Shown: positions 1 through 64,000 of the stretch, in pieces
Position numbering within the stretch: the stretch's first letter is position 1
How the letters are laid out: each line of letters starts with the position of its first letter
Assembly (NCBI RefSeq): GCF_000473895.1
Contig: NZ_ASSJ01000070.1
Location: 1-64,000 of the forward strand
From: Rubidibacter lacunae KORDI 51-2
Lineage (GTDB): Bacteria > Cyanobacteriota > Cyanobacteriia > Cyanobacteriales > Rubidibacteraceae
DNA length: 64,000 nucleotides
Reading direction: 5' to 3'
Position numbers and translations under genes: made by a program
Notes under the pieces: generated by a model
Told to the model about the DNA's origin: nothing
Database searches by the model: none
Seen by the model: the letters and a program-made list of their open reading frames with translations, nothing else

Positions 1-86
1 TTCCATAAGCTCTCTGCCTCCTAAATTCGTTTTGTGGACTTTTTCAGCAAACCCTAGGTACGAGCGAGATCGCCCAAAAAGGTCTC

Positions 87-120
87 AGGGCAAGGGGTTC
101 ACTACCGAACCTCTTGCCCT
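87..120 (-). terminator. Hairpin downstream of tRNA-Cys
   Basis: Two 14-base arms (87-100 and 107-120) are complementary at all but one position and enclose a 6-base loop. Read on the minus strand, the hairpin lies just past the tRNA 3' end and is followed after a few bases by a run of five T. It probably ends the tRNA transcript. The single mismatch is A-C on the minus strand but G-U on the plus strand, so a plus-strand structure is also possible. Confidence 0.5.
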
Positions 121-129
121 GCTTGTTAA

Positions 130-200
130 AGGCGGCACCCAGATTCGAACTGGGGATAAAGGATTTGCAGTCCTCTGCCTTACCACTTGGCCATGCCGCC
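130..200 (-). tRNA. tRNA-Cys (GCA)
   Basis: The reverse complement folds as a 71-nt cloverleaf. It begins GGCGGCATGGCC and has the anticodon loop CTGCAAA (anticodon GCA), a GTTCGAATC T-loop, an acceptor arm closing GGCGGC with GCCGCC, and U73, the discriminator expected for cysteine tRNAs. CCA is not encoded. It is the only RNA gene in the window that I can assign with certainty. Confidence 0.96.
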
Positions 201-600
201 ATTGCGTGCATAATCATAGCAAATCTTCACCCGTCCGCTACCCTCGCAAGCGATCGCCAACGGGCGTGACCGAGATTACGGCTGCTATTGCCCGCGCGCA
301 AAGGCAACCATGAGGTTGTGAAGTTAAGTTGGGGGTGTTGCCGAACGCATTGCAATACGGCACACTTCAAGACCCAGAGGCGGCTCCGACGAAAGTATGA
401 AGAAATACTAAAACGAGTTCTGTTTTCGAATTCCTCAGGCTTCAGAAATAGAGCGGCAGGAATGCCGAGCGCATTATCAGCTCAAACTAAACATCAGCAT
501 ATTTTTCGTTCTTACTGACAAATCCCGTTTCCAAATTGCTCTCGCAAGCCACCTCATCCGTTCATCGTGCGCTCGCCATTGCTTCGCACTCGCTACCACA
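201..600. other. Gene-free interval, tRNA-Cys to cpdA
   Basis: Apart from the possible tRNA promoter box I see no supported gene or strong hairpin. The two short open frames across it look like chance frames of biased composition. The upstream signals of both divergent genes must lie here. Confidence 0.4.
212..217 (-). promoter_or_regulatory. Candidate -10 box for tRNA-Cys
   Basis: On the minus strand this reads TATGAT, one base from the TATAAT consensus, and ends about 12 bases before the tRNA 5' end. No good -35 box stands 17 bases upstream, so this rests on position and the single hexamer. Confidence 0.3.
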
Positions 601-1398
601 ATGCCTGCTGCCACTATCAACGTCGCACAAGTTACGGACACACATCTCTTAGCAAAAGCTGACGGCGAGCTTCTCGGTCAACCGACCGATGCATCTCTTG
701 AGGTTGTAATTAAGCGGCTGCATGCGTTGAGACCGCGATTGGACCTACTGCTGCTCACCGGCGATCTATCTCAAGACGGCTCGATTGCGTCCTACCAGCG
801 TCTCCAGGACGCAATCGAGCCACTCGGCTTGCCAACCTTCTGGGTGCCGGGAAATCACGACCAGCATCTCGTCATGCAGCAAGTGTTACGCCGCCCGCCC
901 TTCTCTACCGAGAAATCATTTCAGGTCGGTGGCTGGCAGTTCGTACTGCTCAATTCGGCAGTGCCCGGTTGCGTCCACGGGTATTTTTCTGATGAAACCT
1001 TGGTTTGGCTGGACTGCCAGCTGGCTGGTGCGCGAGCACGCCCGACAATGCTTGCATTTCACCATCCACCCTTTGCCGTCCATTCGCGCTGGATCGATCA
1101 AAGCGGGTTGCACAACCCCGACGCCTTTTTTGCCGTCCTCGACCGCCATCCGCAGGTGCGCTTGTCAGTCTTCGGGCATATCCATCAAGATTACTGTCGC
1201 TGGCGGCGCGACGTGTGTTACGCGGCCAGTCCTTCAACTTCGGTTCAGTTTAAGCCACGTAGCGATCGCTTCTCGCTCGACGATATCTCACCGGGATTCC
1301 GCATGTTGACCCTGCACGCCGACGGTTCCTTTGCCACCCATGTCGAGCGCGTAACCTTCAACCTACAACAGCTCGACTTAGCAGCACACGGATATTAG
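601..1398 (+). CDS. CpdA-like cyclic-nucleotide phosphodiesterase / metallophosphoesterase
   Basis: This 265-residue protein is a calcineurin-type metallophosphoesterase of the class III cAMP phosphodiesterase (CpdA/Icc) group. The metal-ligand blocks appear in the usual order: DTH (13-15), GDLSQDG (54-60), GNHD (84-87), HHPP (154-157) and GHIH (192-195). Such enzymes use two divalent metals to hydrolyse phosphodiesters. CpdA lowers cytosolic cAMP, a real signal in cyanobacteria, but the family also includes nucleases and phospholipid diesterases, so the substrate is inferred. There is no signal peptide, so it is probably cytosolic. The ATG at 601 gives the normal family length. The gene stands alone, 240 bases before acsF. 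Confidence 0.82.
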   Translation: MPAATINVAQVTDTHLLAKADGELLGQPTDASLEVVIKRLHALRPRLDLLLLTGDLSQDGSIASYQRLQDAIEPLGLPTFWVPGNHDQHLVMQQVLRRPPFSTEKSFQVGGWQFVLLNSAVPGCVHGYFSDETLVWLDCQLAGARARPTMLAFHHPPFAVHSRWIDQSGLHNPDAFFAVLDRHPQVRLSVFGHIHQDYCRWRRDVCYAASPSTSVQFKPRSDRFSLDDISPGFRMLTLHADGSFATHVERVTFNLQQLDLAAHGY

Positions 1399-1638
1399 CA
1401 CGCCGCAACTAGTGCAAATATTGCGGCAATTGGGATCTGCTCAATCACCGCAATATTTGTAACGGAGCATTGCAGAAATCGCCACTGCAGTCTGTGGCTG
1501 TTGCAAGTCTTAACAGGAATTGGGGTTTGTGCCTCCGGTGCGGATAGACTGAGGCCATCCTGGGGGCATTCATTTTGCTCTCGATGGTGGTGCCAACCAG
1601 CACCGCAACTCGTTCGCCTGGAGACAAGGCAGACAACA

Positions 1639-2718
1639 ATGGTCGACACGCTTAAAAAACAAGCCGAATTTACGGAAATGCGTCCGGGAGTGAAAGCACC
1701 GGCTGCCGAGACGCTCTTAACCCCGCGCTTCTATACGACAGACTTCGACGAGATGGCGCGGATGGACTTGTCACCGAATGAGGACGAGTTGCGAGCGATC
1801 TTGGCGGAGTTTCGGGCCGACTACAACAAGACGCACTTCGTTCGCGACGAGGAGTTTGCACAATCCTGGGACCACATTGACGGCGACACACGCCGCTTGT
1901 TCGTAGAGTTCCTGGAGCGCTCCTGCACCGCAGAGTTTTCCGGTTTCTTGCTCTACAAAGAACTCGGACGGCGTTTGAAGAACACAAAACCCCTGCTGGC
2001 CGAGTGTTTCACGCTGATGTCTCGCGATGAAGCTCGCCATGCCGGCTTTTTGAACAAGGCGATGTCCGACTTCAATCTGTCGTTGGACCTTGGTTTCCTC
2101 ACCAAGAGCCGTAAGTACACGTTCTTCAAGCCAAAGTACATCTTCTACGCCACCTACCTGTCGGAGAAAATCGGCTACTGGCGCTACATCACGATCTATC
2201 GCCATCTAGAGGCGCATCCGGAGTGCCGCATCTATCCGATCTTCCGCTTCTTCAAGAGCTGGTGCCAGGACGAAAACCGCCATGGCGACTTCTTCGATGC
2301 GGTGATGCGAGCGCAACCGCACGTGCTGACGGGTTGGCAATCCCGGCTGTGGTGCCGCTTCTTCCTGCTGTCGGTGTTTGCGACGATGTATTGCAATGAC
2401 GTTCAGCGAGCGGATTTTTACGCAGCGCTGGGATTGGACGCCCGCGAGTACGACAAGCACGTCATTCAAAAAACCAACGAGACGGCCGGGCGCGTGTTCC
2501 CGATCGTGCTAAACGTAGATTCGCCGGAGTTCTACGAGCGCCTGGAAACCTGCACCCAAACCAACGCGAAACTGGACGCGATCGTGTCGTCGTCGGTTCC
2601 AGGTTGGTTGAAATCACTTCAGAAGCTACCGCTCTATGCTTCCAACGGCTGGCAGCTAGCGAAGCTGTTCTTAATGAAGCCAATTAACGTTTCAGCGCAG
2701 CATGGTGCCGTCCGCTAG
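1639..2718 (+). CDS. acsF: Mg-protoporphyrin IX monomethyl ester aerobic cyclase
   Basis: This is the 359-residue AcsF/ChlA diiron oxygenase. It forms the isocyclic (fifth) ring of chlorophyll, turning Mg-protoporphyrin monomethyl ester into divinyl protochlorophyllide with O2. The two EXXH diiron motifs are EARH (131-134) and ENRH (212-215), in a mostly helical protein with no signal peptide. The reading frame stays open upstream to 1501, but the ATG at 1639 gives the family N-terminus MVDTLKK and the standard length. A purine-rich GGAG lies about 15 bases upstream. The enzyme associates peripherally with membranes together with Ycf54. A terminator follows the stop. Confidence 0.95.
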
Positions 2719-2764
2719 TTTGTCAGGCTAACGTCTGTAGGGCATTCGAAAGTTCACTCCAAAC

Positions 2765-2796
2765 GATCCTCTTGCACAGCAGGGGGATCTTTTTTC
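2765..2796 (+). terminator. Rho-independent terminator after acsF
   Basis: A 9-bp stem with two G-U pairs (2765-2773 with 2781-2789) and a 7-base loop is followed by seven T. It lies 47 bases after the acsF stop. Confidence 0.75.
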
Positions 2797-2867
2797 TGCC
2801 TCAGCTCATCGACGATGCCAGTTGGGGAGCTGGCGCGGACATTTCAACCCAGAACTTTCCTTGGATC

Positions 2868-2971
2868 TAATACCAACTCTAGGAAGTGCTGCGACAAATG
2901 GCAGCTCGGGAACTTTTACTCCCGGGGCTCGATTACACAATCTGTCGTAGGCATTCTGCAAATTGGTATAA
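2868..2971. repeat. 104-bp palindromic dispersed repeat, copy 1
   Basis: The ends are inverted: TAATACCAA on the left against TTGGTAT on the right. The pairing continues inward through CTGCGACA opposite TGTCG. The same element, also 104 bp, sits at 47610-47713 before glpD. Shared blocks include CTCTAGG, GCTGCGACA, ATGGCAG and CTGTCGTA. It encodes nothing, and it looks like a MITE or a similar non-autonomous element lying between genes. Confidence 0.7.
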
Positions 2972-3116
2972 ACCACCATCCTAGAAATTTTCCTGATGCT
3001 TTCTTAAGCTTGAGAACCCTGCTTTTGAGGTCGGGTGCCAACTCATATCGGTGTCGGGCCGATGGCATGGCAAAATTAGGAGCACGATCGCGCGCGGAGT
3101 CAAGACACACAAGAGC

Positions 3117-4142
3117 ATGACAGTTCTCGTAACCGGTGGCTTAGGCTTCATAGGCGGACATCTCGTGGATTTGCTTTTGGAGCGCGGCACGTCCGTCCGG
3201 ATTCTCGACCTCGCCAAACCGGACGTACCGAAACCCGGGGTCGAATACTGGCAGGGGTCGATCGTTGATGCCGAGCTCGTGCGCTCGGCCGTATGCGGCG
3301 TCGATACAGTTTTTCACCTCGCTGCCAATGCCGGTTTGTGGTCCCCGTGCAAGCAAGACTTCCTCACCATCAACCAAATGGGGACGCGCAATATTATGGA
3401 CGCGGCGATCGCCTATGGTGTTGGGCGCGTCGTTCATACCTCTACCGAAGCCATCCTCAAGAGCAACCGCCAAGGTCAACGCCCGTCGCGCGGCGAAGGT
3501 ACGGCAACTACAGATGAATCAATACGTTTGCGGTTTGAAGACATGCTCGGTCCATACTGCCAGGGCAAGTTCCTAGCCGAGCAAGAAGCGTTTGCAGCAG
3601 CAGAGAAAGGCTTGCCCGTCGTTGTCGTTAACCCGACCGTGCCCCTCGGCCCGGGCGATCGCCGCATCACTCCACCCACTCGCATGGTGCTGGGATTTCT
3701 GAACGGTAAGTATCCGGCGTTTCTCGAAACCACGATCAACGCGATCGACGCCCGCGACGTAGCGCTTGGACACATTCTGGCTGCTGAGAAAGGTACGCCG
3801 GGCGAGCGGTACTTACTCGGAAGCGAAAACCTCCGCATGAGCGAGCTGCTGGCCGTGCTGCACGATCTAACGGCATTGTCCATGCCCCAACGGCGCGTGC
3901 CCTACTGGTTGGCATTGGCAGTCAGTTACGTTCAGGAATTCATTGCCGATACGCTGACCAAGCGTCCACCCGCTGCCCCCCTAACCGGCGTTCGTCTGGC
4001 TGGGACGCACCTGCATTTCGACAATCGCAAAGCCCGCGTGGAGCTGGGGATGATTTGTCGTCCGGTTCGCCTAGCCCTCGCCGACGCGATCGCCGACTAC
4101 CTTCAACGCGGCTTACTCGAACGCCAGCCGATACAGCAGTAA
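3117..4142 (+). CDS. NAD(P)-dependent epimerase/dehydratase (extended SDR)
   Basis: The 341-residue protein has a Rossmann fold with the nucleotide loop GGLGFIG (7-13). Ser and Thr lie near 108-110 (HTST), and the catalytic pair is YCQGK (Tyr147, Lys151). The sequence most resembles the dihydroflavonol-reductase / 3-beta-hydroxysteroid-dehydrogenase / HpnA-like branch, which oxidises or reduces sugar- or isoprenoid-linked substrates. The true substrate cannot be read from the sequence. Start: the frame extends up to 3051, but the ATG at 3117 begins directly with MTVLVTGG, the first beta strand. It is followed 88 bases later by a methyltransferase gene on the same strand, which suggests a shared modification pathway. 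Confidence 0.8.
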   Translation: MTVLVTGGLGFIGGHLVDLLLERGTSVRILDLAKPDVPKPGVEYWQGSIVDAELVRSAVCGVDTVFHLAANAGLWSPCKQDFLTINQMGTRNIMDAAIAYGVGRVVHTSTEAILKSNRQGQRPSRGEGTATTDESIRLRFEDMLGPYCQGKFLAEQEAFAAAEKGLPVVVVNPTVPLGPGDRRITPPTRMVLGFLNGKYPAFLETTINAIDARDVALGHILAAEKGTPGERYLLGSENLRMSELLAVLHDLTALSMPQRRVPYWLALAVSYVQEFIADTLTKRPPAAPLTGVRLAGTHLHFDNRKARVELGMICRPVRLALADAIADYLQRGLLERQPIQQ

Positions 4143-4230
4143 CAACCACTGCCACCATTAACGGGACCGGGGAGGCACTTTTTCACTGCGCTCATCCGTT
4201 CCCCAACCGCACCCGCAGGTACTCGTCGCG

Positions 4231-5256
4231 ATGCCCGTTCCAACTACCGATCGATCGCTATCCCAAGCTCTACAGCAGATTGCCGCTGTCTTCGATATCG
4301 ATGCGCTCCTACAACAGCACCACGATCGCCAATCGAGATCGGCGCAATCGCAGACGATCGATCCGATTTCCGAGCCGATCGCCTCAGGAGCAGCTCTGAA
4401 GCAGGAAATTGTGCGGTACTACCAACAAAGCGAAATCGGCTACCGGAAATATCATTCCCAACAGGGCAGCATTCACATGGCGATCGACGATGGTACTCGC
4501 TACGAACCGTCAGGGTACTACACGCAACCGAAACAAGTTGCAGAACACGTGCGAGCTTTACAGGCGCGATCGGTGCTGGAAGTTGGTTGTGGGAAAGGTT
4601 TCAACAGTCGATTTCTAGCACAAACGTTTCCCGACGTGCAATTTCTGGGACTCGATCTCACGCCGCTGCACGTGCGGCTTGCCAGTCGAGCTGCCCGCTT
4701 GTACGAAAATTTGCAGTTTCGCTTGGGCGATTTCAACCAAACGGGACTGGCGGCTAATGGTACCGATCTCGTTTTTGGGGTCGATTGTTTGTGCCACGCA
4801 GCAAGTGTATCGGCAGTTTTGACAGAACTCTACCGCGTCCTGCGACCGGGCGGGCGCTTGACGATCTTCGATGGTTTTCGCCGACCGGGATTCGACCGAC
4901 AAACCTCCGATTTGCAAACAGCATCACAGCTTGTAGAAATCGGGATGGCCGTACCGATGGGTTTCCGGACAGTAGAAGCATGGCTTGAGGCTGCCCGATC
5001 CCTGGGCTTTACAGCCGTCGAAACACGCGATCGCACCGCTGGCATTTTGCCAACGCTCGATCGCCTACAAGCGCTGGCTCTGCGATTTTTCAAGCATCCT
5101 TGGCGCGCACGGCTGCTGAAATTTTGGATGCCCCCTTACCTCATTCGTAATTCCGTGGCAGGTCTGCTTATGCCGTATACTTGCACACTCGATTCCGGCA
5201 CCCACAGTTACTACCAGCTAGTTTTAGAGAAGTCCGCTGCACCGAGCGATCGTTGA
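4231..5256 (+). CDS. Class I SAM-dependent methyltransferase
   Basis: In this 341-residue protein the methyltransferase core occupies the middle. Motif I is VLEVGCGKG (115-123), followed by an acidic strand end (LGLDLT) and the DLVFGVDCLCHA region typical of motif IV. Residues 1-95 form a family-specific N-terminal part. The C-terminal third (RFFKHPW... to the end) probably shapes the acceptor pocket. It resembles the methyltransferases acting on small lipophilic molecules (sterol/tocopherol type), but the acceptor is unknown. It lies just after the SDR gene and could be co-transcribed with it. Confidence 0.75.
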   Translation: MPVPTTDRSLSQALQQIAAVFDIDALLQQHHDRQSRSAQSQTIDPISEPIASGAALKQEIVRYYQQSEIGYRKYHSQQGSIHMAIDDGTRYEPSGYYTQPKQVAEHVRALQARSVLEVGCGKGFNSRFLAQTFPDVQFLGLDLTPLHVRLASRAARLYENLQFRLGDFNQTGLAANGTDLVFGVDCLCHAASVSAVLTELYRVLRPGGRLTIFDGFRRPGFDRQTSDLQTASQLVEIGMAVPMGFRTVEAWLEAARSLGFTAVETRDRTAGILPTLDRLQALALRFFKHPWRARLLKFWMPPYLIRNSVAGLLMPYTCTLDSGTHSYYQLVLEKSAAPSDR

Positions 5257-5746
5257 TGCCGATCTTTGGTATCTTTGCTTGATGTCTCTATACTGGGTGG
5301 TCGAGGCAAACTGGTCACTTTCGGATGCGTTAATATTGTCGCTCGAACGGTCGACCTACAAAGTGTTTGTCTTGTCGGATAAACTTGGCTCGCGTTCTCC
5401 CATTGGATCGGCCTTAGATTCCGCAAGAGCCCATCGGATGCACAAAGGCAGTTCGATCGCGAAGGCATTTAGCAATTCTGGCAAGGATGCTGCACCTTTC
5501 TATTGCAAACATGTGGTCGTAGCTGATGCCATAGCGATCCCAGTCAGGAATAAGATATTTGTAGCACTGTTTTACTGGCGGATTGTAATGCCAATCGCTT
5601 TCATTACAAACCCGATCTTTTGAATCGAGAGCAGCCATTTGGAATTCGTGACATGCCTCTACTACCAAAAAGGAGCTTGGGACAAATGCGAATGCGGAAA
5701 ATGAGATTACTGTATAAGTAAACCATCGCACAGCGATCGCGATCCT
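5257..5746. other. Interval between convergent genes
   Basis: Apart from the doubtful secreted-protein frame on the minus strand, nothing is supported here. Composition is more A+T-rich than the neighbours and no clear terminator was seen for either convergent gene. Confidence 0.35.
5414..5731 (-). CDS. Possible small secreted protein, unrecognised
   Basis: A 105-codon frame starts 15 bases after the stop of the upstream polyferredoxin gene on the same strand. Its first 26 residues look like a signal peptide (basic start, hydrophobic run FSAFAFVPSSFLVV, then EA). The rest is soluble and contains six cysteines. I recognise no family, and base composition gives weak support. It is listed because it lies in an otherwise empty 490-base gap and has a plausible export signal; it could still be a chance frame. 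Confidence 0.25.
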   Translation of the reverse strand: MRWFTYTVISFSAFAFVPSSFLVVEACHEFQMAALDSKDRVCNESDWHYNPPVKQCYKYLIPDWDRYGISYDHMFAIERCSILARIAKCLRDRTAFVHPMGSCGI

Positions 5747-8323
5747 TCACGAACCTACGACGATCTTCCAGAATGAAACGCCCAGCAAGAGTGTTACGAG
5801 GTGCTGCGGCCACAACAGGCTTAGCGGCTGACGGGCAATGGTTTGCGTCAAGGCGATCGCCAATACGACACCGGTAATTAGTGTCATTCCTTGTAGAAAG
5901 GCAATGACAGCAGGGTCAGCGGCAACGGCAAATTGACTGCCGCCGCCCAGTCCAACTGTTGCGAAGGCAACTGGCACCAACTGACCGCCTTCGATCAGCC
6001 CCAATCGCAAGTAATGGGCTAAGTTTGCTGCAAGCACGAGCGGTAAGTAACCGTATGCCAGTTCCACAAAAGCCCGCGGTTTGGGATGGACTTTCTGAGG
6101 AGAGAGTTGCTGCGAGAGCCAAAGATTACCTCGCACGATCGCTTGCGCGATAAATGGAGCAAGTGCGGGCAACCCGAGTGCCGCTATAGAAGCAACTACA
6201 TGTACCCAAAAGCGATCCAGCTGCCAGCTGACATCCAACATTGCCTGCAATTCCGACAAGCGATGTAAAAATACCACATCTAGCAACAACAACATTAGGG
6301 CAACTTCGTACGCACGGGGTTGGTGTGTTGTCCATAGTTCCATGCCGGGCGGACGCAAATTGACCTCCACCGATCGGTGCGGGCAGGCTTTTAAACAGGT
6401 CATGCAAAGCACACAATCGCGGTTGTCTTGGAGTTGTGCCGGATGCGAGTACAGCGGGCAGCCGTTCGTTTCTTGACCTTCACCTTTGCGCGGACCCCCT
6501 TTGTAGCATTGGTAGGTCGTGCATTCTGCCGAACAGGTCCCTTGCTGAGCGCGCAGCTCGGTTATTGCCAGTTTGGCGAACATCCCATTCATTCCACCGA
6601 TCGGACAAAGATAACGACACCAGAAGCGCCGCTCGAATAACAGCGAGAAGATGGTTGCTCCAGCAGTGATCAGCAATAGCAAACATGCCGAAAGGTAAGC
6701 CGTGTCTTCGAGGTTCCACAGCTCTTCCCATAGCAGAATCAGAGCGAACAGACCGAACAAAAACCATCCCCCCCAGCGTTCGGCTGATTGACGCGGCCAG
6801 CGCTTGAGTTGGCGCGGGAACATCTGCAGCGATAGCTTTTGAGCGAGTTCGCCGTAGATTGCAAAGGGGCAAATCGCGCACCACAACCTGCCGACGAAGG
6901 GAAAGCCAATTAGCACCACCGGCCACCACCACGCCCAAAACAAATTCAGCCCGACATTTTCGGACCGCGTTTGCGGCCCTAGAAATAGGATAGCGACGGT
7001 CAGGGCGAAGGCCGGCGCGACGACCCAATAATTGAAGCGCTCGGGATACCAAATACTTTTCAGGAAGCGGCGGAAACTGGGATAGGTATCGAGTAGGTTC
7101 AACCGCAGCTGTTTTTTCTTACTCTGGGAGGGCCAGACAATTTCTTCGGTTAATTCTTCCCGACTATCTAGCTGGACGATCGCGCGGCGGATTAGGTTTT
7201 CCAACTCCGTCAAGTTATCGGGAAAATCGTAGGCTTGCAAGCGGCGGATGGCTTCGGGGGCAACGCGAGGTTTGGGTCGTCCTTTCCCGCGCCAGATCAG
7301 GTTGATGTAATAGTTGACTTGGTCGCTGAGGTCGGACTTGCGAACGCGCAGCGGCGGGACTTTGATCGAACGGTTCACCAACTTATCGAGCTGAGGAACG
7401 GCCCGCTCGGCAATGAGAATCGTGCGTGCCTGCGCTGGTTGCGGATCTCCAGGGAAATCGCCCGGTCGGGCAATGGGAGTGTAGGTTCCGGTTGCAAGCC
7501 AGCGAGCGATCGCTGGCATCAGGTCTTCATCTAAGTCCTGGATATTATTGAGCACGAGCGTGCCCGTTCCCAACGCGGCAATGATTCCAGGCTTGCCACC
7601 TACCCGCCCGAAGAGCTCCGCGCCACTCGTTTGGAGGGTTCCGCAGTCGAGTTTGACAATCGGCTCGCGGCGGCGGCTCGACCCAAAGTGAATCAATGCG
7701 GCGATGTTGTCTTTGCCGAGACCCGGTTCGCCGATAATACGCGTGGAGTCGCAACTCTCTGCAGTGTGATTGACTTGTTGGCGCAGGCGGACGGCATAGC
7801 GACTTTTGCCAATGATGCCCCGGCGCGCCTTCGTCACGAGATAGGGACGCAAGATGTAAGCGCGCTCTTGTTGGTCGCTCAGTTGCGAAGATAGCTGAGC
7901 GACTTCCTCGGCCAGCTGCTGCGTAAACACCTGTGAGATCGCGGCAAACTTGGCGTTCAGGGCCCGGAACTGCTCGGCGGATAGCAACCAAAGCTGACAA
8001 TCGCTTAAGGTCGAAACGGTTTCGCGGGATGGCTGATCGAGCAGCAATGCCTGGAAGTTCAGGAGCGCGCCAGGCAATAGATTCAAGCTCGGCGAAAGAT
8101 GCCTAGTTCGCGCGGGGCGCAGGCGATCGGGCGCATGAGTTTCGAGCCGTCCGGATTGCAACACGAATAGCCCGATTGGGAGCTCGCCAGCGGTGACAAG
8201 CGTCCGTCCGGCCGGCACCTTACGGGACTGGAGTAAGGGGGCGATCGCGGTCAGGACCTCCTGGGGTAAGATGCTCAGCGCCGTTCGCTCTTGCAACCAG
8301 GTGACGCAATCGGAGGAAATCAT
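5747..8323 (-). CDS. cNMP-binding / degenerate sigma-54-activator AAA+ / membrane polyferredoxin fusion
   Basis: This 858-residue protein has three parts. Residues about 15-135 form a cyclic-nucleotide-binding-like beta roll. Residues about 165-400 align with NtrC-type AAA+ modules: Walker A GEPGLGK (198-204), an ELFG block and a helical lid LTELENLIRRAI. However, the GAFTGA loop is missing and the Walker B acidic pair is NN (259-260). Residues about 425-858 are a NapH/NosR-like membrane domain with many hydrophobic segments. It carries CAICP (482-486), CRYLCP (569-574) and a ferredoxin motif with Cys637, 640, 643 and 647 followed by Pro. The protein probably senses or moves electrons at a membrane rather than activating sigma-54 promoters, since cyanobacteria have no sigma-54. 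The function is unproven. Confidence 0.75.
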   Translation of the reverse strand: MISSDCVTWLQERTALSILPQEVLTAIAPLLQSRKVPAGRTLVTAGELPIGLFVLQSGRLETHAPDRLRPARTRHLSPSLNLLPGALLNFQALLLDQPSRETVSTLSDCQLWLLSAEQFRALNAKFAAISQVFTQQLAEEVAQLSSQLSDQQERAYILRPYLVTKARRGIIGKSRYAVRLRQQVNHTAESCDSTRIIGEPGLGKDNIAALIHFGSSRRREPIVKLDCGTLQTSGAELFGRVGGKPGIIAALGTGTLVLNNIQDLDEDLMPAIARWLATGTYTPIARPGDFPGDPQPAQARTILIAERAVPQLDKLVNRSIKVPPLRVRKSDLSDQVNYYINLIWRGKGRPKPRVAPEAIRRLQAYDFPDNLTELENLIRRAIVQLDSREELTEEIVWPSQSKKKQLRLNLLDTYPSFRRFLKSIWYPERFNYWVVAPAFALTVAILFLGPQTRSENVGLNLFWAWWWPVVLIGFPFVGRLWCAICPFAIYGELAQKLSLQMFPRQLKRWPRQSAERWGGWFLFGLFALILLWEELWNLEDTAYLSACLLLLITAGATIFSLLFERRFWCRYLCPIGGMNGMFAKLAITELRAQQGTCSAECTTYQCYKGGPRKGEGQETNGCPLYSHPAQLQDNRDCVLCMTCLKACPHRSVEVNLRPPGMELWTTHQPRAYEVALMLLLLDVVFLHRLSELQAMLDVSWQLDRFWVHVVASIAALGLPALAPFIAQAIVRGNLWLSQQLSPQKVHPKPRAFVELAYGYLPLVLAANLAHYLRLGLIEGGQLVPVAFATVGLGGGSQFAVAADPAVIAFLQGMTLITGVVLAIALTQTIARQPLSLLWPQHLVTLLLGVSFWKIVVGS

Positions 8324-8643
8324 GGGTGAGGCGCGATCGCTGCGCGGAGTCCTGTGCCCTTATGGTAGTGCAGGGATCTCTGGGGTCCTTGCAAAGATAG
8401 CAATTTCGAGACCGGGTGCGAGTTTGCCCCGGGCACACGATTGTGCCGCTGCTTAAAGGGAACCCAAGCATTTCTTGCTTTGGCTTTCAGGGGGAAGTGC
8501 CGAGCGTCTGCCAGTACAAATGCATTCGTTGGTAGGCTCAGATAACTCGCATCGCTGACATGCTGCACGTCCGCCAAACTAAAGGGTCCGAGCGGCGATG
8601 ATAAAATCGCAAATGCCGTATTAGTAGTGTCGAGAGAGCCGGA
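8324..8643. other. Divergent promoter interval before pdhB
   Basis: The interval separates the polyferredoxin gene (minus) from pdhB (plus). TGATAAAAT at about 8598-8606 could be a -10 region for pdhB. No gene or strong hairpin is supported. Confidence 0.3.
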
Positions 8644-9627
8644 ATGGCGGAGACGATTTTTTTTAACGCCCTGCGCGAGGCAACTGATGAAGAAATGGCG
8701 CGCGACGAGACCGTTTTCGTCCTAGGCGAAGACGTCGGTCACTATGGCGGCTCGTACAAGGTCACGAAAGATCTTTACAAAAAATACGGCGAGCTACGCC
8801 TGCTCGACACGCCGATCGCCGAGAACAGTTTCATGGGAGTCGCCATTGGTGCTGCGATGACCGGCTTGCGGCCGGTTGTTGAGGGCATGAACATGGGATT
8901 CTTGCTACTCGCATTCAACCAAATCGCCAACAATGCCGGCATGTTGCGCTACACCTCCGGCGGCAACTTCAAAATCCCCATCGTGATCCGCGGTCCCGGT
9001 GGGGTCGGCCGCCAACTTGGTGCCGAGCATTCCCAGCGCCTGGAAGCCTATTTCCAAGCCGTGCCGGGCTTAAAAATCGTTGCCTGTTCGACGGCCTACA
9101 ACGCGAAAGGCTTGCTCAAAGCTGCCATTCGCGACGATAATCCCGTGTTGTTTTTCGAGCACGTCTTGCTCTATAACCTCAAAGAAAACCTGCCCGACGG
9201 CGAATACTGGCTGCCGCTTGATAAAGCCGAAGTTGTGCGCCCGGGACGCGATGTGACGATCCTGACCTACTCGCGGATGCGCCATCACGCGCTGCAGGCA
9301 CTCAAAGAAATGGATGCTGCGGGCATCGACCCCGAGATTATCGACTTGATTTCCCTCAAGCCGCTAGACATGGAAACGATCGCGCGTTCGGTGCGCAAAA
9401 CCCACCGCGTCATCATCGTCGAAGAGTGCATGAAAACCGGCGGCATCGGAGCCGAGCTGGCCGCCCGTATCAACGAGCAGCTCTTTGACGAGCTGGACGC
9501 GCCGGTCGTCCGCCTTTCCTCCCAAGACATCCCAACGCCCTACAACGGCATGCTCGAACGCCTGACGATCGTGCAGCCATCGCAAATTGCCGAAGCCGCC
9601 CAAAAAATGATGGCGCTCCAAGTCTAG
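8644..9627 (+). CDS. pdhB: Pyruvate dehydrogenase E1 component, beta subunit
   Basis: This 327-residue transketolase-type protein matches PdhB/AcoB along its length. It starts [21 protein letters not shown] and contains the EDVG block that contacts thiamine diphosphate, the [14 protein letters not shown] helix, the RGPGG loop and the C-terminal domain with EECMKTGG. Together with the alpha subunit (encoded elsewhere) it decarboxylates pyruvate and passes the acetyl group to E2, making acetyl-CoA in the cytosol. Cyanobacteria commonly keep pdhB apart from pdhA and next to secD-secF, as here: secD starts 121 bases downstream on the same strand. Confidence 0.95.
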
Positions 9628-9748
9628 ACGGATGTCCCGGTCCGGCGCGCGCCCGACTGTCGGGAGTCGCATCCCAGCTACAATTGCCCGTCCTATTAGA
9701 CCGCTGGCTTCACCGCTCCGAGCACCAGATCGCCTAGAGTAACCTCCT

Positions 9749-11167
9749 ATGCAACGACAGCGCTTGACCTTCGGCTTGATGCTCGTCCTCGCGATCGCCG
9801 CGATTGTCGTGCTTGTCAACCTGCCGCTTTCACTCGGTTTGGACTTACGCGGCGGCGCACAACTCACCGTGCAGGTGCAACCGACCGACGAGATTCCGAA
9901 CATTAATAGCGACCAGCTCGACGCGGTGAAAAGCGTCCTGGAGAATCGAGTGAACGGATTGGGCGTTGCCGAACCCGTGGTGCAGACAGTCGGCGAGGAC
10001 AAGATCGTCGTGCAGCTGCCGGGCGTTAGCGACCCCGAACAAGCCGAGCGCGTCCTCGGCGGGACCGCTCAACTCGAGTTCCGCGAACAGCTACGCGATA
10101 CTGAGGACGCCTTTGCGCAACTGTTCAGCCAGCAGCGCCTCCTGCTCTTCGAGATCGACCAGCTGCGTGCGGCTGACAACCCCGATCCCGAAGCGATCGC
10201 CGAAGGAGCCGACGCACTTGAGGACGCCAATCGCGCCTTACTGCCTCTGTTTGGCGAAGCGCTGTTAAGCGGACGCGAGCTGCGCGACGCCCGAGCCGAG
10301 CCGCTCCAAACCGGAAATGGGTGGCAGGTGACACTGCGTTTCAACCCCCAAGGGGCAGACGCCTTCGCCGAGCTGACTCGCAACGTGGCCGGTACCGGAC
10401 GCACGCTCGGCATTTTCCTCGATGACGTCCTCGTCAGCGCGCCCTCGGTTGGGGCTCAGTATGCCGATCGCGGCATCACCGGCGGCAGCGCAGTTATCAG
10501 CGGCAACTTCTCCGCCCAAGACGCTCAAGATTTGGCCATTCAGTTGCGTGGCGGTTCGCTACCGCTGCCGGTGGCGATTGTCGAGAATCGCACCGTCGGT
10601 TCAACCCTCGGCCGCGACAGCATCCAGCGCAGCATCTACGCCGCCCTAGCCGGGCTGCTATTGGTGTTGGTGTTCATGGTCGTTTACTACCGCCTGCCGG
10701 GCGCGATCGCCAACGTTGCACTAACGATCTACGCGGTGCTGACCCTGGCAGCTTACGCGCTCGTCGGCGTGACGCTGACGCTGCCGGGGATTGCCGGATT
10801 TATCCTCAGCATCGGCATGGCCGTGGACGCGAATGTCTTGATCTTCGAACGCACGCGCGAGGAACTGCGCGCCGGGAAAACCCTATACCGCGGCGTCGAG
10901 TCCGGTTTTTACCGGGCTTTTTCTAGCATCCTTGACAGTAACGTCACCACGCTGATTGCCTGTGGGGCGCTGTTCTGGCTCGGATCGGGACTGGTGCGCG
11001 GTTTCGCGCTCACGCTGGGGATCGGTGTTGCGATCAGCATGTTTACCGCATTGACCTGCAGCCGCACGCTAATGCTCATTGCCGTCCTCGGCTTCCCCAG
11101 TGTCCGCCGCAAGCCCGAGCTATTCTGCCCGAAACTGTCGCTCGCGGCTAAAACTGCCCAGATGTGA
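9749..11167 (+). CDS. secD: Protein translocase subunit SecD
   Basis: The 472-residue protein has an N-terminal membrane segment (residues 8-30) followed by the SecD signature [12 protein letters not shown] large periplasmic/lumenal domain runs to about residue 290. Five further membrane segments follow, including [26 protein letters not shown], the conserved SecD membrane block with its Asp and Arg. SecD and SecF pull exported proteins through SecYEG using the proton gradient. It is somewhat longer between the first segment and the P1 head than minimal SecDs. secF follows after 64 bases, so the two are almost certainly one operon. Confidence 0.95.
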
Positions 11168-11231
11168 CCTCGTTCTGGACCCTAGAACCCTCACAGAATC
11201 TACTTCACCGGTGCAATGTGCCCGATCGCCC

Positions 11232-12182
11232 ATGAAACTTAGCGTTATCAAGCAGCAGCGCCTCTGGTGGACGGTCTCTGCCGTCGCCGTTCTCACCTGC
11301 GCGATCGCGATCGGTTTGTGTCTCGTGCGTTTTAACGCCCCGCTACGACCGGGTCTTGATTTCATTGGCGGTACGCGCTTGCAACTCGCCCGCGACTGCT
11401 CCATATCTGCAAACTGCGACGAAGCGATCGATGTTGCTGCCGTTCGGCAATTGCTCGACGCGCAAGGGCTTGGCAACAGCAGCATCCAGGCCGTTGGCAA
11501 GCGCCAGCAGGAGTTAATCGTTCGCACCCGTACCCTCGATGTGGACGCGCGCGAGCGCCTTCAAGGCGAGCTGACCGAGGCGATCGGACGCTTCGATCCC
11601 GCCCTCACTCAGATCGATACGGTCGGACCGACGATCGGGCGGGAACTTTTCGTGTCCGGGGTTCTGGCTCTAATGGTGTCGTTTTTCGGCATCGTGGTGT
11701 ATCTCAGCACCCGCTTTCAGCTCGACTACGCGATCTTCGCCATCCTGGCACTGCTGCACGATGTGGCGATCGTAACCGGCGTTTTCGCGGTGCTGGGGCT
11801 GGTAGCCGGGACAGAAGTTAACAGCCTGTTTCTGGTGGCGCTGCTGACGGTTGTTGGTTTTTCAGTCAACGATACGGTGGTGATCTACGATCGCATTCGC
11901 GAGGTGGCCAATCAGCGCGAAGACGACACGCCATTCGGCGCGATCGTCGACGATGCGGTGAATCAGACGCTAACCCGTTCTATCAACACGACGCTAACAA
12001 CGCTGCTACCCCTGCTGGCGATCTTCTTTTTCGGCGGCGAAACGCTCCAGGATTTTGCCCTAGCCCTGACGATCGGGTTTGCGTCTGGCGCGTATTCGAG
12101 CATTTTTCTGGCAAGCACTCTGCTAGCCTTATGGAGAGAGCGTCAGCCAGCGACTGCGATCGCGACCTCGGACGAAACTTGA
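11232..12182 (+). CDS. secF: Protein translocase subunit SecF
   Basis: This 316-residue protein has a first membrane segment at about 11-33, the SecF signature [13 protein letters not shown], a short periplasmic domain with conserved cysteines ([12 protein letters not shown]) and five more membrane segments. These include [18 protein letters not shown], the SecF counterpart of the SecD Asp/Arg block. The frame is open upstream into secD, but the ATG at 11232 gives the family start [13 protein letters not shown]. It works as a heterodimer with SecD, encoded immediately upstream. Confidence 0.95.
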
Positions 12183-12240
12183 CCTCACTCGCAAGATGTC
12201 CGGAGTCTATTCGGGGCAATTGGGCGAATGCCGAGCAATA

Positions 12241-12672
12241 ATGACTGACTTTTTGGTTCGGGAGCGCACTAGCGAACGTTCGCCGGCTGCAGCGTGCCAC
12301 ATTTCGTTCGATGACCACGTCGAGCGCTTGCATCGCTTTACGGTGACCTGCCGCTGGGTGGTGGTCGGGACATGCTGGCTGGTTCTTACGCCCCTAGCAT
12401 TGTGGGCCATGCGCGGTGAATTCGACCTCTGGCATTCGCATTTCACCTTTGCAGCCGTACGCTACGCCCTACGATACAACTTGCCGTCGACTTTAACGCT
12501 TTCTTTCTGTTTGGGCTTCACTACAGCCACGCTGATGTGGCAAAGCCGCAACATTCTTTTCGGCTGGCCGCTGCGCTACCGTCGCGGTTTGGAAAAGCAG
12601 GTACGCTACATCCTTGCCTGCGGACCCCAGCACCCCCTTTGGCGTTGGACAGTCGGCAAGCTGCTGCAGTAA
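12241..12672 (+). CDS. Conserved small membrane protein, unknown function
   Basis: I chose the ATG at 12241 (143 residues); an in-frame ATG at 12196 would add 15 residues that look like untranslated leader. Two hydrophobic stretches (WVVVGTCWLVLTPLALWAM and a later LTLSFCLGFTTATLMW) suggest two membrane helices, with a basic C-terminus (RYRRGLEKQVRYILACG). The type is familiar from cyanobacterial genomes as a hypothetical protein, but I know no function. It lies just after secDF on the same strand. Confidence 0.6.
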   Translation: MTDFLVRERTSERSPAAACHISFDDHVERLHRFTVTCRWVVVGTCWLVLTPLALWAMRGEFDLWHSHFTFAAVRYALRYNLPSTLTLSFCLGFTTATLMWQSRNILFGWPLRYRRGLEKQVRYILACGPQHPLWRWTVGKLLQ

Positions 12673-12729
12673 TTTGCGAAGCAACCGGTCGATAGACGCA
12701 AAATTAGGACGCAAGATTGACGAGTAGCC

Positions 12730-13248
12730 ATGGTAGTTTGGCCCGAGCCCGATGTTTCCCTAGCCGCATTTGTCGCACCGACTGCGACCGTGATGGGTGA
12801 CATAGCGATCGCTGCTGGAGCGAGCATTTGGTATGGGGCGGTGTTGCGCGGCGACGTGGAACGGATCGAGATCGGAGCACAAGCGAACGTTCAGGACGGA
12901 GCGATATTGCACGGAGACCCGGGTCAACCAACCGTTCTGGAAGCGTTTGTGACGGTCGGACATCGTGCAGTAGTCCATGGCGCGCACGTTGAGTACGGGT
13001 GCTTGATCGGCATCGGTGCGGTCCTACTCAATGGCGTGCGCGTCGGGGCCGGCAGCATCATCGGTGCGGGATGTGTAGTTGCCAAAGACGTCCCCCCGAG
13101 ATCGCTCGTCATGGGCGTCCCTGGCAAGGTCCGCCGCGACATCTCGGACAACGAGGCTGCGGATCTAATCGAGCACGCCCGACGCTACGAACGGCTCGCG
13201 CTCGTCCATGCCGGCAAAGGGACCGATCTTGGTTTTCACAAAGCGTAA
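12730..13248 (+). CDS. Gamma-carbonic-anhydrase-like hexapeptide-repeat protein
   Basis: The 172-residue protein is a left-handed beta helix. Repeated [LIV]GxxxxI-type hexads run from about residue 15 to 130 (for example [27 protein letters not shown]). Residues typical of the Zn sites of the Cam/CamH group are present: a His in AILHG, and the [13 protein letters not shown] segment with three histidines. Members may hydrate CO2 or serve as structural or acyl-transferase-like trimers; activity here is inferred. It stands downstream of the secF block, 57 bases after the small membrane protein. Confidence 0.8.
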
Positions 13249-13367
13249 GCATCCAGTGCAGGGGTAAGACATGCGGATGCCAGACACCAGTGCTCGCGGC
13301 GATCGAGCTCCCGCTGGTGCTGATCGAGCTGAGATTGCCAGGAGGGCAGTCTACGAGTTAGCAGGAT

Positions 13368-14078
13368 CTAAGCCACGAGCCCTGCTCGCAGTGCCCGAAC
13401 GGCTGCTTGCGTGCGATCGTCGGCGCAGAGCTTATTCAGGATGTTGCGAACGTGGGTTTTCACCGTGCCGACGGTAATGTAAAGGCGTTCGGCAATTAGA
13501 GCGTTGCTTGCTCCCTCAACAATTAGCTGTAGCACTTCTAACTCTCGCTCGGTCAGGGGATAGGCTTCGACCATCTGCTCGTATTCGGGGTCGGCAGCTT
13601 CAATTTCAACCGTCCGCTTCGGCGATGTTTCGGCACCGCGGGTCCTGGCTAAGACAACGCGCGCGATCGCCGGGTCGATCCAGGAACTCCCATCGCGAGT
13701 CACTTTGAGTGCTTCGAGCAGCAGGTCGAAACTAATATCTTTCATGCAGTAGGAGTCGGCACCGGCTGCGAAGGCAGCTAGCACGGCCTCTTCGCTGTCC
13801 TGCAAGGTGAGAATCAGCACCTTGACATCTCGTAACGTACTATCCTCCTCCCTTTGCTCGCTCTTGAGGGCGCGCGTGAGCTCGATACCGTCCATATCCG
13901 GCAGACCGATATCGATAATTGCCACATCCGGGCACTGCTGTCGGATCAATTCCAGTCCTTGAGCTGCATTTGCCGCCTCGCCTTTGTAGACAATCTCCTC
14001 GCGCTGAGCGAGGGCGGTGCGAATCCCAACACGGGTCAGATCGTGGTCCTCAATAAGGACGACATTGATTTTACTCAT
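13368..14078 (-). CDS. NarL/FixJ-type response regulator
   Basis: This 236-residue protein has a receiver domain (1-130). The acidic pocket is in VLIEDHD, the phosphoacceptor Asp is in AIIDIGLPDMDG, and the switch Thr and Lys are in LILTLQDSEE and DSYCMKDIS. A LuxR-type helix-turn-helix follows (about 165-230, PLTEREVLQLIVEG-like start and the VGTVKTHVRNILNKL recognition helix). The ATG at 14078 begins MSKINVVLIEDHD; a longer frame to 14165 would add unrelated residues. No histidine kinase is adjacent, so its partner and targets are unknown. Its upstream region is shared with a candidate small RNA on the other strand. Confidence 0.85.
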   Translation of the reverse strand: MSKINVVLIEDHDLTRVGIRTALAQREEIVYKGEAANAAQGLELIRQQCPDVAIIDIGLPDMDGIELTRALKSEQREEDSTLRDVKVLILTLQDSEEAVLAAFAAGADSYCMKDISFDLLLEALKVTRDGSSWIDPAIARVVLARTRGAETSPKRTVEIEAADPEYEQMVEAYPLTERELEVLQLIVEGASNALIAERLYITVGTVKTHVRNILNKLCADDRTQAAVRALRAGLVA

Positions 14079-14454
14079 CTCGAAAACAAGCCTCCGTTCG
14101 ATAAAAACCTTACGCCCCCACTCGTGTTGGCGCAACGCCCGCAAGTGGGTGATTGGGGACTTCAAGCACTTCAGGAGCTGCGAACGGATTGCTACCGCGA
14201 ATCATAGGGAACCGCGATCGCCTACCGATCGCTGGCGCGATTGCAAATGAAAATAGCCTTCACGGCTGCAATCGACAAGATCGCCCATAGATGGTAATTC
14301 CCATTACGAATGCTACACCGATCGTTTTTTCCAAAGCCGGGAATCCCTAGCCGCGCAACGATCCGTAGCAAGCGGCTGCAAAGGTGTAAACATATGTTGC
14401 GAACACTGGCTAACTTTGTTAAGATTCTTATCAAGGTCAAGAACCTAGTTTCCG

Positions 14455-14552
14455 TACTTATTTAAGGGACTTGCGGTCTCAGTGCGGTTTAGGTTTTCTC
14501 CTCCCAACGCAGCAAGCCGATCGAGCCAGCCTTTCGAGGCTGGCTTTTTTTT
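14455..14552 (+). ncRNA. Candidate small RNA with anti-Shine-Dalgarno tract
   Basis: A perfect terminator at 14525-14552 has no gene in front of it on the plus strand. Upstream are a possible -10 box (TACTTATTTA, 14455-14464) and a short transcribed span of about 80 nt. That span carries the pyrimidine tract TTTTCTCCTCCCAA (14494-14507), complementary to a ribosome-binding site. No reading frame of note is present. The layout resembles cyanobacterial regulatory RNAs such as PsrR1, which block ribosome binding sites, but homology has not been checked. Confidence 0.45.
14525..14552 (+). terminator. Strong rho-independent terminator
   Basis: GCCAGCC (14525-14531) and GGCTGGC (14538-14544) pair perfectly around a 6-base loop, followed by eight T (14545-14552). 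It works only on the plus strand, since the minus strand lacks a T run. No plus-strand gene lies upstream within 1.2 kb, which is the main reason to propose a small RNA here. Confidence 0.85.
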
Positions 14553-14687
14553 GCCGGTTCGCGAGAACCCAGCCCGACGACCTTTCGGCATGAGGGGCTG
14601 ACGCGATCGCGCGGATAATCTCCACCCCGGAAACGTGATGGGGCACGACGGTCCCCGACAACTGGAGCGAGCTCGAGTACATACCGT

Positions 14688-15716
14688 TCAAGCCAAGAAC
14701 GTGTAGGCAAGCGTCAGGAGAAACGTCAATTGGGCGGCGATTGCAAAAATATACGCGACGACGCGCGGTCGAAACACTGACAGCAACAGCCCAGCTGCTT
14801 TGATATCCACGATCGGACCGAAAACCAGGAAGGCCAGCAAGGAACCGGTCGTGAACGTGGCGGCAAACGAAAGCGCAAAGAACGCATCCACTGTCGAGCA
14901 GATCGACACCAACGCCGCCAGTAGCATCATGGCCACAATCGACAAAACTGGACCCTCACCGAGACCGACAACGAGTTCGCGCGGGGCCAGCACCTGGATA
15001 GCTGCCGCGATCGCGCTGCCTAAGATCAGCATCGCACCCAGCTCGCGCAGCTCCACGACGACATTGTTAGCGAAGAGCTCCAGGCGACGCTTTACCGCGT
15101 TGCGCCCGTCCGTTGCCGTTGCGGTCAACGGTAGGGTTTCTAGGCGTGTGGACCGTCCCGACTGACCGAGGACGTAAGTTCCTGATTGCAACCCGACCGT
15201 TGCGGCTGCGCTCCCCGACGGAATGTTCGCGCGTTCGCGTCCGTAGGTTTCCATTAACGCCATGCGGCGGACGAGTTTCGGTTGCAGGAGTCCGCGAGCA
15301 TCCCGCTGCACGCCGAACAAACAGGCAATCGTAACGGCAATAATGAGCGAGAGCACTACTCGCAGGACAACAATTTCCGGCTGGTCGCGGAACGCCACCC
15401 ATGTCGACCAAATTGCGATGGGATTGACCGTGGGTGCTGCCAGCAAAAACGCGATCGCCACAGATGCTGGCGCGCGCTGCATGAGCAACCGGCGGGCAAC
15501 GGGAATGTTACCGCACTCGCAAACCGGGAATAGCAAGCCCGTGAGGCTCCCCACCATCGCTCCCAACAGCGGGTGACGCGGCAGCCGTGCGAGCAACTGC
15601 CGCTCGTCGATCCACAGCAGCATCAGGCTAGAGAGAATCACGCCTGCGAGCAAAAATGGCATCGCCTCGACGACGAGACTCATGAAGAGCGTAAACCCCT
15701 CGTGCAATCGCTCCAT
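14688..15716 (-). CDS. UPF0718/ArsP-type permease
   Basis: This 342-residue protein has about eight hydrophobic segments in two blocks. Between them is a basic, soluble stretch of around 70 residues (QRDARGLLQPKLVRRMALMETYGRE...). The signature PVCECGNIPVARRLL, with its two cysteines, is typical of the DUF318/UPF0718 permeases. Relatives include the ArsP organoarsenical exporters, but most members have no known substrate. The start is the ATG at 15716. No metalloregulator is adjacent, so nothing narrows the substrate. Confidence 0.75.
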   Translation of the reverse strand: MERLHEGFTLFMSLVVEAMPFLLAGVILSSLMLLWIDERQLLARLPRHPLLGAMVGSLTGLLFPVCECGNIPVARRLLMQRAPASVAIAFLLAAPTVNPIAIWSTWVAFRDQPEIVVLRVVLSLIIAVTIACLFGVQRDARGLLQPKLVRRMALMETYGRERANIPSGSAAATVGLQSGTYVLGQSGRSTRLETLPLTATATDGRNAVKRRLELFANNVVVELRELGAMLILGSAIAAAIQVLAPRELVVGLGEGPVLSIVAMMLLAALVSICSTVDAFFALSFAATFTTGSLLAFLVFGPIVDIKAAGLLLSVFRPRVVAYIFAIAAQLTFLLTLAYTFLA

Positions 15717-16017
15717 TCTGCCTCAGTAAATCCGTTCAGTATCCATTGGGAGTGCGTCGAACTCGCTGGTCGGAGACGTGCCCTCGAACCGACAAGTCTC
15801 CAAGCGCAACTCCGATCTTGCGATGTCGATCCGGTCAGGACTCCGTGTTTGCTTGCGGCCCTGGGGAAGCCGGATCGGAGGTTCATCGTCCTGCGGCCTC
15901 CGTCTATTGTTCCACAGGCGGTCCGACCGGCACTCACTTGCACTACATCGACTTGAAGAAGGAACTACTCGCTTGCAACCGTTGGCAGTTGAATGAAGTA
16001 CGGTGCCAACTTGTTCT
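15717..16017. other. Gene-free interval, coaE to permease
   Basis: About 300 bases separate the coaE stop from the permease start on the minus strand. The open frames crossing it have no recognisable content. Presumably it holds the permease promoter; no clear box was seen. Confidence 0.3.
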
Positions 16018-16614
16018 TCAGGTATGGAGCAGTGCGGCATCGATCTGCGCGTAGAGAGAGTCTCGTGCCGAAGAATTATCCAGAACTACATCAGCAGCAG
16101 CGATCTTTGCAGAGAGAGGCATCTGGGTGTCAATGCGCGCGCGGGCAAGGTCGGACTCCAGCTCATCGCGGGCTTGCAGGCGCGCGAGCTGTTGCGCTTC
16201 GCTACAGCTCACCACCCAAATTTCTGTTGCGAGGTCGGTCATGTCTGCTTCGAACAGCAACGGTACGACAATCGCTGCCGTCGGGATGGTCAGTTGGTCT
16301 AGCGCTTGGCGCAGGCGATCGCGCACGTATGGATGGATTTGTGCTTCGAGCCACTGGCGCTCGGCGCGATCGCTGAAAATGATGTCGCCGAGGGCCCGGC
16401 GGTGCAAGCTCCCGTCCCTCAGGACGATCTGTCTGCCGTAGCGATCGCGAATGCGCTGCAGGATCTCCGTCTGCGGCGCCACAGCTTCGCGGGCGAATAG
16501 GTCGGCATCGAAAACCGGCAGCCCGTGGCGTTCGGCAAGGTAGTCGGCAACAGTACTTTTGCCGGTGGCAATGCCACCAGTAACCGCGATCGCGCGAAGG
16601 GGCTCAGAGCACAT
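16018..16614 (-). CDS. coaE: Dephospho-CoA kinase
   Basis: This 198-residue enzyme performs the last step of coenzyme A synthesis, phosphorylating the 3'-hydroxyl of dephospho-CoA with ATP. The P-loop GGIATGKST is at residues 13-21. The DADLFAREAV segment (CoA-binding Asp) and VVPLLFEADM follow at their usual spacing. The frame stays open 51 codons upstream, but the ATG at 16614 gives the family length and starts just before the first strand (MCSEPLRAIAVTGG). A truncated Uma2-like frame ends 5 bases upstream of it. Confidence 0.93.
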   Translation of the reverse strand: MCSEPLRAIAVTGGIATGKSTVADYLAERHGLPVFDADLFAREAVAPQTEILQRIRDRYGRQIVLRDGSLHRRALGDIIFSDRAERQWLEAQIHPYVRDRLRQALDQLTIPTAAIVVPLLFEADMTDLATEIWVVSCSEAQQLARLQARDELESDLARARIDTQMPLSAKIAAADVVLDNSSARDSLYAQIDAALLHT

Positions 16615-16619
16615 GCACC

Positions 16620-16907
16620 TCAATCCTCCGGGAAGCGCTCGACCGGGAGCTCCAGCGCTAGGACTGCCGGAGACACTAGGCGATCGAGCTTCCGCAACTC
16701 GGACGCTTTGTTGTATGCCCCAGCGTCCAACCCCAGCCCCACAACTACTTGCAGATCGACGATCCAAAACTCCGGGATTCCGAGATCGCGAGATCGCTCT
16801 CGCTCGGCAAGGTAGTCGCGATCGTGCCGCATCTCGGCAGGACTCACGACTTCAACGTCAACTATTGGTGGAACCATCGACACTGGCAAGGTGTTGCGCT
16901 TAAACAA
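16620..16907 (-). pseudogene. Truncated Uma2 (DUF820) family gene
   Basis: The 95 residues correspond to the C-terminal half of Uma2-family proteins: VEVVSPAE, then RDYLAERERSRDLGIPEFWIVDLQ, then the closing SPAVLALELPVE. These belong to the PD-(D/E)XK nuclease fold, abundant in cyanobacteria and of unknown role. Complete members run to roughly 180-200 residues. I found no N-terminal half in the 120 bases between this frame and the end of putA, so the gene appears to have lost its front. Confidence 0.6.
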
Positions 16908-17029
16908 CTGTTGGAAGTGCTCCGCAAGTTAACCATCATGTCGCGACAGCAGTTCTGGGTTCGCTTTTTACTTCCAGTTCCCGTTCGTGGAGGCAGGCGC
17001 GAGATCGTCTCCACGATTCGGTTTGCCGT

Positions 17030-20020
17030 TCAATCCGCGCCTTCAATCGGAGCGAAGCCTTGGCGCTGGATGTTTTCTGTCACGACCCGCGGTTCGAGAA
17101 ACTGCAAGAGGTAATCCGGTCCGCCGGCTTTGGAACCCATGCCGGACATTTTGAAACCCCCGAAAGGCTGACGCGACACGATCGCACCGGTGATACCGCG
17201 GTTGATGTAGCAGTTACCCACCTCGAGCTCCTCAGCTGCGCGTTTGAGATGGTCGGGCGTGCGTGAGTAGATGCCACCCGCGAGCGCATAGTCCGTCCCG
17301 TTGGCGATCGCTAGCGCGTCGTCGAAGTCGGCGGCGCGCAGCACGGCCAGCACCGGCCCGAAGATTTCCTCCTGGGCGATCGTGGCATCGGGCGCAACGT
17401 CGGTGAAAATCGTCGGTCCGACGTAGTAGCCACCGGCGGGAGCGGTCATTTCCAGTGCGAGGGTGGCTGCTTGCTTGCCCTTAGCAATATAGTCGCGAAT
17501 GCGATCGCGCGCGGCCGCATCGATAACGGGACCGACCGCGGTTCCAGGTAAGTCGGCGCGTCCGACGGCCAGCGATCGCGTCGCTTCTACCAACCGCTCG
17601 CAGAAGGTGTCGTACACCGGAGCCATGACGATCGCGCGCGAACAGGCCGAGCACTTCTGACCGCTGTAGCCGAAGGCCGAAGTTACAACACCGGCAACGG
17701 CTTGGTCGAGATCGGCACCTTCATCGACGATCAGGGCATTCTTGCCGCCCATCTCGGCAATCACGCGCTTGAGATGGCGTTGTCCGGGCTGCACGCGGGC
17801 GGCTTTGGCGTAAATCTCGCAGCCCACTTCCCGCGAGCCGGTAAAGGCAATCAGGTGAACGTCCGGATGTTGCACCAAGCGATCGCCAGCAGTGGCACCG
17901 CGACCGGGCACGAACTGGAAGACGCCCGGCGGCACGCCGGCTTCGACCAATATCTCGGCGATCTTGGCAGCGATGACGGCAGTCGGTGCGGCTGGCTTGA
18001 GTAACGTACAGTTCCCGGCTACCAGCGCCGCAACGGTCATGCCCGTGGCAATCGCGATCGGGAAGTTCCAGGGCGAGATGACCGCGGCAACGCCGCACGG
18101 CTGGTAGTGCAAGCGGTTGGTTTCCCCGGCGATGTCGAACTGGTGCCCGGCGTTGAGGCGCTCCATTTCATCAGCGTAGTAACGGCAGAAGTCGATCGCC
18201 TCGGACACTTCAGCGTCCGCTTGGGGCAGGATTTTCCCAGCTTCCAAACACACCCAAGCAGTCAGTTCGGCACGGCGGACTTCCATCAGGTCGCCGGCCT
18301 TGCGGATAATCGCGGCGCGCTCGCGGGCGGGCGTTCGCCGCCACTGTGGGAAGGCAGCTTTGGCTGCTGCAACAGCGCGATCGGCTTGCGCAACGGAAAT
18401 TTGTCCGACGATGCCGATGACCGCACTGGTGTCGGACGGGTCGAGCGAGTTTTTGGTCGTCTCGGTGGTGACGTATTCGCCAGCAATCAGTGGCTGATAG
18501 GTCTTGCCCAACTGCGCGCGGACCTTCTCCAGCGCTCGAACTGAGCGATCGCGCAGTTCGCTACGGGAGTAATCGGTGTCGATCGCGTTCGCAAAGGTGC
18601 CGGGATTGGGCTTGGGTTGTTGCTCGACGGGCTTGGGCTGCGGCGGGGCGAGCAGTTCCTCCACGGGACGGTCTTCGAGACTTTGACGCAGAAACGAACT
18701 ATTGGCCGTGTTTTCCAACAAACGGCGGATCAAATACGCCATGCCCGGCAGTAGCTTGCCGTAAGGTGCGTAAACCCGGACGCGGTGGCCGCGCTTGACT
18801 AAGGCTTTGGCAAGTGCGTCGCCCATGCCATAAAGCACCTGCAGCTCGAAACGGCGGCGCGGAATCTGCAACTCCTCGGCGATCGCGATCGCGCGGGCTT
18901 GGGAGCGCACGTTGTGACTGCCGATTGCGGCGTAAAGATGCTCGTGATTTTCCAGCAGCAGCTGTGTCAGGTGTTCGTAGTTGCGATCGGTTTCAGCTTT
19001 GTCGTTGAAAACCGGTTGGGGCCAATGATGTTGCGTTGCCTTGATGGTTTCTTGGTCCCAGTAAGCGCCTTTGACAAGGCGCACCGTGACGGGGGCGCCG
19101 CGCTCTTGCGCCCAGGCAATCAGCCCTTGTAAATCTACTTCCGAGTCGCGCAGGTAGCCTTGCAGCGTGACGCCGATGTCAGTACGGGTGCGGAATTCGT
19201 CTTCCAGCAAGAGTTCCTTTAGGATCGCGAGCGTCAGGTCTTTGTAGGCGTACTGCTCCATATCGAAGTGGATCGCGGCACCCAACTCGGCTGCGCGGCG
19301 CAGCAACGTACGAGTACGATCGCAAACTTTCGCTTTACTTCCCACCGGATCGAGCGGGTCGAACTGCGAGTAGAACGCCGTCAGCTTCACCGAGACTTGG
19401 ACTTTGGGCAGCGCTTCGTTATCTGCGCAATCGATTTCGGGAACAGCCGACCACGCTCGCGAAGCCGCGGTGAGCTGTTCCAGCAAGTCGAGATAGCGTT
19501 GCAAATAGGCTTGCGCCTCGCTTTCGGCGATCACGGCTTCGCCGAGCAAGTCGATGGTGAACGCCATCTTGTCTGTGCGGAGGCGCTCGACGGTTTTAAT
19601 GACCTGCTTGACGTTCTCGCCAGCAATGTATTTGGACGCAAGCGTTTCAACAGCCTTCTTAAAGGTAGCTGCAGCGGTTTGACCGGGCAGCGAATCGGGC
19701 TCAGTGAAGTTGAAGAAAAGGTTTTTAAGCGCGCCGGGCAACTCGACATCCTCGCGACCGAGGTATTGTTGCAGGTGCCGGGCAACCTCGCGGTTACTCT
19801 GGAGGGCGGGCAGGCAGTCAATCAGGTGGAACAACTGCACGCGCAGGCCAGGGTTGCCCATCGTCCAAGCAAGGAGCTTGTCGTCGAGGCGAACTCGGTC
19901 GCGAACGCGATCGAAGAAGGACCGGTTCTCGAACCTATGGGCCAATAGCTGGCGGGCGATCGCTTGAGTTCGATCCTCGTAATTCTTGCAACCCGTTGCC
20001 TGCGACAGTTCCAATACCAC
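17030..20020 (-). CDS. putA: Bifunctional proline dehydrogenase / P5C dehydrogenase
   Basis: The 996-residue enzyme oxidises proline to glutamate in two steps. The N-terminal part (about 130-450) is a FAD beta-alpha barrel with DLLGEAV, VSVKLTAFYSQFDP, RLVKGAYWDQE and the C-terminal barrel motif RRRFELQVLYGMGD. The second part (about 500-985) is an aldehyde dehydrogenase with the catalytic Cys790 in GYSGQKCSACSR and the Glu in VIAEMGGKNALIVD. There is no N-terminal ribbon-helix-helix domain, so unlike the E. coli protein it should not repress its own gene. It lies alone and diverges from a glycosyltransferase gene. Confidence 0.93.
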   Translation of the reverse strand: MVLELSQATGCKNYEDRTQAIARQLLAHRFENRSFFDRVRDRVRLDDKLLAWTMGNPGLRVQLFHLIDCLPALQSNREVARHLQQYLGREDVELPGALKNLFFNFTEPDSLPGQTAAATFKKAVETLASKYIAGENVKQVIKTVERLRTDKMAFTIDLLGEAVIAESEAQAYLQRYLDLLEQLTAASRAWSAVPEIDCADNEALPKVQVSVKLTAFYSQFDPLDPVGSKAKVCDRTRTLLRRAAELGAAIHFDMEQYAYKDLTLAILKELLLEDEFRTRTDIGVTLQGYLRDSEVDLQGLIAWAQERGAPVTVRLVKGAYWDQETIKATQHHWPQPVFNDKAETDRNYEHLTQLLLENHEHLYAAIGSHNVRSQARAIAIAEELQIPRRRFELQVLYGMGDALAKALVKRGHRVRVYAPYGKLLPGMAYLIRRLLENTANSSFLRQSLEDRPVEELLAPPQPKPVEQQPKPNPGTFANAIDTDYSRSELRDRSVRALEKVRAQLGKTYQPLIAGEYVTTETTKNSLDPSDTSAVIGIVGQISVAQADRAVAAAKAAFPQWRRTPARERAAIIRKAGDLMEVRRAELTAWVCLEAGKILPQADAEVSEAIDFCRYYADEMERLNAGHQFDIAGETNRLHYQPCGVAAVISPWNFPIAIATGMTVAALVAGNCTLLKPAAPTAVIAAKIAEILVEAGVPPGVFQFVPGRGATAGDRLVQHPDVHLIAFTGSREVGCEIYAKAARVQPGQRHLKRVIAEMGGKNALIVDEGADLDQAVAGVVTSAFGYSGQKCSACSRAIVMAPVYDTFCERLVEATRSLAVGRADLPGTAVGPVIDAAARDRIRDYIAKGKQAATLALEMTAPAGGYYVGPTIFTDVAPDATIAQEEIFGPVLAVLRAADFDDALAIANGTDYALAGGIYSRTPDHLKRAAEELEVGNCYINRGITGAIVSRQPFGGFKMSGMGSKAGGPDYLLQFLEPRVVTENIQRQGFAPIEGAD

Positions 20021-20471
20021 GGTGGTGTCTTCCTTCCCAATTGGTAACTTTGCGGCTCTAAATCTAATGTAAAGAATCCCTGCGGGCGATCGCGTCGGCT
20101 CGGTTGTCTCCGAAGGGAAGCTTCCCTGGCACGGGCATTAGTGCGACGACAGATTAGGATTGCCCATTGATAATTACTGGCAAGCAGCGCCGCAATCGAG
20201 CGACCGATCGATCGGCCAATCAACGCCGCCTGTATTCCGAACAATCCAGACAAAAGCCAGAAAAATTTCTGCTTGAGTAAGGTCGAGGAGGTGAGGCGAT
20301 CGATCGAATTTCCCCTCCAAACATCTCCACAAACGTTCTCCAACCTTGCAGAATAGTGCCGCGCCGCCCGAGCGCAGTTGGGCGGGGTCAATACGCGCCC
20401 GCCGACATCGCGAACGTAACCGCCGTATCTTTCCCTGCTAGCATCGGCTCGACGCGCTCCTCTACCGCCCC
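20021..20471. other. Divergent interval, putA to glycosyltransferase gene
   Basis: This 451-base region must hold both promoters. I see no supported gene, tRNA or strong hairpin. A stretch around 20250-20300 is relatively A+T-rich and may carry the putA promoter. Confidence 0.3.
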
Positions 20472-21578
20472 ATGTCCCGTCCTGTCGTATATTTTGCCGT
20501 CACCGGTCACGGTTTCGGTCACGCCGTACGCGCGGCCTCCGTTGCTGCCGCCCTCCAACATCTCAACCCAGACGTACTCCCCGTCCTCGTCACTCCAGCT
20601 CCGCATTGGTTGCTTGCCTCTTACTTGGGCGATGATTTTCTGCATCGCCCGCGAACCTTCGATGTTGGTGTGGTCCAATCCGACAGCTTACAGATGGATT
20701 TACCAGCTACGGCGGCAAGCTGGCAGGCAATCCGCGATCGCGCCGCGCAAATTATCAAGAGCGAAGCCGATTTCATCCGCACCAATCGCGCGCGCCTCGT
20801 CGTTGCTGACATCCCACCCCTAGCCGGGGAGATCGCCCGCGCGGCCGGCGTTCCTTGCTGGGCTATCGGCAACTTCGGCTGGGACTTCATCTATCGCGAC
20901 TGGGGCGAGGACTTCACCGAACTCGTCGACTGGATTGCCGAACAGTACGCCCGGTGCGAGTTATTGTGGCGCTTGCCCCTCCACGAAGCGATGGGGGCTT
21001 TCCCCACCATCCGCGACGTCGGTTTGACGGGGGGCATTCCGCGCCTCAGTGTCGACGAGGCACGGGCATTCGGGCTGAGCACAGAGCGAGACCGTACCGC
21101 GCTACTAACCTTCGGCGGGTTGGGTCTGGCGCAGACTCCTTATCACAATCTCGAGCGCTTCCCCGATTGGAAGTTCATCACCTTCGACGCTAATGCCCCG
21201 GAGCTGCCAAACCTCATCCGGGTTCGCGATCGCCGCTATCGGCCGGTAGACTTTATGCCCTTTTGCGAACGCGTCGTTTCCAAACCGGGGTTCAGTACCT
21301 TCTCCGAAGCGATGCGCCTCAGTATCCCGATTGTTTCGCTGACACGCGAGGGGTTTGCCGAGTCGCCCGTCTTGCTGGCCGGCTTGCAGGACTACTCCGC
21401 CCACCAAATCGTTGAGGCCGACGAGTTCTTCCACGGCAACTGGAGCTTCCTGCACCGATCGCCGACGCCCGCCCGCCAGCCTGGAGCCATCTCCACCGAT
21501 GGCTCCGAAACGATCGCTCGAGCCATCTGCGAGTACCTGAGCACCACGCGAGCGTCACCCAGCATCCACCCGCGATGA
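20472..21578 (+). CDS. MurG-like glycosyltransferase (GT-B fold)
   Basis: This 368-residue protein starts MSRPVVYFAVTGHGFGHAVR, the glycine- and histidine-rich loop of GT-B enzymes. A second Rossmann domain follows, and near its end is a donor-site-like segment (MPFCERVVSKPGFSTFSEAM, with PLI/V loops). It resembles the N-terminal domain of plant arabinokinase-like proteins and bacterial UDP-sugar transferases. Neither donor nor acceptor can be identified. It has no signal peptide or obvious membrane span. It stands alone between putA and the yjbQ-like gene. Confidence 0.7.
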   Translation: MSRPVVYFAVTGHGFGHAVRAASVAAALQHLNPDVLPVLVTPAPHWLLASYLGDDFLHRPRTFDVGVVQSDSLQMDLPATAASWQAIRDRAAQIIKSEADFIRTNRARLVVADIPPLAGEIARAAGVPCWAIGNFGWDFIYRDWGEDFTELVDWIAEQYARCELLWRLPLHEAMGAFPTIRDVGLTGGIPRLSVDEARAFGLSTERDRTALLTFGGLGLAQTPYHNLERFPDWKFITFDANAPELPNLIRVRDRRYRPVDFMPFCERVVSKPGFSTFSEAMRLSIPIVSLTREGFAESPVLLAGLQDYSAHQIVEADEFFHGNWSFLHRSPTPARQPGAISTDGSETIARAICEYLSTTRASPSIHPR

Positions 21579-21781
21579 AGCGCACGGGTCGCAATGCCGG
21601 GAAATTGCCAGCCGAGCCGAAACTATAATGCCAGTGGATCGCGGCAGGATCGCATCGATAAACAGCATGCGGTTTGGGAATTCCGAACCTGACGATCGCT
21701 GCCAGCATAAGGCTCACAGCATCGCCATACAGGAAACGTAGCCGAGCGATCGCCCCATCTCCGCACAGCTCAGCGCAACCG

Positions 21782-22198
21782 ATGCCCCACCATCAGGCAG
21801 TTTTACACGTTCGCACCAGCGGGAAATGCCTGCACAAGCTCACAGCCGACATCGCGCGCGTCGTTGCCGACTCGGCGATCCTCACGGGGCTGTGTACGGT
21901 GTTCGTCCGCCATACGTCCGCAAGTCTGTTAATCCAGGAAAATGCCGATCAGGACGTCCTGGTCGACCTGTCGAATTTCTTTGCCAAGCTCGTCCCGGAG
22001 GACGATCGCTACATCCACAACAGCGAAGGACCGGATGACATGCCCGCCCACATCCGCTCGTCCCTGACACGAACCTCAGAGCAGATTCCGATCGCCAATG
22101 GGCGGTTGCTGCTAGGAACCTGGCAAGGGGTTTATCTGTGGGAACACCGCCAGCGCAGTCATACCCGTGAAGTGGTGGTTCACGTCAGCGGCACCTAG
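21782..22198 (+). CDS. YjbQ/UPF0047 family protein
   Basis: The 138-residue protein has the family signature VRHTSASLLIQENAD and the C-terminal block GTWQGVYLWEHR. YjbQ proteins are small trimeric enzymes reported to have weak thiamine-phosphate synthase activity; their real role is unclear. The frame is open upstream to 21674, but the ATG at 21782 (MPHHQAVLHVRTSG) gives the normal length and start. leuC begins 162 bases downstream on the same strand. Confidence 0.85.
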   Translation: MPHHQAVLHVRTSGKCLHKLTADIARVVADSAILTGLCTVFVRHTSASLLIQENADQDVLVDLSNFFAKLVPEDDRYIHNSEGPDDMPAHIRSSLTRTSEQIPIANGRLLLGTWQGVYLWEHRQRSHTREVVVHVSGT

Positions 22199-22359
22199 TT
22201 CGCGTTCGGGGAGTAAACTGCTGCCAAGACAGCGCCGAATGGATTGCTGTGGACTGAGGCGATCGCGTGCCGAGCCCTGAAGGTGTGGCGCGATCGCTCG
22301 AGCTAATATGGAATGCTGTAGCCGCGACAACAACACCGCCGCGAGTCGGCAACCGTCCC

Positions 22360-23766
22360 ATGAACGCGCCGCAAACGTTATTCGACAAGATTTGGCAAAA
22401 CCACGTCGTCCACCAGCGCGACGACGGCACTTGCATTCTCTACATCGACCGCCAGCTCGTTCATGAAGTGACCAGCCCGCAAGCCTTCGAGGGATTGCGT
22501 CTTGCCGGTCGCCAGCCGCGCCAGCCTCACGCCGCCCTCGCCGTTGCCGACCACAACGTGCCAACGAGCGATCGCGCAGCGGGAATTGCCGACCCAGAAA
22601 GTCGCTTGCAGATCGAGACTCTAGAGCGCAACGCCGTCGAATTCGGCATTCAGTTTTTCTCCATGAGCGATCGCCGTCAGGGCATCGTTCATATCATCGG
22701 CCCCGAGCAGGGGTTGACGCAGCCGGGGATGACGATCGTCTGCGGCGACAGTCACACCTCCACCCACGGCGCTTTTGGCGCGCTGGCTTTCGGCATCGGC
22801 ACCTCAGAAGTCGAGCACGTCTTGGCGACGCAGACCTTGCAGGCGCGCAAGCCCAAGAACATGCGCATCACCGTCAACGGCACGCGCGGCATTGGCGTGA
22901 CGGCTAAGGACTTGATTCTGGCAATCATCGGTCGCATCGGGACGGCGGGCGGCACCGGTCACGTCATCGAATACGCGGGCGATGCGGTGCAATCGCTTAG
23001 CGTGGAAGGTCGCATGACCGTCTGCAACATGTCGATCGAAGCCGGCGCGCGGGCGGGATTGATCGCTCCCGACGAGACGACGTTTGCCTACCTGCGCGGT
23101 CGTCCGTTTGCGCCGGGCGCAGACTATTGGGAGCAAGCAGTGGCATTTTGGCAGTCGCTCCCCTCCGACCCCGGCGCGACGTACGACAAAGAAATCGCGA
23201 TCCACGCTAGCACGATCGCCCCACAAGTCACGTGGGGAACCAGCCCGCAAGACGTACTGCCGATTACCGGCACCGTTCCCGACCCAAGCAATTTCGACGC
23301 ACCCGCCCGCCAGCAATCCGTCCGCCGCGCGCTCGATTACATGGGCTTGCAGCCGGGAACGCCGCTGGCAGCAGTGAATATCGATGCGGTGTTTATCGGC
23401 TCTTGCACCAATGGGCGAATCGAAGACTTGCGCGAAGTCGCCAAGGTGGCGGAAGGACGCCAAGTGGCAAGCGGGTTGCGGGCCGCGATCGTGCCGGGGT
23501 CGGGCTTGGTGAAGTACCAAGCCGAGCAGGAAGGGTTGGACGTTATCTTCAAACAAGCGGGCTTTGACTGGCGCGAACCGGGTTGCTCGATGTGTTTGGC
23601 AATGAACGCCGATCGCCTCGCTCCCCAAGAGCGCTGTGCGTCGACTTCAAATCGCAATTTTGAAGGACGCCAAGGACGCGGCGGGCGCACGCACCTAGTC
23701 AGCCCAGCAATGGCCGCAGCAGCGGCGGTAACCGGCAAGCTGACAGACGTGCGCGAGTTGCTCTAG
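22360..23766 (+). CDS. leuC: 3-isopropylmalate dehydratase large subunit
   Basis: This 468-residue aconitase-family subunit carries the [4Fe-4S] cluster ligands in GSCTNGR and in CSMCLAMN. It also has the N-terminal [12 protein letters not shown] start and [28 protein letters not shown]. With LeuD it isomerises 2-isopropylmalate to 3-isopropylmalate in leucine synthesis. The frame is open upstream to 22267, but the ATG at 22360 gives the standard start. leuD follows after 90 bases on the same strand and the products form one heterodimer. Confidence 0.97.
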
Positions 23767-23856
23767 CGGGAGCGCAAATGCTCTGAATCCGGATCTTACC
23801 GGCGATCGCCTAACGCCCCCCGATCGAACTTCTCAGAACGTTACAGACTCTCGAAG

Positions 23857-24480
23857 ATGGACAAATTCACCACCCTGACTGGGGTTGCGGCGCCGTTGCC
23901 GATGCTGAATGTGGATACGGACATGATTATCCCCAAGCAGCATCTCAAGACCATCAAACGGACGGGCTTGGGCGCAGTGCTGTTCGAAGAGCTGCGCTTC
24001 ACCCTCGACGGCACGGAAATTCCCGATTTCGTGCTCAACCGCTCGCCCTACCGCGACGCCCATATCCTCGTTACGGGTGACAACTTCGGGTGTGGTTCGT
24101 CCCGCGAGCACGCCCCGTGGGCGCTGTTGGATTTCGGCATCCGCTGTATCGTCGCCCCGAGCTTTGCCGATATTTTCTTCAATAACTGCTTTAAAAATGG
24201 CATCCTGCCAATCGCGCTGCCAGCCGCACAGGTCGAGGTGCTGACAGCCGACGCGCAGAATCCCGATACGGCGACGCTGACGGTAGACTTGCCCGCCCAA
24301 ACCATGCGCCGCGCCAATGGCGAGACGCTGGCGTTTGAGGTGGATGCATTTCGCAAAAACTGCTTGTTGAACGGTCTGGACGATATCAGCCTGACGTTAC
24401 AGCACGAAGCAGCGATCGCTGCCTTCGAGCAACGCCAGCGCCAGCAAAAACCCTGGTTGTGGACAAGTGCGATCGCCTAA
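23857..24480 (+). CDS. leuD: 3-isopropylmalate dehydratase small subunit
   Basis: This 207-residue swivelling domain of isopropylmalate isomerase begins [30 protein letters not shown]. It contains the substrate-recognition loop [17 protein letters not shown] and the segment [22 protein letters not shown]. It pairs with LeuC, encoded directly upstream. Length and order are normal for the family. Confidence 0.97.
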
Positions 24481-24718
24481 CTGCAATTCGTTACTCGGCG
24501 ATCGCGCAGCCTCTCTTCGGCGCGCGCCATCAAACGGCCCTAAGCTGCTGCCGAACTCAACACCGACGGCTGCCAGTTTGCGTTCGATGCATGACATCGA
24601 TGGGAGACATTACCGATCGCTGGGCACTTTATCGTACATTTGTAGCGCAAGCGTCATGAGGGCGAGAGGTTCCGCGCTATGGTTGAAGTTGGATTCTGAC
24701 AGACTGGAGTTTCTGACG

Positions 24719-24922
24719 ATGCCTTCGACCAGCTTCACCGAGTCGCAGCCAACAGCGCGGGAACGTGTGGTGTGGGAGAGCCTCAAACAGGCAATCTCCT
24801 CCAGTTCTGGCTTTACGTGTTGGCAAGCCGAGCAGGGCTTGAGTGCTCCGGCAACGTGTGCCGACCTCGACGAACGAGTCCGTGCCTATCTCCGCGAGAC
24901 CCTGGCAACTCTGGCCTATTAG
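24719..24922 (+). CDS. Small conserved-type hypothetical protein
   Basis: The 67-residue frame starts at the ATG at 24719 (a longer frame to 24467 has unconvincing composition). The product is acidic to neutral, with ERVVWESLKQAISSSSGFTCW and a C-terminus RVRAYLRETLATLAY. It looks like the small helical proteins of unknown function common in cyanobacteria. No membrane segment, metal motif or operon partner is evident. Confidence 0.5.
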   Translation: MPSTSFTESQPTARERVVWESLKQAISSSSGFTCWQAEQGLSAPATCADLDERVRAYLRETLATLAY

Positions 24923-25065
24923 CAATAACCGGTCTTCTAGGTTTAAGCCCTCTGTTCAGACCTGCTGAGTAGTGCAGGCTAGCTGGCGCAACAGCGTCGC
25001 CAAACCCGACGGAGCGAACGAGCGCGATCGCGCCACAGACGTTTCGGAAGCATTCATTCACTTAA

Positions 25066-26415
25066 ATGGCTCCCAATCCAGCGGTCGTGAAGGCGATCGC
25101 GCAATTGAATTACCGCGCTACGGTTGGTGATCTTGCCTCCGAGGCCGGCTTAGAGCTGAACGAGGCACGGCAGGGCTTGCTCGCTGTCGCAGCCGACGCA
25201 GGCGGGCACCTCCAAGTTGCTGAATCCGGCGACATTGCCTACGAGTTTCCCCAAAACTTCCGCACCCTCCTGCGCAACAAATATTGGCGCTTGCGCCTGC
25301 AGGATTCCTGGCAGCGAGTTTGGGGCATATTGTTTTATCTGGTCCGCATTTCCTTCGGGATCCTCCTGATTGCCACAATCGTTTTGATGGTTGTGGCGAT
25401 CGCCGTCATTGCGATCGCCGCTTCTTCCCAGCGATCGCGCGATGGCAACCGCTCGAGTTCAAATGAAAGCAGTGGTGTCGGCATCCCGATATTCTTCATG
25501 CCGCGCTTCATTTGGTTCGGTCCCGATCCGTTCTGGTTTTTCTATTACGACTACGGTGCAGCGCGCCGCCGCCGGGATTTAAGCGCCGCTCAAGCAGAGA
25601 GCTCCCCTTCTGCCGATTACACCAGCGACTTAAACTTCCTTGAAGCAATCTTTTCGTTCCTGTTCGGCGACGGCAATCCCAACCCCGATCGCGAGGAGCG
25701 ACGCTGGCAAGCGATCGGTAGCGCGATCCGCCAGCAAGGCGGCGCGATCGCAGCCGAGCATGTCGCGCCTTACGTCGATGAGGTCGATGAGGATGAGGAC
25801 TTTCTGCTACCGGTACTGGTGCGTTTCGACGGCCGGCCGGAAGTCTCCGAGCGCGGCGACCTCGTTTACTACTTTCCCGAACTGCAGGTGACGGCGGCGA
25901 CGCGATCGCAGAGCGGTCCGAGCAACAGCGGCGGTTATTTTGAAGAGCACCGATGGCGCTTCAGCCAAGCAAGTATGGCACAGCTGAGTTGGGCCGGGGG
26001 CTTGGGTGGCTTGTATTTGGTGCTGGCCTTCGTCTTAGGTGACTTAATCCAAAGCAATCCCGAACTTGCTGCCGGTATCCGGTTCATTGCTTTTGTGGAT
26101 TCTCTATTACCGCTGATTCTGATTTACGGGATTGCTTATCTCGCGGTGCCAGCCGTGCGTTACCTCTGGATTCAGTGGCGCAACCAGAAAATTCGGTTAG
26201 GTAACCTCAAGCGCGCCGATCGCGCGCTCCAGCTGGCCGAACCGTCACCGGAGTTGCAGGCCAAGCTGGACTTCGCCCGGCAATTTGCCGCCCGGACAGT
26301 TGTCGATCGCAACAATTTGGCGTACACGAGCGAGCGGGACTTGCTCGAGCAAGAAAATGAGCATTCCGACGCGATTGACGCCGAATGGCAGCGACGACTG
26401 GATGCAGACAGCTAG
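25066..26415 (+). CDS. Conserved membrane protein, unknown function
   Basis: The 449-residue protein has an N-terminal winged-helix-like part (1-65: AIAQLNYRATVGDLASEAGLELNEARQGLLAVA). One membrane segment follows at about 88-120. A second helix-turn-helix-like repeat covers roughly 215-285 (RQQGGAIAAEHVAPYVDE), and two more hydrophobic segments lie near 305-360. The doubled SDIxYxFP-type ending (DIAYEFPQNF and DLVYYFPELQ) supports an internal duplication. Similar proteins occur in cyanobacteria and plastids; plant copies are loosely annotated as iron-sulphur-cluster related, but I know of no proven role. Confidence 0.65.
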   Translation: MAPNPAVVKAIAQLNYRATVGDLASEAGLELNEARQGLLAVAADAGGHLQVAESGDIAYEFPQNFRTLLRNKYWRLRLQDSWQRVWGILFYLVRISFGILLIATIVLMVVAIAVIAIAASSQRSRDGNRSSSNESSGVGIPIFFMPRFIWFGPDPFWFFYYDYGAARRRRDLSAAQAESSPSADYTSDLNFLEAIFSFLFGDGNPNPDREERRWQAIGSAIRQQGGAIAAEHVAPYVDEVDEDEDFLLPVLVRFDGRPEVSERGDLVYYFPELQVTAATRSQSGPSNSGGYFEEHRWRFSQASMAQLSWAGGLGGLYLVLAFVLGDLIQSNPELAAGIRFIAFVDSLLPLILIYGIAYLAVPAVRYLWIQWRNQKIRLGNLKRADRALQLAEPSPELQAKLDFARQFAARTVVDRNNLAYTSERDLLEQENEHSDAIDAEWQRRLDADS

Positions 26416-26477
26416 ATTCTGCGTGGAGCGGTCGGATACGCTATCTGAGTGTCTCTAGTGCAGTGAGGTGATGCAGC

Positions 26478-27302
26478 ATGGACACGATCGCAGAGATCGC
26501 GTTAATTACAGTGGCGATTATTTTCGGCGCATCGGTCGGTAGCTTTCTAAACGTAGTGGCGTATCGTATACCGGCAGGCTTATCGCTGCTGTATCCTCCC
26601 TCGCATTGTCCGGCGTGCAAACACCGCCTGGGGCCCACTGAAAACGTACCGGTGATCGGTTGGTTGCGCCTGCAGGGTCGCTGCCGGCGGTGTCGCACGC
26701 GCATATCGCCGCGCTATCCGCTGGTAGAAGCAGCTGGGGCAGCGTTATTTCTGCTTGCTTTTGCGCGGTTCGGTTGGTCGCTGGAGATGGCTAGCTGCGC
26801 GATTTTTCTAAGCTGGTTGTTGGCGCTATCTCTCATAGACATCGACACGATGACGTTGCCGAATGCGCTCACGCAGTTTGGCGTTGTCGTCGGGTTGGGG
26901 TTCCAAGTCGCGCGGGGTTGGCTGCAAGACGACGGCACGAGCGGTGCCGCGATCGCCCTAACCGGCGGCATCCTCGGCGCGGTTGTGAGTATCTGGGCAT
27001 TCGAGATCCTGGAGCGTGTAGGCACGGCCGCTCTAGGGCAGGAAGCAATGGGGGGCGGCGATGCGAAGTTGGCAGCCGGGATCGGTGCGTGGCTGGGCTG
27101 GAAAATGGCGTTGCTGTCGGGCTTCCTCGCAAGCGCTTTCGGATCGGTCATTGGCGTTAGTGCTATTGCACTCGGGTTGCTGGGGCGACGCGAGCCAATG
27201 CCTTTCGGTCCCTTTTTGGCGCTCGGTGCCGCCGTCAGCGTGCTGTGGGGCGAAGAGATTATTGCAACGTACTGGAGCTGGTTCTCCCAAGCACCTAAGT
27301 AG
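26478..27302 (+). CDS. pilD: Prepilin peptidase / N-methyltransferase
   Basis: This 274-residue integral membrane aspartyl protease cuts type IV prepilin leaders and N-methylates the new end. The N-terminal SVGSFLNVVAYRIP motif precedes a zinc-type loop with two CxxC pairs (CPACKHRLG and CRRCRTRI). The catalytic aspartates are in LIDIDTMTLPN and GGGDAKLAA. About seven membrane segments follow the family pattern. It lies 62 bases after the preceding membrane-protein gene. It would serve type IV pili (motility, DNA uptake); no pilin genes are nearby. Confidence 0.92.
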   Translation: MDTIAEIALITVAIIFGASVGSFLNVVAYRIPAGLSLLYPPSHCPACKHRLGPTENVPVIGWLRLQGRCRRCRTRISPRYPLVEAAGAALFLLAFARFGWSLEMASCAIFLSWLLALSLIDIDTMTLPNALTQFGVVVGLGFQVARGWLQDDGTSGAAIALTGGILGAVVSIWAFEILERVGTAALGQEAMGGGDAKLAAGIGAWLGWKMALLSGFLASAFGSVIGVSAIALGLLGRREPMPFGPFLALGAAVSVLWGEEIIATYWSWFSQAPK

Positions 27303-27414
27303 AATACAATGCTTTCGTTACAAACGTTGTCGTGTGGCAAACGAGCTTCAAGTTTGATGTCCAATTGTTAAATGAATCCGCACTCCGGACGATTTTTTTG
27401 GTTGTCCAAATATC

Positions 27415-27807
27415 ATGTCTGAGGACAGGCAGATTGGGATATCAATGGAAGAGTTCCGCGTAGAATTCAGCACGCTTCAGCAAAAGGTTGATGGATTGTA
27501 CTTGGCGATCGAACAGCTAGGTGTCAAGTTCGACCGCCACATGTCCAGTCGCGATCGCCAAGCCCGAGAAGATGCCGACAACATCGACCCTGCCGTCCTC
27601 GCTGCCATCGAGTCGCATCCCCGCGGTTTGGATTCAGTGGTGGAACACAAAGACGTGCTGCCTGACAGCAACAGCGGTCCTTCGGTCAATGCACATTCCG
27701 TTTCTTCAGACATCCAGATTCGCCGCCTCAACACCCAACTGACGGCAGCTTACAACCGCATTGCGGCCCTAGAAGAGCAAATGCTCGCACGTCACATTCA
27801 CTTCTAG
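27415..27807 (+). CDS. Hypothetical coiled-coil protein
   Basis: This 130-residue frame is charged and soluble. Residues 8-45 (EEFRVEFSTLQQKVDGLYLAIEQL, heptad spacing) and 98-125 (RRLNTQLTAAYNRIAALEEQM) look like coiled coils around a flexible, Ser/Asp-rich middle. It has no recognised domain. It is the last host-like gene before the A+T-rich island and still contains a HIP1 site (near 27552). Confidence 0.5.
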   Translation: MSEDRQIGISMEEFRVEFSTLQQKVDGLYLAIEQLGVKFDRHMSSRDRQAREDADNIDPAVLAAIESHPRGLDSVVEHKDVLPDSNSGPSVNAHSVSSDIQIRRLNTQLTAAYNRIAALEEQMLARHIHF

Positions 27808-28082
27808 TAACAATTACTGCTCATCGATCGCGTCTTGTTAGTTCCGAAACGTACCTGAGAATGTCGCTGAGCCACGACAGCAGCGCATTCTCTGCTCTCA
27901 AAGAAGTTCAACTTATACTTTCTGCGGCCTCTCCACCGTCAGTTCGAGATTACGCGAGATAGCTTTTCCTTACTGAAAACTCCTCGCGATGGGTAGCCAT
28001 CTACTTCTATAGAGAGAATTCAGAGCCATTGGTTGAGGTAGGTACATCGATGTGCTTACAAATGCGGCACATCGTCCGTCTC

Positions 28083-29050
28083 CTATCTTGTCCCTGAGAT
28101 TTTCAGCCGCTGGTCAATTTGCTTCACCGTTAAGCCCCGAACCGAAGGCTTACACCTCCCATTTTGCAGAAACTCAAAGTTAGGTAAGTGCAAACGGAGC
28201 TTGCTCAGGTAGCGTCGGTACACTGCATCTGATAATGGCGACTGTACTTGAATAATTCTGGGGTTGCTAGCACCTTCACTGCCAGAGCAGTTGCAGGGCC
28301 TGCTGCAGTCTCTAAGGCGTGCTCCAACTTTTACCAGATTCTCAATCAGGTGACACCGGACCAAGACCTCCAGTTGCTCCAGGGCCTGTGGCATTTAGGC
28401 AAACAGACTCCAAATCTCGTCGGGACAAACTCCCAGGCAGGTCACGGGCTTCGCCACCGATTGCTTGCTCAGCTAGGTGACCAAGTCACCGTTGTCCTCA
28501 AATCATGCACCAATCATGCACCTTAGAGCTGTCCCGGGTGCAGATATGCAATCACATATTTTTTTCAGCGTAGTGGTTGTTCGGGCAGCACCAACAAACG
28601 CACAGTCCCCACCCCAGGCTAGCTTGTGTCATTGTCGTGGTCGACTGGGGTGCTGGAAACAATTGACTATGAACAGCGGTGTTGAGTGTTGTCATAGACC
28701 GGGATTCATGTCAGTAGTGCTATGTAAACCTAAGCGTGCTGGGAGGCAACCTTGGCACTAACGCGCAGACAGTTGAGATCGAGCATCGGGCTCAGTTGAC
28801 TGGAGGGATTGAGTTGCAAGTGCTGGGCTGTGGCTCGCTGGTGAGGGTTAAGGTCTCGAGGATGCTTTTCACTTTTTTGGGGTAGCCCGCTTTTTTTGGT
28901 AGCTGCCGCGAAAAAACCTACTGGTGTAGGACCGTCTGCTGGTCTTCGGCGCGCACAGTCCGCTCGATCCCTTCGAGGGTCTGGATATGGACCACGAGGG
29001 TGTTCTGAGAAAGGATGACAGCGGTTGTGACGCGACATATACTTGCAGTT
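28083..29050 (-). pseudogene. Decayed ISKra4-like transposase
   Basis: Pieces of one transposase appear in order on the minus strand but in shifting frames with stops. They are LQTLEGIERTVR near 28980-28940, QLSPMLDLNCLRVSAK near 28800-28750, CLGVCPDEIWSLF then ALEQLEVLVRCHLIENLVKVGA near 28440-28320, and LTVKQIDQRLKISG near 28120-28090. From memory these match the order of conserved blocks in cyanobacterial ISKra4-family transposases (LSP..CCLRLSAN, the WYHLxENLxKVG block, ESTVKQIDxRxKISG). Nothing functional can be made. It marks the left edge of the low-G+C island. Confidence 0.55.
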
Positions 29051-29318
29051 GGGCGGGATCTGCAAGAGAAATGAGTTACGCCGAGCTTGAGGGCACATCA
29101 AACCCAATATTCCTCTCCATTAGTGACAGGAATCACTTGCGTCGAACTTGATTGCATGGTATCAATTAGATGGTTGTGAGAACTCAATAGGTTTATGTAA
29201 ACTAGGCCAGCTGTTGAAAATATTCTTTCGTCCTGCATGGATACTTTCATAGCGAGTAGATAGCATAAATTCAGAGATCTCATACTGTAAAAGTTTACTA
29301 AGCAATTAAGGAGAGATA
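29051..29318 (+). promoter_or_regulatory. Upstream region of the lasso precursor
   Basis: This A+T-rich stretch leads to the precursor gene and must hold its promoter. Several A+T-rich hexamers are possible -10 boxes (for example in TAGCATAAAT near 29262), but none has a convincing -35 partner. A 77-codon minus-strand frame crosses it and I do not consider it real. Confidence 0.35.
29310..29315 (+). promoter_or_regulatory. Ribosome-binding site of the lasso precursor
   Basis: GGAGAG (preceded by AA) stands three to four bases before the ATG at 29319. It is one of the clearest Shine-Dalgarno sequences in the island and supports translation of a gene too short for routine calling. Confidence 0.6.
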
Positions 29319-29462
29319 ATGCAGACTTCAATTGATTCGAAGAAACAGTATCAGGAGCCGCGCATCGTTTGCGTAGGTGATGCAGTCAAAATGACTCTTA
29401 GTTTTGGTCAGTCTCTCATTAGAGACGCTAGATGGCGTTTTCCAATTGACCCCTCCGCATAG
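29319..29462 (+). CDS. Lasso peptide precursor (A)
   Basis: A 47-residue precursor. The leader (1-27) holds the lasso recognition motif YxxPxLxxxGxxxxxT with Tyr11, Pro14, Ile16, Gly20 and Thr26, so Thr26 takes the conserved -2 position. The core (28-47) is SFGQSLIRD followed by ARWRFPIDPSA. Ser at core position 1 and Asp at position 9 predict a nine-residue macrolactam ring; no other acid lies at positions 7-9. The bulky Trp12, Arg13 and Phe14 could lock the threaded tail. The core has no Cys, so a class II lasso is expected. Maturation proteins B1, B2 and C and exporter D lie downstream on the same strand. Confidence 0.88.
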   Translation: MQTSIDSKKQYQEPRIVCVGDAVKMTLSFGQSLIRDARWRFPIDPSA

Positions 29463-29480
29463 CCTCTTCATAGGCTAATT

Positions 29481-29531
29481 TTAGCTGCTAGCATCCCCTC
29501 AAGACTTCAGCGGGGGGATGTTAGTAGTTAA
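29481..29531 (+). promoter_or_regulatory. 18-bp RNA hairpin after the lasso precursor
   Basis: Arms 29481-29498 and 29514-29531 pair over 18 bases with a 15-base loop. Fifteen pairs are Watson-Crick, and the other three are G-U if the plus strand is transcribed; on the minus strand they would be A-C mismatches. No T run follows, so it is not a classic terminator. It begins 19 bases after the precursor stop and could stabilise the precursor mRNA or reduce read-through to the enzyme genes. A weaker 5-bp hairpin (29461-29476) overlaps the stop codon. Confidence 0.7.
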
Positions 29532-30359
29532 TATTCATTCATTGCTGTGCTTGTAGATTCAGTAATGTGATTCTCAAAATGTTTTAGCTTTCATACACAG
29601 CCAAAACCAATTCTACTTTTGAGCGGATGCATCGACGGATATGTTCTTGAAACTCCATAGGAAGATCTTTTTTTGATTTTCAAGCACTTCGACCTCCCTG
29701 TGCATTTTGCATTTCTAGCCTTAGTGTTCCTGGGGCATTAAAGTATTGCTAATCGCGACCGCTTCTGAGATGAAACAATAGTTTCATGCAAAATTGCTCC
29801 TTCTCAATTGCGCCTACACTACGTTGCTATTTTCAAATTTACCCGTAATTTTCGCTAAATTTGCGAGAGCAATAGCCTAAATAAGTAAACGTAGATTGTT
29901 TTGGAATTATCTCATCTGGCACGATGGCATCTGCAGCTGCAATCTGGTTCATTCAAAAGTATTAGGAATCACCGATAAGGACCTCCATGTAAATCCTGCG
30001 ACAATATAGCTTACGGTTCTCGTGTTGAGAAATTATTCCACGGCAACAAGTTTTAGGTTTATTAACTAGTTAGAACTTGCTAGTAATCGGCAGGAATTCT
30101 CGAGAATCTGCAAGATTGCGGCATGAGAGTTGAAATTAAGAAACTGCAATTAACTAACTTAAATAAATTGATAGTCAGTATTGAAGATAAGGTTTTTCCA
30201 CTTTGAAGGGATTAAGTTGCAAGAAAACTGAAGAACTTCTAGTCTATAGACTTACATATGAAATCAGTTGTACAAGATTCAAAAAATTGAAAATCCAAAA
30301 ATAACATTCTCTAGTGCACCTAGTATTTAGAATAAGCTTTAAAAATCTTGAGGGGAGAT
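29532..30359. other. Gene-free A+T-rich spacer inside the lasso cluster
   Basis: I read all plus-strand ATG frames here; the longest has 27 codons and no Shine-Dalgarno or lasso leader motif. There is no second precursor. The spacer could hold a separate promoter for the enzyme operon or be the remains of lost sequence. Confidence 0.5.
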
Positions 30360-32219
30360 ATGAAACGTTGGTTCTGTGGCTCAGTAAAAGGAAATGAAGA
30401 AAATAACAATTTAGAATTACTTGAACCTCTTAAAGGCAAAAGTATTTGGACGGGTTTAAGTTCGTTTTGGCTTTGCGGAAGCTGGCAAGAGCAACAATAT
30501 ATTAGTCTTACGGAAGGGTCTGTAAAAGTAGTATTTGTTGGAACCTGTCTATCATCCCGTGAGAACCTTGTCAGGAAGTTAAAAGCTGCTAAACAGTTGA
30601 GAAATTATAGCTTATTAATGCAGTTACCGGGTAACTATAATTTGATCGTTCAATCAGGTGAAGATACTTACATTTTCGTTGATGCTATGGGAGTCCGGCT
30701 AATATTCTATGCCTCTTGGAATTCTTCGATTATCTATTCCTCTATTTCGCTTTCATTGCAAAAACTAATCAAGGCGGAAGTCGATCTTCAATGGTTAGCC
30801 ACTTCTCTAGCTGGAATATCTACTTTGAGCTTGTCTAAAATTCGCTCTCCGTTTAAGAATATTAAATTAATTCCTCCAGGTAATTATTTACACATAACTC
30901 CCACAAATTCGAAACTAAAAAAATATTGGGTTACCATTTCCGGCTACAAACCATTTGCAGAATCTGCAAATGCACTTCAAGAATGCTTATTGAAGTCAGT
31001 AGAGGGAAGAGCAAGTCTCTATGGCAATGCAAGTAGCGATTTAAGCGGTGGGTTTGACTCAACAACCATAGCTATGATTGCTGCTAAGATGCTAAACAAA
31101 AAAGGCAAAAAATTCTATACAGTTACTGAGAAGACACATAGTGCCATTCGATCATCAGATATAAGATATGCTGAAGACGCAGCTAATCTTTATCCTAATA
31201 TAGAAGCATTGATGCTTTGCAAGGAAAATATTCCACTTGAATATGGCTCATTGAATTTAATTCCATTTACAGATTTCCCAAATCCTGCTCTTGCATATTG
31301 TATGGGCGGGCTAGATTATGTAATGAAGGCAATCAGGTCAATCAATTCTCAAGTACATATGAGTGGGGAGGGAGGCGATGCAGTGCTAATGAGTGTGGGA
31401 TATAGTTATCTCATCGATCTTATGAGAAAAGCTAGCTTTTCCCGATTCTTCCTACATCTTGCTGGTTGGTGTCGGGTTCACAGCCTATCATTACTAGGGT
31501 TATTATCTCTTGTTGTGAAACGAAGCATTCTTTCTTATCCTAATTGGTTGCAGAAAGTGAAAAGGCTTGAGTTCAGTGACCTGAAATTGAATCAAAGGTC
31601 AAAGAGTTTTCGCATGGCATGGGATATACTTCCTACAATTGCGAGTTGGCATTCAGATCAGTTGGGAGAGCAAGTTATTGCTGAGCTCCAAGATTTGACA
31701 GAAATTGCAGTCCCTTTTTCAGGATCTATGGGAGAGCATTTAACAATTTCATTGATCCAGCTAAATGCTATTTCAGCTCGTACTATTCAACAGGTAGCCG
31801 ATTTGTATGATGTAAATTTGGAATATCCTTATTTCGATCGATTAGTAGTTGAGGCGTGTCTATCAGCCAGACCATACGAGCGAACAAGTCCTATTTCATA
31901 CAAACCCCTTCTGGTCGAAGCTTTCAAAGATATACTTCCTCCCAGTATATATGTAAGAAATACTAAAGGGGAGTATGTCGCCGATGAATTTATTGGATTC
32001 AAGGCTAATCTTAATGGTATTAATTCATCCCTCGAAAATTCACAGCTTGTCAGGTTGGGATTAGTGGATGCAAGCAAATTACGAGCAGCGATGCAAAATT
32101 TTGTCATGGGTCTAGGCGATGAACTAGCACTTTTTAGTCCAACGCTAGCGACGGAGGCCTGGCTTAGGTGCTTAAATGAATCTCGGCACGAATTCTGGAA
32201 TTTCAGGAATTCACGGTAA
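30360..32219 (+). CDS. Lasso peptide macrolactam synthetase (C, asparagine-synthetase-like)
   Basis: This 619-residue homologue of McjC-type lasso cyclases adenylates the ring-forming acid side chain and joins it to the core N-terminus. Residues 1-150 are a degenerate glutaminase-like domain without the N-terminal catalytic Cys (it starts MKRWFCGS). The PP-loop ATP site is LSGGFDSTT, with SGGFDS at 229-234. A second asparagine-synthetase block is GEGGDAVLM, and later conserved helices end YPYFDRLVVEA. A TTG at 30348 is in frame, but the ATG at 30360 directly follows AGGGGAG. It should act in the cytosol on the leaderless core. The B1 gene begins 25 bases after its stop. Confidence 0.88.
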   Translation: MKRWFCGSVKGNEENNNLELLEPLKGKSIWTGLSSFWLCGSWQEQQYISLTEGSVKVVFVGTCLSSRENLVRKLKAAKQLRNYSLLMQLPGNYNLIVQSGEDTYIFVDAMGVRLIFYASWNSSIIYSSISLSLQKLIKAEVDLQWLATSLAGISTLSLSKIRSPFKNIKLIPPGNYLHITPTNSKLKKYWVTISGYKPFAESANALQECLLKSVEGRASLYGNASSDLSGGFDSTTIAMIAAKMLNKKGKKFYTVTEKTHSAIRSSDIRYAEDAANLYPNIEALMLCKENIPLEYGSLNLIPFTDFPNPALAYCMGGLDYVMKAIRSINSQVHMSGEGGDAVLMSVGYSYLIDLMRKASFSRFFLHLAGWCRVHSLSLLGLLSLVVKRSILSYPNWLQKVKRLEFSDLKLNQRSKSFRMAWDILPTIASWHSDQLGEQVIAELQDLTEIAVPFSGSMGEHLTISLIQLNAISARTIQQVADLYDVNLEYPYFDRLVVEACLSARPYERTSPISYKPLLVEAFKDILPPSIYVRNTKGEYVADEFIGFKANLNGINSSLENSQLVRLGLVDASKLRAAMQNFVMGLGDELALFSPTLATEAWLRCLNESRHEFWNFRNSR

Positions 32220-32244
32220 TTTGTAATCTAAAGGGATTAAAACA

Positions 32245-32508
32245 ATGAATGATACTCGTATTCCGTCATATGTTTCTACAACATATTTTCAAGATAGTGC
32301 TATTATCTTAGATAGTAGGAAGAATACATATTATACTTTAAATGATAGTGCTGCAACATTTTGGAAACTGCTAATAGAATTAAATTCTATAGTGGAAGCT
32401 ATTGAACAAGTCAAGAATTTATACGATCTTCCAAGTGACACTTTAGTCCAAGACATGAAACTTTTTGCCACAACTTTAGAAGATCTAGGTTTGATTAAAA
32501 GAGTTTAA
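32245..32508 (+). CDS. Lasso peptide leader-binding protein (B1, PqqD-like)
   Basis: The 87-residue protein has the winged-helix PqqD fold known as a RiPP recognition element. A short beta hairpin (IILDSRKNTYYTLNDSA) is followed by helices (ATFWKLLIELNSIVEAIEQV...) and the terminal LEDLGLIKRV. In lasso systems with split B proteins, B1 binds the leader's YxxPxLxxxG segment and hands the precursor to the B2 protease. It follows C after 25 bases and precedes B2 by 75 bases, consistent with one transcript. Confidence 0.88.
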   Translation: MNDTRIPSYVSTTYFQDSAIILDSRKNTYYTLNDSAATFWKLLIELNSIVEAIEQVKNLYDLPSDTLVQDMKLFATTLEDLGLIKRV

Positions 32509-32583
32509 TCGATTTCTGAAAATGACAAATTTTTTTTTGGTTTCACTACCTCATTGCAAAAATTCTAATAGGAATATCGGAAT

Positions 32584-33003
32584 ATGGATACTGATATGTC
32601 GGTAGAATTGATAAATTTATCTCTGAAACCTAGAGAATACTTAAAGGGACTTACAACTATTGTTATTGCTTACTTGGCGGTAAACCTCCTAAGTCTAGAA
32701 AGAATTGGTGCACTTCTCAGGAAATTCAAGCGATCATCTTGTCAAGAACTAAACACATGTGAAGCGGAAATTATTTGGGCTGCTATACACAAGTCGAGCT
32801 TATATTTTCCAGGGAGAGTTGCTTGCCTAGAACTCTCATTGGCTTTTACCATATATGCTTTGATTTCGAAACGCTCCTCAATTTGGTGTGTTGGTGTAGC
32901 AGTCGATCCGATACGTGCCCACGCGTGGGTAGAAGTTGAGCAAAAACCTTTTCATGAAAAGAACGATCTTTATCTGTATTTTAAAAAAATACTAGTCGTT
33001 TAA
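32584..33003 (+). CDS. Lasso peptide leader protease (B2, transglutaminase-like)
   Basis: This 139-residue cysteine protease of the lasso B2 family removes the leader after the Thr(-2)-X position. The catalytic Cys81 is in RVACLELSLA and His113 in RAHAWVEV; an Asp near 127 may complete the triad. The length is normal for a stand-alone B2. The ATG at 32584 and an in-frame ATG at 32596 are both possible starts. It needs B1 for leader recognition and is encoded directly after it. Confidence 0.87.
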   Translation: MDTDMSVELINLSLKPREYLKGLTTIVIAYLAVNLLSLERIGALLRKFKRSSCQELNTCEAEIIWAAIHKSSLYFPGRVACLELSLAFTIYALISKRSSIWCVGVAVDPIRAHAWVEVEQKPFHEKNDLYLYFKKILVV

Positions 33004-33047
33004 ACTTTTGGACATTGAAGCTTAGAATTTAGATTCAAGTGCTAATA

Positions 33048-34865
33048 ATGAAGTTAAAATTTTTCTTTATCAAAACTTATAATTATGTAAGAGATGTTAG
33101 TAGGTCTTTGACACTTCTGTGGAATGCAGCATTTTGTGAAAGCCTTTTTCTTGCTGTCCTTAGTATTTTGCAAGGAATATTTCCGGCAATTAGTATATCA
33201 ATTAGTAAGCTTGTCGTTGATGAAGTGGTTCTTAATCTAACGACTGATGTTCAGCCAAAACTTTCAATAATCATAATTCTGGTCACGAGTTGGATCGGGG
33301 TTCTAATGCTTTCACTCCTTCTTAATCCTTGGACAAAGGCTCTTCAAGGTAATTTAAATGATAAACTAACGGCGCATCTAAGCTTACTCTTAATGGAGAA
33401 AGTTAACAGTTTTCCAGATCTAAGTTGTTTTGAAGATTCAAGATTCTATGATGAGCTCCAGATACTTCAGAAACAGTTAAATTATCAGCCATTTAACCTA
33501 TTAAATTCTATTGTTGTAGGGGGACGTTCTTGTATTACATTATTAACAATGTTAATTCTGCTTTTACCTCTTGGGTATTGGATCCCAATAATATTAACAA
33601 TTGCTATTTTCCCTCAAATATTGGTATCCATGCAGTATGAGACACAAATATGGTCTGCTTTTTTTGACAAGGGCTATCAATCTCGCCGCATGTCTTACAT
33701 TACATCAGTTCTTTTTTCTGATACATTTGCAAAGGAGATAAGGCTTTTCAACCTAGGGAATTTTTTTGTAAGTCAATATTTAACAGCATTTCAAGTTTTA
33801 CACAGATCGATACGCCGCCTACGTATTCGGCAGGCACTTTGGGTATCTGGGCTAGCCCTATTAAGTACAATTGGCAATGGTGCTGCATTTTACTGGATCG
33901 TAAGGAAAGCTTTTAGAGGTCAGATTAGCCCAGGTAGCATTCTTCTTTTTCTAGAAGCATTGACAAATCTGCGATGGAGTCTTGAAGAATTTTTTGGAAT
34001 GTGGCTAAACTTGCATGAAACGATGCTTTATATGCAACAGCTATTTTCTTTTCTGGATAGTGAACCTAATATGAGACTTTCTTTCCCTGGGGAATTGGTA
34101 AAAAAACCATTACGCTCAGGAATAGATTTTAGAAATGTAAGTTTTTTTTACCCAGATAACCGTTTAGCTTTACTCAATATTACTTTCACGATTTTACCAG
34201 GTGAAACTATTGCGATTGTTGGGGAAAACGGTGCGGGAAAGACAACTCTAATAAAGTTGCTATTAAGGATGTACGATCCCGTACGGGGAGAAATATTAGT
34301 TGATGACATCAATATTAAAGAGCTAAATCTTGACGATTGGAGAAGGCAGGTTTCTGGTGTTTTTCAAGACTTTGGTCGTTATTATCTTACTTTAAGTGAA
34401 AATATTGCCCTTGGAGATCCGAGAGTCGCTGAGAATCACGAGGAACTAAGAATTGCGATTCGAAAAATAGGAATCCATCCTTTGGTTGAGCGACTTCCTG
34501 AAAAGGAGCACACTCCTTTGGGTAAGCAGTTTGGCGGCACTGAGCTTTCCGGTGGAGAATGGCAAAAGCTGGCTATAGCCAGAGCCATTGTCCGTAGAAA
34601 TGCCCAGATACTTATCCTTGATGAACCTACTGCTGCGCTCGATCCTCGAAGTGAATATGAAACTTACCAGCATTTCACTGAGTTAGCTCGTGGAAAAACC
34701 ACTATCCTAGTGACTCATCGTCTTGCTTCTGTAAAATTGGCGGATCGTATTCTGGTTATGAAAAAAGGACACCTGGTTGAGGTCGGAACTCACGAGGAGT
34801 TGATAGATAGAGATGGTGAATATGCTAGTTTATGGAATATGCAAGCTAATCAATATAAAGCATGA
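33048..34865 (+). CDS. Lasso peptide ABC exporter (D)
   Basis: This half-transporter of about 605 residues has an N-terminal domain of six membrane segments (first about residues 28-55, last near 280-310). The C-terminal ATPase has Walker A GENGAGKTTL (about 391-400), the Q-loop region GVFQDFGRYYL, the signature LSGGEWQKLAIARAI, Walker B ILILDEPTAALDP and the switch His in LVTHRLAS. It should dimerise and export the finished lasso peptide, giving self-protection, like McjD. A GTG at 33039 is in frame; I prefer the ATG at 33048, though no clear Shine-Dalgarno precedes either. It is the last gene of the cluster. Confidence 0.88.
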   Translation: MKLKFFFIKTYNYVRDVSRSLTLLWNAAFCESLFLAVLSILQGIFPAISISISKLVVDEVVLNLTTDVQPKLSIIIILVTSWIGVLMLSLLLNPWTKALQGNLNDKLTAHLSLLLMEKVNSFPDLSCFEDSRFYDELQILQKQLNYQPFNLLNSIVVGGRSCITLLTMLILLLPLGYWIPIILTIAIFPQILVSMQYETQIWSAFFDKGYQSRRMSYITSVLFSDTFAKEIRLFNLGNFFVSQYLTAFQVLHRSIRRLRIRQALWVSGLALLSTIGNGAAFYWIVRKAFRGQISPGSILLFLEALTNLRWSLEEFFGMWLNLHETMLYMQQLFSFLDSEPNMRLSFPGELVKKPLRSGIDFRNVSFFYPDNRLALLNITFTILPGETIAIVGENGAGKTTLIKLLLRMYDPVRGEILVDDINIKELNLDDWRRQVSGVFQDFGRYYLTLSENIALGDPRVAENHEELRIAIRKIGIHPLVERLPEKEHTPLGKQFGGTELSGGEWQKLAIARAIVRRNAQILILDEPTAALDPRSEYETYQHFTELARGKTTILVTHRLASVKLADRILVMKKGHLVEVGTHEELIDRDGEYASLWNMQANQYKA

Positions 34866-35173
34866 CCTTTGCTCATTATTTACCACTATGTAGCTCGCCT
34901 AAGCAAACGAAATTGGTACTCTCACAATTCCTTTTATGCCTTTCTCGACATTAATTTTACGACGTGGGAGATATTGAGACCCATTTTGGGATTGGCTTTG
35001 AAGGATCGCAATTAGTTGCTTTTTCTCAATAGCTGCCATTTTGCGCAATTTGGGACGTATTATCACCTAAAAGCCTGCTGCTACTTAACTATTTTTAACT
35101 TGAGATTCGATCCCCTATTTGCAAGTGATATAACAGTTGGGTGCATCGAAGTCGTGTCTAACGGAGGTTTGCG
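34866..35173. other. Right flank of the island
   Basis: These 308 bases lie between the exporter stop and the convergent cobT-like gene. Composition changes here from A+T-rich to host-like. I saw no gene, tRNA, integrase remnant or terminal repeat that would define an insertion boundary. Confidence 0.4.
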
Positions 35174-36310
35174 CTAGAGCGGGTGCGTTATCGCTTGGGG
35201 GCGATCTTGATAGCGTGTGTGTTGATAGGCATCGACGGTCGCCTCAATTCCAGCCAGCAACTGTGCGTTACTCCAGTCAGCGCTGAGATGAGCAGCGATC
35301 GCGCAACCCCCTGCACCGACACCTTCTTTGACAAAACCGCGCTCGTATGAACGTAGCGCTGTGTGCCGCGCGGCAGCCAAACTCAAATCGGTTGCTAGCA
35401 GCGGCACAGTCCCGATCGCGCGCGCCAACCCGGCAGTATCGCCTGTAGGGTCTTCTGCCACCCAGCGCGTAGTGCCAACGGCAATGCGCTGAGAGTTTGC
35501 CCGATCGAGCGCCTGCAGCAGCGCGAAGACGGCCAGCATTTGCGTACCACCAGCTAGCAGAACGCCACAGCGGTGACTTGCAGCGGATGCCATGCCAGCT
35601 ACGGCAATTTGCATCGGGTCGCCTACAGCCGAAGCAATCGCTAGCGGGTCGGAGCGGTTAGTGGAGCAATCGTCAAGCAGACCGGCACGCGCGAGCCCGG
35701 TGTGGACGAGCTCCCACTTCTGCGCGTGGTTGCACTGTGGGTGACTGCTATTGACTTTGCCAAAGGCATCGATACCGAGTCCGGCAAGTACGGCAAGGGC
35801 TGTGGTGGTGCCGCCGACGACGCATTCGCTCAAGATGATGTAGCTGTCGGCAGCAGCACGAGCCAGCCGCTCGCCCCAATTCCAGCCGCGGGCGAATAGG
35901 GTTTGCGCGATCGCCGGGGGCAAGGCATCTCCTGTCGAGACACAGCGGGCCGGGCAGCCGCCGAGTGGAATCGCGCGGACGGTGGGTTGTTGAGGCAACC
36001 CGGCAGAAAATAAATAAACCGGCCAATTCAGACCGGCAGTGACGGTGCGCGCGATAAACACGGGCGAAACGCCGACGCTTAGCGGCGGCAGCGGATATTT
36101 GGGATGGAGTCGCGGACCGTCGATAAGAAATTCTGCGTCGGCGATTGCGGTGGTGCGGCGATCGTCGGGTGTCGCTCCGGCTGCAGAGATACCTGGCACA
36201 AGGGCCGTTTCGGTAAAGCCGAGTACGCAGACAAAGACGGGACGCGTATTGCGATAGCGTTCCAGCCAGCGATAACCGGCCCGCAGTTGAGCGTGGATCG
36301 TAATGCTCAC
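35174..36310 (-). CDS. CobT-like nicotinate-nucleotide phosphoribosyltransferase family protein
   Basis: This 378-residue protein belongs to the cyanobacterial/archaeal branch of the CobT superfamily (UPF0284 type). CobT-like loops are present, such as FSAGLPQQPTVRAIPLGGCPA, SECVVGGTTTALAVLAGLG and the C-terminal YERGFVKEGVGAGG. CobT attaches the lower base to the nucleotide loop of B12; this branch has not been proven to do so. I chose the GTG at 36310 because it overlaps the upstream stop as GTGA (36307-36310), a tight translational coupling; an ATG at 36334 is the alternative. Neighbours upstream are an unknown protein gene and narM. Confidence 0.75.
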   Translation of the reverse strand: MSITIHAQLRAGYRWLERYRNTRPVFVCVLGFTETALVPGISAAGATPDDRRTTAIADAEFLIDGPRLHPKYPLPPLSVGVSPVFIARTVTAGLNWPVYLFSAGLPQQPTVRAIPLGGCPARCVSTGDALPPAIAQTLFARGWNWGERLARAAADSYIILSECVVGGTTTALAVLAGLGIDAFGKVNSSHPQCNHAQKWELVHTGLARAGLLDDCSTNRSDPLAIASAVGDPMQIAVAGMASAASHRCGVLLAGGTQMLAVFALLQALDRANSQRIAVGTTRWVAEDPTGDTAGLARAIGTVPLLATDLSLAAARHTALRSYERGFVKEGVGAGGCAIAAHLSADWSNAQLLAGIEATVDAYQHTRYQDRPQAITHPL

Positions 36311-36834
36311 GCCCGATCTCCAGACTGGGAACAAGACGCGATCGCCTCCAAATAAGGCACCAGCTCTCGACCGGCTGCGAGCAAGGCGGCGTAGCTGCGC
36401 TCTAGGATCGCGCGATCGCCCGATCCTCCGAGAATACAGCTGATATCGAGATAAAAATCGGCAATAGGACCCCTGACGTTCTCGGACAGGTTGCCTCGGT
36501 CGCAGATGACTCGATAAAGTCCACTAGCCAATTGCCAGTCGGCAGGATGGATGTCGCCGTCAGGCTTCAACGCCGGCTGCGCGATCGCCAACTTAGCCAA
36601 CAGCAGGCGCAGCGATTGCTCCGGATTTGCCGCTCCAGGAACGGCGCGTAACGTGTGGCAGACATCTAGGGGATGCTTGTGCGTGCAGACAGCAAGTTCG
36701 AGCGCCCAGTCCGGCGGGCGATCGCTGGCGGCAATGAGACGCTCAGCCCAGTGCTCGACCTCAGCACGCGTGCAGAGCCCGAGTAACAAGCCTATGTCCA
36801 AAAAGTCCGCGTAGTGTTTCGGGGTAAGGTCCAT
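36307..36834 (-). CDS. Hypothetical protein coupled to the cobT-like gene
   Basis: The 175-residue, mainly helical, soluble protein has no membrane segment or recognised motif. Phrases such as DFLDIGLLLGLCTRAEVEHWAERLI suggest a helical repeat-like start. Its stop overlaps the start of the cobT-like gene by four bases and narM lies 37 bases upstream, so the three are probably one operon. I do not recognise the family. Confidence 0.6.
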   Translation of the reverse strand: MDLTPKHYADFLDIGLLLGLCTRAEVEHWAERLIAASDRPPDWALELAVCTHKHPLDVCHTLRAVPGAANPEQSLRLLLAKLAIAQPALKPDGDIHPADWQLASGLYRVICDRGNLSENVRGPIADFYLDISCILGGSGDRAILERSYAALLAAGRELVPYLEAIASCSQSGDRA

Positions 36835-36871
36835 CAGTCGAGCGTGCGGGGCGATCGCAGCGGCCTCGACC

Positions 36872-37411
36872 CTAGCAAATTCCGTCGGATTCGGTTGGGC
36901 TGAGGCGATCCCCGGTCGCGTTGTCGGTTGCCAGGTCGCCTGCCGCCAAGCCGAATTCCTGCAGTGCCAGATAGAAGTTCTTGTTCTCGTGACTGGGGCG
37001 GCTGAGTTTGATCAAGGCAAAGCGTTGCAGCGGCGTTAGACCCACCCACTGCTCAGGTGCAACATCGGCATTAAAGTCGCGGGCTTTTTTTCGCACGAGC
37101 GGTGGCACCACATCGGCTTGCAGCCATGGTGGATGGGGGTCGATGTCTACTTCCTTCGCCGGGGTTCCCGTGTAAGTTGCAACGGCATTCTGGAGGCGAT
37201 CGCGATAGGCTGCAGTGTCCTCCGGCGTCGTACAGGGCAGCTCGACGAAAGTTTGCCGTTCGCGTGCGTCGAATTGATTCCAGTGTTGAAGCTTTAGCTT
37301 GACGCCGCAGGTATCGAGCTTATAGCGAACCTGCATGGGAATACAGCGAAGGGACCCGACAAAATCGGACTCGAAGTGGAAAAACGTTGCATCGTTATTG
37401 GCCGGCGGCAT
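36872..37411 (-). CDS. narM: Nitrate reductase-associated protein NarM
   Basis: The 179-residue protein matches the nitrate-reductase-associated family. It starts FFHFESDFVGSLRCIPMQVRYKLDTCGVKLKL and continues with WNQFDARERQ, the PPLVRKKA block and FALIKLSRPSHENKNF. In cyanobacteria NarM is needed for active ferredoxin-nitrate reductase, probably in maturation of the enzyme. No nitrate-uptake or narB genes are in this window. It is first in a likely three-gene operon. Confidence 0.85.
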   Translation of the reverse strand: MPPANNDATFFHFESDFVGSLRCIPMQVRYKLDTCGVKLKLQHWNQFDARERQTFVELPCTTPEDTAAYRDRLQNAVATYTGTPAKEVDIDPHPPWLQADVVPPLVRKKARDFNADVAPEQWVGLTPLQRFALIKLSRPSHENKNFYLALQEFGLAAGDLATDNATGDRLSPTESDGIC

Positions 37412-37627
37412 TGCAGCTCTTTATAACTCCTGAGTGAAATTCCCAAACCCGTCGAAGCTTGTTTATAGCGCGTTTGCGTGCAGTTGATTGTTCGCAATGA
37501 GACTGCCATGAAGCCCGCGCCACACCCGCCCGCCGGGCAATCCTTTAGAAATGGGACGCGCGGCGGGACTGGCGATCGCGATAGGCTAGATATCTGCTGC
37601 GTCTTCACACCGTAAAGAGTCCGCGAT

Positions 37628-38590
37628 ATGACTGCCGTTTCCACTTCCGCGCGTCCCGTCCGCATCGGCACCCGCAAAAGCAACCTGGCAATGGTGCAAA
37701 CCGAATGGGTGCAAGCGTGCCTGCAAGAACACTTTCCCAATCGCACCTTCGCAATCGAAGCGATGAGCACCCAGGGCGACAAAATCCTTGATGTTGCCCT
37801 TTCCAAAATTGGCGACAAGGGACTGTTCACTAAAGAGCTCGAACTCGGGCTGCTGGATCGGCAGGTAGATTTGGCGGTGCACTCCCTCAAGGATCTGCCC
37901 ACGCACCTACCGGAGGGATTGACCCTCGGCTGCATTACCGAGCGCGTGGAGCCCGCCGATGCGCTGGTGTTCCATCCCAAGTTCGCCGATCGCCAACTAG
38001 CCGCTTTGCCTGAAGGAACGGTAGTGGGCACGTCGTCGCTGCGCCGCCTCGCCCAACTACGTCACCACTATCCGCATCTGGTCTTCAAAGACATTCGCGG
38101 TAACCTCAACACGCGCCTCGCCAAACTGGATGCGGGTGAGTACGACGCACTGGTCCTGGCAGCAGCCGGACTGCAGCGACTGGGCATGCCCGATCGCATC
38201 CACCAACTGCTGCCGTCAGAGATTTCGCTGCACGCAGTCGGTCAGGGGGCGCTCGGTATCGAGTGCCGGGAGGGCGACACGGAGATTCTGGAGCTCCTGA
38301 AAGCACTTGAAGATGAACACACCCGCGATCGCTGCTTGGCCGAGCGGGCATTGCTGCGCGAACTCGAAGGCGGTTGCCAAGTGCCGATCGGCGTTAACTC
38401 TAGTATTGAAGACGAGACACTGACCTTGGTAGGGATGGTGGCCAGCCTCGACGGACAGCAGCTGATCCGCGATACGTTAAGCGGCAGCGTTGCTGATGCC
38501 GACACGATCGGGCGTACCTTGGCTCAGAAACTGCGCGAGCAAGGAGCGCAAGCAATCCTCGACGCGATCGTGGCTGAAGCGCGCAGCTGA
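37628..38590 (+). CDS. hemC: Hydroxymethylbilane synthase (porphobilinogen deaminase)
   Basis: The 320-residue enzyme joins four porphobilinogens into hydroxymethylbilane, early in haem, chlorophyll and bilin synthesis. Domain 1 begins [14 protein letters not shown]. The catalytic region includes [10 protein letters not shown] (catalytic Asp). Arginines for the acetate/propionate side chains are in [12 protein letters not shown]. The dipyrromethane cofactor is carried by Cys250 in EGGCQVPIG. Start and length are standard. It diverges from narM. Confidence 0.96.
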
Positions 38591-38790
38591 GCGGAGTCGT
38601 TGAGGCGATCGTTCGCAAGAAAGCTTTCCGGTAACGCAGTCGCAGGCGGTCTTTATCTGTGATGACGCACTGCAAATTTGCGACTTGCCGTACTCAAAAC
38701 CGTCAGGCGAAGCCTAGACGCGTCATTTGACGCTTGCTTTGTGTTGCTTTATGCCCTGATTTAGACGGTCCGGCATTGCATGATGGCAGG

Positions 38791-39492
38791 ATGAGATGCC
38801 CCAAATGCCAATCCCAACAATTTCGCAAGAACGGCCACCGATGTGGCAAGCAAAGCTACCAGTGCCAGGACTGCGGCTGTCAATGTGTCGAGTTCTATTC
38901 TCAACGTGGTTACCCAGCAGAGGTTCGGGAAGTCTGCTTGCGGCGACACGTCGAGGGACAGGGGTTTCGGAGCATCGAACCTGGCACTGGGGTCAACCAC
39001 AACACCGTTCATCAATTGAGACCGTTTGAGTGTACAGGAGCTCCCCCAGCTCCCCACTGAAGAGACTCAGGCTCTTAAGATTGGGGAGGTCGACGAACTA
39101 CAAACCTTCGTCGGCTCCAAGAAAAAATGATGGATATGGACGGTGGTTGACCATAAACATCCTGGCACGCTGGCCTTCAGGGTTGGCGACCTTAGCAGCT
39201 AGACCTTTGAGAAGCTCTGGGAGCGCATGCAAGGGTGAGATTATTTCTGATGGGTTAGCGATGGCTACCCGGTGTATCCAAAATTCATGGATGCATAGAG
39301 CACTTGGCGAGTAAAACGTATATGACCCGAATGGAAGGAGAGAATACAAGACTGAGGCACTCCCTAGCCAGACTGAAGCGCAAGACTCGTTGCTATTCTA
39401 AATCCGAAGAGATGCTGACGCTATCGGATAGGCTTCTGGTGCATAATTTGCGTTACCGGACAGTGCCAATTCCAAGGTCAATCATCTCTTGA
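38791..39492 (+). pseudogene. Decayed IS1-family transposase (insA/insB)
   Basis: The InsA part (38791 to about 39010) is nearly intact: a zinc-finger start MRCPKCQSQQFRKNGHR with CxxC pairs, then GYPAEV...RSIEPGTGVNHNTV. The InsB part continues in another frame with the readable DDE region (DELQTFVGSKKK, then WTVVDHKHPGTLAF, then TFEKLWERM, then a YMTRMEGENTRLRHSLARLKRKT ending). It is interrupted by several in-frame stops, at least four by my reading. The normal IS1 frameshift alone cannot restore it, so the copy is dead. Confidence 0.8.
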
Positions 39493-39828
39493 GTGTGCAA
39501 CGCCACCGACTCGACCTTGCTAGATCCGGTCATGATTTCCAAGGCGTTTGTTCGAGCTCTAAAGGGGGTTTGGGGATCCAAGCCTAGGGCAGCTTTGATG
39601 ACGACCGAGGGTCATACGCCTGTGATGGGAGCGTGAAGAACCGATGCTTGGTTGGAAAAACTGCGCCAGGTCGTAAAGAACAGGTGCGTTTACTAGCCGT
39701 ATGCGAAGCAGTGATTTATTTGAAGATGTTGCCGATGATACTGACTCGACTCGTGACCTAATACTTTCTTCTACAAACCTCTCTCGTTTGGCAAACTCTC
39801 TCTATCAGAAAAGCATGCCAACTCCTCG
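39493..39828. other. Gene-free interval after the IS1 relic
   Basis: There is no supported gene. The stretch may include the outer end of the IS1 copy, but I could not match its terminal repeats. The RsbW-like gene ends at 39829 on the opposite strand. Confidence 0.3.
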
Positions 39829-40278
39829 TTATGAGCTCCAGAACGGAAACCATCTCGGCTTTGTGATATAGCGGCTCAGTACAAGCTGGGTACCTTCGCA
39901 GTTCCAGTGCACTCGGTCAAAGACCTTATGCAAAATGCATGTTCCGCGACCTCTATCTAAAAACTCTGATGGCAAAAGATCTTCAGGATATTCGCAGGTA
40001 CGCTGCGGATCGAAACCAGACCCGTTGTCAGAAATCACCCACGTGTATTGGCGCTCTTCGTATGAATAGTGCACAACAATTGTTTTCGTCGGATCGAGAT
40101 TGTTGCCGTGTTTGGCCGCATTAACCAGTGCCTCCTGAAGCCCTAAACGAACCTCAGGACGATCCTCTTCAGGCACCTTTGCAAGTAACAAATCTAAAAT
40201 CGGGCAAAGGTAAAGCGTAGATGCGAAACTCAAAGTACCCCAGTTGCAACGTGTCGGACGCAACGATACAGCAATCAC
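39829..40278 (-). CDS. RsbW-like serine kinase / anti-sigma regulatory factor
   Basis: The 149-residue protein has the GHKL ATPase fold of RsbW/SpoIIAB. The N-box is EVRLGLQEALVNAAKHGN, the G1 box SDNGSGFDP, and a glycine-rich lid RGRGTCILHKVFD follows. Such proteins hold a sigma factor or a STAS protein and phosphorylate the latter, releasing the target when a PP2C phosphatase reverses it. A SpoIIE-type phosphatase occurs at about 57 kb but is not adjacent. The target is unknown. Confidence 0.8.
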   Translation of the reverse strand: MIAVSLRPTRCNWGTLSFASTLYLCPILDLLLAKVPEEDRPEVRLGLQEALVNAAKHGNNLDPTKTIVVHYSYEERQYTWVISDNGSGFDPQRTCEYPEDLLPSEFLDRGRGTCILHKVFDRVHWNCEGTQLVLSRYITKPRWFPFWSS

Positions 40279-40554
40279 GCACTTTCTCCTCTCAGAATGT
40301 CATTATGGAGAGCCCACAGGAACAACCAATCAGGTGTCAAATCTGTCGGCAGTCATCGCGTTGCCATCAGGTTTAGTGCTCACATAACTCTTAATATAAT
40401 GGAGGGCTCAAAAACTCAATAATCAGCTCTGTATCTGGTTGGTAAGGTATTCAGTTTTGCTCGACCTACCCTTTAAAAACAATCGCCGTTGAAGTTAGTC
40501 GAGCCCACTATGGAAAAACTAGTCTTTAAGTTCGATTATATCAGAATCCAAGAT

Positions 40555-41961
40555 CTAGGCTAGAGAAGATCCCTCCCGTCTGAGGAAGGCAACGGCCTCC
40601 ACATGAGTTGTCTGGGGGAAGAAGTCTGCTGGCTGAACGTACCGCAAGTGATATCGACTGGTCGCACAGAGGGCATTTAAATCGCGGGCTAGAGTGGCTG
40701 GTTTGCAGCTTACGTAGGCAATCTGTGATGGATTTAGCTCCAGCAGCGCGTCGAGGACGGCGCGATCGCACCCTTTGCGCGGTGGGTCGAGTAGGATTGC
40801 ATCCGGGCACGTACTCGCACTGCTTGCAAGCAGCTTGGGCAGCCAGTCGCGAACGTTTCCGACATAAAAGGTAACGTTCGCGATCGCGTTGCGGGCAGCG
40901 TTGTGCTCGGCTTGGGTCACAGCAGCTGCCTGACTTTCGATACCGATCGCCTGCCGGACGTGACGGGCTAATGGCAGTGTGAAAGTCCCAATACCGCAGT
41001 AGGCATCGATCAGGAGTTCGTTCCCGGTTAACTCGAGACGCTCGCTTACGACGTCGCACAGATGTTCGGCAACTTCGGTATTTACTTGGAAAAACGTGTC
41101 TGCTGTCAGCTGTAAGTCCAGACCGGCAAAGGTTTCAAAGATCGCGTCGCGACCGACAATGCAGCGGGTGCTCGAGCCAAAAATGTTATTACCCGGTTCT
41201 GGATTGTGGTTGAGGCAAACGCCGACAAGCTGTGGGTAACGCTCCAACCACCGTGCCCCTTGTGCTTCGATGTCGGGCAGGTCGGTCGTCGCGCTAACTA
41301 GGGTCAGTAATAGCTCGCCCGTGCGCCGTCCGACGCGCAGACTCAAGTGACGCAGGCGGCCGGTGCGGCGCGTTTGGTTATAAATCGACCAGCCGCGAGC
41401 TTCAATGTCGCGTTTGACGTCGGCGAGTAGGGAATCGAGGTGCGGATCTTGAACCGGACAGCGATTGAGATTGACGAGCGTATGGGTACCCCGCCGGTAA
41501 TAACCAGCTTGGACCGACCCGGTTTGCGAACGCCCCAGTGGATACGTGACTTTGTTGCGATAGCCGAGCGGGTCGCCCGTCAGAATAGGTCCGATCTCGG
41601 GAGCCTGGAAACCGCCGATGCGCTCCAAGGCTTGCCGGATGCGATCGACTTTGGCTTGACGCTGGAAGTCGTCAGAGACGTGTTGCCACTGACAGCCGCC
41701 GCACTTGTCGGCAACAATGCAGCGCGGGCGGATGCGGTGCGGTGATGCCTCGAGCAGTTCGCGCAGTTTGGCATCGGCATACTGAGGCTTGACACGTACC
41801 AAGCGAACGCAGGCGCGATCGCCGGGAACCGTGTCCGGAACGAAGACGACACGATCGCCCCAACGCCCGACACCATCGCCGCGGTCGCAGAGATCGGTGA
41901 TATCGATTTCGACAATGCTGCCCTGCTGCCAAGGGATGGAGGAAACTGGGGAATGCGTCAC
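40555..41961 (-). CDS. rlmD: 23S rRNA (uracil-5-)-methyltransferase RlmD/RlmCD type
   Basis: The 468-residue TrmA-family enzyme makes 5-methyluridine in 23S rRNA. It has an N-terminal TRAM domain (about 10-70), then the iron-sulphur cysteines in CIVADKCGGCQWQH. The SAM-binding core includes DAYCGIGTFTLPLA, DPPRKGCDRAVLDAL and the catalytic Cys in YVSCKPATLARDL. A general base Glu lies near the C-terminus (THVEAVAFLRRE). Start and length are normal. Whether it methylates U1939, U747 or both cannot be decided from sequence alone. Confidence 0.9.
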   Translation of the reverse strand: MTHSPVSSIPWQQGSIVEIDITDLCDRGDGVGRWGDRVVFVPDTVPGDRACVRLVRVKPQYADAKLRELLEASPHRIRPRCIVADKCGGCQWQHVSDDFQRQAKVDRIRQALERIGGFQAPEIGPILTGDPLGYRNKVTYPLGRSQTGSVQAGYYRRGTHTLVNLNRCPVQDPHLDSLLADVKRDIEARGWSIYNQTRRTGRLRHLSLRVGRRTGELLLTLVSATTDLPDIEAQGARWLERYPQLVGVCLNHNPEPGNNIFGSSTRCIVGRDAIFETFAGLDLQLTADTFFQVNTEVAEHLCDVVSERLELTGNELLIDAYCGIGTFTLPLARHVRQAIGIESQAAAVTQAEHNAARNAIANVTFYVGNVRDWLPKLLASSASTCPDAILLDPPRKGCDRAVLDALLELNPSQIAYVSCKPATLARDLNALCATSRYHLRYVQPADFFPQTTHVEAVAFLRREGSSLA

Positions 41962-42042
41962 GGGCGAGGGTCCTCCCTTTCGTCTGGGGTACCAGACTCG
42001 TTAAACTACATAGTGGCTATTCGATAACAATTCCCCGTGATT

Positions 42043-42528
42043 ATGAGCGTAGTTAGCCAAGTCATCCTCAAAGCAGACGACGAACTCCGCTACCCCAGTA
42101 GCGGCGAACTCCAGGGTATCCAGTCGTTTCTCGCCTCGGGCGAGCAGCGCATTCGCATTGCCGAAACCCTTGCCGAAAACGAAGACAAAATCGTGGGTCA
42201 GGCCAGCAAGCAGTTGTGGCGCCTGCACCCAGAATATATCGCGGCTGGCGGCAACGCTGCCGGTCAGCGCGAGCGGTCCCTCTGCTTGCGCGATTACGGT
42301 TGGTACTTGCGCTTGATCACCTATGGCGTCCTCGCGGGCGATAAAGATCCCATCGAGCGGATCGGTTTGATCGGCGTGCGCGAGATGTACAACGCACTAA
42401 ACGTGCCGGTGAGCGGCATGGCCGACTCCATCCGCTGTTTGAAGGAAGCTTCCCTCGGGTTGCTCTCCAACGAAGATGCGCTGGAAGCGGCTCCTTACTT
42501 CGACTTCATTATCCAGGCTATGTCTTAG
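42043..42528 (+). CDS. apcD: Allophycocyanin alpha-B subunit
   Basis: This 161-residue phycobiliprotein begins [23 protein letters not shown], which identifies ApcD rather than ApcA. The phycocyanobilin is attached at Cys81 ([13 protein letters not shown]). ApcD replaces one ApcA in the phycobilisome core and acts as a terminal emitter passing energy to photosystems, especially in state transitions. A GTG at 42037 is in frame, but the ATG at 42043 gives the known start. As usual, apcD stands apart from the apcABC operon. A terminator lies 169 bases downstream. Confidence 0.96.
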
Positions 42529-42696
42529 GACTCCATGGCCCAAGATGACCTGAGGCGATTCCCGAGGATACTTTCTCAAACCGTGTCCTGGCAGTCGCTC
42601 TTACGGATGCTTGGGGGCGTCTGCCGAGATGGTTCGAGTATCCGTGCGGGCGAACGCCGCCAGCTTCCGCCGACTGCTGGTGGTCCTTGCAGGCTG

Positions 42697-42729
42697 CTCC
42701 CCCTCCCATATCGAGAGGGGGAGTTGTTT
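42697..42729 (+). terminator. Rho-independent terminator after apcD
   Basis: CTCCCCCTC (42697-42705) pairs perfectly with GAGGGGGAG (42715-42723) across a 9-base loop and is followed by TTGTTT. It is the only plausible stop signal between apcD and the next gene. Confidence 0.7.
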
Positions 42730-42830
42730 AAGGACTTATATCGAAAGAGTCGGTCCGATCGCCGCGCGAGCGTTCCTCGGTGCGATGAAATGTAGCGAGA
42801 AGCGAATGCAAGTAGGGCGGGAAAACAACG

Positions 42831-43301
42831 ATGTTGAAGCTGCCATTAATATCGCTGATCTTGCTATACGCAACCTATGCGGTGTTTGGGTGGCGCGTAT
42901 CGGATGCGGCAGATGCGTGGCAGTTAGTCGCGGGTGTTCTGGTGTTGGGGATCGATCTGATTCTGACGGCACCACTGCGTTTCATTCGCTTTGCATTTGG
43001 CAGCTGGGTATCGTCGGACCGCAATGCATTTGTGGCCGTGATCGGCGTGGCGTTTGCAGCAGTGTTCGCTCTGACTTGGTTGCAGCATTTTATCCGTTTG
43101 TTCGTGCTGTTGTCGGCTGGGGCACTGGCAAGGCTCGAGCTACAGCGCTGTAAATTCAACCGTTGGCAGTCCGCAAGCGTGCTGGCAATTGCCAGCTTGA
43201 GCGGCTATGCCAGTGGGTTAGCAGGCAATCAGTTGTGGCAAGTAGAACGAGTGCAAGCATTACGGGCAGCAATTGTGCGTATCCTGCAAGCAATCGCGTG
43301 A
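42831..43301 (+). CDS. Hypothetical membrane protein upstream of a VanX-like gene
   Basis: The 156-residue protein has three or four hydrophobic segments (residues 4-22, 30-50, 66-90 and a weaker one near 118-135) and a basic stretch LARLELQRCKFNRW between them. I recognise no family. Its stop TGA overlaps the GTG start of the dipeptidase gene by four bases, so the two are probably translated together, which hints at a shared envelope role. Confidence 0.65.
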   Translation: MLKLPLISLILLYATYAVFGWRVSDAADAWQLVAGVLVLGIDLILTAPLRFIRFAFGSWVSSDRNAFVAVIGVAFAAVFALTWLQHFIRLFVLLSAGALARLELQRCKFNRWQSASVLAIASLSGYASGLAGNQLWQVERVQALRAAIVRILQAIA

Positions 43302-44014
43302 GTGGTGGGGGCGAGCTCGGCAGAACGGAGCTGCCGGAGTCCATCGCGATTCGGGAGTGCGGCGAGTCGCTCGTGCCGATTCCGGCTGATAGGTTTGCGC
43401 TAACGCAACCACATGCTTACGGAAGTCTGGGCGCACCCTATGGCAATCGGTCGCCATACTGCATTCGGACCGGCGTGCTGAAGCGCTTGATTGCAGCCCA
43501 ATCATACCTACAGCAGGACGCGCCGGGTTGGACACTGCAAATTTTCGATGCTTATCGACCGATCGCCGTGCAGCGGTTCATGGTAGACCACGCGTTTGCG
43601 GAACTAGCACGGGCACAAGGTAGAGATCCCGATGCCCTGCGGGCGGACCCGGAGAGCGCTGCCGCGATCGCTATCTGGCAGCAAGTGTTTGAGTTTTGGG
43701 CGCCGCCTAGCTCGAACCCGGCGACGCCACCTCCCCACAGTACGGGAGCGGCGCTGGACGTCACGTTACTAGATGCAACGGGCGCGCCAGCCGCCATGGG
43801 GTCGCCGATTGACGAATGTTCGCCGCGTTCGTATCCGGACCACTTTCGCGATTGCCCGGAGTTGCCCTATCACGCCCACCGGCAATTACTGGCAGGGGCA
43901 ATGCGAGCAGCCGGGTTCGTGCGGCACCCGCGAGAATGGTGGCACTTTTCTTGGGGCGATCGCCTGTGGGCGCAATTATCCGGCACAGCGATCGCGCATT
44001 ACGGATCGATTTGA
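43298..44014 (+). CDS. D-alanyl-D-alanine dipeptidase (VanX/DdpX family)
   Basis: This 238-residue zinc peptidase of family M15D has the metal motif HSTGAALDVTL (SxHxxGxAxD form) and the catalytic Glu/His in PREWWHFSWGD. The DAYRP motif (IFDAYRPIAVQRFM) carries the conserved Arg. Such enzymes cut D-Ala-D-Ala, here more likely in wall recycling or nutrition than in vancomycin resistance, since no vanH/vanA genes are nearby. I chose the GTG at 43298, which overlaps the preceding stop as GTGA; an upstream ATG at 43163 would place its first 45 codons inside the preceding gene. There is no signal peptide. Confidence 0.85.
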   Translation: MSGGGELGRTELPESIAIRECGESLVPIPADRFALTQPHAYGSLGAPYGNRSPYCIRTGVLKRLIAAQSYLQQDAPGWTLQIFDAYRPIAVQRFMVDHAFAELARAQGRDPDALRADPESAAAIAIWQQVFEFWAPPSSNPATPPPHSTGAALDVTLLDATGAPAAMGSPIDECSPRSYPDHFRDCPELPYHAHRQLLAGAMRAAGFVRHPREWWHFSWGDRLWAQLSGTAIAHYGSI

Positions 44015-44388
44015 GACGCACCTGCGGCGTCTTATGATGCAGCGAGGGACAGCTCCAGGGCTGGTGGACTGTTGCGAACCGCCTAGTCTATCTGCAGCCG
44101 AGCCCGAACAACCAATAGAGTTTTTGTACTGCTCGCCATAAGCAACATTCCAGCTGCCGCGCTTTGAATTTACTGTGGTTGAGCCACAGTATGAATTTGC
44201 CAGTCTAATGACGACGGCTATGGGAGCAGTCGGGGTTGGAGTTCCCATTGCTTGTAGCGAGAGCGTCACGGTGCGACCGCGTGCCAAGTGCGGCGGATCT
44301 CGGCTAGGGCGAACGGAATGAGGTTGGGGGCGCGAACAGCAGCTGTAGAGGGCTGGAGGTGCAACCACAGCCCAGGTGTTGGCAACCG
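44015..44388. other. Interval between convergent VanX-like and HtrA genes
   Basis: These 374 bases lie between two convergent stops. No supported gene or textbook terminator was found. Confidence 0.3.
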
Positions 44389-45576
44389 TCAGCGCGCTGG
44401 TGCGGGCAGCGATCCCAGCTCGACTGTTATCTCCATGTCGCGATTGCCGCGGGCGATCTCCAGCACCAAAAGATCGCCCGGTCGCTGTTGTGCTACCAGG
44501 TCTTGGACGTCTTCGGCAGTCTCGACTGTGGTGCCGTTGGCATTCTGGATCGCATCTCCGGGTTGCAAGCCCGCTCGCGCCGCAGGGGAACCCGGTTGTA
44601 CCTCGACGATCAGCACACCGCGTTCGGGCGCGATGAAAAAACCGCGCTGGACGATAGTTTGTCTGATCTCGGGTGTTAGCGTCACCATGATCACCCCAAC
44701 ATAGGCGCGATCGACCTTGCCGGTTGCAACCAGCTCTCCGGCAACGCGCTTTGCCGTGTCAATTGGGACGGCAAAGCCCAATCCCTGGGCCTGACCGATG
44801 ATTGCTGTGTTCACGCCGATAACCTGCCCGCGCGCGTTGAGCAGCGGCCCTCCAGAGTTTCCAGGGTTAATGGCTGCATCCGTCTGGATGAACTCCACGC
44901 GCTTGTCGGCTACGCCGATCTCAGCACTCGAGCGCTGGGTCGCACTGATCACGCCGACGGTGACAGTTTCTTCGAGACCGAGCGGATTTCCGATCGCGAT
45001 CGCCCACTGACCGGGTCTCACCCGACTGGAGTCGCCCAGTTCCAGAACTGGTAGATCGACCGCATCAATTTGCACGACGGCAATGTCCGTAAGCGGATCC
45101 TGACCTAACACTTCGCCTTCGAAAGCAAGACCGTCATTGAGCGTTACCGTCACCCGATCTGCACCTTCCACCACGTGGGCATTCGTGATGATTCGACCAG
45201 TGTCGGCAATGATGAAACCCGAGCCGATCCCCTGCTGTTCGGGCGAGCTAAATCCGCCCCCAAAAAAGTCTCGCAGCGTCGATGAGGAGTTTGTAAAGCG
45301 CGTCGTATCGATCCGTACGACAGCCGGCGATGCCACTTCCACCACTTCCGTGATGAAATTCCTGTCCTCAGGTGTCGGCGTCAACGATCGCTCGCGCTCC
45401 AGCTCGCTCGCCGTTTGATTCTCTGTATTTGCTTGCGACTGCTCTGGCAAGGGCTCCAATGCGATCGGGGGCGCAATGTCGGGCAAGTTACAAGCACTCG
45501 CGCCGATTGCAAGGGCAACAGATACGATGGCATAGCAACCGGAGCGCGAGCGGAGAAAACGAATAGCGTTTTTCAC
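44389..45576 (-). CDS. HtrA/Deg-type serine protease, lipoprotein
   Basis: The 395-residue protein starts with a signal peptide ending in a lipobox (IGASAC, Cys29), so it is probably anchored to a membrane facing the periplasm or lumen. The trypsin-like domain has the triad His134 (TNAHVV), Asp164 (LTDIAVV) and Ser241 (NPGNSGGP). One PDZ domain follows (about 295-390, GVLIVEVQPGSPAARAGLQPGD). This is the layout of cyanobacterial HhoA/HhoB/HtrA, which degrade misfolded envelope proteins under light and heat stress. Which of the three it represents cannot be decided. Confidence 0.9.
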   Translation of the reverse strand: MKNAIRFLRSRSGCYAIVSVALAIGASACNLPDIAPPIALEPLPEQSQANTENQTASELERERSLTPTPEDRNFITEVVEVASPAVVRIDTTRFTNSSSTLRDFFGGGFSSPEQQGIGSGFIIADTGRIITNAHVVEGADRVTVTLNDGLAFEGEVLGQDPLTDIAVVQIDAVDLPVLELGDSSRVRPGQWAIAIGNPLGLEETVTVGVISATQRSSAEIGVADKRVEFIQTDAAINPGNSGGPLLNARGQVIGVNTAIIGQAQGLGFAVPIDTAKRVAGELVATGKVDRAYVGVIMVTLTPEIRQTIVQRGFFIAPERGVLIVEVQPGSPAARAGLQPGDAIQNANGTTVETAEDVQDLVAQQRPGDLLVLEIARGNRDMEITVELGSLPAPAR

Positions 45577-45954
45577 AAGCCAAAAGCAAACGAGACATGA
45601 GTCTCCATTCTGCCCCAGTGCGGAGCAATCGGGACTTATTTCCTAGTAAATATATGCGGAACTATAAATGATTGATCGTAGCAAGTTTTCAGGCAAATGA
45701 GAAGATGGCGGTTAAGATTCTTTTAGCCCATGTTTACAAAGTGCAACGACGGGCTAGGGTGGGGGATACTTGCCCTGCAACTAAACGGGTTTAATGCTGT
45801 CTTTCTCGGTGGCGATCGCGACAGCAAGGCAGAGCTAAAACAGAGTCGTTCCCATACACCAATCGCCAGCAGCCGAGACTCGTTTCAGTTCGCGATCGCG
45901 CGCCGGAACTAGTGTCGACTGCGATTCGACACCGACACTTTTGGAGGTCCCGAC
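45577..45954. promoter_or_regulatory. Divergent upstream region of htrA-like gene and ggpS
   Basis: This 378-base interval serves both divergent genes. An A+T-rich stretch with TATAAA (45663-45668) could be part of a promoter in either direction. A 60-codon frame (45730-45912, plus) ends 43 bases before ggpS. It lies where Synechocystis carries ggpR, a short gene that represses ggpS, but I cannot claim sequence similarity. Confidence 0.35.
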
Positions 45955-47463
45955 GTGAAGTCTTCTCTCGTCATTCTCTACCACCGCGAGCCCTACGACG
46001 AGGTCGTCGAGAATGGCGTCGTTCGCTATCGTGCCAAGAAAAGCCCCAACGGTATCTTGCCGACTCTCAAGAGCTTTTTTCACAACGTCAGCCAGGGTAC
46101 CTGGGTTGCATGGAAGCAGGTCAAAGCGAAAGATGCTGCAAAGTTTCAAGAACGCGTTGAAGTTGAAGGTGAGGGGAACTACAGCGTTCGTCGCATCCCG
46201 TTAACGGCGGACCAAGTCAAGCATTTCTATCACATCACATCTAAGGAAGCGTTCTGGCCGATCCTTCATTCATTTCCCTATCACTTCACTTACGAAACCT
46301 CGGATTGGGAGAATTTTGAGAATATCAACCGGCTCTTCGCAGAAGCCGCGTGCGCTGAAGCAGCTGACGACGCCCTGATTTGGGTGCACGATTATAACCT
46401 CTGGCGTGCTCCTTTTTTCATTCGCGAACTCAAGCCCGACGCGCGTATTGCGTTCTTCCATCACACGCCATTTCCTTCGGTGGACATTTTTAACATCTTG
46501 CCCTGGCGCGAGAAGATTATCGATAGCTTGCTGTGCTGCGATATCGTCGGTTTTCACATCCCGCGCTATTCCGAGAACTTTGTTAACGTCGCGCGCAGCC
46601 TGCGCGAGGTGGAAGTAGCCGCGATCGAGCCCGTACCATCGAATCTGACCTCCGTGGGTACCGCCCTCGCCGAGCCAGAAGCCGTTACAAAATTGCGCTA
46701 CAACGGTCGCGAGATCAAAGTGGACGCCTTCCCCGTTGGCACCAATCCCAAACAGATTCAGAGCGTTCTGAACAAACCCGAAACCGAGAAACGCTACGAA
46801 GAGATTCTGGAGCTACTTGGCGGGCGCAAAACCATCATTTCTGCCGGACGCGTGGACTACGTTAAGGGCACGCGCGAAATGCTGGAAGCCTACGGTCGCT
46901 TGCTGGAGCGCCGCCCGGAGCTGCACGGTAAGCTCAACCTGTTGGTGACATCGGTATCGCCGGCTACCGGGATGCGCGTATATAAAACCGCGCAGACACT
47001 TATCGAGCAACTTGTGGGCAAGATAAACGGCCGCTTCGCCAAGCTCGATTGGATTCCAATCATGTTGTTCACGCAGCCCGTGCCCTTCGCCGACTTAATG
47101 TGCTATTACAAAGCTGCAGATATCTGCTGGACGACCCCCCTGCGCGATGGATTAAATCTCGTGGCTAAGGAATACGTCATCGCGCGCGGCGGTCGAGGTG
47201 GCGTGTTAATCCTCTCCGAGTTCGTGGGAGCAGCAGTGGAACTCCCAGAGGCCGTTCTGACCAACCCGTATTCGATCGATCGCATGAACGACGCGATCGA
47301 TCTCGCGCTGGACATGCCCGAGGACGAGCAGCAGCAGCGCATGCAGAAAATGTACTCAACGGTTACGCACTACGACGTCAATTACTGGGCAGGTCGTTTG
47401 CTCGAGCAATTCGAACTGCAACTCCCCGGTCTCAATTCCGATAAGGAGTTGGCAGCGGTCTAG
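45955..47463 (+). CDS. ggpS: Glucosylglycerol-phosphate synthase
   Basis: This 502-residue GT20-family enzyme joins ADP-glucose to glycerol-3-phosphate, the committed step of glucosylglycerol, the main osmolyte of moderately halotolerant cyanobacteria. It has the long N-terminal region typical of GgpS rather than trehalose-phosphate synthase (MKSSLVILYHREPYDE...KSPNGILPTL). Further features are the VHDYNLWRAPFFIRE and FFHHTPFP motifs, and the nucleotide-sugar region SAGRVDYVKG...TTPLRDGLNLVAKEYV. The start at 45955 is a GTG, after a GGAGG at 45943-45947. A strong terminator follows. Confidence 0.93.
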   Translation: MKSSLVILYHREPYDEVVENGVVRYRAKKSPNGILPTLKSFFHNVSQGTWVAWKQVKAKDAAKFQERVEVEGEGNYSVRRIPLTADQVKHFYHITSKEAFWPILHSFPYHFTYETSDWENFENINRLFAEAACAEAADDALIWVHDYNLWRAPFFIRELKPDARIAFFHHTPFPSVDIFNILPWREKIIDSLLCCDIVGFHIPRYSENFVNVARSLREVEVAAIEPVPSNLTSVGTALAEPEAVTKLRYNGREIKVDAFPVGTNPKQIQSVLNKPETEKRYEEILELLGGRKTIISAGRVDYVKGTREMLEAYGRLLERRPELHGKLNLLVTSVSPATGMRVYKTAQTLIEQLVGKINGRFAKLDWIPIMLFTQPVPFADLMCYYKAADICWTTPLRDGLNLVAKEYVIARGGRGGVLILSEFVGAAVELPEAVLTNPYSIDRMNDAIDLALDMPEDEQQQRMQKMYSTVTHYDVNYWAGRLLEQFELQLPGLNSDKELAAV

Positions 47464-47550
47464 ATACCGAGCCTACCGCTCGCGACAGCGTGTTTCTCAG
47501 AAGTCGACGCAATTGGGTTTCGGCTTCGCACCCTCCAACCAGGGTCAGAC

Positions 47551-47582
47551 CGGTTCCGCGATTGCTTGCGGAGCCGTTTTTT
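47551..47582 (+). terminator. Rho-independent terminator after ggpS
   Basis: A 9-bp stem with one G-U pair (47551-47559 with 47568-47576) encloses an 8-base loop and is followed by six T. It lies 88 bases after the ggpS stop and separates ggpS from glpD transcription. Confidence 0.85.
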
Positions 47583-47609
47583 GGTGAGTCGGGTTCTAGG
47601 GAGGGAATC

Positions 47610-47713
47610 TAATACTACCTCTAGGGAGCGCTGCGACAGATGGCAGATTGAGAACCATTCATCCTCGGGGTTGTTTGCCTCATCTGTCGTAAGAATTGTG
47701 CATTTTGGTATTA
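47610..47713. repeat. 104-bp palindromic dispersed repeat, copy 2
   Basis: Same length and layout as the copy at 2868-2971: TAATAC at the left end, GGTATTA at the right, with the internal GCTGCGACAGATGGCAG and CATCTGTCGTAA arms pairing. The central part differs most between copies. It lies between the ggpS terminator and glpD. Confidence 0.7.
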
Positions 47714-47871
47714 CGGTCGTTACCTCGCGACTCATACCTTGCAGGAGCGGATCGCAGCCGAGACGTAAACTACCGTTCAGACAGCTGATTCAAGCCGGAC
47801 TCCGCTTGCGTGCGAAGTACTGGAAGATATTTATAAACTGCAGCATCGACAATAAACTGCGACATCGGCCC

Positions 47872-49581
47872 ATGCGTTCTTTTCAAAAAATTCGAAATAC
47901 TGCCTATGACGCTATTGTCATCGGCGGTGGTGTTAACGGAGCGGCAACAGCTCGCGACGCTGCCCTGCGCGGACTCAAAACAATTGTTGTCGAGAAAGCA
48001 GACTTTGCTGGGGGTACGTCAAGTTGGTCGACGCGCCTCGTTCACGGCGGACTGCGCTATCTGGAATACTTCGAATTTTCCTTGGTGCGGGAGTCGCTGC
48101 ACGAGCGCGAGCTGCTGCTGCGCTGCGCGCCGCACTTAGTCAAACCGCTGATGCTTACCGTCCCGATTTACGGGGATCGCTCCCGCCCGTACTGGAAAAT
48201 CTGGGCGGGCATGATCCTTTACGACTTCTTTAGTTTTGATAAGAGCATGCTGCCGCACCGAATGCTCCCGAAGCAGAAATTCCGCCAGCACTTGCGCTCT
48301 CTCGATCCAGATGGACTGAAGGGCGGCGCACAATATTACGACGCTCAAGTAGTTTATGCCGAACGTCTCTGCCTGGAGAATATCATTGCCGCTCGGGAAG
48401 CCGGAGCGACCGTACTCAACTATGTGGAAGTGATAGCTCTCGAGCGCAACGGCGATCGCATCACGCGCTTGCACTGCCGCGATGTTTTTACGGGAGAAGT
48501 AGTTGTTATCACCGGCAGCCAGGATGCAGTTGTCATCAATACGGCAGGGCCGTGGGTGGACGAAATCTGTCGACGCGGGGTGCAAGCAGGCGGTGAATGC
48601 GTGGAACTCGCGCGGGAGCAGTTGATCGGCGGTACTAAGGGCAGCCACATCATTGTCGATGCCTTTCCCGGAGCGCCCGATATGGCTCTTTATGTGGAAG
48701 CAAAGTCGGACAAGCGGCCATTTTTTATCGTGCCGTGGTTGGGTTCGTATCTGATCGGTACAACCGACATTCGCTTCAACGGCAATCTCGAGCAGATCAA
48801 AGCCGGGGACGAGGAGATCGATTATCTCTTGCGCGAGACAAACCTCACGATCCCGAGCGCTCGCCTCACTCGTGACGACGTTAAGTTCACCTACTCAGGC
48901 GTGCGACCGCTGCCCAATACCGAGGGCAAGCCTGGCGGCATCACGCGCCGCCACCTACTGCACGACCACGGCAAGGAAGGCACAGTTAACTTGATATCGC
49001 TAGTTGGAGGCAAGCTGACTACATTCCGGCATGTTGGCGAGCAGCTGACCGATGCCATTTTCTTGAAAATGGGTCGCCCGATCCCCCCGTGCCCGACCCT
49101 GCACCAACCCTTCCCAGGAGCAATCTTGCCAAACGATCCGCGCATCGCCGACGCGATCGTGCAGTATGGCGATCGCCTGAAGCGGACGACGGTCGATCGC
49201 TTGTTCGACCTCTACGGCGCTCGGGCCCTGCAGGTGTTGGCACTAGTCGACGACGCACCGGAGTTGGGCGAGTGCATCGTTCCCGAAATGCCGGACATCA
49301 AAGCACAAGTGGTTTACGCCGTCCGCGCAGAATTTGCGCAGACGGCAGCCGATATTGCCCGACGCCGGACGCCGATCGCCATGGAGCAGAATTACGGCTT
49401 GGACGCACTGCCGGTTTTGCTGGATGTGCTGCAGCGTCACTGCGGTTGGAGTCAGAAACGCTGCGATCGCTCTCGCACTGAGTACATCAATTATGTGGTG
49501 GAGAACTGCATTCCCGACTACGTCCTAGCCCAACTGCAAACAGCTGAGAAATTGGAAATCGCCGGGCGATCGCGCCCATAG
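47872..49581 (+). CDS. glpD: Glycerol-3-phosphate dehydrogenase, FAD-dependent
   Basis: The 569-residue flavoprotein oxidises glycerol-3-phosphate to dihydroxyacetone phosphate, passing electrons to quinones at the membrane. It has the FAD loop VIGGGVNGAATARDAALRG, the GTSSWSTRLVHGGLRYLEYFEF block and the KGSHI and GTTD motifs of the DAO family. The C-terminal DAO_C domain follows (about 410-550). The frame is open to 47566, but the ATG at 47872 (MRSFQKIRNTAYDAIVIGGG) gives normal length, and the earlier part contains the 104-bp repeat. Next to ggpS it fits a role in controlling glycerol-3-phosphate, the glucosylglycerol acceptor. Confidence 0.92.
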   Translation: MRSFQKIRNTAYDAIVIGGGVNGAATARDAALRGLKTIVVEKADFAGGTSSWSTRLVHGGLRYLEYFEFSLVRESLHERELLLRCAPHLVKPLMLTVPIYGDRSRPYWKIWAGMILYDFFSFDKSMLPHRMLPKQKFRQHLRSLDPDGLKGGAQYYDAQVVYAERLCLENIIAAREAGATVLNYVEVIALERNGDRITRLHCRDVFTGEVVVITGSQDAVVINTAGPWVDEICRRGVQAGGECVELAREQLIGGTKGSHIIVDAFPGAPDMALYVEAKSDKRPFFIVPWLGSYLIGTTDIRFNGNLEQIKAGDEEIDYLLRETNLTIPSARLTRDDVKFTYSGVRPLPNTEGKPGGITRRHLLHDHGKEGTVNLISLVGGKLTTFRHVGEQLTDAIFLKMGRPIPPCPTLHQPFPGAILPNDPRIADAIVQYGDRLKRTTVDRLFDLYGARALQVLALVDDAPELGECIVPEMPDIKAQVVYAVRAEFAQTAADIARRRTPIAMEQNYGLDALPVLLDVLQRHCGWSQKRCDRSRTEYINYVVENCIPDYVLAQLQTAEKLEIAGRSRP

Positions 49582-49771
49582 CCTTTGCTGTGCAGCCAGC
49601 ACCATTCTGAAGCCAGCAACCGAACGCAAGTCAGAAAAGAGGCGTTCTTGGCGTGGCTTGCGTTCGCTTTCACGAAAACAATTTAATACACGAGCCGACT
49701 TCCCGGAGGTCATTGCGTTCCAAAACGCACGACCCTGTCACCTCGATCGCAACGAGCAGCTCCGGTAGGAC

Positions 49772-50022
49772 TCATGCGATTTTGAAGATGAACGTCACCT
49801 TCTCTTCCTTGCCGAACGCGATCGAATCACCCGACTCCATCACGCGGCGGATGCCCGACTGGGGTGGACTGTGTTTGACATAAGTACCGTTGGAGCAACT
49901 TACATCTTCGATGAAGTGCTTCGAGTCCTGCAGGATGATGCTTGCAGGGACGCGCGAGGCGATCTCTGCATCGGGCAAGCCCGCCAGATCGATATCCGGC
50001 GGAACACGATCGTTCGGCTTAC
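49772..50022 (-). pseudogene. FHA-domain gene, 3' part (split by IS256 element)
   Basis: This part encodes the C-terminal half of a forkhead-associated domain: DRVPPDIDLAGLPDAEIASRV, then FIEDVSCSNGTYVKH, the phosphothreonine-binding loop, and a terminal IAFGKEEKVTFIFKI. Joined to the part at 51417-51639 by removing the IS and one copy of the 9-bp duplication, the frame is restored exactly (IILIGKPNDRVPPDID). Upstream of the duplication the present frame reads IS sequence. Confidence 0.88.
50014..50022. repeat. 9-bp target-site duplication, left copy
   Basis: TCGGCTTAC here is repeated at 51417-51425, flanking the element, as expected for IS256-family insertion (8-9 bp). Confidence 0.9.
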
Positions 50023-51416
50023 GAGATATTGTCAAATCTGGTGTATGGCTAGAAGCTAGGCGGCAGCCTGCATCTGGGTCACATCGGTGTTGTCATCGAC
50101 TCGACATCCATCTTTGAATGGAACTCCTTCAATCACGTCAGCTAGGTGTTTAAAGCCTCGAATCCTGAGCCAACTCTTCTGAGCGCTCTCGACCAGTTTG
50201 AACACCAGTGCCAGGATAGTTTCCTTAGAAACACAGCCTCGGGTCTTGTCGGTTCTGAGGCGCACGGTGGCAAAGGTCGACTCAATGGGATTAGTGGTGC
50301 GAATGTGCGCCCAATGCTCAGCGGGGAAGTCGAAGAAGGTCAGCAAAACATCGCGGTCTTTGGCTAAACACTGGGTCGCCTCGGGATACTTGGCTTCATA
50401 GGTCGCAATGAAGCGATTAAACGCTTGATCGGCCTCGGTTTTGCTGTTTGCCCGGTAAATCTCCCAGACCGCGCGTTTGGCCTCGCTCTGCTGCCGTTTG
50501 GGGAGTTTGTTGAGCACGTTAGCAGTCTTATGCACCCAACAGCGCTGTTTCTTCGTGGTGGGAAACACCTGAGGTAGGGCTTTCCAGAAGCCTAAAGCCC
50601 CATCGCCAATGGCCAGGTGAGGTGCTTGGGTTAGCCCCTGGTCTTTGAGCCGCAGCAACAGTGATTTCCAACTCAACTCCGATTCCCGATACCCCGCCTC
50701 CAAAGCCAGGAGTTCTTTGTGCCCTTGACCCGTGACCCCGATGATGACCAACATGCACTGCCGCTCGCCGGCACGGATGTTGAAGTAGATGCCATCGGCC
50801 CAGATATACACATAGTGCTGTTGCCGTAGCGACCGCTGCTGCCACCTCTGGTGCTCAGCGCTCCACTTGGCTTTCAGACGGCCAATGGTCGCCGCAGAGA
50901 GCCCGGTTGTGTCTGAGCCCAACAGCGACGACAGCGCCTCACAAAAGTCCCCGCTAGACACCCCTTTAAGGTACAACCACGGGAGTAAGTCCTCTATGCG
51001 GCGGGCGCGTTTCAGGTACGGCGGCAGCAGGGCAGAGGTGAACTTTATCCCGCTGCCACTGCGGTCTCGCACCTTCGGCACTTGAATCTCCACCTCCCCG
51101 ACTCCAGTCGTAATCGTGCGTTCGGGCAGGTGGCCGTTGCGCACCACCACCTGCCGTCCTTGCTCATCCCGGCGGTCTCGATACTGAGCTAGAAAGTCCT
51201 CCAATTCCGCTTCGACCGCTTGGGCGATGATTTGTCGGGCTCCTCGTCGAATCAGATCGCTTAAGGCGTCGCTGAAGCTCTCAGTTGTCTCTGGCGTAGG
51301 CAATGAAATAAGATTGTCGTCATTCATGGTGTATTCCTCTGCTGGTTACTTTGTTTCATCCAGCAGGATACGCCCTTTCTTCTTTTCCCTCCATACACCA
51401 GAAATAAGCATATCTC
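50023..51416 (-). mobile_element. IS256-family insertion sequence, complete
   Basis: The element is 1394 bp long, bounded by the 9-bp duplications. Its imperfect 26-bp terminal inverted repeats are GAGATATTGTCAAATCTGGT... on the left and, read inward from the right end, GAGATATGCTTATTTCTGGT.... They agree over the first seven bases and the last twelve (TCTGGTGTATGG). It encodes one intact transposase on the minus strand. The matching duplications and intact gene suggest a recent insertion. Confidence 0.92.
50056..51327 (-). CDS. IS256-family (Mutator-type) transposase
   Basis: The 423-residue DDE transposase starts MNDDNLISLPTPETTESFSD. It has the N-terminal DNA-binding part (RRGARQIIAQAVEAELEDFLAQY) and the Mutator core: YIWADGIYFNIR with the first Asp, an Asp in HLAIGDGALGFWKALP followed by CWVHKTANVLNKLP, and a C-terminal catalytic helix region (RTTNPIESTFATVRLRT with the Glu). 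Length is typical and the gene is intact, so the element may still move. Confidence 0.93.
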   Translation of the reverse strand: MNDDNLISLPTPETTESFSDALSDLIRRGARQIIAQAVEAELEDFLAQYRDRRDEQGRQVVVRNGHLPERTITTGVGEVEIQVPKVRDRSGSGIKFTSALLPPYLKRARRIEDLLPWLYLKGVSSGDFCEALSSLLGSDTTGLSAATIGRLKAKWSAEHQRWQQRSLRQQHYVYIWADGIYFNIRAGERQCMLVIIGVTGQGHKELLALEAGYRESELSWKSLLLRLKDQGLTQAPHLAIGDGALGFWKALPQVFPTTKKQRCWVHKTANVLNKLPKRQQSEAKRAVWEIYRANSKTEADQAFNRFIATYEAKYPEATQCLAKDRDVLLTFFDFPAEHWAHIRTTNPIESTFATVRLRTDKTRGCVSKETILALVFKLVESAQKSWLRIRGFKHLADVIEGVPFKDGCRVDDNTDVTQMQAAA

Positions 51417-51425
51417 TCGGCTTAC
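51417..51425. repeat. 9-bp target-site duplication, right copy
   Basis: TCGGCTTAC, identical to 50014-50022. Confidence 0.9.
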
Positions 51426-51639
51426 CGATGAGAATGATGGGTTGTGCGAGCAGTACGATCGAGTCTCCCGTCTGCAAATGCACCAGATAAGCATCCACCT
51501 CGGGAGTCTGAAGCTGGGTTTCCAAAGAATTCTGCGGACATTGGGGAAGCTCGCCCGGCGGCAATGGCTTCGTTGCCTTTAGAACGAATATTCCCGGCTC
51601 GGCAGCACCGTCGAAAATCTTTTCAGAAGGCACGTTCAT
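51417..51639 (-). pseudogene. FHA-domain gene, 5' part (split by IS256 element)
   Basis: The N-terminal 74 codons of the interrupted gene start MNVPSEKIFDGAAEPGIFVLKATKP and end in the first FHA strands (YLVHLQTGDSIVLLAQPIILIGKP). After the duplication the frame runs into the element. The uninterrupted protein would be about 155 residues with an FHA domain covering its second half; it would have bound phosphothreonine peptides. Confidence 0.85.
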
Positions 51640-52027
51640 GAAAACTGAAGTTCAGCTCGGCAGCGGCCTCAGGAGTTGCAAGCGCAGGTATCGGAAAGAC
51701 CGAACGCGACCAAGCGGCAACTGCTGCAAAGGGAGAGACTTCCCCGGTCGGGGTGGCTTCCGGTCCACTGGATCTGGCAGCACGCGATCGACCGTTTGCG
51801 CGATCCAAGGCTAGTTTGACTCAAATTGTAAAGTCATCCGAGCAGAATTCTACCCCTCGGATGAACCTCGGAGCATTGCAAGCTTACCAACCGCGTCTAT
51901 CAATCGAACAGTGCAATTTACCAACAGATTCTGGTTTCGCGGACCCTCTAAACCATCACGCCCGCTCCCCAATGAACCGATCTAACTGCTAGAGCATCGC
52001 GACCACAGAGATATCGAACGCTGCCAC
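51640..52027. other. Gene-free interval, FHA gene to pgl
   Basis: A 388-base interval between two minus-strand genes. Short frames cross it but none has a recognisable start signal or content. It should contain the promoter of the disrupted FHA gene. Confidence 0.3.
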
Positions 52028-52753
52028 TCAAGCCACGAGGTCAGCTCCTGCATCGGCATCGAGCAGCCACCATAACTCGCCTGCCGGTTGCACGAGTCGC
52101 GAAGGATACGCCGCATTGTCACCCTCGGATGCGAGGACTTGCTTCAAAGCAGGACGTTTGTTAGCCCCGGAGATGAGGAACAGAACCCGCCGCGCGCAGT
52201 TGAGCACGGGAACGGAGAACGTCAACCGCAAACTGTCGCCTTTGTTGCCCACGGTGACACTGCGATCGCAGACCTGCAGGGAGTTGGTATGGGGAAATAG
52301 AGATGCTGTGTGACCGTCATCGCCCATCCCGAGCAGAATCAAGTCAAATTCAGGAAACTCGCCGTCTGCAAGCTGAAAAAAAGACCGTATTACGCCATCC
52401 GCATGCTCGGCATCGACAGCAGCATCGCCATCTGCTGTCGGCATGGGATGAAGGTTCTCGGCCGGGATAGGAACTTTGTCCAACCAGGCTTCGCGAGCCA
52501 TGCGCTGGTTGCTTTCAGGGTGGTCGGGGCTGACGTAACGCTCGTCTCCCCAAAAGACGTGTAGGCGATCCCACGGTAGTGACTCCGCGGCGAGTTGCTC
52601 GTACAGCGGCCTGGGTGTGCTTCCACCCGACAAGGCAATGGTGCAGCGGTCGCGCTCGGCAATTGCAGACCGGATGGTCTCGACGCAAAACGCCCGTGCG
52701 CGCGCCACGAGGGCGACCTTATCGGGTAGAACCTCAAGTTTGCGATTCTGCAT
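52028..52753 (-). CDS. pgl: 6-phosphogluconolactonase
   Basis: This 241-residue DevB-type enzyme hydrolyses 6-phosphogluconolactone, the second step of the oxidative pentose-phosphate pathway. Family blocks are ALSGGSTPRPLYEQLA, the WDRLHVFWGDERYVSPDHPESN stretch and LLGMGDDGHTASLFPHT. Three in-frame ATGs compete (52771, 52762, 52753). I chose the last because it gives the usual MQNRKLEVLPD start, but GGAGG lies nearer the middle one, so the start is uncertain by a few codons. Confidence 0.93.
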   Translation of the reverse strand: MQNRKLEVLPDKVALVARARAFCVETIRSAIAERDRCTIALSGGSTPRPLYEQLAAESLPWDRLHVFWGDERYVSPDHPESNQRMAREAWLDKVPIPAENLHPMPTADGDAAVDAEHADGVIRSFFQLADGEFPEFDLILLGMGDDGHTASLFPHTNSLQVCDRSVTVGNKGDSLRLTFSVPVLNCARRVLFLISGANKRPALKQVLASEGDNAAYPSRLVQPAGELWWLLDADAGADLVA

Positions 52754-53205
52754 TACCAACATTTCCTCCACGCACTATCCCAACAAAACCTCCCCGTTCC
52801 CCTTGGATAGTTAGCAGAGTGTCAAACAACCAGCAATCTGCCAATATCTATGTCGATAGGGTCGGGCTTATGCAGCAGCTCAGTGCAACGAAACGCATGC
52901 CCGACAGAAGGTTCCCGGCGATCTCAATGTTAGAATAGCCATTCAATACAGGGCTACGCGCTGGTGACATTCCGCGTGCGTTTTCATTCTGCAGCTGCGG
53001 ATTGGCTATTGAACTTGCAACACTTCTTTACAAAGCGTAATACTTTAAGAAGTAAGGGTAAAGAAGGCGGCGTGCGGGCTGCGATCGACTGTCATCTGAT
53101 ATTGACAAGGACGCAAGCAGGAGGGGGTGCCGAGGAAGCGCGCGGCGCCGCAAGCAGATGCAATGCAGGGCAAAACCTGTAGCAGCAAAGGAGAGTAAGT
53201 CGCGA
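52754..53205. other. Divergent interval, pgl to DUF502 gene
   Basis: These 452 bases hold both promoters. No gene or strong hairpin is supported. The sequence before 53206 includes AAGGAGAG (53188-53195), a likely ribosome-binding site for the next gene. Confidence 0.35.
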
Positions 53206-53973
53206 GTGAGCATTCAGCAGCGCTTCGTACAGAGCCTCAAGAACGACTTGATTGCCGGTTTGCTAGTAGTGATTCCCCTGGCAACCACGATTTGGCTGAC
53301 CTACACGGTGGCAACATGGGTGATTCGGTTTCTGACGAAGATTCCCAACCAACTCAATCCGTTTGAAAGCCTGCATCCGTTCCTGACTAATTCGCTCAAC
53401 TTGCTAGTGGGACTGGCGGTGCCGCTGTCGTGTATTTTGCTCATCGGCTTAATGGCACGTAATATAGCCGGGCGCTGGTTGCTCGATTTGGGCGAGCGAT
53501 TGCTTCAGGGCATTCCGCTGGCAGGGTCAGTTTACAAAACGCTCAAGCAGATTCTAGAAACTCTGCTCAAGGACTCGAAAAGCAAGTTCCGTCGCGTAGT
53601 GATGGTTGAATATCCGCGACCGGGACTGTGGACGATTGCCTTTGTGACAGGAACGGTCGATGCGGAGTTTCAAACTCACGTCGAGCAACAATTGCTGAGC
53701 TTATTTATCCCGACGACGCCCAATCCGACGACCGGGTGGTACGCCATGGTCCCTGAGAACGAAGTCATCAACCTATCGCTATCGATTGAGGAAGCGTTCA
53801 AAGTCCTAATTTCTGCGGGCATCGTGACGCCATCGCCGAACGTAGTCTTACCCCCTCAGCGCAACGTGAAAGCAGCTCGCTCCAGCAATGCTCGACGCGA
53901 ACCGCCCCTGGCAGAGCTGGCAATCGATAATACGCGTGCAGTTTTGCTTGAGGAAGATGTCGTTTCCGAGTAA
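53206..53973 (+). CDS. DUF502 membrane protein
   Basis: In this 255-residue protein two membrane helices (about 18-42 and 68-92) precede the conserved LLDLGERLLQGIPLAGSVYKTLKQ block and a soluble domain (VMVEYPRPGLWTIAFVTG...FIPTTPNPTTGWYAMVPENEV) typical of DUF502. The function is unknown. I chose the GTG at 53206, preceded by AAGGAGAG, over an ATG at 53158. It is followed 81 bases later by nusB and then ftsY, an order I associate with other cyanobacteria. Confidence 0.82.
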   Translation: MSIQQRFVQSLKNDLIAGLLVVIPLATTIWLTYTVATWVIRFLTKIPNQLNPFESLHPFLTNSLNLLVGLAVPLSCILLIGLMARNIAGRWLLDLGERLLQGIPLAGSVYKTLKQILETLLKDSKSKFRRVVMVEYPRPGLWTIAFVTGTVDAEFQTHVEQQLLSLFIPTTPNPTTGWYAMVPENEVINLSLSIEEAFKVLISAGIVTPSPNVVLPPQRNVKAARSSNARREPPLAELAIDNTRAVLLEEDVVSE

Positions 53974-54054
53974 CCGCTCTAGGTTGCCATGCCCAGTTTG
54001 GAATAATTCTGCGCTTGTGCGCATTGCCTAAGAGTTTGTCACCGAGCTGCCACC

Positions 54055-54741
54055 ATGCCCCGTTTACAGCCACGTAGCATCGCTCGCGAGCTTGCCCTGC
54101 TCGCCCAAAGTCAACTGCGGCTAAAGTCAGACAAGCTCGACCGACAGTCGCTGGAGCAACTAGTCTCCACCTCCATTCGCGCTCTCATCGGCGAGGTCCA
54201 GGAATCCCTAGAAGTGGCTGCTGCAGAAGTGCAGCGCGCGCAGGATCGCCTGCTGACTAGCGCCACGCGCACGACCACTGTCGAGGGAGCTAAAGCGATG
54301 ACTGCAGAGGCGATCGCGCTGACGCAAGCTGCCATCAATCGGCTCGGATCGGCATTGGAATTGCCACAGTTCGTGCAGATGGCCGAGCGCGACGAGGTCC
54401 GCCAATATGCCTTGACACTGTTGAGTGCGATTGGCAATTACCGCGAAGCAATCGACGAGCGAATTTCGGCAGCACTCGTGGACTGGCAGCTGCATCGTCT
54501 GGCGCGGATCGATCGCGATTTGCTGAGGCTCGCAGTTGCTGAAATGGTGTACCTGGGCGTGCCAGTCCGGGTGGCCATAGACGAAGCCGTGGAGCTCGGT
54601 AAGCGTTACTCCGATGAGAACGGCTATCGGTTCGTGAACGGAGTACTGCGGCGCGCTAGCGATCGCCTCAAAACCGAGCAGAAAGCCGATGTCGCACCGC
54701 ACGCCCCTACAGACAGCGCTGACGAAAGCAAGGTTGGTTAG
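54055..54741 (+). CDS. nusB: Transcription antitermination factor NusB
   Basis: The 228-residue protein has the helical NusB fold. It starts LQPRSIARELALLAQSQ, and a conserved C-terminal half runs IDRDLLRLAVAEMVYLGVPVRVAIDEAVELGKRYSDENGYRFVNGVLRRA. It is longer than the E. coli protein (about 140 residues), through a middle insertion around residues 60-110, as in other cyanobacteria. It binds boxA RNA with NusE (S10) for rRNA antitermination. ftsY starts 5 bases after its stop. Confidence 0.92.
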   Translation: MPRLQPRSIARELALLAQSQLRLKSDKLDRQSLEQLVSTSIRALIGEVQESLEVAAAEVQRAQDRLLTSATRTTTVEGAKAMTAEAIALTQAAINRLGSALELPQFVQMAERDEVRQYALTLLSAIGNYREAIDERISAALVDWQLHRLARIDRDLLRLAVAEMVYLGVPVRVAIDEAVELGKRYSDENGYRFVNGVLRRASDRLKTEQKADVAPHAPTDSADESKVG

Positions 54742-54746
54742 CAGTC

Positions 54747-56558
54747 ATGGTCTTTAATTGGTTCCGCCGCCGTAAGGCAGATAGCGATGCAGACGCCCAG
54801 AAGGGTCCCGATGCCCCAGAAACAAAGGCACCGGAAACAGAAGCGACTGTCGAGCAGCCTTCTGCTCCCGCCACAAAAGACGATTATCTGACCTGGGCCA
54901 AAGCGGCTTATCAGAATATCCAGCGCAGCAAGCAGGCAGAAGAGACTACACCGGCACCATTTGCAGATACGCCAGCAGAGTCAGAAGATACCGGTGCAGC
55001 AACTGCCTCCACCCCTTCTGACGAAACGGCCGACGCGACCCCCACAGAACCTGTTGCCAATCCACCTGTTGCTAACCCACCTGTTGCTACGCCGACTGCC
55101 GATGGCACTGCAGCAGCAGATGCAATTGGACAAGACGAGTCAGGGGATGTTAAAGGCGCAGCTGCCGCATCACCCAGTACTACCTCCGCAGTCGAGCTGG
55201 ATGCGAGCACTCTCGACACCATCGCACCCGTTACCGAGCCGGACGCCGGCATTCCCAATACCGCAGGTGGTGCCGACGAGCCAGCATCTGCGCTCGAGCC
55301 GGACGCCAAGGTGGCAGAGACTCCAGGCACTGATGCTCTACATGCAGAGACTCGAGGCACTGATGCTCTAGATACTGATGTCGCTGCCGAGTCGGTTGCG
55401 GCTGCTTCAGAGCCGGCTGCCAACGTGCCGGCATGGATGCAGAAATCCGGTAATTTGGAGCGCTTGCGCGCGACAGCAATTGAGGAACCGGAGTCGGAGA
55501 TTGCACCAGAGCCCGAGCCAATTACCGCCGCAGAAACCGAAACATCCGTTACCCTCGACGAAGATTTTATCTGGTCTGCACAGGTTCTTGCTGCGCAGGG
55601 CCGTCGTCCCGAAGACGTTACCGAAGAGGAAATCGACTGGCTCAAGCGCCTGCGTCAGGGATTGGGTAAAACCCGGCGTGGCTTGGTCAACCAACTCAAG
55701 TCCATCGTTGGACAGGGACCGCTCAATCAGGATGCCGTCGATGAAATCGAAGCCTTGCTGCTGCAAGCCGACGTTGGCATCGATGCCACCGATTATGCGA
55801 TCGCTGCCCTGCAAGAGCGCATGCGTCAAGAGACTCTGCCGCCCGAACAGGCAATCGCCTATCTCAAGCAAATCCTGCGCGACCTGCTCGACCGCCCTAC
55901 CGCCCGCGACACCAGCCCGACCTTCATACCGGAAAAAGACTGTCTAAATATCTGGCTGATCGCAGGTGTCAACGGCGCGGGCAAGACCACGACTGTCGGC
56001 AAGCTCGCCCACCTCGGGCAAAAATCCGGCTACCGCTGCCTGATTGCTGCGGCCGATACGTTCCGCGCCGCCGCTGTCGAGCAAGTCAAAGTCTGGGGCG
56101 AACGGTCTGACACGCTCGTGATTGCTAACCCCGGCAAGAACGCCGACCCAGCTGCAGTGGTCTACGATGCGATCTCCGCCGCAGCTGCACGCAAAAGCGA
56201 ACTGCTGCTGGTCGACACGGCTGGTCGCCTGCAGAACAAAAAAAACCTGATGGACGAGCTAGCGAAGATCCGTCGGATCGTCGACAAAAAAGCCCCGGAT
56301 GCTGTTGTTGAATCTCTGCTGGTCCTGGACTCGAGCCTCGGTCAGAACGGACTGCAACAAGCTAAAGTATTTTCCGACGCCGCCAATCTCAGCGGCGTGG
56401 TCCTTACCAAACTCGACGGCAGCGCCAAAGGGGGTGTCGCCCTCGCGATCGCACAGCAGCTGGATTTACCTATTCGCTTCGTGGGCGTCGGTGAAGGCAT
56501 TGAAGATCTGCGTCCGTTCTCCAGTTACGAGTTCGTCGAGGCGCTGATCGATGGCTGA
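54747..56558 (+). CDS. ftsY: Signal recognition particle receptor FtsY
   Basis: This 603-residue SRP-family GTPase docks ribosome-bound SRP at the membrane. Residues 1-290 form a long acidic, Ala/Pro/Thr-rich arm with short repeats (NPPVANPPVATP; ETPGTDALHAETRGTDALDTD). The N domain (about 300-385) and G domain follow, with GVNGAGKTTTVGKLA (about 409-423), DTFRAAAVEQ, DTAGRLQNKKNLMDEL and TKLDGSAKGG. It ends GEGIEDLRPFSSYEFVEALIDG, the family C-terminus. It is translationally close to nusB (5-base gap). The arm likely mediates membrane contact. Confidence 0.94.
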   Translation: MVFNWFRRRKADSDADAQKGPDAPETKAPETEATVEQPSAPATKDDYLTWAKAAYQNIQRSKQAEETTPAPFADTPAESEDTGAATASTPSDETADATPTEPVANPPVANPPVATPTADGTAAADAIGQDESGDVKGAAAASPSTTSAVELDASTLDTIAPVTEPDAGIPNTAGGADEPASALEPDAKVAETPGTDALHAETRGTDALDTDVAAESVAAASEPAANVPAWMQKSGNLERLRATAIEEPESEIAPEPEPITAAETETSVTLDEDFIWSAQVLAAQGRRPEDVTEEEIDWLKRLRQGLGKTRRGLVNQLKSIVGQGPLNQDAVDEIEALLLQADVGIDATDYAIAALQERMRQETLPPEQAIAYLKQILRDLLDRPTARDTSPTFIPEKDCLNIWLIAGVNGAGKTTTVGKLAHLGQKSGYRCLIAAADTFRAAAVEQVKVWGERSDTLVIANPGKNADPAAVVYDAISAAAARKSELLLVDTAGRLQNKKNLMDELAKIRRIVDKKAPDAVVESLLVLDSSLGQNGLQQAKVFSDAANLSGVVLTKLDGSAKGGVALAIAQQLDLPIRFVGVGEGIEDLRPFSSYEFVEALIDG

Positions 56559-56988
56559 GCTAGGTGGGCGATCGTGCTACCCGACGCCCATCGGACTGCA
56601 AACGCTCAACAACCCGGTCGCGGCCGGGAACGCCATGCCCACTCGACCGGTCTGTCTCGGCAGACTCGCAGCAACCATCCCAACCCAGAGATGCGGTTGG
56701 TGCCTGCGGAGAGGCGCTCGTCGCGATCGCGAAACCGTGCAGATCCCTACAGCGTTCATTGGCAGATTTGTCGTTAAGCGCTATCATTGTCCGACCTCTC
56801 CGGTGCTATCCAAGGGAGCATTGGGGGGACTGCCGCACTGAAGCAACCGGATGCAAGCGATATGCCCGTCGCCTCTTGAAATCGCGGCGACAAACTGATA
56901 TTCGCCGTCCCGAGCGGCTCGGGGCGGCCTTGCCGAGCCTCCAGCAATAAGTCAGCCGCGATCGCGTGTCGAACTGAGTTGTCTCTCG
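56559..56988. other. Gene-free interval, ftsY to phosphatase gene
   Basis: The interval is G+C-rich and crossed by several long-looking frames that I judge to be compositional. No family resemblance, start signal or strong terminator was found. Confidence 0.3.
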
Positions 56989-58455
56989 ATGACTGCCTTG
57001 CCTCTGCCCAGTCAGCCGCCGCCCGAGGGGTCCGATCGGTCGGATGCTGCCAATCCGACGCCCGTCTCTGCGCTTAAAGAACTCGTGGCAAACTTGCACC
57101 GCGAGCAGCACAAAATTCAGAATTTACTGAGTTCGCTCGGATTTGCCCTCCGCAGCTTCAATAACCTCAATCAGTTCCTCGAAATCGTGCCGCTGATGGC
57201 CGCGCGAGTTGCCGATGCCGATGGTGGCGCTTTGGTGCTGTTCAAACCCGACGGTCGCGTCCAGCTAGAACACCTGCACTGCCAAGACGGACACACCTGC
57301 CAGGATGTCCGCAAAGCGCTCCTCCAAGCGATTCGCGAGCCGGCATTTTCCGCACCTGCGCCGTCGCCCGGCAAGGATCTTAGTACCGGTCCGCTTGACT
57401 TCGGTCGTACCAACCCACTCGATACCTGCCTTGCCACCCATCTCGGACCCGACGTACGAGTGTGGGGAACGTCCATGCAGATACGGGGGCGAGAACGCGG
57501 GCGACTGTTCGTTTTCAGCCGCAATCGTGCTTATGAATGGACGCTGACGCGCCAGAAACTGGTACAGCTCGTTGCCGATCAGGCGGCCGTCGCGATCGCC
57601 AACAATGACCTCACCGCCGAACTGCGGCAAAAAGAACGCCTCGACCGCGAGCTGGCGATCGCCTCGGACATTCAGTTTCACCTACTACCGCGACAGTATC
57701 CCAACATCGCTGGCGTGGACATTGCTGCTGACTGCCGCACGGCCAACCGAGTCGGGGGCGACTATTACGACTTCATTCCGGCCGATTACGATCGGCGACC
57801 CCACGGCGACGATACCCAACCTAGCCTCGTACCCTGGAGCATCGTGATCGGCGACGTCATGGGCAAAGGCGTTCCCGCCGGGCTGATCATGACCCTGACG
57901 CGCGGGATGCTGCGCGCCGAAGTGCTCAACCGCCACTCGCCAGCGCGGGTTCTCGAACACCTCAACCGGGTGATGTTCGACGACCTCGACAGCTCCCATC
58001 GCTTTGTAACGCTGTTTTACTCGGAATACGATCCGTTGACGCGCCGGCTGTCCTTTAGCAATGCGGCCCACAATCCGCCACTGTGGTGGCAAGCTGCGAC
58101 GGGTACAATCCAGCATCTAGACACGCTGGGGATGCTGATCGGCCTCGATACTGACTCCGATTTCGACGACGCACAGGTGCAGCTCGCACCCGGCGACACG
58201 GTACTTTACTACACCGACGGCTTTACCGATGCCGTCAACTCGAATGGCGATCGCTTTGAGGAAAGTAACCTCAAGTCAGCTTTTGGGAATGCCTGCTGCA
58301 CGCGAGCGGGCGCACAAGCTATTCTCGATACTGTCTTCGCAGCCGTTCGCAACTTCGTCGGTCCCAACAACGACACCGACGACGACATGACACTGGTGGT
58401 CATGCAGGTGCGAGCGGAGGACGCGCCAGCGGGCAGCAATCGGGAGAACTTTTAG
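56989..58455 (+). CDS. GAF-SpoIIE PP2C-type serine phosphatase (RsbU-like)
   Basis: This 488-residue protein has a coiled N-terminus (about 20-50), a GAF sensor domain (about 55-205) and a linker helix QKERLDRELAIASDIQFHLLPRQYPNI typical of RsbU phosphatases. The SpoIIE/PP2C domain follows with the metal-binding motifs GGDYYDFIP, GDVMGKGVPAGLIM, TDGFTDAVN and DDMTLVVMQ. It should dephosphorylate a STAS-type antagonist in a partner-switching pathway in response to a ligand or redox signal read by the GAF domain. An RsbW-like kinase lies 17 kb away in the window; a link is only a possibility. Confidence 0.87.
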   Translation: MTALPLPSQPPPEGSDRSDAANPTPVSALKELVANLHREQHKIQNLLSSLGFALRSFNNLNQFLEIVPLMAARVADADGGALVLFKPDGRVQLEHLHCQDGHTCQDVRKALLQAIREPAFSAPAPSPGKDLSTGPLDFGRTNPLDTCLATHLGPDVRVWGTSMQIRGRERGRLFVFSRNRAYEWTLTRQKLVQLVADQAAVAIANNDLTAELRQKERLDRELAIASDIQFHLLPRQYPNIAGVDIAADCRTANRVGGDYYDFIPADYDRRPHGDDTQPSLVPWSIVIGDVMGKGVPAGLIMTLTRGMLRAEVLNRHSPARVLEHLNRVMFDDLDSSHRFVTLFYSEYDPLTRRLSFSNAAHNPPLWWQAATGTIQHLDTLGMLIGLDTDSDFDDAQVQLAPGDTVLYYTDGFTDAVNSNGDRFEESNLKSAFGNACCTRAGAQAILDTVFAAVRNFVGPNNDTDDDMTLVVMQVRAEDAPAGSNRENF

Positions 58456-58668
58456 CACGGCGTGGGGACGATATGCGTCGGACAGCAAGGGAAGCTAGCA
58501 ATTCCGCACTTCCGAGCCGGCGATCGCGCTGCGAAGGCACGTGAGAATTAGAGTTCAGGTGACGCGATGGCAGCAAATTGAACGCTCGGGGTTCCGTTCG
58601 GCGCGAGCAGCGAGTACTCTCAAGGTTAATCAGTTTAGTGCGAGTCAGTTCGGGGAGGACGTACCACC

Positions 58669-58908
58669 ATGAATCTCGACGCGATCGGTTTGGCGGGGTT
58701 TGACGTATCGCTATTTGCAAATTCTTGGGATGCCGCGAACGCTTGGCAGCAGGCAGTCCAAAGTAGCTGGCTGCTGGCAATCGACGACCCGGACGTGCTG
58801 GGGCAAATGCGCAATGCCTGGAATAACTTCATCGAGTCCGGTCAGGTCTGGGCACTGATAATCGGGCTTTTTCTGGGCTACATCTTCCGCTCGTTCACCG
58901 CCTATTAG
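58669..58908 (+). CDS. Small membrane-anchored hypothetical protein
   Basis: A 79-residue frame is preceded by GGAGG (58653-58657). The C-terminus holds one hydrophobic helix (VWALIIGLFLGYIFRSFTAY). The N-terminal part is soluble, with several Trp and Asn (SWDAANAWQQAVQSSW). I do not recognise it. The good ribosome-binding site and clear membrane anchor argue that it is real. Confidence 0.6.
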   Translation: MNLDAIGLAGFDVSLFANSWDAANAWQQAVQSSWLLAIDDPDVLGQMRNAWNNFIESGQVWALIIGLFLGYIFRSFTAY

Positions 58909-59055
58909 CAGCCCACCGCTCTCTTGCGATCGATACGGGGCATGTCCTTTCAGGTGAGAATGCTTGGTGCCGCGATTGCAAGCACCTAAATTCCCCTACG
59001 GTCGATCCGGCATTTACGTTGACTCACCGCAGATCCGTCCAATCGCACACCTACC

Positions 59056-60462
59056 GTGACTCAATCGCAAAAAACCTGGAGCGATCGCTTCGAGTCGTCA
59101 CTGCACCCAGCGATCGCGCGCTTTAATGCCAGCATTGGTTTCGATATCGAGCTGCTGCCCTACGACCTGACCGGCTCCATCGCCCACGCGCAGATGCTCG
59201 GTCGCACCGGCATCATCTCTGCCGAGGACGCCAATCGGATTACCAACGGTCTCGAACAAATCCGTGCAGAGGCCGAACGGGGCGAGTTTACACCCGGCAT
59301 CGATGCTGAGGACGTGCATTTTGCTGTCGAACGGCGGCTGACCCAGCTCATCGGTGACACCGGTAAAAAACTGCATACCGCCCGATCGCGCAACGACCAA
59401 GTGGGCACGGACGTGCGACTGTACCTGCGCGATCGGATTCACCACCTGCGCGATCGCGTGCGAGACTTCCAGCGCGCACTGGTCGATCTGGCAGCGGCAC
59501 ACGTGGAGACGCTGATTCCCGGTTATACGCACCTGCAACGGGCGCAGCCGGTCAGTTTGGCCCATCACCTGCTGGCCTACTTCCAGATGGCGCAGCGCGA
59601 TTGGGAGCGCCTAGGTGAGGTTGCCGCGCGCACGAATATTTCGCCGTTGGGGTGCGGGGCCCTGGCTGGGACAACCTTTGCGATCGACCGCGACGATACA
59701 GCTCGACAGCTCGGGTTTGACGGCATTTACGCTAACAGCCTCGATGGCGTCAGCGATCGCGACTTCGCGATTGAATTCATGAGCGCGGCGAGCTTGATTA
59801 TGATGCACCTGAGCCGCTTGAGCGAGGAAGTGATTTTGTGGTCGTCCCAGGAGTTCGGCTTCGTGACGCTCGCGGATAGCTGTGCCACGGGCTCCAGCAT
59901 CATGCCCCAGAAGAAAAATCCCGACGTACCGGAGCTGGTCCGCGGCAAAACTGGGCGCGTGTTCGGGCATCTGCAGGGATTATTGGTGCTAATGAAAGGG
60001 TTACCGCTGGCGTACAACAAAGATCTTCAAGAAGATAAGGAAGCGCTGTTCGACGCGGTGAAGACAACAGACGCGTGCCTGGAAGCCATGACGATCATGA
60101 TGTGCGAGGGCATCGAGTTCCGCCAAGCCCGCCTGGACGCAGCCGTAACCGAAGATTTCTCCAACGCTACAGACGTTGCCGACTACCTAGCTGCACGCGG
60201 TGTGCCGTTCCGGGAAGCTTACAATCTGGTCGGTCGCGTCGTGCGCACGTGTTTGGCTGCAAACAAACTGCTGAAGGATTTAACCCTCGACGAATGGCAA
60301 GAGCTGCATCCAGCCTTCGCTGACGATATCTACGCGGCGATCGCGCCGCAGCAAGTAGTAGCCGCGCGCAACAGCGCGGGGGGCACCGGTTTCGAGCAGG
60401 TACGTCAGGCGATCTTGGCAGCACGAGCATTGCTAGACGACGCAGCCAGCCCTAGCAGCTGA
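59056..60462 (+). CDS. argH: Argininosuccinate lyase
   Basis: This 468-residue enzyme of the fumarase/aspartase superfamily cleaves argininosuccinate to arginine and fumarate, the last step of arginine synthesis. Signatures are [27 protein letters not shown]-type [12 protein letters not shown], and the flexible catalytic loop [12 protein letters not shown]. The start is a GTG at 59056. Length and ends are normal for the tetrameric family. Confidence 0.96.
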
Positions 60463-60590
60463 CAGGCTGGTCGGTACAACTTCCAGAATGAAAGTCCCGT
60501 TTCACCGTCCTTTCAGACTTGAAGTATCAAAAAAGCAGCTCCTCAACTGCTATAGCTGGCCCCCTTTCTGCAGGATTCCTGGAGCAACTC

Positions 60591-61046
60591 ATGCAACGAT
60601 CGTGGCACTTTCTATCGACGGTGGCGGGAATCGTCTTCCGCCATCCGATTGCAGGCGCGACGATCGTCCCGGTGCTTCCAGACGAGCGGATCGTACTGGT
60701 GCGGCGGCGCGACACGAATCGGTGGGGACTGCCCGGCGGCATCGTCGACTGGGGTGAGGACCTGCCTACGACGGTGCAACGGGAACTGACCGAGGAAACC
60801 GGCCTGGAATTGGTTGCCATTCGACGTTTGGTCGGCGTGTATTCGGCTCGCGATCGCGATCCGCGCGTGCATTCCATCAGTATCTTGGTCGCTGCCGACG
60901 CCAGCGGCACGCTACAGGTCCGCGACAGAGACGAAATTACGGAGGTCGCTGCCTTCGAACGCGCGGCTTTACCGCTCGGGACGCTCAGCCACGACCACGA
61001 TCGCCAGTTGCGCGATTATCTGTCCGGTGCAACTGTTGTTGCCTGA
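60591..61046 (+). CDS. Nudix hydrolase
   Basis: The 151-residue protein has a complete Nudix box (residues 49-71): GG then five residues, E, seven residues, RELTEETG, the Mg-binding helix. Family members hydrolyse nucleoside diphosphates linked to another group; the substrate cannot be read from the box. I chose the ATG at 60591, preceded by GGAG six bases upstream; a TTG at 60519 would add 24 unlikely residues. Confidence 0.85.
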   Translation: MQRSWHFLSTVAGIVFRHPIAGATIVPVLPDERIVLVRRRDTNRWGLPGGIVDWGEDLPTTVQRELTEETGLELVAIRRLVGVYSARDRDPRVHSISILVAADASGTLQVRDRDEITEVAAFERAALPLGTLSHDHDRQLRDYLSGATVVA

Positions 61047-61103
61047 GGGTGAAGGCGATCGCGCAATTGTCCCCAATCTTTTGAGGCGAACGTGAAGCTC
61101 GTA

Positions 61104-62219
61104 TCAGCTGGCTGGCGGTCCGATTTGCTCGATCGCGTCCGCAACGCGCCGAGTCACATCTGTCGACAGGGGTACGTAGCCTAATTCGGCGCTCATGGCT
61201 TGACCGTCGGCGAGCGCCCACTGCAGCACTTCACGCAAGGTAGCTGCTTTGATTGGATCGTCGTAAGTACGGTACGCCAACACCCAGCTGTACGTCGCGA
61301 TCGGATAGGCGTCGGGACCGTCTGGGTCAGTAACAAAAGCACGCAGGTCGTCGGGGAGTTCCACGCTGTCTAGAGCGATCGCGGTAGTTTCCAAGGTCGG
61401 CTCGACGTAATTGCCCGAGCGGTTTTCGAGCGCAGCTGTCGAGAGTCCGAGCAGGTGCGCGTAGCTGTATTCCACGTAGCCGATGGTGCCTGACGCCTGT
61501 TGCACTTGCGCGCTTACCCCCGAGTTGGATTTAACGCCGATGCCGGCCGGCCATTGCACGCTCAGCCCCGAACCGACTTGCGATCGCCAGGCATCAGAAA
61601 TAGCGCTCAGGTGTGCGGTGAATGCGGCCGTCGTCCCGCTGCCGTCCGAACGGTGGACGAGGGCGATGGGTGTGTCGGGCAGTGCCAAGTCGGGGTTGAG
61701 TTCGGCGATTGGCGGAGCGTTCCAGCGATCGATTTGCCCGGAGAAGATACCGGGCAATACCGACCTCGACAGCTTCAAGCCACTGCCAATGTCCGGCAAG
61801 TTATACACCACAGCAATGCTGCCCGCGGTCATCGGCAGGAGGACGACACCATCGCTCACACTGGCAATTTGCTCGTCGGTCATGGCAATATCGCTTGCTC
61901 CGAAATCAACCGTGCCCGACACCATCTGCTGGATGCCGACGCCGCTGCCGACGGGTTGGTAGTTGACCTGAATATTCGGGTGTTGGCGATTGTATTCGGC
62001 AAACCAGCGCTGGTACAGCGGTGCGGGAAACGTCGCGCCCGCCCCGTTGAGAAACACCGATTCGGCAACCGGCTCGGGCGAGGCCACGCTGGCTGACGGC
62101 GACGACTCACTGGAACCAGGCGGAGCTGTCGGTGGAGCAAAGGGCTGGCAGGCAATGAATAGCCCCGCGATCGCCACCAGCATCCAGAAACGCGAACGTC
62201 GAAAAAAATCTCGGTTCAT
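61104..62219 (-). CDS. pstS: Phosphate-binding protein PstS
   Basis: The 371-residue periplasmic phosphate-binding lipoprotein of the Pst ABC importer has a signal peptide ending in a lipobox (LFIAC), then a Ser/Pro-rich linker. The PBP domain carries the phosphate-contacting motifs GAGATFPAPLYQRW, GSGVGIQQMVSGTVDFGASD and RSDGSGTTAAF. The ATG one codon earlier (62222) is an alternative start. No pstCAB genes lie next to it in the window. I could not find a clear Pho box upstream. Confidence 0.93.
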   Translation of the reverse strand: MNRDFFRRSRFWMLVAIAGLFIACQPFAPPTAPPGSSESSPSASVASPEPVAESVFLNGAGATFPAPLYQRWFAEYNRQHPNIQVNYQPVGSGVGIQQMVSGTVDFGASDIAMTDEQIASVSDGVVLLPMTAGSIAVVYNLPDIGSGLKLSRSVLPGIFSGQIDRWNAPPIAELNPDLALPDTPIALVHRSDGSGTTAAFTAHLSAISDAWRSQVGSGLSVQWPAGIGVKSNSGVSAQVQQASGTIGYVEYSYAHLLGLSTAALENRSGNYVEPTLETTAIALDSVELPDDLRAFVTDPDGPDAYPIATYSWVLAYRTYDDPIKAATLREVLQWALADGQAMSAELGYVPLSTDVTRRVADAIEQIGPPAS

Positions 62220-62942
62220 CACTGCACCTCATAACTGCGCCGCTTGCTCGTTTCGATTCCCAAGTTATCGACGGTCGGGTGGCAGGTGTCAAGCAATGGC
62301 GATCGCCCGAAGCTGTCTGACTTTTCCTATTATCTTTCTTGCGAGTTAAATTGGTAGGTCTTCGCGACGCTCGCAAGCCTTATCATCCCGTTGTGCGATC
62401 TCAAAGCCTCAGCTTGCTTCGAATCGCTACAAACCTGGAAACCATTGCTGTGCGTTTGTCGAAGACTTTTCGGCAAAATTCAGGAAGCTGGACGTCAAAA
62501 GCATACTTCGAACCTCAGCTCGAATTTTGCTAAGAGCACCGCTCGACCGGGACTGGTTAAGAACAGCGTGCTGGCCCCAATTTGAACAATGCTGACGAGA
62601 GATGATGCAAACCATCCTGAGAAGCAGTTGATGCCAATTTGCAGCCGGTGCAGCGCTTCCTAGAGTTGATTTAAGTTTAGGCACACGAGATCGGTGAAAT
62701 CCTAACTCGGTCGTGGCAGGGAAATCTGTATGCGGTTGCCCTGCTTAAAGCCGTCGGGTATTTCCGCAAGACTGCAAGCAATCAGTACACTGGATCGAGA
62801 CACCGAGTCCGAGATCGACCCTCGAGATTGAGATCCGCACTGCCTTGGAGGACCGGAGATTCGGTGCCGACGCGGATGCTCGCCCCGACGAATAGCGGTC
62901 GGGCAGTCGCCCCCAATCGGATCGTTCTAGGCAAGAACAGCG
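62220..62942. other. Long gene-free interval, pstS to cobO-like gene
   Basis: A 723-base divergent interval. Short frames on both strands lack start signals and family resemblance. I looked for a cobalamin riboswitch before the CobO-like gene and for a Pho box before pstS and found neither. It may contain decayed coding sequence. Confidence 0.4.
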
Positions 62943-64000
62943 ATGACAGGCAGAACCGGTATCGGTATTCGCACGGCTCAGGTGCGCTCCGAACGCGCGG
63001 TCGGGCAGCTTCACGTTTACGATGGGGCCGGCAAAGGCAAATCACAGGCCGCCTTGGGCGTGGTGTTGCGAGCGATCGGTTTGGGCATTAACTCTGCCGA
63101 ACCTACCCGCGTATTGCTGCTGCGTTTCCTCAAGGGCCCCGGACGGACCTATGACGAGGATGCAGCGATCGCTGCTCTGCAACGCGGCTTCCCGCACTTG
63201 ATCGATCAGGTGCGGACGGGTCGCGCAGAATTTTTCGGCAAGGATGAAATCACTCGTTTTGACGAAATCGAAGCGCAGCGCGGGTGGGATATTGCCAAAG
63301 GCGCGATCGCCTCGGGTCTGTACTCGATTGTGGTGCTAGACGAACTCAATCCGGTGCTAGACCTAGGGCTGCTTCCAGTAGAGGAGGTTCTGCGCTCCCT
63401 TCGTCAGAAACCGGAGAGTCTGGAAGTCATTGCCACCGGACGCGGAGCTCCGCAAGCGCTCCTCGACCTCGCAGACTTGCATTCGGAGATGAAACCCCAT
63501 GCCACCAAGGATTGTGCCGTTGAAGGGATTGAAATCTACACTGGCGCGGGCAAAGGCAAGTCCACGAGCGCTCTCGGCAAAGCCTTACAGGCAATCGGGC
63601 GCGGCATCAGCAGTGACTGGTCTCACCGCGCGCTGGTCTTGCAATGGCTTAAGGGTGGCACCGGTTACACCGAAGACGCAGCGATCGCAGCACTCAAGCA
63701 AAGCTATCCCGAGTTGATCGACCACCAGCGCTGCGGTCGTGACGCGATCGTCTGGCGGGGCAAACAAGAAGAAATCGACTTCGTGGAAGCCGAGCGCGGG
63801 TGGGAAATTGCCAAAGCGGCGATCGCCTCGGGTGCCTACAAAACCATCATCCTCGACGAACTCAACCCGACGGTGGACCTCGAACTGCTGCCATCCGACG
63901 AGATCGCGCAAACGCTGCTGCGCAAGCCGCCAGCGACCGAAGTCATTATCACCGGACGCTGTACCACTCGCCCGTCCTACTTCGACATCGCCAGCGTGTA
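62943..64000 (+). CDS. Tandem CobO/CobA-type adenosyltransferase-like protein (partial)
   Basis: The frame starts at the ATG at 62943 and runs off the window after about 352 residues. Two homologous P-loop halves follow each other. The first has DGAGKGKSQAALG (about 29-41), the second TGAGKGKSTSALG (about 200-212). Each continues through a LLLRFLKG/LVLQWLKG strand, a YDEDAAIAAL/YTEDAAIAAL helix, an RGWxIAKxAIASGxY helix and LDELNPxxDLxLLP. Single-domain relatives transfer adenosyl to cobalt in B12 synthesis. The doubled form is probably the cyanobacterial version; its activity is inferred. Confidence 0.82.
   Translation, partial: MTGRTGIGIRTAQVRSERAVGQLHVYDGAGKGKSQAALGVVLRAIGLGINSAEPTRVLLLRFLKGPGRTYDEDAAIAALQRGFPHLIDQVRTGRAEFFGKDEITRFDEIEAQRGWDIAKGAIASGLYSIVVLDELNPVLDLGLLPVEEVLRSLRQKPESLEVIATGRGAPQALLDLADLHSEMKPHATKDCAVEGIEIYTGAGKGKSTSALGKALQAIGRGISSDWSHRALVLQWLKGGTGYTEDAAIAALKQSYPELIDHQRCGRDAIVWRGKQEEIDFVEAERGWEIAKAAIASGAYKTIILDELNPTVDLELLPSDEIAQTLLRKPPATEVIITGRCTTRPSYFDIASV

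Follow-up and report, generated by a model that had tools for sequence, protein, structure and literature searches.

A probable class II lasso-peptide gene cluster of split-B type in the cyanobacterium Rubidibacter lacunae KORDI 51-2

Organization of the locus

The window analysed here is a stretch of 64,000 nucleotides from the marine cyanobacterium Rubidibacter lacunae KORDI 51-2 (contig NZ_ASSJ01000070.1, positions 1 to 64,000), whose published assembly comprises 4,153,658 bp in 99 contigs (PMC3910548). The contig carries a phycobilisome gene (42058-42522) and is therefore of cyanobacterial origin rather than a stray. Inspection of the ORFs and of the sequence located, between 29319 and 34865, five intact ORFs, all on the + strand and arranged A-C-B1-B2-D, exactly the interval and the order given in the initial annotation. 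The features of the locus are the following, with the evidence for each in brackets:

29319-29462, + strand: precursor A, 47 aa (profile of the relatives' precursors, alignment of 16 precursors)
29481-29531, + strand: 20-bp RNA hairpin directly 3' of A (folding energy against shuffled sequences)
30360-32219, + strand: cyclase C, 619 aa, asparagine synthetase/beta-lactam synthetase superfamily (NF033561, SGGFDS motif, relatives, clade)
32245-32508, + strand: B1, PqqD-like RiPP recognition element, 87 aa (PF05402, weak PDB matches)
32584-33003, + strand: B2, transglutaminase-like leader peptidase, 139 aa (NF033537, Cys81/His113/Glu125)
33048-34865, + strand: D, ABC exporter of the MsbA/McjD type, about 605 aa (PF00005, relatives' exporters)

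Ribosome-binding sites are found 5' of A, C, and B1. Specifically, AAGGAGAG lies directly upstream of the A start, and the ATG of C at 30360 sits behind GAGGGGAG, which makes the in-frame TTG at 30348 an unlikely start for this gene. The D frame, which ends at 34865, opens with the ATG at 33048 or with an alternative GTG at 33039. Neither an isopeptidase nor a regulator gene was seen among the ORFs adjoining the cluster, as had been described for this locus before.

Biosynthetic enzymes and exporter

The C protein passes the NCBIfam model of the albusnodin/ikarugamycin macrolactam cyclases (NF033561; 320.4 bits, E-value 2.2e-95, cut-off 300) and fails both the asparagine synthase model TIGR01536 (76.1 bits, cut-off 267) and the cyanobacterial cyclase model NF033535 (80.5 bits, cut-off 525). 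It carries a Pfam Asn_synthase domain and the SGGxDS cyclase motif in the form SGGFDS (residues 229-234), and its profile matches in the PDB are the TsnB9 hydroxyamidotransferase, beta-lactam synthetase, and asparagine synthetases. Beta-lactam synthetase also gives the best Foldseek matches of the C model, but confidence in the models was low for both C and B2 (mean pLDDT 57 and 62, respectively), too low for them to indicate anything beyond the superfamily.

B1 belongs to the PqqD family (PF05402; 7.6e-12, 45.8 bits, cut-off 23.4); in NCBIfam it comes closest to lasso PqqD chaperones, although these matches fall below their cut-offs, and its best PDB matches are the lasso recognition elements TfuB1 (6jx3) and TbiB1 (5v1u), both weak. 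The sole NCBIfam match of B2 is the lasso_biosyn_B2 model NF033537, well above its cut-off (68.1 bits against 33), and its match to Transglut_core3 in Pfam (1.9e-15) is the only one in the genome. An alignment of 15 B2 proteins, that of chaxapeptin among them, shows no variation at Cys81, His113, and Glu125, the last of which is likely the third catalytic residue. The exporter D contains complete ABC motifs (Walker A GENGAGKTT, signature LSGGE, Walker B ILILDEP, H-loop THR) and matches PF00005 (5.8e-31); it also resembles general MsbA-type exporters. Hence, all the key residues previously assigned to C, B2, and D were located, and the profile searches of C, B1, and B2 against lasso and non-lasso families brought no refutation of the lasso assignment, although the NCBIfam lasso matches of B1 lie below the cut-offs.

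Cyanobacterial relatives and the cyclase tree

A scan of genome contigs with the single C sequence found no relatives, and the clade was recovered by a two-row alignment search instead. C homologues with 41-47% identity lie on eleven contigs from other cyanobacteria (Nostoc, Scytonema, Scytonematopsis, Microseira, Komarekiella, Spirirestis, Tychonema, and Nostocales HT-58-2; loci designated by L numbers below), most of which have recognizable B1, B2, and precursors. D is often present, and in several of these loci the exporters are 56-61% identical to that of Rubidibacter. In two further loci the D homologue is divided among several frames (L036 879-2762, L037 1714-3063), which may reflect gene breakage or misassembly, and the genome assembly of Scytonematopsis contorta (L046, L048) encodes three cyclases of the clade.

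In a tree of 25 cyclases, the cyanobacterial relatives and the window form one clade (100/100), in which the Rubidibacter protein pairs with that of HT-58-2 (97/98) and which is separate from the G074/G078/G005 type of cyanobacterial cyclases. The clade is placed among actinobacterial cyclases, and the nearest group has chaxapeptin and lariatin-family members, a placement that is not strong (88/82). The distribution is narrow: the cyclase cut-off was passed in only 2 of the 386 genomes sampled across the phylum, the two-row profile matched in 3 of 391 genomes searched from the order, and a search of nine genomes of the family, the window's own included, turned up no comparable cyclase in the eight others.

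Moreover, a MacB-like permease occurs near 6 of the 11 relative loci and an HlyD-like protein near 5 of them (families checked on one representative each), while both are absent from the window in the stretch compared. The MacA/MacB-like efflux genes that adjoin the clusters (L044 11146-13658, L047 387-2382, L050 9574-13013, L052 9659-13145, L053 262-3690, and L054 11023-13783) possibly represent a second export or immunity system of the relatives.

Precursor peptide and predicted product

The precursor A consists of the leader MQTSIDSKKQYQEPRIVCVGDAVKMTL and a predicted core of 20 residues, SFGQSLIRDARWRFPIDPSA. With a profile built from the precursors of seven relatives only, A being left out, A ranked first among the 1,006 ORFs of the window (E-value 1e-11), followed by a runner-up at 0.75; in a separate search with the same profile, 18,320 shuffled ORFs gave nothing better than 0.82. 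The matches of A, B1, B2, and C are thus well beyond anything expected by chance. No convincing second precursor emerged among the window ORFs with this profile, and none of the NCBIfam precursor models matches A.

Alignment of A with 15 other precursors revealed five invariant positions (A numbering), Tyr11, Pro14, Thr26, Leu27, and Arg35, the last of which directly precedes the acceptor Asp/Glu. The leader motif of the YxxPxL type reads YQEPRI in A, with Ile in place of Leu, and the Thr at position -2 typical of lasso leaders (T26) is followed by Leu at -1. The cleavage site is therefore placed after Leu27, which would make Asp36 the ninth residue of the core, within the range of positions 7-9 of the ring-closing Asp/Glu. 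The predicted product would thus hold a Ser1-Asp9 isopeptide ring and, since the core has no Cys, would belong to class II; in lasso form, it would have a calculated monoisotopic mass of 2300.18. The first core residue is Ser, a less common choice than Gly, for which lariocidin, which also closes its ring on Ser1, offers a precedent (PMC11451635). A likeness to lariocidin, a cationic peptide that targets the ribosome, was considered; the Rubidibacter core has no more than three Arg, and besides Asp9 it contains another Asp that is free. Among the relatives, the predicted first core residue can be Arg, His, Trp, or Leu, not Gly/Ala/Ser (L044 9550-10675, L046 4318-4476, L050 9129-9293), and the HT-58-2 precursor (L054 5205-5402) is predicted to carry a core of 38 residues whose tail end is rich in Gly and Tyr.

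The hairpin downstream of A and the A-C gap

A and C are separated by 897 bp (29463-30359), a long, AT-rich gap without recognized gene or repeat, which contains the hairpin. The 91-nt stretch that includes it folds at -38.8 kcal/mol (z -6.5), a stability reached by 0 of 200 shuffled sequences. KORDI 51-2 is listed among the genomes analysed for REP sequences (PMC12306157). No second copy of either the hairpin or the A-C gap was found in the genome, which makes a genomic repeat a less likely source of the hairpin. Strong hairpins occur 3' of A in four relatives as well (z -8.1 in L047, -6.0 in L053, -5.8 in L044, and -3.0 in L045), while they are not significant in L051 or L054. The element is likely a transcript-stabilizing or attenuating structure that lets A be made in excess and may act by stabilizing the A transcript or by partly terminating it. 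In Microseira wollei (L045 69-470), precursor and hairpin are duplicated in tandem as a 224-base repeat encoding identical peptides.

Pairing between the hairpin and the C gene was considered as a further control element: 13 of 14 bases of the 5' arm and loop (29494-29507) show complementarity to the C ribosome-binding site (30343-30356), 835 bases downstream. This pairing is absent from L045, the one relative checked by eye, and was left as possible chance.

Origin of the island and biosynthetic reading

Across 29-35 kb, the GC content falls to 35-41%, compared with 49-63% in the surroundings, and the GC3 of C, B1, B2, and D (0.19-0.32) is close to that of the relatives' genes and far from the 0.62-0.68 of the neighbouring genes. 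This AT-rich composition and the narrow distribution make an acquisition probable, and the whole island was probably received from an AT-richer cyanobacterium. At the island borders, neither direct repeats nor the ends of a mobile element could be clearly recognized, so that we infer the acquisition indirectly.

The locus very probably represents an intact split-B cluster for a class II lasso peptide, a reading carried by the five genes, their family membership, the catalytic residues, the conserved precursor features, and the cyanobacterial clade, all taken from sequence comparison. In the proposed pathway, B1 would bind the YQEPRI leader motif and B2 would cut after Leu27, next to the Thr at -2; C would then adenylate Asp9 of the core and close the ring on the amine of Ser1, with the tail threaded through it. 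D would export the product and probably confer self-protection. The role commonly guessed for lasso peptides is in competition with other bacteria.

The most serious alternative, which retains a modest probability, is that of a silent or decaying acquired island from which no product is made. The foreign-looking, AT-rich DNA, the failure to find a second member in the other family genomes searched, and the 283 pseudogenes of the published genome annotation (PMC3910548) are in its favor, but five intact frames, a ribosome-binding site ahead of each of A, C, and B1, and the retention of all catalytic residues argue against it. Far less probable is an unthreaded head-to-sidechain macrolactam (branched cyclic) or another amide-forming RiPP in place of a true lasso. 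Threading is invisible to sequence and NF033561 pools albusnodin- and ikarugamycin-associated cyclases; yet A, C, B1, and B2 jointly fit the lasso gene set, homologues of C, B1, and B2 are present in the clusters of chaxapeptin and the lariatin family, and the YxxP motif and Thr at -2 of the precursor are marks of lasso leaders. Lastly, that C is an asparagine synthetase of primary metabolism with coincidental neighbours is extremely improbable, since, despite its Asn_synthase domain, C reaches 76 of the 267 bits required for asparagine synthase, compared with 320 on the lasso/macrolactam model, and groups with lasso cyclases of conserved neighbourhood.

Comparison with known systems

The closest counterpart of the Rubidibacter lasso cluster is found in HT-58-2 (L054), with the same order A-C-B1-B2-D, 47% identity in C and 61% in D, a leader with KQYxxP, and Arg-Asp at ring positions 8-9. 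The two differ in the core, which has 38 residues and a Gly/Tyr-rich tail in HT-58-2 and 20 residues in Rubidibacter, and in the MacA/MacB-like efflux genes, which adjoin only the former. The other relatives (L044-L053, including Microseira wollei) share a C of 41-46% identity, a B2 of 138-149 aa, and the conserved precursor marks; conversely, they often encode more than one precursor, on the opposite strand, with D located 5' of C, and their cores are more Arg-rich, with aromatic ends.

Outside the cyanobacteria, the clusters of chaxapeptin (Streptomyces leeuwenhoekii, L042) and of a lariatin-family peptide (Rhodococcus, L067) have a split B and the order A-C-B1-B2, the latter together with D, as in Rubidibacter. 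However, both are actinobacterial, their cores are unrelated, and the chaxapeptin C is only about 25-27% identical to that of Rubidibacter. In microcin J25 (McjABCD), the chemistry and the gene functions are the same as in split-B lasso clusters, but McjB is one protein and the leader is of the proteobacterial type, whereas the Rubidibacter B is split. The initial annotation had placed the locus in the McjB/McjC/McjD pathway with a divided B protein; the lasso gene set and the division hold, while sequence similarity supports enzymes of the split-B actinobacterial type (albusnodin/chaxapeptin/lariatin-like) rather than of the microcin J25 type. As for the albusnodin family, whose cyclase model is passed by the Rubidibacter C, no albusnodin-type acetyltransferase was found among the island ORFs, Lys10 is absent (Ala occupies position 10 of the predicted core), and the YxxP of the Rubidibacter leader is lacking in the albusnodin leader (PMC6784204, PMC9266682).

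Significance

Lasso peptides have been called underexplored in cyanobacteria (PMC9967302), and no description of an isolated cyanobacterial lasso product was found in the literature searched. The type of cluster is already known, and its novelty is limited by earlier reports: the antiSMASH lassopeptide region 1 of HT-58-2 (308,169-329,626; PMC8073705) includes the locus of the closest relative (L054, 312,561-326,417), and lasso clusters have been described for Cyanocohniella (PMC9332814) and Roseofilum (PMC9967302). The Rubidibacter peptide itself, as predicted from the sequence, would be new.

A broader reading, rather doubtful at present, is that the 13 cyclases mark a cyanobacterial lasso family whose products possibly have a distinct target or role and in which the Rubidibacter peptide has the most divergent tail. 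The hallmark of such a family would be the Thr-Leu cleavage site and the Arg before the ring-closing Asp/Glu, with bulky or basic first residues (Arg, His, Leu, Trp) in several relatives. As the cluster is small, intact, and harbored by a cultured type strain, the product and its activity are directly testable, and, with a precursor that falls outside all the NCBIfam models, the family hallmark provides a route to finding more members.

Follow-up and report, generated by a model that had tools for sequence, protein, structure and literature searches.

Gene A, a small open reading frame in the 64,000-nucleotide stretch of Rubidibacter lacunae KORDI 51-2 DNA analysed here (the window), is, as judged from its sequence, a genuine lasso peptide precursor gene whose predicted product belongs to a known class (Table 1). 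Together with four genes located 3' of it, all on the same strand and in the order C-B1-B2-D, it very probably forms a complete five-gene lasso peptide cluster of a cyanobacterium, for which a Ser1-Asp9 product is proposed. The initial annotation had predicted a lasso precursor with such a ring, and this is supported as the best reading because the lasso enzymes adjoin gene A and the cores of related precursors agree with that of the window. The neighbouring genes decide the case and are stronger evidence than the leader motif alone.

Translation of gene A yields MQTSIDSKKQYQEPRIVCVGDAVKMTLSFGQSLIRDARWRFPIDPSA, followed by a stop codon, which bears out the precursor of 47 codons claimed at this position. 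Within the leader, Tyr11, Pro14, Ile16 and Gly20 are found in register, and the C-terminal end is formed by Thr26-Leu27. The motif YxxPxLxxxGxxxxxT had been described as matching exactly; all residues named at the time are in place, but the match is not exact, with Ile occupying the Leu position of the motif. The core, SFGQSLIRDARWRFPIDPSA, contains Asp9 and Asp17 as its only acids, and Asp9 is the sole acid within positions 7-9. The earlier designation of Asp9 as the only possible ring acid thus stands, since Asp17 lies outside this range. Recalculated masses are 2318.192 Da for the linear core and 2300.181 Da after loss of water, with [M+2H]2+ at 1151.098, in agreement with the 2300.18 Da and 1151.10 given previously for the cyclised peptide. 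An exact and testable mass, in combination with a predicted ring, is thereby provided for an uncharacterised predicted peptide of a type strain.

Gene A is reported neither by the lasso leader models nor by the lasso precursor models of NCBIfam, even at E-values up to 10, and it is therefore plausible that the gene was overlooked by annotation. The sole precursor match, to the NCBIfam model 'amanitin' (12 bits versus a cut-off of 35, E 0.17), was taken as chance, as were the T-cell receptor chains (E at least 1) which alone were returned by a search of the PDB with the precursor.

Table 1. Positions of the predicted lasso peptide cluster and of associated elements within the window.
Feature	Position	Strand	Basis
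Likely ribosome-binding site of gene A, AGGAGAG	29309..29315	+	read directly, just 5' of the ATG
Precursor gene A, 47 codons plus stop	29319..29462	+	translation; relatives
Leader peptide, 27 residues, YxxPx[L/I]xxxGxxxxxT-L	29319..29399	+	translation; comparison with relatives
Core peptide, predicted Ser1-Asp9 ring followed by an 11-residue tail	29400..29459	+	translation, mass and relatives; ring closure inferred
20-pair hairpin between A and C	29481..29531	+	-31.7 kcal/mol, z -7.5, 0/200 shuffles as good
C, asparagine-synthetase-like lasso cyclase	30360..32219	+	NF033561 320.4 bits (cut-off 300), PF00733
B1, PqqD-like RiPP recognition element	32245..32508	+	PF05402 45.8 bits (cut-off 23.4)
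B2, transglutaminase-like leader protease	32584..33003	+	NF033537 68.1 bits (cut-off 33), PF13471
D, ABC transporter, probably serving export and immunity	33039..34865	+	PF00005
Low-GC island carrying the cluster	29200..34950 (approximate limits)	.	GC 37.6% versus 57.4% in the rest of the window

On every gene-level feature tested, A-C-B1-B2-D presents itself as a lasso cluster, and the reading frames of all five genes are unbroken. C, B1 and B2 score above the cut-offs of the Pfam families given for them in Table 1. The model whose curated cut-off is passed by C, NF033561, is the NCBIfam albusnodin/ikarugamycin cyclase model, and all three aligned sequences of C retain the SGGxDS motif for nucleotide binding. 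For B1, the best solved chains are both lasso B1 proteins, TfuB1 (6jx3, E 0.0024) and TbiB1 (5v1u, E 0.0062), albeit with modest E-values, and B1 remains under the curated cut-offs of the NCBIfam lasso B1 models (38.9 versus 70). Of the three catalytic residues of B2, two could be assigned, the Cys and the His, and both are retained in all 11 aligned sequences; a PDB search with B2 gave matches at chance level only, and no further member of the B2 family was found elsewhere in the genome. D shares 62% identity with the D proteins of both Komarekiella clusters described below.

The spacing of about 900 bases between A and C, which holds no recognised gene, was counted against the reading as a complete cluster. 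Extra precursors with the leader motif were not found in this gap, nor was a second copy of the gap sequence found elsewhere in the genome. Just behind A, the gap contains a strong hairpin, a probable attenuator or RNA-stabilising element if judged by its fold, which was counted in favour of the cluster. Such a hairpin is not a general feature of the relatives, since the z-scores of the four folded at this position range from -3.1 in Microseira over -2.0 in Komarekiella delphini-convector and -1.3 in Tychonema to -0.1 in Komarekiella atlantica.

When NF033561 was run against 386 genomes of the phylum, two exceeded the cut-off, one of them being that of the window. C as query gave matches at E-values no higher than 1e-20 in four of the 388 genomes covered for the order, counting that of the window, and no match at this level was obtained in the eight other genomes of the family searched. 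A first scan of genome contigs with a single cyclase found no relative; a scan using a three-row cyclase alignment revealed eight loci with C proteins 41-46% identical, situated in Komarekiella (two species), Microseira, Scytonematopsis (two loci), Scytonema, Nostoc and Tychonema. By tblastn, B1 and B2 were each detected in seven of these loci, but not in L058 of Scytonematopsis. A D-like match, partial in Tychonema, occurs in all but the Microseira locus L056, and one or more precursors built on the same plan are found in all but L059, which ends at a contig end. Four matches to a looser leader pattern (two in L056 and one each in L060 and L061) were dropped by eye because they had no Thr-Leu end or were implausible as precursors.

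Some loci show peculiarities of their own. In Scytonematopsis contorta, L058 combines a cyclase (7001-8860) with a precursor carrying Glu9 (9290-9147) and a D-like transporter, and B1 and B2 were undetected within its 15.9 kb. The same MAG contains two more cyclases in L057, so that the B proteins may be shared between both loci. A second, interrupted cyclase of Microseira wollei lies beside a precursor-like ORF without a Met before the motif (L052, G438:C303, 2096-4202), possibly a decaying cluster; this precursor was nevertheless retained in the counts given below. Several tandem precursors, one of them partly masked, were seen at L041 (5767-7840) and belong to a different lasso-like family of cyanobacteria.

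The precursor set comprises 12 ORFs with 10 distinct cores from seven genomes, including the window and the further Microseira locus. The start of each core was fixed by the Thr-[LIVM] end of the leader and hence independently of the position of any acid. This end is Thr-Leu throughout the 12 ORFs, Thr filling position -2 and Leu position -1. All 10 distinct cores have an Asp or Glu at position 8 or 9, compared with a mean of 1.34 and a maximum of 6 among shuffled cores, 10 being reached in 0 of 20,000 trials; this test overstates independence, because the cores are interrelated and the two Komarekiella cores are near-copies. Predicted ring sizes of eight and nine residues both occur, one core has Glu9, and Arg immediately precedes the ring acid in nine of the 10 cores. 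Position 1 is Gly in six cores; each of the remaining four has a different residue there, namely Ser, Ala, Leu or Trp. Since this position varies among the relatives, Ser1 of the predicted window core is not anomalous. Small as it is, this comparative set exposes the fixed residues of a cyanobacterial group.

Counting the side chains of Arg, Lys, Asp and Glu, the cores of the window, Tychonema and one of Microseira have a net charge of +1, and values from +3 to +8 are found for the remaining cores. Within its family, the window core departs most from the common pattern, having few basic residues and an additional PIDPSA end, a deviation counted against the preferred reading. Tentatively, and with somewhat more doubt than conviction, the window may be assigned to an undescribed clade of mostly basic lasso peptides, which would have moved horizontally among cyanobacteria and possess cyclases tolerating different first residues as well as Asp8, Asp9 or Glu9. 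If true, these cyclases would be unusually permissive for both the first residue and the ring acid, and the Trp and Leu found at position 1 would be suited to probe this permissiveness. In Komarekiella, the cores of L054 (2979-3188) and L055 (507-722) are odd for a lasso peptide: they combine a predicted ring of eight residues and a run of Arg with a lengthy repeat tail rich in Gly and His.

The island carrying the cluster differs from its surroundings also in third-position GC, which amounts to 19-32% in C, B1, B2 and D versus 62-68% in three neighbouring genes. The GC content of the relatives' clusters is 35-43% (six measured). Low GC, in combination with the lack of a C match at 1e-20 in the eight other family genomes, makes it likely that the cluster was acquired horizontally from a cyanobacterium of lower GC. 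A cyclase tree places the window with Tychonema and Komarekiella; since support is weak (82/90, drawn open) and the outgroup branches are long, no donor is named. Adjoining the island, positions 27850-29318 are degenerate and resemble five further sites of this genome at 68-74% identity; they may be what is left of a mobile element. A transposase was considered for 28083-29107, where five frames scanned gave no Pfam match.

In the proposed pathway, gene identities and the plan of the precursor come from the sequence, and cleavage, cyclisation, threading and export are adopted from established lasso biosynthesis. B1 would bind the leader via the YxxPx[L/I] segment and present it to B2, which would cleave behind Thr26-Leu27; this order of action follows established work on B1 and B2 (PMC5067487) and is transferred here to the window cluster. 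Using ATP, C would then activate the side chain of Asp9 for bond formation with the amino group of Ser1. The resulting nine-residue ring is expected to enclose the tail, with Trp12, Arg13 or Phe14 as likely plugs, guessed from their size, and D would export the product. Many lasso peptides act in antagonism of neighbouring bacteria. The same role is the most likely one for the predicted product, although it is the least supported step of the pathway.

Four other explanations were weighed against this pathway. The silence of the NCBIfam lasso precursor models could be taken to mean that gene A is a chance frame, with the true precursor at another place. However, with Ile, Leu, Val and Met allowed, all six frames of the window together hold a single occurrence of the leader motif, whereas first-order Markov versions of the window (n = 100) averaged 0.06 matches, and in not one did the motif fall inside a short ORF with a preceding Met. 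The chance ORF was rejected on this comparison, and since leader and core acid are also concordant with the relatives, such an explanation is largely refuted already and can hardly be correct. Ser1 is uncommon among known lasso peptides, and this rarity would fit a lasso precursor which is cleaved at another bond and forms a ring other than Ser1-Asp9. The invariant Thr-Leu end of the 12 ORFs and the acid always found at position 8 or 9 speak against a different cleavage site, rendering it highly improbable.

A branched cyclic peptide, in which the Ser1-Asp9 macrolactam is closed but the tail unthreaded, would have a mass identical to that of the lasso, and topology is beyond what a sequence can reveal. 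Nevertheless, C and B2 belong to lasso families, the characterised members of which are known to thread, and the tail offers bulky residues fit for plugging; the unthreaded form is accordingly considered quite improbable. A silent or decaying island of horizontal origin, from which the peptide is no longer made, is an unlikely explanation as well: the GC contrast to the surrounding DNA, the absence of C matches at 1e-20 from the eight other family genomes and the degenerate repeats upstream are all compatible with it. Uninterrupted A, C, B1, B2 and D genes and the retained active-site motifs, on the other hand, argue for an intact cluster, and production and export of a threaded Ser1-Asp9 lasso peptide by a functional A-C-B1-B2-D cluster is the preferred reading.

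Lasso peptides of cyanobacteria are already on record, as stated in a 2021 paper (PMC8600333), which cites Tietz 2017. In the literature searched, no paper was recognised as describing the window cluster or its relatives, and mature lasso peptides from cyanobacteria appear to be little studied there. A Bacillus paper (PMC11676374) mentions both 'lasso peptide' and 'Tychonema'. NCBIfam holds models with names indicating cyanobacterial lasso peptides, namely lasso_cyano (NF033528) for precursors and lass_lactam_cya (NF033535) for the cyclase. Window C scores 80.5 bits against NF033535, far from the cut-off of 525, and a scan of seven cyanobacterial relatives gave a single match to NF033528, that of the Nostoc precursor at 14.8 bits (cut-off 33).

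Albusnodin is a lasso peptide of Streptomyces albus. Likeness to its family is seen in the cyclase, with window C scoring above the NF033561 cut-off, and several precursors of the cyanobacterial relatives weakly match the albusnodin precursor model NF033525 (15-20 bits, cut-off 30), whereas the window precursor shows no match to it at E-values up to 10. The nearest plasmid-borne actinobacterial cyclases are at most 28% identical to window C. According to PMC9266682, albusnodin carries an acetylated Lys10 and requires an acetyltransferase for its production; in contrast, residue 10 of the window core is Ala, and no acetyltransferase gene was found among the window cluster and the neighbours scanned. 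Membership in the albusnodin family was rejected on this basis, the cyclase matching and the precursor model and acetyltransferase not.

For the lariocidin/triculamin (lrc) peptides, PMC11451635 reports that the ring Asp and positive charges are conserved in relatives, and that the clusters encode a two-part transporter, a GNAT and a clostripain-like peptidase. Unlike in lrc, scanning of the window cluster and its neighbours revealed neither a GNAT nor a clostripain-like peptidase. With regard to the ring, the predicted window core resembles streptomonomicin, which likewise has a Ser1-Asp9 ring. PMC6784204 describes streptomonomicin as a class II lasso peptide of 21 residues, which differs from the window peptide in being actinobacterial and in having about half of its residues hydrophobic.
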